34,041 nt of DNA, taken from Candidatus Fermentibacteraceae bacterium (GTDB lineage Bacteria; Fermentibacterota; Fermentibacteria; Fermentibacterales; JCC-6). Under the pieces are notes generated by a model that saw only the letters and a program-made list of their open reading frames with translations, ran no database searches and was not told the origin of the DNA. Of this stretch, positions 1 through 34,041 are shown piece after piece. The stretch spans positions 1 to 34,041 of the forward strand of contig JAMOUX010000022.1 of assembly GCA_027067855.1 (NCBI GenBank). Direction: 5' to 3'. Each line of letters begins with the position of its first letter. The stretch's first letter is position 1. The position numbers and the translations under genes are program-made.

Positions 1-399
1 GATATCGAGGTCGATTCGATGGAGGCCATAGCCGACGAAATAGGCATCCTTGCGTCGCTCAACTCGGTAGAGCTGGATGGTTTTGCATTGGTGAGAACCG
101 GCAGTGGTCATGATATCCTGATCATGAAGATCACCCATCCGGAACCCGCCGAGAAGAGGGCCGCCCTGATAGGGAACCTGGGAACGCTTCTGGATCCCAC
201 CGGCGTGGACCAGCTGATTCTGTACTACAAGGAGAACCAGTATTACAACCCCGACATGTTCTCCTTCGTGGCGGACAGTTTCGGTATCCTGGGGTTGTCG
301 AACAGCCCGTATTACCTTCAGGGTAAACAGGCCCTGATACCCGAGACAACGGAACTGGTCACAGGCCTCGTTTTCGATTGGATAATAGGAAGGGACTAA
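1..399 (+). CDS. Unknown protein, 3' part only (5' end outside window)
   Basis: The frame is open from the first base to the TAA at 397-399, so this is the C-terminal part of a gene starting upstream. An ATG at 19 exists but has no convincing ribosome binding site and the frame continues above it. The visible ~132 residues are acidic and mixed alpha/beta in character, with Tyr/Asn-rich stretches (YYKENQYYNPD) and no membrane segment. I do not recognise the family. It ends 56 bases before topA on the same strand and could be co-transcribed with it. Its function is unknown. Confidence 0.6.
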   Translation, partial: DIEVDSMEAIADEIGILASLNSVELDGFALVRTGSGHDILIMKITHPEPAEKRAALIGNLGTLLDPTGVDQLILYYKENQYYNPDMFSFVADSFGILGLSNSPYYLQGKQALIPETTELVTGLVFDWIIGRD

Positions 400-455
400 C
401 CTATTCCACGTGAGGCCCCGTTCCCGAACATGATTCTCTAATTCATGGGAGAACG

Positions 456-2663
456 ATGGGTAATAAAAAGTACCTTCTGATCATAGAGTCCCCGGCCAAG
501 GCAAAGAGCCTTTCCACTTATCTCGGTGGAGAATACGAGATCGTGGCCTCCAACGGTCACGTGCGGGATCTTCCCAAGGACAGCCTGGGTGTGGACGAAG
601 CCAACGGTTTCAAACCCAGGTACGTTATTCTCCAGGAAAAGCGGGAGAAGGTCATGGAACTCAAGACGAGGGCCAGGAACTATTCCCACGTTTTCCTTGC
701 GGCGGACCCCGACCGCGAAGGAGAGGCCATATGTTGGCATCTTGCGGATATCCTGGAGAGGCCCGGTATTACATTTCACCGCCTGAGATTCAACGCCATC
801 ACCAAGGATACCGTTCTCCGATCCATAGAAAACCCCGGAACCATAGACATGCAACTGGTGGATGCCCAGCAGGCCAGGAGAGTGATGGACAGGTTGGTGG
901 GATACAAGGTTTCCACTTGGCTTCAACGTCTCCTGGGGCGCGGAAGGAGCGCCGGCAGGGTACAGTCCGTGGCCCTGAGGATGATACAGGAACGGGAAGA
1001 CGAGATAAGGATGTTCGTGCCCGTGGAATACTGGCTCCTCACGGCGACATTTTCCCAGAACGACTCCGTTTTCAAAGCGGTTTTGAAAAAGATGGACGGT
1101 TCCCTTTGTTGCAGACCCGGAAAAATCCCCAGAAATGAAGAAGAGGCCGGGCGGATCGTCGAAAGAATAGAATCCATCGGTGATTCCTGGGAAATAAAAT
1201 CGGTGAAAACCAGAGAAAAATCCGTCAAGCCTCCTCCTCCATTCATAACCAGTTCACTGCAGCAGGCGGCTTCCACAAAACTTTCGATGTCACCGTCGGT
1301 GACCATGTCCATTGCGCAAAAGCTTTACGAGGGCGTAACGGTACCCGATAGAGGTACTATGGGTTTGATAACCTACATGAGAACCGATTCGGTCAGGATA
1401 AGTCCCGAAAGCCTGCAAAAATGCAGGAAATTCCTGGAAGATAGGTACGGCCGAGAGTACCTTACTCCAAAACCCAGGCGGTACAGGAGTTCGAAAGGTT
1501 CCCAGGATGCCCACGAAGCTATAAGGCCGGTAGATGTCGAATTGACTCCGGAAAAACTGTCGCATCACCTTCCCAGGAATCAACTTGCGTTGTACAAGCT
1601 GATCTGGAACAGATTCGTGGCTACGCAGCTCAGGGATGCGGTGGTGGAGGAAGTCACCGTGGAAGTCGGGGGAGGAGGATTAACCTTCGAAACATCGGGA
1701 GAAAAACTGAAGGACAAAGGCTTCTCCGTGGTGGATAAAGGAATGCTCAGAATATCCACGAAACTTCCTCCCGTCGCGGAAGGAAAGGTGACGATGCTGG
1801 ATTACGGCAGCGAACAGAAATTTACCAAGCCACCCCAGCGTTTCACGGAGGCAAAGTTGGTAGCCGAGATGAAAAAGGTCGGCATCGGAAGACCTTCAAC
1901 TTACGTCAGTACGATAAAGACCCTCAAGAACAGGAGATACGTGGAGAGGGAAGAAAAGTACCTCAAGCCTACCGAACTGGGTACGACCACGATCAGACTC
2001 CTCACTAAAACGTTTCCACACATATTCGAAGTGGATTTCACCGCCAGGATGGAAGACCTCCTGGATTCCATCGCCATGGGCAGGGACACCTACGAGAACG
2101 CTTTAACGCAACTGACGGTTCCGCTGGAATCCTCACTCGCGGATGCGGGAAGGAGGACCAATGCGTTGAAAAGCGAACTGGAGGAGAAAACCGGGGAGAA
2201 TTGTCCCGAATGCGGTGCGCCCCTGGTCATCAGGTGGGGGAAATACGGCAGATTCAAATCATGTTCGGCTTTTCCGGGGTGCAGGTATTCCATGCCCCTG
2301 GAAAGAGAGGACGAGATAGTATATTCAGGCAGGAAGTGTCCACGATGCGACGGAAGGCTTCTACTGAAAAAGGGAAGGTACGGAAAGTACCTTGGATGTG
2401 AAAATTATCCCAAATGCAAGTATACGACCTCCATTCCCACCGGGGTAGGATGCCCCGTACCGGGATGCGGCGGTGAATTGGTGGAAAAGAAAAGCAGGAA
2501 GGGAAGGATCTTTTACGGTTGCAGTCGTTATCCGGAATGCAGGTATGCCCTGTGGAACATGCCCGTAGACAAAACCTGCCCGAGATGCGGTTTTCCGCTG
2601 CTTGAGCAGAAGAAGAACGGATTATGGTGTCCATCGTGCAAGAAGAAGATAACGGAACAATAG
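456..2663 (+). CDS. topA: DNA topoisomerase I (type IA)
   Basis: TopA relaxes negatively supercoiled DNA in the cytoplasm by passing one strand through a transient single-strand break. The 735-residue protein opens with the Toprim domain (E11 in ESPAKAKS; acidic triad D84, D86, E88 in DPDREGE). The nucleophile is Y307 in GLITYMRTDS, and the PPPPFITSSLQQAAS stretch typical of the family lies near 259-273. The C-terminus (about 580-735) carries four Cys4 zinc-ribbon modules: CPEC..C..C, CPRC..C..C, a CPVPGC type and a final CPRC..CPSC. This is at the rich end for bacterial TopA. The ATG is preceded by GGAGAA at 448-453. The last 40 bases overlap the xer gene. Identity is secure. Confidence 0.97.
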   Translation: MGNKKYLLIIESPAKAKSLSTYLGGEYEIVASNGHVRDLPKDSLGVDEANGFKPRYVILQEKREKVMELKTRARNYSHVFLAADPDREGEAICWHLADILERPGITFHRLRFNAITKDTVLRSIENPGTIDMQLVDAQQARRVMDRLVGYKVSTWLQRLLGRGRSAGRVQSVALRMIQEREDEIRMFVPVEYWLLTATFSQNDSVFKAVLKKMDGSLCCRPGKIPRNEEEAGRIVERIESIGDSWEIKSVKTREKSVKPPPPFITSSLQQAASTKLSMSPSVTMSIAQKLYEGVTVPDRGTMGLITYMRTDSVRISPESLQKCRKFLEDRYGREYLTPKPRRYRSSKGSQDAHEAIRPVDVELTPEKLSHHLPRNQLALYKLIWNRFVATQLRDAVVEEVTVEVGGGGLTFETSGEKLKDKGFSVVDKGMLRISTKLPPVAEGKVTMLDYGSEQKFTKPPQRFTEAKLVAEMKKVGIGRPSTYVSTIKTLKNRRYVEREEKYLKPTELGTTTIRLLTKTFPHIFEVDFTARMEDLLDSIAMGRDTYENALTQLTVPLESSLADAGRRTNALKSELEEKTGENCPECGAPLVIRWGKYGRFKSCSAFPGCRYSMPLEREDEIVYSGRKCPRCDGRLLLKKGRYGKYLGCENYPKCKYTTSIPTGVGCPVPGCGGELVEKKSRKGRIFYGCSRYPECRYALWNMPVDKTCPRCGFPLLEQKKNGLWCPSCKKKITEQ

Positions 2664-3538
2664 AGAATTTCTGCATGGACCTGAAATATGGCTCGGTTTT
2701 CTCGGAAAACACGATAAGAGCTTACCGGGGCGATCTCTATCGTTTCCTTGATTACCAGCATGGCCGGGACATAGTTAGTGGATTTACGCTTAGGGAAATA
2801 AGGGGATTCGTGAGAAGCGAGACGGCCAGGGGAATCGATTCCAGGTCCCTGTCCAGGGAAATATCCACCTTGAGGACATTCGGGGACTGGCTTGTCGAAA
2901 CCGGACGCCTGCAGGGCAATCCCGCCAAACTGGTGAAATTGCCCAAGACACCTGCGAAACTTCCGGGATTCCTGGCCGTAGACGAGGTTATGCAGGTACT
3001 GGAGAGTTACGATACCGGCACTACGTTGGGACTTAGAAACAGGGCGGTGGTAGAGTTGCTCTACGGAGGCGGGTTAAGGGCCGCGGAGGCGGTATCGGTG
3101 ACCATTAAGGATCTGGATACCGACGAACGTCACCTGATGGTCAGGGGCAAGGGGAACAAACAAAGAATGATACCACTGCCGGAACCGACGTGCCGTATTC
3201 TCGATAAATGGTTGGCGAGGCGCCCGGAATTCCTTCCGAAAGACGGGAACGATCCGGGTACGATTTTCGTGAGCGTAAGAGGGCGCAAACTGGATCCCAG
3301 GGATGTCAGGCGAATCGTGGCGTCCGGAGTCAAGACTGCTGCGAGGGCGGCCGGGGCCACTCCACATACCTTCAGGCACAGCTTCGCCACTCACCTCCTG
3401 GACAACGGGGCCGACCTCAGGTCCGTGCAGGACATGCTTGGTCATGCAAGCCTTTCCACCACCCAAATTTATACCCATCTCACCGTTGAAAGACTCAGAA
3501 AGGCATACAGGGATGCACACCCGAGAGGGAAAGATTGA
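2624..3538 (+). CDS. Tyrosine recombinase XerC/XerD
   Basis: This is a site-specific recombinase of the Xer type, which resolves chromosome dimers at dif with FtsK. It has 304 residues, the usual Xer length. The N-terminal SAM-like core-binding domain covers about 11-100. The catalytic domain carries the full R-K-H-R-H-Y set: R152 (GGGLRAAE), K176 (RGKGNKQR), H248 and R251 (HTFRHSFATHLL), H274 (LGHAS) and Y283 (TQIYTHL). The start lies inside topA, a 40-base overlap in another frame; GTG codons at 2627 and 2636 and an ATG about 50 bases in are alternatives. The topA-xer-hslV-hslU neighbourhood and normal length argue for a housekeeping Xer, not a phage integrase. XerC and XerD cannot be told apart here, and no dif-like site was seen. 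Confidence 0.93.
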   Translation: MVSIVQEEDNGTIENFCMDLKYGSVFSENTIRAYRGDLYRFLDYQHGRDIVSGFTLREIRGFVRSETARGIDSRSLSREISTLRTFGDWLVETGRLQGNPAKLVKLPKTPAKLPGFLAVDEVMQVLESYDTGTTLGLRNRAVVELLYGGGLRAAEAVSVTIKDLDTDERHLMVRGKGNKQRMIPLPEPTCRILDKWLARRPEFLPKDGNDPGTIFVSVRGRKLDPRDVRRIVASGVKTAARAAGATPHTFRHSFATHLLDNGADLRSVQDMLGHASLSTTQIYTHLTVERLRKAYRDAHPRGKD

Positions 3539-3548
3539 AAGTAACGCC

Positions 3549-6500
3549 ATGAACGACAAAATTACGAAAGTGGACAGAATGATAGCCCTGGGTATGGGCG
3601 CCGTGGCGCTGGCGACCTACCTGCTTACGTTGGCACCCAGCGTGAGTTTCTGGGACAGCGGAGAGTACATTACCGCTTCCTGGACCGCCGGAATCCCGCA
3701 TCCGCCCGGGGTTCCCCTTTTCGTTCTCCTGGGCAGGTTCAGTGCCATTATTTTTTCCTTCCTGCCCGGGGTGGCGATGAGGGTGAACCTGCTTTGCGCG
3801 TTTGCGGGGGCCGCGACAATAGCGCTTCTCGCAAGACTGGTCCAGAGATGGGGTCGCAGGATGGACCTGGAAGCGGCCTGGTACCGCCCGATGTCCGTAC
3901 TGGCAGCGTTGATCGCAACCTTCAGCTACTCTATATGGCGTAACAGCAACGCTACCGAAACCTACGCCACAGCCCTCCTGCTGACCTTTATAATTCTCTG
4001 GCTTTTCGATTGCTGGATAGAAAGATACGGAGAGGGAAAGTTATCGAAGCGATCCGGCTCCAGGGCAAACTGGGGCGAAGCGAAACACCTGCTTCTGATA
4101 TCGTACCTGATCATACTCGCCGTGGCCAACCACGGCAGCGTTCCCCTGGTCACAGGCCCGCCGATACTTCTCGTCTACCTGATTTACGCCTTCAAAGGAA
4201 AGTCGGACTTGTGGAGGAAGCCGTGGTTCCTGCCGGTTCTCCTCGGACTGGTGTTCCTGGCTTTCAGCATACACCTCTACATGCCCATAAGGGCGATCCA
4301 GAAACCTGAAGTGAATGAAACCGATGCCAGTCACTGGGAAAATTTCGAAAAAGCCTTTACCAGGGAACAGTACGGCAGAACATCCATCCTGGAACGGAAG
4401 GGGCCATTCCCGGAACAACTGAAACTCTACATGAAATACCTGTTTTGGCAGTCGGGAAGAATTGTTGACGGATGGAACAGATTATTCGGAAGATACGGTT
4501 CCGTTGCGGCCACGGTAATGAGAATACTACTCATGTTCGGCGCCATATACGGTCTGGTGATCCTGGGGATGAGAAGGCCCAGGCTCCTGCTGTACCTGGG
4601 TTTTCTCTTCCTCATGTCATCGGTTCTCTTCATCTTTTTCATCCTGAACTTCAAGACCGGCCCGGAAGGTACTTCCACCGGAGAAGTAAGGGAAAGAGAT
4701 TACTTCTTCGGCGCCTCCTTCTCTCTGTTCGCCATTTTCGCAGGGATAGGCCTGGTTTCCATCTTCCGCGATCTAATACCCAATGGAAAGAATCTCGTAT
4801 GGACTACACTGGCCGTACCGCTCCTGATGTTCGGCGCGAATCACTACAGGTGCGATCGATCGAATTCCTTTTTCGCCCGGGATTACGGGATCAACCTGCT
4901 GGAAACTTGTCCGGAAAACGCGGTATTGATCACCAACGGAGACAACGATACTTTCCCCCTGTGGTTCGCCCAAGGGGTTCTTGGAGTAAGGCGTGATGTC
5001 ATTGTAAGCAACCTCAGTCTCATGAACACCAACTGGTACGTACACCAACTCGTTGATAAGGATTCCCTTCTCCTGAATTTTGACGATGCGGGCCTCGTGG
5101 ATTCCCTGAGACCGGTTTATGTATGGGGCCCCCACCATTTTCACGTGGGAGAGGAAGGAATGCCGATGTCTTCCCCGGTGGACGGAGCTATCATGAGGGC
5201 GACTTTTACTCAGGCATGGCCCTGGGGAATAACCGATTCTTCCCTGGCCGTGGCGATACCCATGGAGGGAATGGTGAGCCAGGGAGCCCTGACCATGCAG
5301 GATCTGGTACTCCTCAACATCATAAAGAACAGGCACCGTCACGGCCGGGACGTTTGTTTCGCCGGCACCGTAGCGGCGGAAAGCAGGCGTTTCCTGGAGA
5401 CTTATCAGCTGATGGAAGGTATAATTTACAGAATCCTGGATCGTCCCATGCTGGACGCGGTGAACGGTGAAAAAGGCCGGGAACTCATGAGCGGTTACCT
5501 GTACACCGGGGTGGAAGATCCGTCGGTATTCAAGTGCGACCAGACCGTGCAGTTGCTGCGGAATTACGTCTCCGCGTACCATAAGCTGGCGTATTACTAT
5601 CTCGCCAGGGGAGACGTCGACGCTGTGAAGGAAATCCTCGATGCATCCGCCAAATTGTTCGTGACTCTTCCCGATCAGTGGAAGGAGATACTTCCGGCAA
5701 GGGCCATGCTGGTGAGCAAGCTGGTGGACGGTATTTCGGGGCCCGCCGCCGCCATAGACACGATAATGGCGATAGCCGAAGACGTAATGTCGGCCGCCGA
5801 TGAAAGGGACGACGAAAGGCTTCGGGACCTGGCTTCCACGCTGTACAGAATAGCGTCAGGGGGGAACGGAGGTCTCGGATACGCCCAAGAGGCCGAATAC
5901 CTGTTGCTCATGGACGAATTCGATGACGGTTCGGCAGCGTTCGCTTGGCTTAGGGTGGAACTCGCCCTGATTTTCTCCAACTACGTGGGGGCATGGAAGA
6001 CGGTGGAAGACATGGAGAAACTTGACGGAGAGCATTCTTCGGAAATCCACCGTCTTGCCAAGGCTTCACTGCAGGAGTTGATAAACATTTACCCGGTGGG
6101 ATACAGGATGAATCCCGATGAGACCGGTCTGTGGCTGTTCTTCAGCGTCATGGACTCCTCCGATGATCCCATACTTCCCGCCGACGCCGGCTCGATCATG
6201 CTGGCCATGTTGAAATTGGCGGAGAAGGACAGGATAATGGGCGCGGTGTCGGCGGGGCTGGTGCTTTCCGGCAGATTGGACGACGATAAGGAGTCCGCCA
6301 TGGTGAGGAATCTGGCGCTGAGAATGCTGCTTGATCCCGAGGAAGAAACCCGTACATGGGCGGAATGGTTCATCAGGGAACGCAACAGGGTTTCCCCGGA
6401 AGAACTGGCTTACATGTCATGCCTGGGGGGCAGGACGGACCTCATGTACACGGCTCTGGCGACGGTTCTTTCGGATCGCAGGCTGGAAGAGATACTCGAC

Positions 6501-6590
6501 GACCTGCCCGGGTATCTGTCCGACCTCCCATCGCCTGGAAGGGCATCCGGAAGTTACGCATGGATCAACAAGTTGGCTGGTGAACCATGA
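3549..6590 (+). CDS. DUF2723 (TMEM260-like) GT-C membrane protein, putative protein glycosyltransferase
   Basis: This is a large membrane protein of about 1013 residues. The first ~425 residues hold multiple hydrophobic helices. The first outer loop reads FWDSGEYITASW followed by HPPG (acidic D36 and E39, HPPG at 51-54), the DUF2723 hallmark and the place where GT-C enzymes keep catalytic acids. After the membrane part comes NGDNDTFPLWFAQG (about 464-477), also typical of DUF2723, then about 530 soluble, mostly helical residues. The human relative TMEM260 is a protein O-mannosyltransferase; transferase activity here is inference. The ATG at 3549 begins 10 bases after the xer stop; an in-frame extension back to 3303 would overlap xer and lacks membrane-protein character, so I rejected it. 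The stop overlaps the hslV start (ATGA). Confidence 0.85.
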   Translation: MNDKITKVDRMIALGMGAVALATYLLTLAPSVSFWDSGEYITASWTAGIPHPPGVPLFVLLGRFSAIIFSFLPGVAMRVNLLCAFAGAATIALLARLVQRWGRRMDLEAAWYRPMSVLAALIATFSYSIWRNSNATETYATALLLTFIILWLFDCWIERYGEGKLSKRSGSRANWGEAKHLLLISYLIILAVANHGSVPLVTGPPILLVYLIYAFKGKSDLWRKPWFLPVLLGLVFLAFSIHLYMPIRAIQKPEVNETDASHWENFEKAFTREQYGRTSILERKGPFPEQLKLYMKYLFWQSGRIVDGWNRLFGRYGSVAATVMRILLMFGAIYGLVILGMRRPRLLLYLGFLFLMSSVLFIFFILNFKTGPEGTSTGEVRERDYFFGASFSLFAIFAGIGLVSIFRDLIPNGKNLVWTTLAVPLLMFGANHYRCDRSNSFFARDYGINLLETCPENAVLITNGDNDTFPLWFAQGVLGVRRDVIVSNLSLMNTNWYVHQLVDKDSLLLNFDDAGLVDSLRPVYVWGPHHFHVGEEGMPMSSPVDGAIMRATFTQAWPWGITDSSLAVAIPMEGMVSQGALTMQDLVLLNIIKNRHRHGRDVCFAGTVAAESRRFLETYQLMEGIIYRILDRPMLDAVNGEKGRELMSGYLYTGVEDPSVFKCDQTVQLLRNYVSAYHKLAYYYLARGDVDAVKEILDASAKLFVTLPDQWKEILPARAMLVSKLVDGISGPAAAIDTIMAIAEDVMSAADERDDERLRDLASTLYRIASGGNGGLGYAQEAEYLLLMDEFDDGSAAFAWLRVELALIFSNYVGAWKTVEDMEKLDGEHSSEIHRLAKASLQELINIYPVGYRMNPDETGLWLFFSVMDSSDDPILPADAGSIMLAMLKLAEKDRIMGAVSAGLVLSGRLDDDKESAMVRNLALRMLLDPEEETRTWAEWFIRERNRVSPEELAYMSCLGGRTDLMYTALATVLSDRRLEEILDDLPGYLSDLPSPGRASGSYAWINKLAGEP

Positions 6591-7135
6591 ACTCCGGCTT
6601 GGAACTGCATTCCACCACCGTCATAGGCATAGTTCGAAACGGCAGGGCGGCAATGGCCGCGGACGGTCAGGTGACTTTCGGTGACACGGTGCTGAAAAGT
6701 TCGGCGCGGAAGATAAGAAAACTCTACTCCAATACGGTATTGGTAGGTTTTTCCGGTACCGGGGCGGATGCGTTCGCATTGGTGGAAAGGTTGGAAGAAA
6801 AACTGGAAAGCGCCAGGGGAAACCTGCCCAGGGCGGCGGTGGATCTGGCCAGGGAATGGAGGGCGGATAAGTATCTCAGGGAACTGGAGGCCTTCCTGGC
6901 CGCGGTGGACAGGGAACACGCCCTGCTCATAGGGGGAGCCGGCGAAATAGTGGAAGCCGAGGACGGCATAGTCGCCGTGGGCTCCGGCCATCCGTACGCC
7001 ATAGCGGCGGCGCGGGCATTGGACGGCCACACAAGAATGGGACCGGCCAGGATAGCTCTTGAAAGCATAAAGATAGCCTCGGGGATATGCATATACACCG
7101 GTGGCGAAATTCAGTTGGAAGTACTGGACCAATGA
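6587..7135 (+). CDS. hslV: HslV, peptidase subunit of the HslUV protease
   Basis: HslV (ClpQ) is the threonine protease chamber of the two-part proteasome-like HslUV complex in the cytoplasm. The 182-residue protein carries the Ntn-hydrolase start LHSTTVIG, then MAADGQVTFGDTVLK and SARKIRKL, which are close to the family consensus. The catalytic threonine should be T10. Nine residues (ending in HS) must be removed to expose it, longer than the single Met of the E. coli form but like the short pro-segments in Bacillus and Thermotoga. The start overlaps the DUF2723 stop by 4 bases (ATGA) and the end overlaps the hslU start the same way, so the subunits are probably translationally coupled. Confidence 0.96.
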   Translation: MNSGLELHSTTVIGIVRNGRAAMAADGQVTFGDTVLKSSARKIRKLYSNTVLVGFSGTGADAFALVERLEEKLESARGNLPRAAVDLAREWRADKYLRELEAFLAAVDREHALLIGGAGEIVEAEDGIVAVGSGHPYAIAAARALDGHTRMGPARIALESIKIASGICIYTGGEIQLEVLDQ

Positions 7136-8445
7136 ACGGGAGCATGACTCCGGCGGAGATCGTCGAATGGCTGGATAAGCACGTGATAGGCCAGGAAAAA
7201 GCTAAACGATCGGTGGCGATAGCCTTGAGAAACAGGTATCGCCGTAAAAAGGCTCCACCGGATATCAGGCAGGAAATATATCCCAGCAACCTCATAATGA
7301 TGGGCCCGACCGGTGTCGGCAAGACCGAGATAGCCAAGCGGTTGGCATCACTCACCGGAGCTCCGTTCGTCAAGGTCGAAGCCACCAAGTACACCGAAAC
7401 CGGTTACGTCGGGAGGGACGTGGAATCCATGATCAGGTCCCTCGTCCAACATGCGGTGAACATGGAAGCCGAAAGAGAGAAAGAAGTCAGAAGCGGAAAG
7501 ATCTCGAAAAGAGTGAATGAAAAACTGGTCGCTGCCTTGCGGAGGGCCGGTTACGATTCCATTCCGGCGGATGAACTGGTAAGGATGGTGGAAAACGGTT
7601 CACTGGATGAAGTCCGGATAGAGATACAACTCCCCTTGGAATTTCCGGGCCTGGAGATATTTCCGATGGTACCGGGCCGCGGATTCGATGAACAGCCGAT
7701 GAACAGCCTGAAAAAAGTACTGGACGGGATGTTCGGCGAGAGGCGCAAAAAAGCTGCGGTAACCGTCGAAAAGGCCAGGGAAAAACTTGTGGAGGATGAG
7801 ACCAGGAGGATACTTGAAGGTGGTGATTACGTTTCCCGGGGACTGGCCCTGGCCCGGGAGGAGGGGATACTGTTCATAGACGAGATCGACAAGATAATCG
7901 GCACCGGTGAGAGCAAAGGGCCGGAGGTGTCCAGGTCGGGGGTGCAGAGGGATCTTCTTCCCATAGTTGAAGGTTGCACGGTACCCACGAAATACGGCCC
8001 GGTAAAGACGGATCATATCCTGTTCATAGCGGCCGGCGCTTTTCACGGTTCGAGCCCCTCGGACCTGATTCCCGAACTCCAGGGCAGGTTCCCCATGAGA
8101 GTAGAACTGGATCCCCTTTCGGAAGAAGACCTTTTCAGGGTATTCACGGAGCCGGAAAACTCGCTTCTCAGACAGTACACCGCGCTCCTCGCCGCTGACG
8201 GGGTAGACCTGGAACTCACCCCGGAAGCCGCACGGATATTAACCAGAACGGCAAGTCACCTGAACACGGAGACCGAGGACATAGGCGCACGGAGACTGAG
8301 GCCGGTCCTCACCTATCTTCTGGACGAACAACTGTTCGGTGCTCCGGATCTGGTCCGGGGTACGGTCAGGATAACCGGAACCATGGCGGAAAAGATACTT
8401 CTTGACCTTGACTCCAAGAGAGAAGATGGTAATTACATACTTTGA
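7132..8445 (+). CDS. hslU: HslU, ATPase and unfoldase subunit of the HslUV protease
   Basis: HslU (ClpY) is the AAA+ hexamer that unfolds substrates and threads them into HslV. The 437-residue protein is the normal size. Visible elements are Walker A GPTGVGKTE (58-66), the pore loop GYVGRD (91-96), an inserted I-domain (about 105-240), Walker B ILFIDEIDK (D250, E251) and the C-terminal tail ending NYIL, which in this family docks into HslV. The ATG at 7132 overlaps the hslV stop (ATGA); ATG 7144 is a weaker alternative, and an in-frame extension to 7087 would run into hslV. Co-expression with hslV is certain from the overlap. Confidence 0.96.
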   Translation: MNGSMTPAEIVEWLDKHVIGQEKAKRSVAIALRNRYRRKKAPPDIRQEIYPSNLIMMGPTGVGKTEIAKRLASLTGAPFVKVEATKYTETGYVGRDVESMIRSLVQHAVNMEAEREKEVRSGKISKRVNEKLVAALRRAGYDSIPADELVRMVENGSLDEVRIEIQLPLEFPGLEIFPMVPGRGFDEQPMNSLKKVLDGMFGERRKKAAVTVEKAREKLVEDETRRILEGGDYVSRGLALAREEGILFIDEIDKIIGTGESKGPEVSRSGVQRDLLPIVEGCTVPTKYGPVKTDHILFIAAGAFHGSSPSDLIPELQGRFPMRVELDPLSEEDLFRVFTEPENSLLRQYTALLAADGVDLELTPEAARILTRTASHLNTETEDIGARRLRPVLTYLLDEQLFGAPDLVRGTVRITGTMAEKILLDLDSKREDGNYIL

Positions 8446-8481
8446 TTTGTCGATAAGTCAGTAAGCAGGAAAAGGGGCCTT

Positions 8482-9063
8482 ATGTACAGATCCGGTAAAG
8501 AGGTTGCGTACAAAATAGTCTACTATGGTCCCGGTCTCTCGGGTAAGACCACGAACCTGAGAAGAATAAGGGATATCATAGCACCGGAACACCGGGGCAG
8601 GCTTGTAACCCTTTGCACCAGGGGGGAGCGAACCGTCTTTTTCGATTTCCTGCCCATCAACTTCGCCACCATAAATAACGACAGGATAAGATTGCACCTC
8701 TATTCGGTACCAGGTCAGGCCTATTACTCCCTGAGCAGGAAAGTGATCCTTGACGGAGTGGACGGGGTTGTTTTCGTCGCCGACAGCCAGGAAGAGAGAA
8801 GAGAAGCGAATCTCGCAAGCCTGGAAGATCTCGAAAACAACCTGAAAAGTTATGGCCTGGAACTTCACGAGGTACCTTCAGTACTGCAGTTGAACAAGCG
8901 AGACCTTCCTTCCATAATTCCGGCCGATGAGATGGAAAGGACATTGAACAGGCATGGGTGGCCCTTGGTGGAATCCGTGGCCATAGGCGGGGGAGGCCCC
9001 ATTGAAACCCTGAAGACAATGTCCATGATTATAGCCCGGAATCACACAGGAGCCGGTTCCTGA
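8482..9063 (+). CDS. MglA-like small Ras-type GTPase
   Basis: This is a 193-residue GTPase of the bacterial MglA group, which in myxobacteria and Thermus sets cell polarity and directs motility proteins. The sequence shows P-loop GPGLSGKTT (16-24; classic MglA has GPGLCGKTT), the MglA-type switch region with FDFLP (54-58), SVPGQAYY (75-82) in place of the DxxG of Ras proteins, and NKRD (138-141) for guanine recognition. The start has a good AAAAGGGG Shine-Dalgarno just upstream. The usual GAP partner MglB (a Roadblock/LC7 protein) is not next to it, and no motility or pilus gene is in the window. The role is therefore open: polarity, secretion or envelope-protein placement. Confidence 0.88.
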   Translation: MYRSGKEVAYKIVYYGPGLSGKTTNLRRIRDIIAPEHRGRLVTLCTRGERTVFFDFLPINFATINNDRIRLHLYSVPGQAYYSLSRKVILDGVDGVVFVADSQEERREANLASLEDLENNLKSYGLELHEVPSVLQLNKRDLPSIIPADEMERTLNRHGWPLVESVAIGGGGPIETLKTMSMIIARNHTGAGS

Positions 9064-9094
9064 TCGCTCCCTATCCTCCGAGAGCCGGTTCGGA

Positions 9095-11290
9095 ATGAAA
9101 TTCTCTTCCAGGATCGTATTCGGCATCGCAGTGGTGGCGTTACTGGTGTTTTCGTTCTTTTTCAGAACGTGGTTCGCATCGCACGTACTCCCTCCGCCCA
9201 AGAGAATGCAGGCGGAAACTACGCAGGCCTACAGGTACGCCCTGGCATTTTCGGAGAACGGAACGATACCGTCGGTGGATTCCTTGGTGATGTACCCGGA
9301 CGGGTGGCCCACCGTACAGAATTCCATATTCGAGGAGTACCTGGCCGGGGGAATGCACAGGGTGCTGGGCGGAGATTTCAATACATTCATGAGAAGATTC
9401 TGCCTGGCATTTCCCCTGCTGGCCGCTTTTTTCCTTTATCTCTGGATGTCCGCCGCAGGCTATCGACCCGGGGATGCCGCCGTGGCTTCCGTACTCTATT
9501 CGGTGATGCTGCCGGCCATGCTGAGAGCGAGAGGGGGTTCTCTCTACAGGGAAACCGTTGCGTTCCCGCTTCTCATGGCCCTGGGATGGCTCGTGGAAGG
9601 CTTACTGGGAAAGGAACGTTCCGTGCGACGGGCCGCTGCGGCCGGGATCGTGCTGTTCATGGCCCTGGCGGCCTGGAAGGTTTCGGCATACCTGGTGTTC
9701 TTCCTGTTCGTCTACCTGCTATGGAGAAATTGGAGGCGGAACGACGTTCCGGCGTTCATCAGGTGGTGGTTGGCAGGGGCTCAATTAACTGCCTCGTTGT
9801 TGATTCCGCACATGAGACACGACGGTGCCGTTCTGAGCCCGGCTTCCGTAGCGGCTGCGGCCTTACTGCTCCCGCCCTTTAAGACATTGTGGTTCCCGCT
9901 GCTCTCAACCATCCTGGCCCTCGCCTCGGCTTTCCTGGGTAAAGAAGCGGGGGGGCATGTTTCGGCGGTAATACTGGCCAAGATTCGTTTCGCCTTCCGG
10001 CATCCCGAAGATCCGGGTATGCTCAATGAAGACGCGAGGCTTTTCTGGGTGCCCGGATACACCTCTCCCGGGCTTTCCCAGGTTTTACTTCTTTTCGGAA
10101 TTCCCGTATTGGCGGCGCTTCCAGGGCTCCCGGATTTCATCAAAACGAGGCGGCACACACTCATCTTCTGGTTCTTTCCCGTCGCACTGGCAGGTTATCT
10201 TTTCTTCGACAGGCTCATGATATTCCTGGCCGCCGCACTTGTTCCGGTCATAGCTCACACTTTTCGCAGAAAGTGGACAATACCTGTAATTGCTGCGGCT
10301 TTGCTTCTTCAGTCATCCTTCCCGTCAAAGTCAGCGGAATTCGTGGACTCCCTGGGATTTCATTTCGAGAATTCCTCCTCGCTCCTGGATGACCGGGAAC
10401 TGGATTCATTCCTCTCCTGGCTGAAGTCGGAAACGGAAGAAGATGAGGCCGTCCTGGCGTTCTGGCATCTATCCGGACTGATATCGGCTTATGCGGAGCG
10501 GCCGGTGGTGACTCACACCTTCTTCGAGAATTCCACCAACAGGAAAAATATCGTGCGCTTCGCCCGTGTAATGTTCATGCCCGAGGACAGCCTGGTATCT
10601 TTCATGAGGGAAAAGGATTGTGGATTAGTAGTCTACCAGGCGGATTTTCTTCTCGACGACAGCCCGACCGGATTGTCGTATCTGGCTGGTCTCACCCGGG
10701 TTCCGGAGAACGCAGCGGCGCTTTCCATGCATTTCCACCCGGAGAGACTCGACTCGCTGGACCTTGTATTTCAGGGACAATCCATCAGGGTGTTCACCCT
10801 GGATTGTCCGGTTCCTCCGAAGTTGCCCGCAGGATTCCTTTTCCGGGAAAGATACCGCCATTGCTACACGGATTACGACGGAGCGCGGGCAATGCTTTCC
10901 GACCCCAAGGGATGGTCCGGACGCCTGGCTGACATGGGTATTGAATCGAATGATCCGGACATGCTTTCGGGAGCCTTGCTCCTGGGCCTGCAGGGAGGGG
11001 GTCCGGCCGATGTTCTGAAATTCATGCTCGACGACCTGATACGTTTGTATATTCAAGGATGCTATTCCCTGGAGAATTTGGCCGAAGACATCCGGAATTA
11101 TACTTGGTACCAGGGTCCGGATACGGATCTTCTTCTCTTGCTTGCCAGGTTGCAGATTGCTGAAGGTGAAACGCAAAACGCCGTGAACGTATATGAGGAA
11201 ATTCTCGAGATCGACCCCGGAAACGCGAATGCGGCATTTGAGCTTAAGGTCATGAATTCATCCGCGGAGGAAAGGTTGACGAGGGAATGA
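9095..11290 (+). CDS. GT-C membrane protein resembling oligosaccharyltransferase STT3/AglB, with C-terminal TPR-like tail
   Basis: This is a 731-residue protein with about 10-12 hydrophobic helices in the first ~400 residues. The first outer loop has AYRYALAFSENGTIPSVDSL then MYPDGW, recalling the D-x-Y/W ... YPPG loop of STT3/AglB. A following helix has RGGSLYRETVAFPL, also STT3-like. The soluble part begins near 420, and AFWHLSGLISAYAERPVVT (about 455-473) sits where STT3 has WWDYG plus a nucleotide-independent acceptor site. The exact WWDYG motif is absent. The end (about 670-720) holds a TPR-like unit (AEGETQNAVNVYEEILEIDPGNA). It could be a divergent protein glycosyltransferase or another GT-C lipid-linked sugar transferase. 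The stop overlaps dapF (ATGA). The family call is by architecture and partial motifs only. Confidence 0.6.
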   Translation: MKFSSRIVFGIAVVALLVFSFFFRTWFASHVLPPPKRMQAETTQAYRYALAFSENGTIPSVDSLVMYPDGWPTVQNSIFEEYLAGGMHRVLGGDFNTFMRRFCLAFPLLAAFFLYLWMSAAGYRPGDAAVASVLYSVMLPAMLRARGGSLYRETVAFPLLMALGWLVEGLLGKERSVRRAAAAGIVLFMALAAWKVSAYLVFFLFVYLLWRNWRRNDVPAFIRWWLAGAQLTASLLIPHMRHDGAVLSPASVAAAALLLPPFKTLWFPLLSTILALASAFLGKEAGGHVSAVILAKIRFAFRHPEDPGMLNEDARLFWVPGYTSPGLSQVLLLFGIPVLAALPGLPDFIKTRRHTLIFWFFPVALAGYLFFDRLMIFLAAALVPVIAHTFRRKWTIPVIAAALLLQSSFPSKSAEFVDSLGFHFENSSSLLDDRELDSFLSWLKSETEEDEAVLAFWHLSGLISAYAERPVVTHTFFENSTNRKNIVRFARVMFMPEDSLVSFMREKDCGLVVYQADFLLDDSPTGLSYLAGLTRVPENAAALSMHFHPERLDSLDLVFQGQSIRVFTLDCPVPPKLPAGFLFRERYRHCYTDYDGARAMLSDPKGWSGRLADMGIESNDPDMLSGALLLGLQGGGPADVLKFMLDDLIRLYIQGCYSLENLAEDIRNYTWYQGPDTDLLLLLARLQIAEGETQNAVNVYEEILEIDPGNANAAFELKVMNSSAEERLTRE

Positions 11291-12096
11291 AACTCGATTT
11301 CCTCAAAATGAGTGGTGCCGGCAACGATTTCATATTGCTGGATAATCTGGACGGGGATCCTTTCGAGGTGCTCTCCATCGATATGGTAGCCACCTTGTGT
11401 GCCAGGGGTACATGGATAGGAGCGGACGGCCTCCTTGACATCAGGAGTGACGTCAGTCACGCCTTCAGGATGAAGTACTACAACAGCGATGGAAAACCCG
11501 CCGAGATGTGCGGAAACGGAGCGAGGTGCGCGGTCGTTTACGCCGTAATGGCCGGACTCGCCGACCGGGACGAGGACTTCCATTTCGAGAGCGATGCCGG
11601 GGTACACAGGGCCAGAGTCACCGGGCCGGAAGAGTCCAGGGTATGGATGACACCGCCGGAGGTCCGTTTCATGGCTGAAACGATGAGCGTGGGAAAGATT
11701 GAAACCGCCGTTTCCTTCCTGGACACCGGTGTTCCCCATGCCGTACTGGTAACCGGTGGTCCCGAGGATCCTCCTTTCGAGGAAACCGCCCGATTCCTCA
11801 GGTGGAATCGGCGCTTCGGTGTCGCCGGAACCAATGTAAACTACCTTTGGAAACAAGATGGAAAGTTTTTTATGAGGACATGGGAGAGAGGTGTCGAGGG
11901 AGAAACCCTGGCCTGCGGCACCGGCGCAGTGGCCTGTGCCGTATGCGCCGTAAAGCTCTTGGGCGAAAATTTTCCGGTGGAAATCACCACCAAGAGCGGA
12001 CGTACTCTCACCGTGGGAGCGGATGAGCATGGAACCTGGCTCCAGGGAGAGGCCAGACCCGTGTACCGAGGAACCCTTCATCGCTTACCCACGTGA
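11287..12096 (+). CDS. dapF: Diaminopimelate epimerase
   Basis: DapF interconverts LL- and meso-diaminopimelate without cofactor, feeding lysine and peptidoglycan synthesis. The 269-residue protein has the N-terminal signature MKLDFLKMSGAGNDFILLDN. The two catalytic cysteines are C75 (MCGNGARC) and C210 (ACGTGAVAC). The size is normal for the family. The ATG overlaps the stop of the preceding GT-C gene by 4 bases. It is followed by 52 bases and then tRNA-Gly. A meso-DAP supplier fits with ddl later in the window, pointing to a DAP-type peptidoglycan. Confidence 0.96.
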   Translation: MKLDFLKMSGAGNDFILLDNLDGDPFEVLSIDMVATLCARGTWIGADGLLDIRSDVSHAFRMKYYNSDGKPAEMCGNGARCAVVYAVMAGLADRDEDFHFESDAGVHRARVTGPEESRVWMTPPEVRFMAETMSVGKIETAVSFLDTGVPHAVLVTGGPEDPPFEETARFLRWNRRFGVAGTNVNYLWKQDGKFFMRTWERGVEGETLACGTGAVACAVCAVKLLGENFPVEITTKSGRTLTVGADEHGTWLQGEARPVYRGTLHRLPT

Positions 12097-12098
12097 AC

Positions 12099-12127
12099 TT
12101 GACGGAGGCCCGATGAAAGCCTATTCA
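12099..12127 (+). promoter_or_regulatory. Possible sigma70-type promoter for tRNA-Gly
   Basis: TTGACG at 12099-12104 is a near-consensus -35 box and lies exactly 17 bases before TATTCA (12122-12127), a weak -10 box. Initiation would fall near 12134, about 15 bases before the mature tRNA 5' end. The -35 box overlaps the GGAGG at 12104-12108 described for the downstream frame. The -10 match is poor, so this is tentative. Confidence 0.3.
12104..12115 (+). promoter_or_regulatory. Shine-Dalgarno and ATG upstream of the tRNA, in frame with the exported-protein gene
   Basis: GGAGG at 12104-12108 sits 4 bases before an ATG at 12113. From that ATG the frame stays open through the whole tRNA-Gly gene and into the exported protein that ends at 12805. 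The only clear ribosome binding site for that protein is therefore on the far side of the tRNA. It may be used on unprocessed read-through transcripts from dapF, or it may be a relic of an arrangement before the tRNA arrived. Confidence 0.4.
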
Positions 12128-12148
12128 TACCGCTACCCTCGTACCGGA

Positions 12149-12224
12149 GCGGGTATAACTCAGTTGGTAGAGTGTCAGCTTCCCAAGCTGAAGGTCGCGG
12201 GTTCGAGTCCCGTTACCCGCTCCA
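12149..12224 (+). tRNA. tRNA-Gly (anticodon CCC)
   Basis: The gene folds as a full cloverleaf: acceptor GCGGGTA (12149-12155) pairs with TACCCGC (12214-12220), the D-arm contains CTCAGTTGGTAGAG, and the anticodon stem TCAGC/GCTGA closes the loop TTCCCAA, giving anticodon CCC (reads GGG). The T-arm holds GGTTCGAGTCC. T is the discriminator at 12221 and CCA is encoded at 12222-12224. The mature 3' end is followed within 15 bases by the start of the next gene and no terminator is seen, so it is probably cut out of a longer transcript by RNases P and Z/E. Confidence 0.97.
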
Positions 12225-12238
12225 TTTTCCTTTTTGTG

Positions 12239-12805
12239 ATGATGCTTTTCATAATGTCCGCAGGAGCCAGGGCGTCGGAGTCGTACGATACCTGGGCGGC
12301 CGCTTCCGGCTCCGGTCGCTCCCTTCCGTCCGAATCGGCGGTACTGAGCGGAGATGTACTGGTAAAGAGTATAGAAAACGGAAACAGGATCGCTCTCGTA
12401 TCACTGGTTCGGCTGCTCGTATCCCAGGGAAGAATGCGGGAAGCTGTCGCGTGGTTTCAGGGCAGGGGTCTGGACATGCCGGTGACAAGGAGGGACCTGG
12501 GCATAGCTCTTTCCTGGTACGGAAGGTTCCGGCTTTACGAGGTGCTGGGAGAAGAAATCGACGTGCCCCCGGACCTGGAGGACGATGATTACGGCAAAAC
12601 CCTCGCCGCCATAGTGTCCATGGGGTGGATGGCGTGCACCGAAGACGGTCTCTTTCGACCGGACCTGCTGGTGGGCCCCGGCGAGTTGCAATTGCTCTCG
12701 GGGATATTTTTCCCCCGGTCCTGTGAATGGCATCGGGACTGGATAGGTATGAAGTCCCTGGACAGCCTTTTCGCAGAAGGCATACGTGCCGGTGTGACGA
12801 GGTGA
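12239..12805 (+). CDS. Exported protein with single SLH-like motif, function unknown
   Basis: From the ATG pair at 12239/12242 this is a 188-residue protein. The N-terminus is hydrophobic and ends in ARA-SES, a plausible signal-peptidase site, so it is probably exported. From the tRNA-proximal ATG the hydrophobic core is short and has no Shine-Dalgarno; including the preceding codons (IFLFV) makes a better signal peptide, and those codons are in frame with a start at 12113 on the other side of the tRNA. The middle is helical, TPR-like in rhythm. Residues in the GWMACTEDGLFRPDLLVGPG region resemble one S-layer-homology unit. The start is uncertain and the function unknown. Its stop is 2 bases before the next gene's ATG. 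Confidence 0.6.
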   Translation: MMLFIMSAGARASESYDTWAAASGSGRSLPSESAVLSGDVLVKSIENGNRIALVSLVRLLVSQGRMREAVAWFQGRGLDMPVTRRDLGIALSWYGRFRLYEVLGEEIDVPPDLEDDDYGKTLAAIVSMGWMACTEDGLFRPDLLVGPGELQLLSGIFFPRSCEWHRDWIGMKSLDSLFAEGIRAGVTR

Positions 12806-12807
12806 AA

Positions 12808-13443
12808 ATGGAACGTCCGGTGGACAGGGTACAGTTGGGTGATTTCCGGCGGAATCTCCTGGAGCGGATGCAGAACATAAATTTCAGGATTGCTCCGGGT
12901 CCGGCGGCGCTTACGTTAACCAGGTTCCTGGCCGGCATATTTTTACTGCTTCTGGTTCCCGGAAACGAAAAATCGGTCCTGATCTTCTGGGTGGTCATGT
13001 GGGGAGCGCTTTCCGATTACCTTGACGGCTGGGCGGCCCGAAGACTCGGCAAGAACAACTATCCCGGCAAGGTGATGGATTTCGTAGCGGACAAGCTCTT
13101 CATTTCCGTGGCCCTGGTCACCATTTCCTATAACCTGGGAACGTTGAACAATATCATGGCGCTGGTACTGGTTGGATATCACCTGTTGCTTCTGGCCGGA
13201 CTTTCCCTGATATCCTGGAGTATTGATTTTCCCGTGGTCACGATAACCACAGGGGAGAAATTGGCGGTTCTTTTCAGCTATATCCTTCTCGTAGTTTCCA
13301 GCGGCAAGGCCGCTTTTCCCGGTAAGCGGATCTTCATATCGCTTTACACGCCCGTTCTCATATTCGCCGCGTTGTCGGCGCTGACGGGTCTTATAAGCTA
13401 TTTCAGACTTTTGAGAAGAATTTTGAACAGGATATTGGAGTAG
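12808..13443 (+). CDS. CDP-alcohol phosphatidyltransferase (phosphatidylglycerophosphate synthase type)
   Basis: This is an integral membrane enzyme that joins a CDP-diacylglycerol phosphatidyl group to an alcohol. The 211-residue protein carries the complete family signature D-x2-DG-x2-AR-x8-G-x3-D-x3-D: D70, D73, G74, A77, R78, G87, D91 and D95. The rest is made of hydrophobic helices. Length and the LTLTRF start resemble PgsA, so the alcohol is most likely glycerol-3-phosphate, but inositol-phosphate or serine enzymes share the motif. The ATG at 12808 has GAGG a few bases upstream and follows the previous stop directly. A longer frame opening at 12727 would overlap the neighbour and was rejected. 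Confidence 0.88.
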   Translation: MERPVDRVQLGDFRRNLLERMQNINFRIAPGPAALTLTRFLAGIFLLLLVPGNEKSVLIFWVVMWGALSDYLDGWAARRLGKNNYPGKVMDFVADKLFISVALVTISYNLGTLNNIMALVLVGYHLLLLAGLSLISWSIDFPVVTITTGEKLAVLFSYILLVVSSGKAAFPGKRIFISLYTPVLIFAALSALTGLISYFRLLRRILNRILE

Positions 13444-13448
13444 GCGAA

Positions 13449-14126
13449 ATGCACTTTTTCCTATTGCTGGCCGCGGTCCTCTCCTCCGAAGGCTCCCGAC
13501 TCGAGATGGAAGGTCGATTCATCGATGCGGGGAGAACATACTTCGAAGAAAAAGATGTCGCGGGCGAAGTACGCATCGTATCGCGATTCATAGAGGAATC
13601 GCTCTATTCGGGAGATGCTTCCCACGCCTTCACATTGATGGCCGGCCTCGAAACCTTTCCCCTCGCCGAGGGCTGCATGGATTTCTGGTACGCAAGACTG
13701 GCCTGGAGCTGCGGATTGGCGCGATATGCCATAGAATCCCTCGAATCGATATCCGGCTCTCCCTGGCTGGAAGCCAGGGCCAGGGGGATGGCATCAGCTT
13801 ACAGGGGCCGCCACCGGGAGGCCCTGAATAGTTTCATCGAATCCTTGCTGCTCGCATCCTCCGTAAGACAAAAATTCTACTCCTGCCTGGACGTCTCTTT
13901 CGCCCTCCTTTCCCTTGGTCGTTACGACGAAGCTTGCGAGTTGGCTGCGAATCTCCAGCAGTCGTTCCCGGGTGAGGGACTTCCATTAATGGCCCGTGCA
14001 CTGGCCCTGCACGGCAAGGGTGAATTCTCCCGGGCCATGATGATGCTTCAGGATTTATCTACTTCCGCAGATTATTCCCAAATAACGAGAAACTACGCCA
14101 CCGCCCTTCTGGAGAACCTGGAATGA
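13449..14126 (+). CDS. Exported TPR-like protein, function unknown
   Basis: The 225-residue protein starts with a short hydrophobic stretch (MHFFLLLAAVLSS) that looks like a signal peptide. The remainder is a run of helix pairs with TPR-like spacing, e.g. GRFIDAGRTYFEEKD, YRGRHREALNSFIESLLL, LGRYDEACELAANLQQSFP and GKGEFSRAMMMLQDL. It is probably a periplasmic protein-interaction scaffold. GGAG lies about 8 bases upstream of the ATG. The stop overlaps the following glycosyltransferase-like gene (ATGA), which suggests that the two act together, perhaps in LPS or envelope assembly. No catalytic motif is seen. Confidence 0.7.
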   Translation: MHFFLLLAAVLSSEGSRLEMEGRFIDAGRTYFEEKDVAGEVRIVSRFIEESLYSGDASHAFTLMAGLETFPLAEGCMDFWYARLAWSCGLARYAIESLESISGSPWLEARARGMASAYRGRHREALNSFIESLLLASSVRQKFYSCLDVSFALLSLGRYDEACELAANLQQSFPGEGLPLMARALALHGKGEFSRAMMMLQDLSTSADYSQITRNYATALLENLE

Positions 14127-15037
14127 AAAATCCCCTGGCCCGTCTCCTGCGATTCGCAGGACTGTCGGGAAATCGAAAGGACCATTCCCTGGAATTCCCG
14201 GCGGATTTGAAGTCTCCGGGAAACATCATGGTATATTCCGGTCCCCTCGAAAGCGCCGTCTGGCCCGCGATACTGCTGGCGAACGCTTTGCAGACCACAT
14301 ACAAGGATGTGAGCATGACCGTGATTTGTCCTTTACGGGATGGAAAACTATTCAAAATGTTGCGACGGAAACCGGAAATTCTTTGTTATGACAACCGTCC
14401 AAAGGTTCCGAAAGAATTGTCGAAGCGGGAATCCCGTCCCGTTTCGTCGCTTCTCTTTTTCCCGTATTCCAGGATAGGTAAGGAAGAAGAACGCTTTCTT
14501 CGCCGGATTCCCTGCAAAATCAGGATAGCGCCGCTGGAGGCTCCGTCACCCCTGGTCAATATCAGGGTCAGGACGCGGACCGTGGAACTTCCCGGAATGC
14601 TGGAGGAAATGTGTGGTGCCCTGAGGCTGGCTTTCGACTCCGCATGGAAACCCGTGCTTCCCAGGAATATCGCCCTCGACGCCGATCACTTGGTGAGACG
14701 CGATGCGGGAAGGGGAGTTCCGTACATGGTGGTGTCGCCGCGGGTACCCGCATTGCTGAAGAAACTGGGCGCCGAGATACCACTCAGAAAGGTGGTTCTG
14801 GGGAAAAAGGGAACTTACGGTACCGTGGAAAGGGAATTGGCCGTGGCCCTGGTTGCAGGCTCCGAAGCCGTAGTTACGGACGATGCGACCTTATGGAGCG
14901 ATGCCTGCGCCCTGGGAAGGCCGGTGGTGGGCCTGGATTCGAAGAATACCTTCATGAAGTGGCGTTGGGCGGCCCCGGTCGAAAACATGGAAGAATTCGC
15001 GAAACAGTGCAGAGAACTGGCAGCAAGGAAGTGGTAG
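14123..15037 (+). CDS. Degenerate GT9 (heptosyltransferase-like) protein
   Basis: The 304-residue protein has the two-domain Rossmann pattern of family 9 glycosyltransferases, and its C-terminal VAGSEAVVTDDATLWSDACA (about 255-275) aligns with the sugar-nucleotide motif VGNDSGGVHLSAALG of its downstream neighbour. The usual N-terminal LGDAV motif is not recognisable (SGPLESAVWPAILLANAL instead) and the acceptor-side residues differ. It may be a catalytically altered GT9 protein, an accessory partner of the next gene, or an unusual sugar transferase. It lies in an ATGA overlap with the TPR-like gene before it, and the true GT9 gene follows after 7 bases. Confidence 0.6.
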   Translation: MKNPLARLLRFAGLSGNRKDHSLEFPADLKSPGNIMVYSGPLESAVWPAILLANALQTTYKDVSMTVICPLRDGKLFKMLRRKPEILCYDNRPKVPKELSKRESRPVSSLLFFPYSRIGKEEERFLRRIPCKIRIAPLEAPSPLVNIRVRTRTVELPGMLEEMCGALRLAFDSAWKPVLPRNIALDADHLVRRDAGRGVPYMVVSPRVPALLKKLGAEIPLRKVVLGKKGTYGTVERELAVALVAGSEAVVTDDATLWSDACALGRPVVGLDSKNTFMKWRWAAPVENMEEFAKQCRELAARKW

Positions 15038-15044
15038 AATAGCC

Positions 15045-15968
15045 TTGGTAATAAGGACTCCGAATTGGCTCGGAGACGCCGTAATGGCTCTGCCGGCCAT
15101 TTCGACCATCCTGCGATGCCGGGAGACCTCGCTATGGAGCCATGACAGGGTTGCCGGGCTTTTCCCCGTTTTTTTCCCGGATATCCATGTGTACGTGGGA
15201 AATCGACATCCCAACGGAATCGGTGACTCCCTGCTCCTGATGCCCGATTCTTTCCAATCCGCGTTTCAAGGTTTTCTTTCACGTTTTACCGAAATTATAG
15301 GTCTTCCCGGTGAATGCAGGAGGATTCTTCTTACGAAGGTCGTCAGGTACCGGGATGAGAGGAGTCGTCATCATTCCATGAAGTTCATGGAACTCGCCGC
15401 CGCGGTAGGCTGTCCCGGAAAAGCATCCATGCCCGAACCGCAGGTCGAACCGAAAGGGGAATCGCACCTGGCGATATTTCCGGGCGCCAGGTTCGGACCC
15501 GCGAAAAAATGGCCTTACTTCGGGCGGTTGGCGGAGTCGCTCTCGCTTGAAACCGGATTGCCGGTGGTGATGTACGGATCGAGAGATGAACGCGAAGAAC
15601 TCTCGTCGATGTTCCGGGGGGGATTCCCGATGACCATCGAGACCGGTCTGGACATTCCCGCCCTGGCTTCCAGGCTCCTTGCCGCCGTTTTGACGGTGGG
15701 AAACGATTCCGGAGGAGTTCACCTGTCAGCCGCCCTGGGAACCCCAACGATGGCGATATTCGGTTCCACCCGGCCGGCCTGGACTGCACCCATCGGAACA
15801 CATACCACCGTACTCGCTTCTTCTTTGAAGTGCTCTCCGTGTTTCAAGCGGGAATGCCCCGGGAATAATACCCGCTGCCTTCGGGAAATAACGGTGGAAA
15901 CCGTATTGAAAAGGGCCATGGAACTCATGAAAAAATGCGAAAGGGGCTCTGCGAACAATGGCGGTTGA
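15045..15968 (+). CDS. GT9 heptosyltransferase (WaaF/WaaC-like)
   Basis: This is a cytoplasmic glycosyltransferase likely to add heptose from an ADP-heptose donor to the LPS inner core. The 307-residue protein has the start VIRTPNWLGDAVMALPAI, the mid motif FPGARFGPAKKWP, the donor-binding motif VGNDSGGVHLSAALGTP (about 225-241) and the C-terminal CSPCFKRECP...CL cluster common in WaaF. The start is a TTG at 15045, chosen because the conserved core begins at residue 2. GmhB, encoded at 22497-23066, makes the heptose precursor, which supports a heptose donor. The exact acceptor cannot be read. The stop lies inside the polA start region (an 11-base overlap). Confidence 0.85.
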   Translation: MVIRTPNWLGDAVMALPAISTILRCRETSLWSHDRVAGLFPVFFPDIHVYVGNRHPNGIGDSLLLMPDSFQSAFQGFLSRFTEIIGLPGECRRILLTKVVRYRDERSRHHSMKFMELAAAVGCPGKASMPEPQVEPKGESHLAIFPGARFGPAKKWPYFGRLAESLSLETGLPVVMYGSRDEREELSSMFRGGFPMTIETGLDIPALASRLLAAVLTVGNDSGGVHLSAALGTPTMAIFGSTRPAWTAPIGTHTTVLASSLKCSPCFKRECPGNNTRCLREITVETVLKRAMELMKKCERGSANNGG

Positions 15969-18651
15969 AGATAAGGGGGGTAGAATATTCTTGTTGGTGG
16001 ATTGTAACGCGCTGCTTTACAGGGGACATTACGCTATGTCGGGAAATCCCCTCATGACCGCCGACGGCATGAACACAAGCGGTTTATTCTTCCTTCTAAG
16101 GCAATTGCTCGACAGGAGGGATGCGAGGTCTCCACACCTTGTTGCAGCCGTTTTCGATCATCCGGGACCGTCGTTCCGAGTGGATATCTATCCCGAGTAC
16201 AAATCGAATCGTCCGCCGATGCCGGAGGAATTGAGATTACAGTCCGAGTACGCCAGGAAGGTGATACCGGCCCTGGGAATCCCTCTCGTGGAAAGAAAAG
16301 GACTGGAGGCGGACGATATAATAGCCTGGTTCGCCAGGGAGGCCGAGAAGGCGGGGGACAGGGTGGAAATATTGTCTTCCGACAAGGATCTCCTGCAGCT
16401 TGTATCCGACAGGGTAACCGTAATAAGGCCCGGCGGCGGAAGAAAGAAAGAAAGTATCATCCGGCCCGAAGACGTTGAAGCCGTAATGGGAGTGAAGGCC
16501 GACCAGGTAGCGGATTTCCTGGCTCTGACCGGAGATTCCTCGGACAACGTTCCGGGCGTGGCCGGAATAGGCAGGAAGACCGCCGCGGCACTGCTGGGTG
16601 AGTATGGCGATCTGGAAGGAATATACGCGGCGCTTGATGAAATAAAGACCTCCCTGAGGAAAAAACTGGAAGCGGGAAAGGAGATGGCGATGCTGAGTCG
16701 CAGGCTCGTGTCCCTTCCTCCCCCGGTGGAACCCGGTATCAGTCTTTACAGCCTGAAGCCCTCTCCGCCGATTCAGCCCGATGCCGGCGAGCTTCTATCA
16801 AAATTGGGTATGGCGAGCATTGCGGAACGCCTGGGCGTGGATACGGTGAAAAACGACCTCTTCGGATCTGCCGGAATAATTCTTGAAGACCGGCAACCGA
16901 AGGTGAGGATCATCAGAACTTCCGGTGAACTCCGGGACGTGAATCTTGGGGAAGATCCGGTGGCTATAGATACCGAGACCACCTCGAAGGATCCCATGGA
17001 GGCATCTCCGGTAGGGCTTTCCATGGCGTCCGCCGCCGGAGTATGGTACGTTCCCCTGGGCGGCGCCTGCGCCTTGGAAGCGGGGGAAGTAGTGGAAATT
17101 CTCGGGGAAAAACTATCCGGGCGCAGAATAGTGGGGCAAAACGGCAAGTTCGACATGCACGTGTTGGAAAACCTGGGATTGAGACTCGATGAACTGGGAG
17201 GAGATCCCATGATAGCCGATTACCTCCTGAATCCGGAGATACAGTCCCATTCGCTTTCTTCCATGGCCGCGAGGTGGCTGGGAATCAGGTTGCGGGAATA
17301 CAGGGAAGTGCTGGGGAATGCCTCGACGCTCCTGGAGGTGGAAACCGAGAAGGTAGCCGCATACTGCGGTTCTGACGCCGACACCACGCTGAAACTGGTA
17401 CTGGTGCTGGAAAACGAACTGGAGAAAGACGCCAGGCTTGCAAAACTGTACCGGGAGCTGGAACTCCCGCTAGTAGGCGTAATAAGGGATATGGAAAGAA
17501 GGGGAATAGGCCTGGACACGGAATCCCTGCGAAGGCTTGAGAATGAGTTCATGAAGGCCATGAAGGAATTGGAGAAACGGGCTTCCGAAATCGTGGGATG
17601 GAATATCAATCTGAACAGCCCTTCCCAGGTTTCACGGGCGCTTTTCGAAACCCTCGGTCTCGAATCCGCGGGAAAGACATCTTCGGGAGCATATTCCTCC
17701 AGGATGAGCGTGCTGGAAAGACTGCGGGGCAAGCATCCCTTTGTGGACATCGTGATGGAACACAGGGAACTTGCAAAACTGCTCAACACGTACATACGGA
17801 AACTCCCGTCCTTCATCAGCGCCAGGGACGGACTCATACACACCAATTTCAGCCAGACGGTCACGGCCACCGGCAGGTTGAGTTCCAGTCGTCCGAACCT
17901 TCAGAACATTCCCGTAAGGACCAGCAGGGGGAGAAGGGTACGGGAATGCTTCGTGCCCGGAGGCAGGGGCGAGGTATTTGTCACGGCCGATTATTCCCAG
18001 ATAGAATTACGCATACTGGCTCATTTCGCCGGTCCGGGAAATCTCAGGCATGCTTTCGAGGAGGGTATAGATGTTCATGCCAGGACGGCGGAAGCCTTGT
18101 TTGGTGACGCGAAACCGGAACACAGGCGTAAAGCCAAGGAAGTGAACTACTCGATTCTCTATGGTATAAGTTCCTGGGGACTGGCGGCCAGGTTGAACGT
18201 AAGCAGGGCGGAGGCGTCGGCTATAATCGAAAGGTACATGAGGGCCTATCCCGAAGTAAAAAACTTTTTCGATGCCTGCGTAAAGAAAGCGGAAACCGAA
18301 GGGGAAACGAGAACCATACTGGGCAGAAAAAGGAGCTTTCAGGGAATTAAGAATGCCAAGGGAGCCGAAAGGAATGCGATGGAACGGATGGCGGTGAACA
18401 CTACCATCCAGGGTTCCGCTGCGGATATGATAAAGCTTGCGATGCTGAATGTTCACCGGCGCCTGACCCGGGTGGAGGGAGCCGGCCTCGTGCTGCAGGT
18501 TCACGACGAACTCGTCGTCACAACTCCGGAGAAGAAGGCCGGAGAAGTGGAAGTGCTGCTCAGAAAGGAAATGGTGAACGCGATTCCCCTGGATGTACCA
18601 CTGAGGGTGGACACCGGTACCGGGAAAAATTGGCTGGAGGCTCTGCACTGA
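15958..18651 (+). CDS. polA: DNA polymerase I
   Basis: PolA fills gaps and removes RNA primers in replication and repair. The 897-residue protein has all three domains. The 5' nuclease is about 1-300 (VDCNALLYRGHYAM, EADDIIAW, SSDKDLLQLV, GDSSDNVPGVAGIGRKTA). The 3'-5' exonuclease is about 320-500 with intact-looking acidic residues (AIDTETT, QNGKFDMHVL, YCGSDADTTLKL), so proofreading is probably active, unlike in many bacteria. The polymerase is about 500-897, with DYSQIELRILAHF from D678 and VHDE at 848-851. The ATG lies 11 bases inside the GT9 gene. Its stop shares a base with the next start (TGATG). Confidence 0.97.
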   Translation: MAVEDKGGRIFLLVDCNALLYRGHYAMSGNPLMTADGMNTSGLFFLLRQLLDRRDARSPHLVAAVFDHPGPSFRVDIYPEYKSNRPPMPEELRLQSEYARKVIPALGIPLVERKGLEADDIIAWFAREAEKAGDRVEILSSDKDLLQLVSDRVTVIRPGGGRKKESIIRPEDVEAVMGVKADQVADFLALTGDSSDNVPGVAGIGRKTAAALLGEYGDLEGIYAALDEIKTSLRKKLEAGKEMAMLSRRLVSLPPPVEPGISLYSLKPSPPIQPDAGELLSKLGMASIAERLGVDTVKNDLFGSAGIILEDRQPKVRIIRTSGELRDVNLGEDPVAIDTETTSKDPMEASPVGLSMASAAGVWYVPLGGACALEAGEVVEILGEKLSGRRIVGQNGKFDMHVLENLGLRLDELGGDPMIADYLLNPEIQSHSLSSMAARWLGIRLREYREVLGNASTLLEVETEKVAAYCGSDADTTLKLVLVLENELEKDARLAKLYRELELPLVGVIRDMERRGIGLDTESLRRLENEFMKAMKELEKRASEIVGWNINLNSPSQVSRALFETLGLESAGKTSSGAYSSRMSVLERLRGKHPFVDIVMEHRELAKLLNTYIRKLPSFISARDGLIHTNFSQTVTATGRLSSSRPNLQNIPVRTSRGRRVRECFVPGGRGEVFVTADYSQIELRILAHFAGPGNLRHAFEEGIDVHARTAEALFGDAKPEHRRKAKEVNYSILYGISSWGLAARLNVSRAEASAIIERYMRAYPEVKNFFDACVKKAETEGETRTILGRKRSFQGIKNAKGAERNAMERMAVNTTIQGSAADMIKLAMLNVHRRLTRVEGAGLVLQVHDELVVTTPEKKAGEVEVLLRKEMVNAIPLDVPLRVDTGTGKNWLEALH

Positions 18652-19982
18652 TGCGCATTACGATTATGATACCGGCTATCTTTTTTTTCTTTCAGGCATT
18701 GTCATGCGGGCATCCCACCACCGGAAGAGGCATAAACGTTCTCCTGGTGATTATCGATACCTTACGCGCCGATCATCTGGGTCCCTGGGGTTATCCCCGG
18801 AATCTCACTCCGACCCTGGACAGTCTCGCGGAGGAGGGAACCGTGTGGATCAACGCCCAATCCCACAGTTCCTGGACCCTTCCTTCGGTGACCTCGATTC
18901 TTACGGGGCTGTATCCGAGGCAGCACGGCGCCGGGGCAGCGTCAGGCAATCTTTTCGCCATGCCGCCAACGATACGGACACTCCCGGCGTTGCTTCACTC
19001 CCGGGGTTGGAAAACGTGTGGAATATTCAATGTGGTTTTTCTGAGCGAAGACTTCGGATTCCACAGGGGCTTCGACCACTTTGACTGTAAAGGGATTACA
19101 GGTAACCGGGGAACCAGGAAAGCCGGGGAAACCGTGGACGCTTTCGTAAAATGGCTGGAGGAATACCGGGGGGACGAACCATTCATGGCGGTGCTACATT
19201 TCTACGATCCTCACATACCATACGATCCGCCTCCACCGTACGATACGATGTTCGCCGACGTGACGCCGGAAGATTTATACTCTCCGGAATACCAAACGGA
19301 TATCATGTTCGCCGTGAACAGAAGCGCATCCGAAATATCCGTCGATGGTCTGGATTATCTTTCCGCCATGTATGACGGCGAAATAGCCTATACCGATTCC
19401 CAACTCGCGAGACTTTTCGCCTACATGAGAACCGATGGTTTCATGAACAACACCCTGGTCGTGGTAGTGGCCGATCACGGCGAAGAGTTCATGGAACACT
19501 CCGGCCTGGGACACGGAAGTACCCTGTACCAGGAGGTACTTCACGTTCCCGTGATTCTTTCCGGACCCGGGGTACCTGCGGGAGTCATAATAGAGGAACC
19601 TTGCGCCCTGGTGGACGTTTTCCCGACAGTGATTTCGATCCTGGGCCTCGATTGTCCCCCCGACAGGCCGGGCAGGAATCTCCTTTCGGATGACCGGGAA
19701 TCCGTAGATATACCTTCCAGTAATCTGCTGTGGTCCAACGTGCTTCAAGCAGCCGTCAGAAGGGGAGAAAAAAAGATAATCTGGTACCCGGGGGGACGGG
19801 ATCCGGAGATGTACGACCTGGAACTCGATCCTCTGGAGTCCGACCCGCTGGAAGAAGTGGATTCATCGCTGGTAAGGGCGGCGGAGTATTACTGGGCGAC
19901 ACCTTCCCTTGGCGAGCCGGTGGAAGTAAGAATGGACGATGCCGCGAAGAACCAGCTGAGGGATCTGGGTTACATCAGGTGA
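18651..19982 (+). CDS. Alkaline-phosphatase/sulfatase superfamily exported hydrolase with Thr at the nucleophile site
   Basis: The 443-residue protein has a hydrophobic N-terminus ending at C19 (FFFFQALSC), which may be a lipobox (ALSC, not the best match) or a plain signal peptide. Superfamily metal-site motifs are visible: LLVIIDTLRADHLG (D36) and VVADHGEEF. The nucleophile site reads SWTLPSVTSILTGLYP, so the residue matching the sulfatase formylglycine (C/S-x-P-x-R) is T77 and the following Arg is absent. That fits phosphatases, phosphoglycerol or phosphoethanolamine transferases better than a true sulfatase. The ATG at 18651 has GGAGG 10 bases upstream; an upstream in-frame start at 18630 is less likely. 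The 3' end overlaps the convergent methyltransferase by 8 bases. Confidence 0.8.
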   Translation: MRITIMIPAIFFFFQALSCGHPTTGRGINVLLVIIDTLRADHLGPWGYPRNLTPTLDSLAEEGTVWINAQSHSSWTLPSVTSILTGLYPRQHGAGAASGNLFAMPPTIRTLPALLHSRGWKTCGIFNVVFLSEDFGFHRGFDHFDCKGITGNRGTRKAGETVDAFVKWLEEYRGDEPFMAVLHFYDPHIPYDPPPPYDTMFADVTPEDLYSPEYQTDIMFAVNRSASEISVDGLDYLSAMYDGEIAYTDSQLARLFAYMRTDGFMNNTLVVVVADHGEEFMEHSGLGHGSTLYQEVLHVPVILSGPGVPAGVIIEEPCALVDVFPTVISILGLDCPPDRPGRNLLSDDRESVDIPSSNLLWSNVLQAAVRRGEKKIIWYPGGRDPEMYDLELDPLESDPLEEVDSSLVRAAEYYWATPSLGEPVEVRMDDAAKNQLRDLGYIR

Positions 19983-20499
19983 CCCGGCATCCGGCGTACC
20001 TTCTTCTCTGCAACTCCGCTGCTATTACCGCCGCCATTCCGGAAACGTTTATGCAGGTTCTGCGTCCCGACTGTGGAAACATCACTCTAATATCCGCCAT
20101 TTGCGAGAGAGCCGGGTCCAGTCCCCGGGCCTCGTTGCCGAACATGAATACCGAAGATAGCGGAAAATCCGCATCCCACAACGGTACGGAATCCTCCAGA
20201 TTCTCTACGGCAACCAACAGTCTTCCGGTATTCCTGCCCCACTCCGCGGCCTCCGTGGAATCCCGGAAGTACTTCCATGGCACCAGGGCATTGGTCCCCC
20301 GGGAGGTCCGTCCCAGTTTTCTTCCACCGGGCCTGGCGCATATGCCGCAGAGAAAAACCGCTGCAGGGCTTATAGCTTCCGTCGCCCTGAAAACGGAACC
20401 GACGTTGAAGGCGCTTCTAAGATTGTCAAGGAGAAAGACAGGCATGCCGTTCGAGGAATGGAGCGCCCGGGAGTAATTTTTCATGGTTATGGAATTCAA
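19975..20499 (-). CDS. SpoU/TrmH family RNA 2'-O-methyltransferase
   Basis: This enzyme methylates a ribose 2'-OH in tRNA or rRNA using SAM and has the SPOUT trefoil-knot fold. All three motifs are visible: motif 1 DNLRSAFNVGSVFRATEA, motif 2 VFMFGNEARGLD and motif 3 INVSGMAAVIAAE. The target RNA cannot be read from the sequence. The protein is 174 residues, near the short TrmH type. The start is either TTG at 20499 (with AAAGGG six bases before) or ATG at 20484 (no Shine-Dalgarno). The second lies in a CATG shared with the comEC start on the other strand. Its 3' end overlaps the previous gene's 3' end, so it is squeezed with no free intergenic space on either side. Confidence 0.9.
   Translation of the reverse strand: MNSITMKNYSRALHSSNGMPVFLLDNLRSAFNVGSVFRATEAISPAAVFLCGICARPGGRKLGRTSRGTNALVPWKYFRDSTEAAEWGRNTGRLLVAVENLEDSVPLWDADFPLSSVFMFGNEARGLDPALSQMADIRVMFPQSGRRTCINVSGMAAVIAAELQRRRYAGCRVT
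20469..20485 (+). promoter_or_regulatory. Ribosome binding site and start of comEC inside the methyltransferase start
   Basis: GGGAG at 20469-20473 is followed after 9 bases by the ATG at 20483. This site lies within the first codons of the divergent methyltransferase. The palindromic CATG at 20482-20485 serves as a start triplet on both strands. Confidence 0.6.
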
Positions 20500-21781
20500 G
20501 AAGAGCCCTTTCGTAATGATAATCCTTTTTCTGGCCGGATATTATACCCCGATGATCACGAAATATCCAGCGTGGCTCCCGTTGCTTGGGATCGGCATTC
20601 TCTTGTTGGCCGCGGGACGCAGGGTTCCGGGGGCCGTCGCTGTGTTCGCGGCCTCTTTTCTCCTGGGAACCTGGATCGCCCGAGAAGGAACCGGCGGAGA
20701 AACAGGCGATCTTCCCACGGGAGTCTGGAGCCTGGAAGTCCTTTCCGGCAACACCGGAGGGGTGCTTCTCGAAGCTCCCGACGGAGGAACGCTTTGGCTG
20801 GAAGGAAACAAAGTGGCCCGGTGCTGCAGCCGTGGGGATACTTTGCATGTTTTGGGACGGGCCTCGGGTGGTTTTATGGATGCCTGCGCATTCAGGGTAT
20901 CCCGTTCCGGGAATCCCTGGGATGTCGTTCGTCGATCGCTGCACGGGACCATCACCGAAAGGATATCTTCCAGGCCGACATCATCGCTGATCTCGGCTCT
21001 GCTGACCGGGGAGCGGGGAGGACTTACCAGGGAACTCCGGGAAATCTTCCGATCAACCGGAACGAGCCATCTGCTGGCTCTTTCGGGGCTTCACGTAGGA
21101 ATGCTGGCCACTGCGATTCTTATGATTCTCAGGAAATTATTCGGTAAAGGGTGGACGTCTCTCATCGGAGCCCTGTTCGTTTGCGGGGTTTACACGTTGA
21201 TCTCCGGCGCCAGACCCTCTACCGTGAGGGCCTGGATAATGCTGGTCATGGCGGCGACATTCTGGTGGAAATTCGGACGGAGTCCCGGCATGTTATCGGC
21301 ATGGTCCGCCGCCGTGGTGGTGATGGTGCTCGCATGGGGGAGAGGGATTCTCGAAGATCCGGGAGCCCAAATGTCCTTCGCCGCTGTTCTCAGCCTGCTG
21401 CTCCTTGGACGCTGGAAAACCGGCGGGGGAAACCTGCTGCTTTCCGCGGGACACGCCGGCCTGGTGGTGACCATCTGCCTCGCTCCCCTGATATCACACC
21501 TGTACGGGGTTTTCAATCTCCTGGCGCCTCTCGCTACGTTGGTTTCGATACCTTTCATGTTGGCGGTAATGTTCCTGGGAGTTCCAGTACTTCTGTTCCA
21601 TCCGCCGGCGGCCCTGGAGAACCTGTCTGAATGGACGGTATACCTGTGGCTGGAAATTCTGAAAATGATGCGAAATCCCGGGATCGCCTACAAGGGTTGG
21701 ATGGCGGCGATCACCGTCCCGATGATATTCCTATTGTGGTTTACGGGCAGGAGGATGGGTTTCTTCCGAAGGTTCAGGTAA
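20483..21781 (+). CDS. ComEC/Rec2-type DNA-uptake channel, core domain only
   Basis: ComEC is the inner-membrane channel through which single-stranded DNA enters competent cells. The 432-residue protein starts with two to three hydrophobic helices and a short beta-rich part (DUF4131-like). It then has the Competence domain: SALLTGERGGL, TSHLLALSGLHVGMLA (about 193-208), YTLISGARPSTVRAWIM and PGAQMSFAAVLSL, with about ten membrane helices. It stops after the membrane domain. The C-terminal metallo-beta-lactamase domain of full ComEC (total normally about 700-800 residues) is absent and not found nearby. No ComEA, ComF or pilus gene lies in the window. ATG 20489 is an alternative start. The last 51 bases overlap the convergent gene. 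Confidence 0.88.
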   Translation: MVMEFKKSPFVMIILFLAGYYTPMITKYPAWLPLLGIGILLLAAGRRVPGAVAVFAASFLLGTWIAREGTGGETGDLPTGVWSLEVLSGNTGGVLLEAPDGGTLWLEGNKVARCCSRGDTLHVLGRASGGFMDACAFRVSRSGNPWDVVRRSLHGTITERISSRPTSSLISALLTGERGGLTRELREIFRSTGTSHLLALSGLHVGMLATAILMILRKLFGKGWTSLIGALFVCGVYTLISGARPSTVRAWIMLVMAATFWWKFGRSPGMLSAWSAAVVVMVLAWGRGILEDPGAQMSFAAVLSLLLLGRWKTGGGNLLLSAGHAGLVVTICLAPLISHLYGVFNLLAPLATLVSIPFMLAVMFLGVPVLLFHPPAALENLSEWTVYLWLEILKMMRNPGIAYKGWMAAITVPMIFLLWFTGRRMGFFRRFR

Positions 21782-22504
21782 AGCGGACGAATCCGTAACC
21801 CGGGCTGAAGTGGAATCCGTGAGTATTTCAAAGGTAACCCGTATACTTCCTTCGTTATCCATGGCGTCTTCTATCCTATCCAGACCGGTGGCCCGGATCG
21901 TCGCGCCGAGAGGGATGTTCAGTAACAGGGTGTCTCCGGGAAGCATGCCGTATGCCCTTCGCGGCCCTTTGGCTGGTTTCACTATGAGAATTACCAGTCC
22001 GTCGTATCCGGACAGATCATCAGCCGCAGAAACCGCCCTGTATGCACCGGGAGGCACATGGATCGTCCTGGCTCTTTCCAGTATCGAGAGGTGATAGGCG
22101 GCCGAGACCGATATGGAAGGAGTTACATCGGGAATTACCGGCAGGAACCTCACGGTGTCGGATACCGAAGGGGTTGTAACTACAATGGTGACGGAATCCT
22201 CCAGGTCCGGAGGAGGCCGCCAGGTCACACTCCTGCCGCCTGCCTCGCTGGTCCCGGTTTCGATGAAGGTTCCGGCGGAACATTGCCAGAGTGCCTCGTT
22301 TCCGTCTTCGAGGATGGTGGAGAACGAAGTGGTCCTGCCTCCTTCCAGGTTAACGGAGGCCACTATGTGAAGTGGTGCCGGCGCATTTTCCTCGGCGTTA
22401 CATTGGGCGTGGAACCAGATGACGAATACACCCAGAGGAAGGATGAACGGTAGAAGCATTCCCAGTAGGGCCTGTAGTTTTTTCCCCGTGAATCCTTCAG
22501 CCAT
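21731..22504 (-). CDS. Membrane-anchored protein with beta-rich outer domain, function unknown
   Basis: The 257-residue protein has one N-terminal hydrophobic segment (about 9-31) followed by a long region rich in Thr, Ser and Val that looks like beta-sandwich repeats (e.g. VTWRPPPDLEDSVTIVVTT, an Ig-like rhythm), probably outside the cytoplasm. The C-terminus is Pro/Glu-rich and low in complexity. I do not recognise a family. The start has AGGAGAAGGA just upstream and overlaps the gmhB end by 8 bases, so it is the last gene of the epimerase-gmhB operon. Its stop lies inside the 3' end of comEC. The sequence gives no clear role. Confidence 0.65.
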   Translation of the reverse strand: MAEGFTGKKLQALLGMLLPFILPLGVFVIWFHAQCNAEENAPAPLHIVASVNLEGGRTTSFSTILEDGNEALWQCSAGTFIETGTSEAGGRSVTWRPPPDLEDSVTIVVTTPSVSDTVRFLPVIPDVTPSISVSAAYHLSILERARTIHVPPGAYRAVSAADDLSGYDGLVILIVKPAKGPRRAYGMLPGDTLLLNIPLGATIRATGLDRIEDAMDNEGSIRVTFEILTDSTSARVTDSSALPEPSEETHPPARKPQ

Positions 22505-23066
22505 TTCCTTCTCCTGCGTTCTCCGTATCGATAATAAGGTCCACGGCTTCCGTTATGCTTGCCACTGTCTTCCATGGCATGGTAAGTCCTTCGAAAACAA
22601 TATGATTCAGCTGACTCTCGCCTCTGCCGGTACGAACCATTATGGTTTTCAATCCCGTACGAAATCCCAGTTCCATGTCGGTTTGCGCATCTCCCACAAT
22701 GTATCCTCCCGGTACAAGGGAGAGTTCCGAGCTCGCCCTTTCCACGAGGCCGGTACCCGGTTTTCTGCAGTTGCACCCCTCGTCGGGATGATGAGGGCAA
22801 TAGTAGATCCCATCGATGATCCCGCCGGCAAGCGCTACAATCTTACGAAGATGCTCGTGAATTGCTCTCACATCTTCTTCACGGCAAAGTCCGCGTCCTA
22901 TGCAGGACTGGTTTGTCACCACCACCACCGGGTGGCCGGCTACGGCCAGTTTTGCGATGGATTCGACCGCGCCATCTATAGGAACGAACTCATCGAGATT
23001 CTTGACGTAATCGGACCTGTTCAGGTTGATGACACCATCTCTGTCGAGAAATACCGGGGGTTTCAT
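22497..23066 (-). CDS. gmhB: D-glycero-D-manno-heptose-1,7-bisphosphate 7-phosphatase
   Basis: GmhB is a cytoplasmic HAD-family phosphatase that removes the 7-phosphate from heptose bisphosphate on the way to ADP-heptose for LPS. The 189-residue protein has the HAD catalytic motif FLDRDGVIN (D8, D10), TNQSCIGRG, the zinc-binding CPHHPDEGCNCRKP loop that sets GmhB apart from other HAD enzymes, and the GDAQTDMELG motif. The related histidinol-phosphate phosphatase shares this fold, but the heptosyltransferase at 15045 supports the heptose role. A GGAGAAGA ribosome site precedes the ATG. The start overlaps the epimerase stop (ATGA on the minus strand). Confidence 0.9.
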   Translation of the reverse strand: MKPPVFLDRDGVINLNRSDYVKNLDEFVPIDGAVESIAKLAVAGHPVVVVTNQSCIGRGLCREEDVRAIHEHLRKIVALAGGIIDGIYYCPHHPDEGCNCRKPGTGLVERASSELSLVPGGYIVGDAQTDMELGFRTGLKTIMVRTGRGESQLNHIVFEGLTMPWKTVASITEAVDLIIDTENAGEGNG

Positions 23067-24010
23067 TCTTCTCCGGACTTCAGCTGTTGCCTGTGATATT
23101 CCACCAGGTTCCCGAGACCATCATCGAAATCCATGGTAGGTTCCCACCCGAGAATTTTCCGAGCCCTGGAGCCGTCCAGGGCTATGCGCTTTATCTCCTC
23201 GGGAAGGGCGGGCCCGAAGGTAGGTTCCAGGTCGGTTCCAACGTGTTTCCTTATTATTTTATCCAGTTCCAGTACCGATCGTCCCACCCCGAAACCGAGG
23301 TTGAATATACCCCCGGAGAGTTCCTTATGCCGGAGGTCCATGGCCAACCAGTTGGCTTTGGCGATGTCGGAAACGTGAACGTAGTCCCTTAGCTGGAGGC
23401 CGTCGCCGTTTATCCTGGGAGGTTTCCCGGTGAGATAGGCCAGGGTGAATATCGCCGTCACACCGGCTTCCCCATAAGGGTTCTGCCTGGGACCGTAGAC
23501 GTTCGGATACCTGAGCACCACGTAATCCAGCCCGTAGAGATGTTTGTAGAGAAACAGGTAATGTTCTACCGTGTGTTTGCTGACACCGTAATGGCATATG
23601 GGATTCACGGGATGCTTCTCGGTAACCGGTATGAAATCCGGTTCACCGTAGACGGCGCCGCCGGTCGAGGCGTAGATAAACCTCTTTACTCCTCCGGACC
23701 TCGATGCTTCGAGGAGATTGAGGGTTCCCAGGATGTTCACATCGGCATCGAAGAGGGGTTCCCGTACCGATCTCCTGACGTCCATCTGGGCTGCGTGGTG
23801 ACAAATCACGTCAAATTCGCACGACTTCACGAGAGCAAAAGCCTCGGGACTTCTTATGTCCATCTCGTGGAATGTCACATCTTTGTTCACGTTTTTCATG
23901 AATCCGGTGGACAGATCGTCCATGACGTGAACGTCGCAACCCTTTTCCAGAAGTGCATCGGCCACGTTAGAGCCTATGAACCCTGCTCCACCGGTAACAA
24001 GAATCTTCAT
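23063..24010 (-). CDS. NAD-dependent sugar-nucleotide epimerase/dehydratase (GalE-like)
   Basis: The 315-residue short-chain dehydrogenase has an extended SDR fold. The NAD site is TGGAGFIGSN (about 6-15), and catalytic residues lie in ASTGGAVYG and the YxxxK pair of YGVSK. Other family stretches are NVYGPRQNPYGEAGV and LRDYVHVSDIAKA. The closest match in mind is UDP-glucose 4-epimerase, though ADP-L-glycero-D-manno-heptose 6-epimerase or a dehydratase cannot be excluded from sequence alone. With gmhB next in the operon, it may supply a heptose or other core sugar. It is the first gene of a minus-strand operon and faces ddl across a 142-base divergent region. Confidence 0.85.
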   Translation of the reverse strand: MKILVTGGAGFIGSNVADALLEKGCDVHVMDDLSTGFMKNVNKDVTFHEMDIRSPEAFALVKSCEFDVICHHAAQMDVRRSVREPLFDADVNILGTLNLLEASRSGGVKRFIYASTGGAVYGEPDFIPVTEKHPVNPICHYGVSKHTVEHYLFLYKHLYGLDYVVLRYPNVYGPRQNPYGEAGVTAIFTLAYLTGKPPRINGDGLQLRDYVHVSDIAKANWLAMDLRHKELSGGIFNLGFGVGRSVLELDKIIRKHVGTDLEPTFGPALPEEIKRIALDGSRARKILGWEPTMDFDDGLGNLVEYHRQQLKSGEE

Positions 24011-24152
24011 AATGTCCCGCTTCCAGTTTCGTTTTCGATCTTACGGTGCGCGGCGCATCCCGCAATCGTATATTCGACATCAAATACCCGACTCGATACT
24101 CAGGTGGGAGGAATATTCAGAAGAAACACTGTAAAAACCAGATGGAGGATCA
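24011..24152. promoter_or_regulatory. Divergent intergenic region between epimerase operon and ddl operon
   Basis: This 142-base stretch must hold the promoters of both operons. A TATATT lies at 24069-24074, and a weak TCGACA-15-GATACT pair (24074-24100) on the plus strand is a possible promoter, but no box is close to consensus. GGAGG at 24144-24148 is the ribosome binding site of ddl. No terminator or riboswitch-like structure was recognised. Confidence 0.4.
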
Positions 24153-25172
24153 TTGAAAGTTCTACTTCTCTACGGCGGAAGATCGGCGGAACACGATGTT
24201 TCGGTTATTTCTTCCCGTTTTGTCGGAAATCTTCTGAAAAAGACGGGACACGACGTATTCCCTGTCTTCATAGGAAAAAACGGTGGATGGAAAGTTGAAA
24301 ACAGGACCGCGGCCATCATTACGGAAAAATACCCTTGGCGCATCATGCTGGGGACCGCTGAATTTACGCCGGACGTGGTTTTCCCGGTCCTGCACGGACC
24401 ATACGGTGAGGATGGCACCATACAGGGACTTTGCAGAACCGCGGGATGGCCGTGCGCCGGCAGCGGCGTCGAGGCATCGGCGGTAGCGATGAACAAGGAT
24501 CTCTGCAAAAGGGTGGTCGCCGCTCGTGGAATCCCCGTCCTTCCGTGGATTTCCGTATCCGGGAAAAGAATCCCCGGGAAACAGGAAGTACACGGGAAAC
24601 TGGGTTACCCGGTCTTTGTGAAACCGGCCCGCCAAGGTTCCAGCGTAGGGATATCCAGAGTCACGGATTACTATGAGTTGAAACCGGCGATCATGGCCGC
24701 CTGCGAATACGATAACCTGATTCTGATCGAAAAAGGAATCGAAAATCCCAGGGAGATAGAGGTGGCGCTGGTGTCGGACGGAGGCGCAATCCGTTCCTCC
24801 ATGCCCGGGGAAGTGATTCCGGGGAAAACTTGGTACGATTACGAAGCCAAGTACGACTGTCCGGAATCCGTTACAGTGATTCCGGCCGGGATTCCGGCCT
24901 CCTTGACTGCGGAGGCGAGAACCATGGCCGAGAAAGTATTTTCGATCCTTTCCTGCGCAGGTTTCGCCAGATGCGATTTTCTGCTGGATTCCGACGGTTC
25001 ATTGTACTTCAACGAGTTGAATACGATTCCCGGGTTTACGTCGGTAAGCATGTTTCCTAAACTCTGGGAAGCCGGCGGCGTTCCCCCGGAAGAGATTCTG
25101 AACGGAATATTGACGGAGGCCCTGGAGAGATATTCCAGGGAGAAATCCGGAACGGGGAAGGAGCCGGTTTGA
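24153..25172 (+). CDS. ddl: D-alanine--D-alanine ligase
   Basis: Ddl joins two D-alanines with ATP for the peptidoglycan precursor. The 339-residue ATP-grasp protein has YGGRSAEHDVSVISS at the N-terminus (the alanine-site Glu is E13), GPYGEDGTIQG, KPARQGSSVGIS for ATP binding, and NELNTIPGFTSVSMFPKLW, where Glu and Asn bind metals. The start is a TTG at 24153, 4 bases after GGAGG, and the conserved MKVLLLYGG core begins at residue 1. It heads the second plus-strand operon. The ltaE start overlaps its stop (TTGA). Confidence 0.95.
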   Translation: MKVLLLYGGRSAEHDVSVISSRFVGNLLKKTGHDVFPVFIGKNGGWKVENRTAAIITEKYPWRIMLGTAEFTPDVVFPVLHGPYGEDGTIQGLCRTAGWPCAGSGVEASAVAMNKDLCKRVVAARGIPVLPWISVSGKRIPGKQEVHGKLGYPVFVKPARQGSSVGISRVTDYYELKPAIMAACEYDNLILIEKGIENPREIEVALVSDGGAIRSSMPGEVIPGKTWYDYEAKYDCPESVTVIPAGIPASLTAEARTMAEKVFSILSCAGFARCDFLLDSDGSLYFNELNTIPGFTSVSMFPKLWEAGGVPPEEILNGILTEALERYSREKSGTGKEPV

Positions 25173-26206
25173 AAAAACTCAGGGTGGACCTGAGAAGCGA
25201 TACCGTGAGTACGCCGACGCACGCGATGAGAAATGCGATGGCAAGAGCCCCGGTGGGAGATGATGTTTTCGGGGAGGACCCCACGGTCAACAAGCTGGAA
25301 ACTACGATAGCCGAGTTGTGCGGATTTGATGCGGCCGTGTTCGTTCCTACCGGTACAATGGCCAACGGGGTTGCGATAAGGGCGATGACCAGCCCGGGTG
25401 ACGAAGTGATATGCGGCAGCAACAGTCACGTGTATCTTTACGAAAATGCCCAGTATGCGGCCCTGGGTGGTATCCAGCTTCACAGGGTGGACGAAAACGG
25501 AAACGGATGCCTGCCCCGCGAAGAAGTGACGCGGCTGCTTTCCCGACCCAGGGATCTTCACTTTGCCCCAAGAACCCTGGTGACCCTGGAGAACACTCAT
25601 AACATCCTGGGAGGATTGGTCATTCCCCTGGAGATGAAGGAGGAGTTGTTGGCCGTATGCGGAAAACGGGGAATTTCCACGTACCTGGACGGCGCCCGGG
25701 CCTGGCATGCCAAGATAACCCAGAACGTACCCTTGAGAGAGATCCTCTCCGGATTCAGAATGGCTTCACTCTGTTTCTCCAAGGCCCTTGGATGCCCGGC
25801 GGGATCCGTGGTTCTGTGCGGAAAGGAAGACGAGGAAAGGGTGCGTTTTCTCAGAAAGCAGCACGGAGGTGGGATGAGACAGTCCGGCATACTGGCGGCT
25901 GCGTGCCTTTATGCTTTGGATCATAACCTTCCGGATCTTGCCAGAACCCATAGATTTGCGAAAAGAATCGCCGATGGAATACTGAAATCCAAGATACTCT
26001 CTTCTCTGAATCCGGAGCCGGACAGCAACATAGTTGTAGCCGCGACGCCCCCTGGCGCGGCCGAGGCCATAGTGGCGGCCCTGGAGGGTTTGGAAATAGG
26101 TTGCCTGTCCTTGACTCCATCGAAGATAAGGTTCGTCACTCACCTGTCTCTCACGGAAAGGGACGTGAAGTACGCAGCCGACATACTATCCGCGTTTGGA
26201 GGATGA
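25169..26206 (+). CDS. ltaE: Low-specificity L-threonine aldolase
   Basis: This PLP enzyme (fold type I) cleaves threonine or allo-threonine to glycine and acetaldehyde in the cytoplasm. The 345-residue protein shows the family signatures DLRSDTVSTPTHAMRNAM and GDDVFGEDPTVNKLE near the start, then VPTGTMAN and H87 in NSHVYLYE. DGAR follows at 174-177, and the PLP lysine K205 lies in CFSKALGCPAGS. The start is a TTG at 25169 overlapping the ddl stop, with AAGGAG five bases before. Its place in an envelope operon is unusual; glycine supply or a related beta-hydroxy amino acid could be the purpose, but the sequence is standard. Confidence 0.9.
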   Translation: MKKLRVDLRSDTVSTPTHAMRNAMARAPVGDDVFGEDPTVNKLETTIAELCGFDAAVFVPTGTMANGVAIRAMTSPGDEVICGSNSHVYLYENAQYAALGGIQLHRVDENGNGCLPREEVTRLLSRPRDLHFAPRTLVTLENTHNILGGLVIPLEMKEELLAVCGKRGISTYLDGARAWHAKITQNVPLREILSGFRMASLCFSKALGCPAGSVVLCGKEDEERVRFLRKQHGGGMRQSGILAAACLYALDHNLPDLARTHRFAKRIADGILKSKILSSLNPEPDSNIVVAATPPGAAEAIVAALEGLEIGCLSLTPSKIRFVTHLSLTERDVKYAADILSAFGG

Positions 26207-26207
26207 A

Positions 26208-27140
26208 ATGCTAGCAGGTGTGATCGGAACCGGACATCTTGGTTACCACCATGCAAGGATACTCTCGGAACTCACGCGTAAAACAGTACCCGTATATGAC
26301 ATAGACAGAGATAAGATGGAAAGGCTCGCAGGTGACCTGGAGATAAGGCCCTGCAATGATCTCGAGTCTTTGCTGGACGCCTGCGAAGCAGTGGTCGTGG
26401 CCACGACGACATCTTCGCATCACGAGGTAGTGTTACGGGCACTGGATGCCGGGGTTCACGTCTTGGTGGAAAAGCCCTTGGCATCCTCCACCGCGGAAGG
26501 GCATGAGATGGTGGAGAAAGCGGCGGAGAAAAACCTGATTCTCGCTGTGGGGCACGTGGAAAGATTCAACCCGGCCATAATGGCCGCCGCCGGGTTGATT
26601 GAAAATCCCATGTTCGTGGAAGGACACAGGATGGCTCCCTTCACCGAGAGAGGCACCGACGTTTCCGTGGTCTTCGATCTGATGATACACGACATAGATC
26701 TGGTACTCTCCTTCATAGATTCCCCGGTGGAATCCGTGCATGCTTCCGGAACAGCGGTTTTGAGTTCCAATGCGGACATAGCCAACGCCAGGATCGGATT
26801 CAGGAATGGTTGCGTAGTGAATATGACCGCCAGCAGAATATCCAATGACAGGATTCGAAAGCTGAGATTTTTCCAACACAGGAGATATGTGTCCGTCGAT
26901 TTCGCCTCCAGGACCGTAGAGGCTTTCGGACTCACCGACGGCAGAATAGAGCCCATACCCGTTGATGTTCCGGACAAAGACGCCTTGACCGAAGAACTGA
27001 AGGATTTCATTAAAGCCTGTTCCGGCGGCTCCGCTCCCACGGTTACCGGTGAAGACGGGCTGAAAGCCCTGACATCGGCACAGGTCATCTCCGGCAAGAT
27101 AGAAGAAACATTCGGGAGCATGGCCGGTTCGTCGAAATGA
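26208..27140 (+). CDS. Gfo/Idh/MocA family oxidoreductase, lipid A operon type
   Basis: The 310-residue NAD(P)-dependent sugar dehydrogenase has an N-terminal Rossmann domain with GVIGTGHLGYHHARILSEL, then VLVEKPLAS (the catalytic EKP motif) and GHVERFNPA, followed by the family's C-terminal sheet domain. The N-terminal form is seen in the LPS-operon members, among them GnnA, which oxidises UDP-GlcNAc at C3 so that an aminotransferase (GnnB) can make UDP-GlcNAc3N for lipid A with amide-linked chains. Next to lpxB that role is possible, but no GnnB is seen here. The ATG at 26208 has GGAGG five bases upstream; a TTG at 26196 would add four residues. The stop overlaps lpxB (ATGA). Confidence 0.8.
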   Translation: MLAGVIGTGHLGYHHARILSELTRKTVPVYDIDRDKMERLAGDLEIRPCNDLESLLDACEAVVVATTTSSHHEVVLRALDAGVHVLVEKPLASSTAEGHEMVEKAAEKNLILAVGHVERFNPAIMAAAGLIENPMFVEGHRMAPFTERGTDVSVVFDLMIHDIDLVLSFIDSPVESVHASGTAVLSSNADIANARIGFRNGCVVNMTASRISNDRIRKLRFFQHRRYVSVDFASRTVEAFGLTDGRIEPIPVDVPDKDALTEELKDFIKACSGGSAPTVTGEDGLKALTSAQVISGKIEETFGSMAGSSK

Positions 27141-28240
27141 ATATGGTAATATCGGCAGGCGACCCTTCCGGGGATGCCAGGGCCGCCGAACTTCTGGGTG
27201 AGCTGGCGAAAATGACGAAGATCTCCGCAATGGGTCTGGGAGGACGGCACCTGCGGAGAGTCGGATTCGAAGCTATCCATGATCTGGAGAATTACTCCGT
27301 CATGGGTTTTACCGAGGTTCTCACCGCCCTGCCGAGGATACTGAAACTCAGATCCGCCATGAAATCCCTGATACTGGAAATCAGACCGGATGTGGTTCTG
27401 CTGGTGGATTACCCAGGGTTCAACCTCCCACTGGCTACCTGGGCCAAGGCCAGGGGATTCAGAGTGGTCTATTACGTATCCCCCCAGATCTGGGCCTGGG
27501 GAAGGAAAAGACTTAAAAAGATAAAGGATTCCGTGGACCTGATGATCACCCTGTTCGATTTCGAAGCTGACTTTTACCGGCGGCACGGAGTGAGGGCGGT
27601 ATGCACCGGCCATCCTCTCGTGGATGCCATACCGCAGCCCATGGACTCCCGTCCCCTGACCGGCAGAATCGCCTTGTTGCCCGGAAGCAGACGACAGGAA
27701 ATCACCATGCTGGTCGAACCCATGGCCGGAGCGCTACGCATTCTCAAGGCCGAAGGAGTGATTTCCGAGGCATCGGTATCGATGATCCCGGGTATACCGG
27801 AGAAATTGTACGCTCCCGTATCGGACATTCCCTGGGTGGAGTCGGCGCCGACCGTCGAAGCGGCCCTTCGCGGATCTTCCGCCGCCGTCGTCTGTTCCGG
27901 AACCGCAACCCTGGAAACGGCCTTGTGGGGGGTTCCCTTCCTGGTGGCGTACGTAACCTCACCGATGACCTGGCTGATTGCCAGGATGCTGGTGCGGGGC
28001 GTGGACAACATCGGAATGGCGAACCTGGTCGCGGGTTTCGAGTACGCTCCGGAACTACTCCAGCGAAGGGTGACCCCGGAAAACATGGCGGCCTTACTCG
28101 GAAAAATTGTGAAACCGGGCCCCGAACGGGATGCGATAATCGAGGGGAACAGCTTGGTCAGGAAAACCTTGGGAGCCCCCGGATCATCGCGAAGGGCCGC
28201 GGAACTCCTTCTAGAAGAAGCGGGATCGGCTGAGACATGA
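27137..28240 (+). CDS. lpxB: Lipid-A-disaccharide synthase
   Basis: LpxB (a GT19 inverting transferase) joins UDP-diacylglucosamine and lipid X to make the lipid A disaccharide at the inner membrane. The 367-residue protein has the start VISAGDPSGDARAAELL and ENYSVMGFTEVL, then LLVDYPGFNLPLA and VYYVSPQIWAWG. CTGHPLVDAI, the donor-site VCSGTATLETAL and NIGMANLVAGFEYAPELLQ follow, all canonical. Both ends overlap neighbours by ATGA. Its place before a Kdo transferase and lpxK completes a lipid A block. Confidence 0.96.
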   Translation: MNMVISAGDPSGDARAAELLGELAKMTKISAMGLGGRHLRRVGFEAIHDLENYSVMGFTEVLTALPRILKLRSAMKSLILEIRPDVVLLVDYPGFNLPLATWAKARGFRVVYYVSPQIWAWGRKRLKKIKDSVDLMITLFDFEADFYRRHGVRAVCTGHPLVDAIPQPMDSRPLTGRIALLPGSRRQEITMLVEPMAGALRILKAEGVISEASVSMIPGIPEKLYAPVSDIPWVESAPTVEAALRGSSAAVVCSGTATLETALWGVPFLVAYVTSPMTWLIARMLVRGVDNIGMANLVAGFEYAPELLQRRVTPENMAALLGKIVKPGPERDAIIEGNSLVRKTLGAPGSSRRAAELLLEEAGSAET

Positions 28241-30087
28241 ATCTCCTGAAACTCTCACGGACGGCGGGAAAGTTGTTCATGAGGTTGATGGGCCTGTCCT
28301 GGAGAATCACGTACACCCGTCCATGGTACGGTCGCCTTGGTAGATCCAGGGGAAGAAACGTTCTCTTTACTTTCTGGCACGGAAGGCAGCTTCCTCTCAT
28401 ATATACCCATAGGAACGAGGAGGTAGCCGTACTGGTCAGCATGAACACCGACGGGGAGTACGTGGCGAATGTTCTCCGTTCCATGGGATTCCGCACCGTC
28501 AGGGGTTCCAGTTCCAGGGGAGGGGGGAGAGCTTTGCGGGAAATGGTCGGGCTCCTCGCCAAGGGGGTCGACGGGGCTATCACTCCGGATGGACCCAGGG
28601 GACCGGCGGAAAAGGTAAAGCCGGGCCTGGTTCTCATGGCGAAACTGGGTGGAAGAAACCTTGTGCCCATAGGCACTTCGGCCTGGCCGGCCTTGAAATT
28701 CAATTCCTGGGACGGTTTCGTTCTTCCATTACCATTCGCCAGGGTAGTGGTGGCGGAAGGACGGGCGATAACCGGCCCGACCGGGTCCGGAAACATGAAA
28801 TCATGGGTTTCCATGGTCGAACGTGCCGTTTCCGCGAGCACGAGAACGGCGGATATCCTCGCAGACCCCCGCTGTCGCCTGCAGTCTTTCGCATGCAGAA
28901 TCCTGGGACACGCGGCCAGGATTCCGGCGGAAGGCGCCATGCTCTTGCGGCCTGGTGATGAAGCCCGTGAACGACGGGGATTCGCGACATCCGGAAATGA
29001 CGGACCGGTATGGCTCCACGGCTCTTCCCTGGGTGAGTTGAAAGGTATACTCCCGTTCTTCGAAGTACTTCGTTCGAAAGGTGTTCCGGTACATGTTACC
29101 TGTTTTACTCCGGCTGGAAGACGATTCATGGAAAAGGAGGGTATTCCGGGGGGATTTGCTCCCCTGGACGTACCCGCATACGTGGAGAGGTTCCTGGAAA
29201 GAGTCAAACCCCGGGCACTGGTGCTGGCGGAAACGGAGATATGGCCCAATACCCTTTACCTTGTGCTCAAAAGAGGGGTTCCTTGCGTCCTTGTCAACGG
29301 AAGGTTGTCGCCCGGCAGCTTATCGGCCTACCGTCGATTCCTGCCCATAACGGGAAACATTCTTTCAGCCTTCAGGGTTGTGGCGGCCAGAACCCGGGAA
29401 GATGCGGGAAGGTTCAGGACTCTCGGTGTCGCCGAGGATGTGCTGATGACTTCGGGAGACATGAAATCCCTTTCCGACAGCGGCGATCCGCCGTCCGAAT
29501 GGCGGAGACTCCTGGAAGGAATGCGACCGTTGCTGGTGGCGGGTTCCACCAGGCGGGGGGAAGAGATGATGGTGGCCAAAGCGGCTTTGGCTGCCGGGCT
29601 TTCCCCGGTACTGGCACCCAGACACCTCGAAAGGGTTCCCGAGGTGGAGTCGATTCTCAGGAAACTGGATCTTACCCCGGTCAGATGGTCCGACCTGGAG
29701 TCCGGAGACGCAAGGAAAGGCTTCCGTTCCGTCGTGGTGGACGTTCACGGTATATTAGCATCTCTCTACGGCGTCGGAGACGTGGCGTTCGTAGGTGGAA
29801 CGCTGGTGCCTGCGGGTGGGCACAACGTCCTGGAACCTCTCATGAGAGGGGTTCCCCTGGTCGTCGGGCCCCATGCCTGGAATTTCCGGGAGCAGCTGGA
29901 GTTCATGGAGGCAAACGGAGTGGCCCTTACGGGCAAAAACTCCGGGGAGATCGAGGATGCATTCCGGTATTTCGTCAACCATCCCCCGGAGAAGAGATTC
30001 GTCCTGGAATGCTTCAGAAAGCTGAAGGACGGATTGGATTCGGAGGTAACGGAAATACTTTCGATGGCAGGTATACTTCCACCATGA
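28237..30087 (+). CDS. Fusion of DUF374 (LPLAT-like) acyltransferase and Kdo transferase (KdtA/WaaA)
   Basis: This single 616-residue frame joins two normally separate enzymes. Residues 1 to about 200 are a DUF374 domain: FWHGRQLPL (H48), SMNTDGEYVANVL, GSSSRGGGRAL, TPDGPRGPAEKVKPG (117-130) and NSWDGFVLPLPFA. From about 257 it is Kdo transferase (GT30): VWLHGSSLGELKG (catalytic Glu E267), LAETEIWPN (330-338), LVNGRLS, and GGTLVPAGGHNVLEP with GPHAWNFRE near the end. The N-terminal membrane anchor of ordinary KdtA is replaced by the DUF374 part. KdtA adds Kdo to lipid IVA; DUF374 proteins resemble lysophospholipid/lipid A acyltransferases, so Kdo addition and secondary acylation may be linked. 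There is no stop or frame change at the joint. It overlaps lpxB and lpxK by ATGA. Confidence 0.88.
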   Translation: MNLLKLSRTAGKLFMRLMGLSWRITYTRPWYGRLGRSRGRNVLFTFWHGRQLPLIYTHRNEEVAVLVSMNTDGEYVANVLRSMGFRTVRGSSSRGGGRALREMVGLLAKGVDGAITPDGPRGPAEKVKPGLVLMAKLGGRNLVPIGTSAWPALKFNSWDGFVLPLPFARVVVAEGRAITGPTGSGNMKSWVSMVERAVSASTRTADILADPRCRLQSFACRILGHAARIPAEGAMLLRPGDEARERRGFATSGNDGPVWLHGSSLGELKGILPFFEVLRSKGVPVHVTCFTPAGRRFMEKEGIPGGFAPLDVPAYVERFLERVKPRALVLAETEIWPNTLYLVLKRGVPCVLVNGRLSPGSLSAYRRFLPITGNILSAFRVVAARTREDAGRFRTLGVAEDVLMTSGDMKSLSDSGDPPSEWRRLLEGMRPLLVAGSTRRGEEMMVAKAALAAGLSPVLAPRHLERVPEVESILRKLDLTPVRWSDLESGDARKGFRSVVVDVHGILASLYGVGDVAFVGGTLVPAGGHNVLEPLMRGVPLVVGPHAWNFREQLEFMEANGVALTGKNSGEIEDAFRYFVNHPPEKRFVLECFRKLKDGLDSEVTEILSMAGILPP

Positions 30088-31178
30088 GAAAGCTTCACGA
30101 GATTTATCGAAAGATCACGAAACGCGAGGGCGGGTACATGTGGATAGGCGCATGCCTGACTCCCCTGAGTATCCTCTACGGTTTGTCCGTTACATTGAAA
30201 AGACAATGGTACGAGTCCGAAAACCGCCGGGTCAGGCTGCCGGTACCCGTCATAAGCGTGGGGAACATAGAGGTGGGAGGGACCGGGAAGACGCCGGTCA
30301 CCATCTGGCTTGCCAACAGGATACACGGAATGGGTTACAAGGTCCTGGTTGTGGCGAGGAACTTCGGAGCAGGAAAGACGCCGGGGCGCGTGCGACCCGA
30401 CACCATGGATACGAGAAAGAATTACACCGACGAAGTGCTCCTTCTTGCCGAGAGTCTTCGCGGGAAGTGCACCGTATATGCGGGAAAGTCCAAAACGGAA
30501 ACGGCGATAAAAGGATTAAGGGCGGAAAGACCCGACGTGATCCTGATCGACGACGGCTTCCAGCATTTCAGGTTGCACAGGGATCTCGACCTGGTGATAC
30601 TCGATTTCAAAAGCCCCTTCGGAAACGGAGAGTTGCTGCCCGCGGGAACTCTTAGGGAATATCCGTCGGCGGTGTCCAGGGCGGACTACATCTGGATAAA
30701 CCGCGTATCCACCGGCATGTCCGCCGAATGGACGAAACGAAAGCTTCTGGATTACAACTGGAAGGCTCCCATGCTCTTCAGTAGAATAGAACATACCGGT
30801 CTGAAGTATGTAGGAGGAGGAAGCCACAACGGAATGCCCGGGGGAATGCTGTATGCCTTCTGTGGGATAGGTAAGCCGGAGAGTTTCAGGAACTCCCTGG
30901 AGGAAGCGGGAATACTCCTTGCAGGAATGGAGATCTTCCCGGACCATTACGAGTATTCTCCCGGGGATCTCGTTCACCTCAGGAACCAGGTACGGGTTAC
31001 GAGGGCGAGCGGACTCATCACCACCGAGAAGGATGCCGTGAAACTTCGGGGGATTCCGGGCACCGGAGACGTACTGGTACAAACCGTGAATCTGGAAGTG
31101 ACCGGTTCCGTGGCGGAACTCATGAAACACGTACAGGAACTCGTGGAGGGCGAGGGAAAGCGGGACGACATTGACTGA
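30084..31178 (+). CDS. lpxK: Tetraacyldisaccharide 4'-kinase
   Basis: LpxK phosphorylates the 4' position of the lipid A disaccharide at the inner membrane using ATP. The 364-residue protein has an N-terminal hydrophobic patch for membrane contact, then the P-loop SVGNIEVGGTGKTP (K69). Other family stretches are VVARNFGAGKTPGRV, YTDEVLLLA, ILIDDGFQHFRLHRDLDLVILD and LPAGTLREYP. The ATG at 30084 overlaps the previous stop (ATGA); an in-frame run back to 29241 is antiparallel noise inside the fusion gene and was rejected. The 3' end overlaps the nadB start by 8 bases. Confidence 0.95.
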   Translation: MRKLHEIYRKITKREGGYMWIGACLTPLSILYGLSVTLKRQWYESENRRVRLPVPVISVGNIEVGGTGKTPVTIWLANRIHGMGYKVLVVARNFGAGKTPGRVRPDTMDTRKNYTDEVLLLAESLRGKCTVYAGKSKTETAIKGLRAERPDVILIDDGFQHFRLHRDLDLVILDFKSPFGNGELLPAGTLREYPSAVSRADYIWINRVSTGMSAEWTKRKLLDYNWKAPMLFSRIEHTGLKYVGGGSHNGMPGGMLYAFCGIGKPESFRNSLEEAGILLAGMEIFPDHYEYSPGDLVHLRNQVRVTRASGLITTEKDAVKLRGIPGTGDVLVQTVNLEVTGSVAELMKHVQELVEGEGKRDDID

Positions 31179-32766
31179 AAACACTATGAGGACCGACGTT
31201 CTGGTAATCGGAGCCGGCCTGGCCGGACTTACATGTGCTCTCTCTCTTCCCGACGAAATGGACGTGGTTCTCCTGAGCAAGGTCGAAGTGCCTACGGGAA
31301 ACACTTTTCTGGCACAGGGCGGACTGGCTGCCGTGGTATCGGACGAAGATGATTTCTCTCTTCACCTGGAGGACACGGTAAGAGCGGGCGGTGAACTGGT
31401 GGACAGGGAAACCGCCATGAAGATCATAACCTCGGCGCCCCTCCTGGTGAAAAGGCTACGGGAATGGGGAGTGGAACTCGAGGGTGCGGAAGGTAAGGGA
31501 GACAGCGGTATAGAAGGAGGACACAGTTACAGGAGAGTGCTTCACTACAAGGACAGGACCGGCAGGTTCATAAGTGAAATTCTCACGGAAAGATGCATCT
31601 CGAAACGAAACATAAGAATCATTCAACCCGCTTTCGCGGTCAATCTCCTTACCGCTTCTAGAGAGATGCCGGAACTGGTCGATGATGCCGCGGACAGGTG
31701 TATAGGCGCCCACGTCCTCTACGGTGGGGATATGATGACCCTGCTGGCGGGAGAAACAGTGCTGGCCACCGGCGGCGCCGGGAAAGTCTACAGGTACACG
31801 TCCAACCAGGACTCGGCCACCGGTGACGGGATAGCCATGGCCTACAGGGCCGGCCTGCCCATCAGGAACATGGAATTCTTCCAGTTTCATCCTACTTGTC
31901 TTTTTCACCCCGAGAAGAGAAATTTCCTGATCACCGAAGCTCTGAGGGGCGAGGGAGCCAGGCTTCTGAACCTGCAAGGTGACAGGTTCATGGAACGTTA
32001 CGATCCCGAAAGGATGGAACTCGCCCCCAGGGACGTGGTGGCCAGGGCCATAGATTCCGAGATGAAACGCCTGGGACATGACCACGTTCTTCTGGACACC
32101 ACCCATCTCGGGAAGGAAAAACTGACTGATTCCTTCCCGGAAGTAACCGAAGGAGTCATGTCGGTAGGCATAGTTCCGTGGGAGGAGCCCATACCGGTCG
32201 TTCCCGCCGCGCATTACTCGGTGGGAGGCATAGAGGCCGGGGTGGACGGAACCACGGCAATGAACGGTCTCAGAGCTGTCGGCGAAGTGTCGTGCACCGG
32301 TTTCCACGGAGCCAACAGGCTGGGAAGCAACAGTCTCCTGGAGGCGGGAGTCATGGGTATACGCACCGCTGAATCGATACCGGGGACTTTCACCGAACCT
32401 TCGGATTTCCGTGCCAGGGACTGGTCGTTCGGAAGGGCCGAACCTCTCATGGAGAGCATACTGGTCGATCATGCCTGGGCAGCGCTAAGGAGCGTGATGT
32501 GGGATTACGTCGGTATAGTCAGATCGGACAGGAGATTGCGCCGCGCGCTTCGTCTGGTGGACGTACTTTCGGAGGAAGTCGAGGAAGACTACTGGTCCCT
32601 GCTTCCCACCAGGGAACTGCTGGAATTGAGAAACATCTGTACCGTCAGCAGGATAATCGTGACTTCGGCCTTGAGAAGAAGAGAGAGCAGGGGACTTCAT
32701 TACAGCCTGGATTGTCCGGAACCGGTTCATCCCCCCAGAAATACGGTTATCCGACTTACGCTATGA
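31171..32766 (+). CDS. nadB: L-aspartate oxidase
   Basis: NadB is an FAD enzyme that turns L-aspartate into iminoaspartate, the first step of de novo NAD synthesis. The 531-residue protein has the FAD motif VLVIGAGLAGLTCAL, GNTFLAQGGLAAV and VLHYKDRTGRFI. VLATGGAGKVYRYTSN, FFQFHPTCL, TEALRGEGARLL, HYSVGGIEAGVDGTTAMNGL and GANRLGSNSLLEAGVMG follow. The start is probably TTG 31171, overlapping lpxK by 8 bases; ATG 31186 is possible but lacks a ribosome site. nadA and nadC are not in the window. The link to lipid A genes looks like operon packing, not shared function. Confidence 0.95.
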   Translation: MTENTMRTDVLVIGAGLAGLTCALSLPDEMDVVLLSKVEVPTGNTFLAQGGLAAVVSDEDDFSLHLEDTVRAGGELVDRETAMKIITSAPLLVKRLREWGVELEGAEGKGDSGIEGGHSYRRVLHYKDRTGRFISEILTERCISKRNIRIIQPAFAVNLLTASREMPELVDDAADRCIGAHVLYGGDMMTLLAGETVLATGGAGKVYRYTSNQDSATGDGIAMAYRAGLPIRNMEFFQFHPTCLFHPEKRNFLITEALRGEGARLLNLQGDRFMERYDPERMELAPRDVVARAIDSEMKRLGHDHVLLDTTHLGKEKLTDSFPEVTEGVMSVGIVPWEEPIPVVPAAHYSVGGIEAGVDGTTAMNGLRAVGEVSCTGFHGANRLGSNSLLEAGVMGIRTAESIPGTFTEPSDFRARDWSFGRAEPLMESILVDHAWAALRSVMWDYVGIVRSDRRLRRALRLVDVLSEEVEEDYWSLLPTRELLELRNICTVSRIIVTSALRRRESRGLHYSLDCPEPVHPPRNTVIRLTL

Positions 32767-33275
32767 ATACAAAACCGTCTCTTTGCTTCGCGTTTATCGT
32801 ATTTCTTGCGGTAGCCTGCGGCCCGGCTCCGGTCTACAGGGGAAGCGGCGTCACCCGTCCCGGCGGGAAGTGGGCCGAAACTCCCGATTCCGGACGAGAA
32901 CCCATGACTTCCCTGGAGCACCGCATGATGCGGGAGATAGAAACCTGGATCGGTACACCTTACAAGTATGGAGGCGTGAGCAGGTCCGGGGTGGATTGCT
33001 CGGGATTCACCCAAGCCGTGTTCAAAGCGGTGGGAATCGATATCCCGAGAACCGCCGGTCTTCAGGCCGCCTCCGCCGTAAAAGTGCCCGCAGGAGAGAT
33101 GAGATTCGGAGACCTGGTGTTCTTCAACACTGATGGCTCCGGAATCTCCCATGTAGGCATATATGTCGGAAACGGTTTCTTCGTGCATGCTTCATGCGGC
33201 AGGGGAGTGGTGCGGGAATCCCTGAGCAAGAAATATTACGCCGACAGGATAGTATCCGTTGGAAGGTACCTGTGA
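32763..33275 (+). CDS. NlpC/P60 family lipoprotein, peptidoglycan endopeptidase
   Basis: The 170-residue protein begins with a signal peptide ending in LAVAC (Cys19), a lipobox, so it is likely an outer-membrane or periplasmic lipoprotein. The NlpC/P60 domain follows: YKYGGVSRSGVDCSGF with the catalytic Cys in DCSGF, then GDLVFFNTDGSGISHVGIYVG with the catalytic His in SHVGIY. Family members cut gamma-D-Glu to meso-DAP bonds in peptide stems, which fits the DAP-type wall suggested by dapF. The start overlaps the nadB stop (ATGA). It is the last gene of the operon. Confidence 0.92.
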   Translation: MNTKPSLCFAFIVFLAVACGPAPVYRGSGVTRPGGKWAETPDSGREPMTSLEHRMMREIETWIGTPYKYGGVSRSGVDCSGFTQAVFKAVGIDIPRTAGLQAASAVKVPAGEMRFGDLVFFNTDGSGISHVGIYVGNGFFVHASCGRGVVRESLSKKYYADRIVSVGRYL

Positions 33276-33297
33276 ACAAGGCCGGGAGTAACACCGC

Positions 33298-33320
33298 CTG
33301 AAAATATCCCGGATATTCAG
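33298..33320. repeat. Imperfect inverted repeat between convergent genes
   Basis: CTGAAAATATCC (33298-33309) and GGATATTCAG (33311-33320) are complementary except for two extra A bases, around a one-base centre. It lies in the 84-base gap between the convergent NlpC gene and the minus-strand gene. It could mark a bidirectional terminator, but there is no T-run and a hairpin loop would have to open some central pairs. Confidence 0.25.
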
Positions 33321-33359
33321 ACTCTTCGAATACGATTGTTCCAAGCCGCTTCCATGCGA

Positions 33360-34041
33360 TCAGCGCTCTCTTTCGCGCCTTTCTTCCTGCAGCAGTGCGT
33401 ATTCCACCGCCATCAATCTTATGGAAGCATCGGCTTCGGGCGCGGCCAGGATGCGTCGCCAGATGTTGGATGCCTGGTAATCGTGACCGGTCACGGTGTA
33501 GATGAGTGCTGCAGCGGCCAGAGCCTCGAAGGGCGGAGTTTCATCCATGAGACATATCTCCAGCCGGCGTATGGCTGTTTCGGTATCCCCGCGGTTCCAG
33601 GCCGCGTAGGAATGTATGAGAGCCGCGTCGTACTTGTAGGAGACCGGTTCGAGTACCTTGAGGGCGGAATCGATTCCTTCCCGTTTCATCAGCAGCAGCG
33701 AAAGATCGTAAGCCGGTACCGACCAGCTGGAATCCATGTCGATGGCTTCTTCCAGAAGTTCCATGGCTGCCAGGGTGTCGCTATTTTGCAGGGCTTGAGT
33801 GGCATCGCGGACCAGCCGTGCCGCCCGGAGTCGCCTGGTCAGAATTTCCGAAAACTTTTCACATACGGGAAGGTAGATTTTTACGCCCGGTGCCGGAACC
33901 TGGTACGGTTGATAGCCCGACTGCAGGGCCAGGATTTCCGCTCCTTCCTCTATTCCCATCGCCCATGCCAGGAAGGCCCATCCGTCATCTTCTTTCCAGA
34001 TATACGCGCATTTTTCGGAATCCGCGCACATATTCTCTTCG
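33360..34041 (-). CDS. LysM-like and TPR-like protein, 5' end cut by window edge
   Basis: The frame runs to the window end. An ATG at 34031 is preceded by GAAGAGA, but the frame remains open above it, so the true start may lie outside. The first ~55 residues include DDGWAFLAWAMGIEEGAEILAL ending in APGVKIYLPV, a weak LysM-like pattern (a carbohydrate-binding fold). From about 70 the protein is helical with TPR-like repeats (e.g. AAMELLEEAIDMDSSW, DTETAIRRLEICLMD, DYQASNIWRRILAAP). It may be an exported peptidoglycan-linked scaffold. Function unknown. Confidence 0.6.
   Translation of the reverse strand, partial: EENMCADSEKCAYIWKEDDGWAFLAWAMGIEEGAEILALQSGYQPYQVPAPGVKIYLPVCEKFSEILTRRLRAARLVRDATQALQNSDTLAAMELLEEAIDMDSSWSVPAYDLSLLLMKREGIDSALKVLEPVSYKYDAALIHSYAAWNRGDTETAIRRLEICLMDETPPFEALAAAALIYTVTGHDYQASNIWRRILAAPEADASIRLMAVEYALLQEERRERER

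Follow-up and report, generated by a model that had tools for sequence, protein, structure and literature searches.

Bacterial tRNA genes can share a transcript with protein genes, as in the mixed Escherichia coli operon thrU-tyrU-glyT-thrT-tufB and in tyrT-tpr, and adjacent protein genes can be translationally coupled through an overlapping stop and start codon (ATGA). Overlapping genes have also been described in bacteria, with examples in antisense arrangement (PMC5960689, PMC9927249), and spurious open reading frames over tRNA genes are a recognized annotation artefact, collected in AntiFam families (PMC3534567). Mixed tRNA–mRNA operons and overlapping genes are already known; for a conserved bacterial protein gene whose reading frame includes a tRNA gene, a literature search of partial coverage returned no earlier description. 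Here, we describe a locus from the little-known phylum Fermentibacterota in which the gene of an exported protein probably encloses, on the same strand and in its reading frame, a functional tRNA-Gly(CCC) gene; translation of the protein would start upstream of the tRNA and proceed through it.

The locus resembles each of these systems in part. As in the tufB-type operons, the tRNA shares a transcript with a downstream protein gene and must be cut out of it. In those operons, however, the protein gene starts past the tRNA with its own ribosome site, whereas in 22 species studied here the frame of the protein gene contains the tRNA; seven of them have no start codon past the tRNA, and most of the others have no Shine–Dalgarno sequence there. 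Thirteen of the 22 species have a start that overlaps the stop codon of the upstream gene dapF (ATGA in 11 species of genus g1, TTGA in two of g8), as in coupled gene pairs, but here the second gene traverses a tRNA gene. AntiFam-type frames likewise read through tRNA sequence; they are annotation errors, whereas this frame leads into a conserved protein, detected in 37 of the 42 genomes of the order with dN/dS below 0.4, and does so without a canonical post-tRNA start in seven species. Antisense overlapping genes also draw two products from one stretch of DNA, but in the present case both lie on the same strand and one is a structured tRNA.

The window, that is, the whole 34,041-nt stretch that we analysed, is contig 22 of a 1.86-Mb genome. 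From 456 to 34041 it is mostly one plus-strand run of tightly packed open reading frames, so that tRNA-Gly(CCC) may be internal to a transcription unit of great length. The features of the locus are crowded (Table 1): the probable −35 element and the Shine–Dalgarno sequence have one base in common, and the PgsA-like gene begins 2 bases past the stop codon of the exported-protein gene.

Table 1. Features of the dapF–tRNA-Gly(CCC)–exported-protein locus in the window.
Feature	Position	Strand	Basis
dapF (diaminopimelate epimerase), upstream gene	11287..12096	+	Pfam PF01678 (E = 1.6e-39), ORF; stop TGA 12094-12096
TTGACG, probable −35 of tRNA promoter	12099..12104	+	Sequence, conservation, TTGACN before other tRNAs of the genome
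GGAGG, Shine–Dalgarno of upstream start	12104..12108	+	Anti-SD duplex −9.5 kcal/mol
ATG, proposed start of the tRNA-containing gene, within promoter spacer	12113..12115	+	In-frame upstream start in 22/22 species
TATTCA, probable −10 of tRNA promoter, 17 bases after TTGACG	12122..12127	+	Same spacing in two families
tRNA-Gly(CCC), CCA encoded	12149..12224	+	ARAGORN and Rfam, 73.3 bits
Proposed complete CDS of exported protein, 230 aa, whole tRNA gene inside	12113..12805	+	Open frame, species comparison
Signal peptide hydrophobic core, first base = last base of CCA	12224..12256	+	Translation, hydropathy
CDP-alcohol phosphatidyltransferase (PgsA-like), next gene	12808..13443	+	Pfam PF01066 (E = 7.4e-15); SD −7.2 kcal/mol at ATG 12808

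The initial annotation had read a GGAGG followed four bases later by an ATG as the opening of a frame through the tRNA, had noted that no Shine–Dalgarno sequence lies on the near side of the tRNA, and had placed the beginning of the signal core ahead of the first ATG there, directly against the CCA end. All three readings hold. The ATG follows GGAGG and the spacer CCCG, and from it 230 codons, those of the tRNA included, can be read without a stop as far as the end of the frame at 12805; an upstream start in this frame is present in every one of the 22 species. The in-frame start codons after the tRNA (GTG 12236, ATG 12239 and ATG 12242) come without a Shine–Dalgarno sequence (+1.9 kcal/mol), and the first codon of the core, IFLFVMMLF, uses the last A of CCA. 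Several of the 33 tRNAs in the same genome also have a long downstream open frame by chance, and among the 33 checked we found no other convincing in-frame nested tRNA gene. Given these chance frames and the known annotation artefact, an open frame over a single tRNA is unremarkable, and the case must rest on comparison across species.

The tRNA has an intact cloverleaf, a CCC anticodon and an encoded CCA, all of which are kept across species (ARAGORN, Rfam and alignment), and it is the single CCC copy found in the genome. Mean column identity in an alignment of 28 species is 96%, the flanks diverge freely, and a compensatory change from T6–A67 to C6–G67 separates genera. By its cloverleaf and its conservation, the gene is probably functional; it is intact in all 22 nested species. 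Translated in the protein frame, the tRNA reads AGITQLVECQLPKLKVAGSSPVTRS. We considered whether extra pairing of the leader GGA with the 3′ UCC might be a feature peculiar to this tRNA that slows RNase P, and rejected the idea, as three such pairs are available at 9 of the 33 tRNAs of this genome. Pairing of the three leader bases with bases 73–75 of the 3′ end, possible in 9 of 33 tRNAs (loci L101–L130), is commoner than the level of about 5% expected by chance.

Downstream of the tRNA, the frame encodes roughly 190 amino acids of an exported protein. Searches assigned it to no Pfam family at a threshold of 0.001 and to no NCBIfam family; it has a hydrophobic N-terminal core, its matches to TPR were all sub-threshold, domain searches gave no support for an S-layer-homology or other known domain, and its AlphaFold model is poor (pLDDT 49). 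As judged from substitution patterns, the protein is under purifying selection, with dN/dS values of 0.10–0.36 outside the signal region in ten close pairs. The signal region itself is more variable, yet hydrophobic in every species.

The genes for DapF, tRNA-Gly(CCC) and the exported protein follow one another in this arrangement in each of the three families that make up the taxonomic order, which makes the position of the tRNA old. The tRNA adjoins the exported-protein gene in nearly all members that have this gene, and at the related loci first examined it was present in 28 of 29, being absent at L028. The suggestion that it had been inserted recently into an older signal-peptide gene is not supported by this distribution, nor by genus g5, within which the tRNA was lost while the gene kept its own ATG.

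The protein frame is unbroken through the tRNA in 22 species from genera g1, g3, g7, g8 and g9, which represent two families. This count leaves out L069 (G013), which lies on a chimeric contig, and the 22 species are not independent, since 17 of them belong to one genus. In most of them, the signal core starts at or beside the codon to which the final A of CCA belongs. The distance from CCA to a conserved tryptophan takes nine different values over the 22 species, and all nine are 2 mod 3; where a genus has its own ATG, the distance is 1 mod 3 (g4 and g5) or 0 mod 3 (g6). A need to keep the reading frame as far as the end of the tRNA would produce such a single phase across nine lengths, and this conservation exceeds chance.

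The most conventional alternative is that translation begins at one of the three in-frame start codons after the tRNA in the window, the overlap being a chance open frame. The window species does have these codons, and frames open by chance through tRNAs occur and include the AntiFam artefact (PMC3534567). However, close relatives with homologous signal regions do not have the codons, which moreover come without a Shine–Dalgarno sequence; a start there would deprive the signal core of its first residues and of the preceding arginine, and would not account for one phase held over 22 species. We regard this explanation as very improbable. The initial annotation had pointed to relatives that start past the tRNA with their own ribosome site as evidence that would count against the overlap; relatives with their own start there do exist, but only in g4, g5 and g6 and in another frame, and seven of the 22 same-frame species have no start there at all.

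These seven species (L011, L013, L015, L016, L017, L018 and L020), from at least four lineages, contain no ATG, GTG or TTG anywhere from CCA to where the signal core ends; in them, a start at a normal codon must lie upstream of the tRNA or within it. In L016 and L017, 11–12 extra in-frame codons separate the tRNA from the core, again without a start codon. A further alternative is a non-canonical or leaderless start after the tRNA, at AUU, AUA or AUC on the CCA junction or, in some species, at ATG or GTG, with the open frame incidental. Near-cognate ATT, ATA or ATC codons do stand at the junction in most of the 22 species, with ATG in L004 and L022, and g4, g5 and g6 use their own post-tRNA ATG. 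Cutting after CCA would, however, take away the A of the junction codon, which is AGT in L012–L015 and AGG in L027 and L029. The species whose signal region offers no ATG, GTG or TTG, and the later in-frame core of L016 and L017, also speak against this explanation, and the single phase of the nine lengths would be left unexplained. Where a start codon does occur past the tRNA, it mostly comes without a Shine–Dalgarno sequence; L009, L019, L027 and L029 reach modest energies of roughly −2 to −4 kcal/mol. We therefore consider a start of this kind unlikely.

Upstream of the tRNA, by comparison, all 22 species have an in-frame start, located at −27, −30, −36, −54 or −60. In eight of the nine species in which it does not overlap the dapF stop codon (L001, L012–L015 and L018–L020), it is preceded by a strong Shine–Dalgarno sequence of −9.5 to −11.3 kcal/mol; the ninth, L022, is a weak case, in which a GTG begins three bases past the end of the dapF stop codon and the Shine–Dalgarno sequence is weak. 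The Shine–Dalgarno sequence is also weak in several of the species that rely on overlap with the dapF stop codon. Because each upstream start was chosen from within the open frame, the choice itself guarantees that no stop codon follows; what carries information is the availability of a start in all 22 species, each with support from a Shine–Dalgarno sequence or from the dapF stop codon (weakly so in L022). In L013–L015 and L018, the GGAGG and a TTG are retained although the adjacent TTGACG has been lost, a pattern suggesting that the start as such is under selection.

A start within the tRNA would satisfy the seven species as well. An in-frame TTG in the D-loop (codon 6) could serve as the start, with GGAG at the 5′ end of the tRNA as ribosome site, and the rest of the tRNA would still be translated. 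This codon is TTG in 20 of the 22 species and ATG in L020, and the region before it pairs with the anti-Shine–Dalgarno sequence at about −6.5 kcal/mol. But some 14 bases separate the GGAG from the TTG, more than a normal ribosome site allows, and in L022 the codon is CTG. Moreover, TTGG belongs to the ordinary D-loop sequence and needs no other reason to be there, and the conserved upstream starts would remain without explanation. We think it improbable that translation begins here, and favour a start upstream of the tRNA. The frame, the start-codon pattern and the conservation on which this preference rests all come from comparison of species.

A probable tRNA promoter, TTGACG-N17-TATTCA or a close variant of it, precedes the tRNA at a constant distance in 13 of the 22, representing two families; TTGACG itself is found at −44 in the window and in 12 further species and is not intact in the other nine. 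TTGACN elements occur at similar places before other tRNAs of this genome. A generic sigma-70 promoter scan did not report the proposed tRNA promoter, as its −10 element departs from the consensus. At most of the g5 loci L023, L025, L026, L063, L065 and L070, the dapF stop codon is 5 bases before the tRNA and TTGACG is not seen, so that expression of this tRNA may rely on transcription continuing from dapF.

We infer from this layout how the promoters might be used and how translation could compete with tRNA processing. Translation from ATG 12113 would depend on its own Shine–Dalgarno sequence or, in other species, on re-initiation at the overlapping dapF stop codon, and the tRNA sequence would supply about 25 N-terminal residues, including the arginine that directly precedes the core. 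The 17-base spacer of the likely tRNA promoter would contain the start codon. Transcription from that promoter would begin near 12134, past the start codon, and give an RNA from which only the tRNA could be made, whereas RNA read in from dapF would carry the start codon and be translated. On such RNA, ribosomes coupled to dapF translation would follow close behind the polymerase and hold off folding and cutting of the tRNA, and each molecule would yield either tRNA or protein, not both. That a start codon in the promoter spacer lets promoter choice decide between tRNA and translation, and that loss or movement of the tRNA would destroy the protein start, strikes us as a proposal with about even chances of being right. 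The initial annotation had anticipated that cutting would leave an mRNA without a ribosome site, and that tRNA maturation and protein synthesis may exclude each other. Indeed, the tRNA is followed by no ribosome site, and where a species has no later start codon, RNA cut at the end of the tRNA could not give the protein; in those species, maturation and synthesis would then be mutually exclusive on any single molecule.

Genera g4, g5 and g6 present the other arrangement, with their own ATG after the tRNA in a phase unlike that of the 22 nested species. In g6 (L021), this start has its own ribosome site; in g4 and g5 it comes with a short leader. Within g5, the tRNA has decayed or been lost three times: it is a pseudogene in G028 (L062) and is gone in G022 (L064) and G030 (L068), where dapF is followed directly by the exported-protein gene. 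It was never lost among the 22 nested species. Loss only where an independent ATG exists fits an overlap in which loss of the tRNA destroys the protein start, although the species are not independent.

Two further loci depart from these patterns. L069 (G013:C253, 1–600) is without an upstream start. Compared with L006, its DapF is 48% identical (about 80% among close sisters) and its downstream protein 84%, and its tRNA has a C6–A67 mismatch. We rejected L069 as a genuine exception, as this identity split and the mismatch point to a chimera joined within the tRNA; the contig appears to be a metagenome chimera, with DapF from a different relative and the downstream protein from the genus. At L067 (G035:C6, about 2072–2165), the dapF frame seems to continue through the tRNA and to end just past it. 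The gene that follows is disrupted, and either real decay or sequence errors would account for this locus.

Trees of the exported protein and of DapF keep g1 together and do not resolve the deep branches. The nested form, found in two families, is for that reason possibly ancestral; it may have been followed by two later gains of an own start (in g4/g5 and in g6). Alternatively, the nested form may have had several origins.

For annotation, the locus suggests that the rule by which AntiFam-type filters call a coding sequence over a tRNA spurious, so that such genes are shortened or dropped, can be wrong, and the chimera at L069 is a caution about shared tRNA sequences in assemblies. For the biology of these bacteria, it poses the question of whether ribosomes can translate through a tRNA transcript before the tRNA folds and is cut, and whether the choice between tRNA and protein is regulated. 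With genera that nest the tRNA beside genera with a separate start, the order itself provides a natural experiment.
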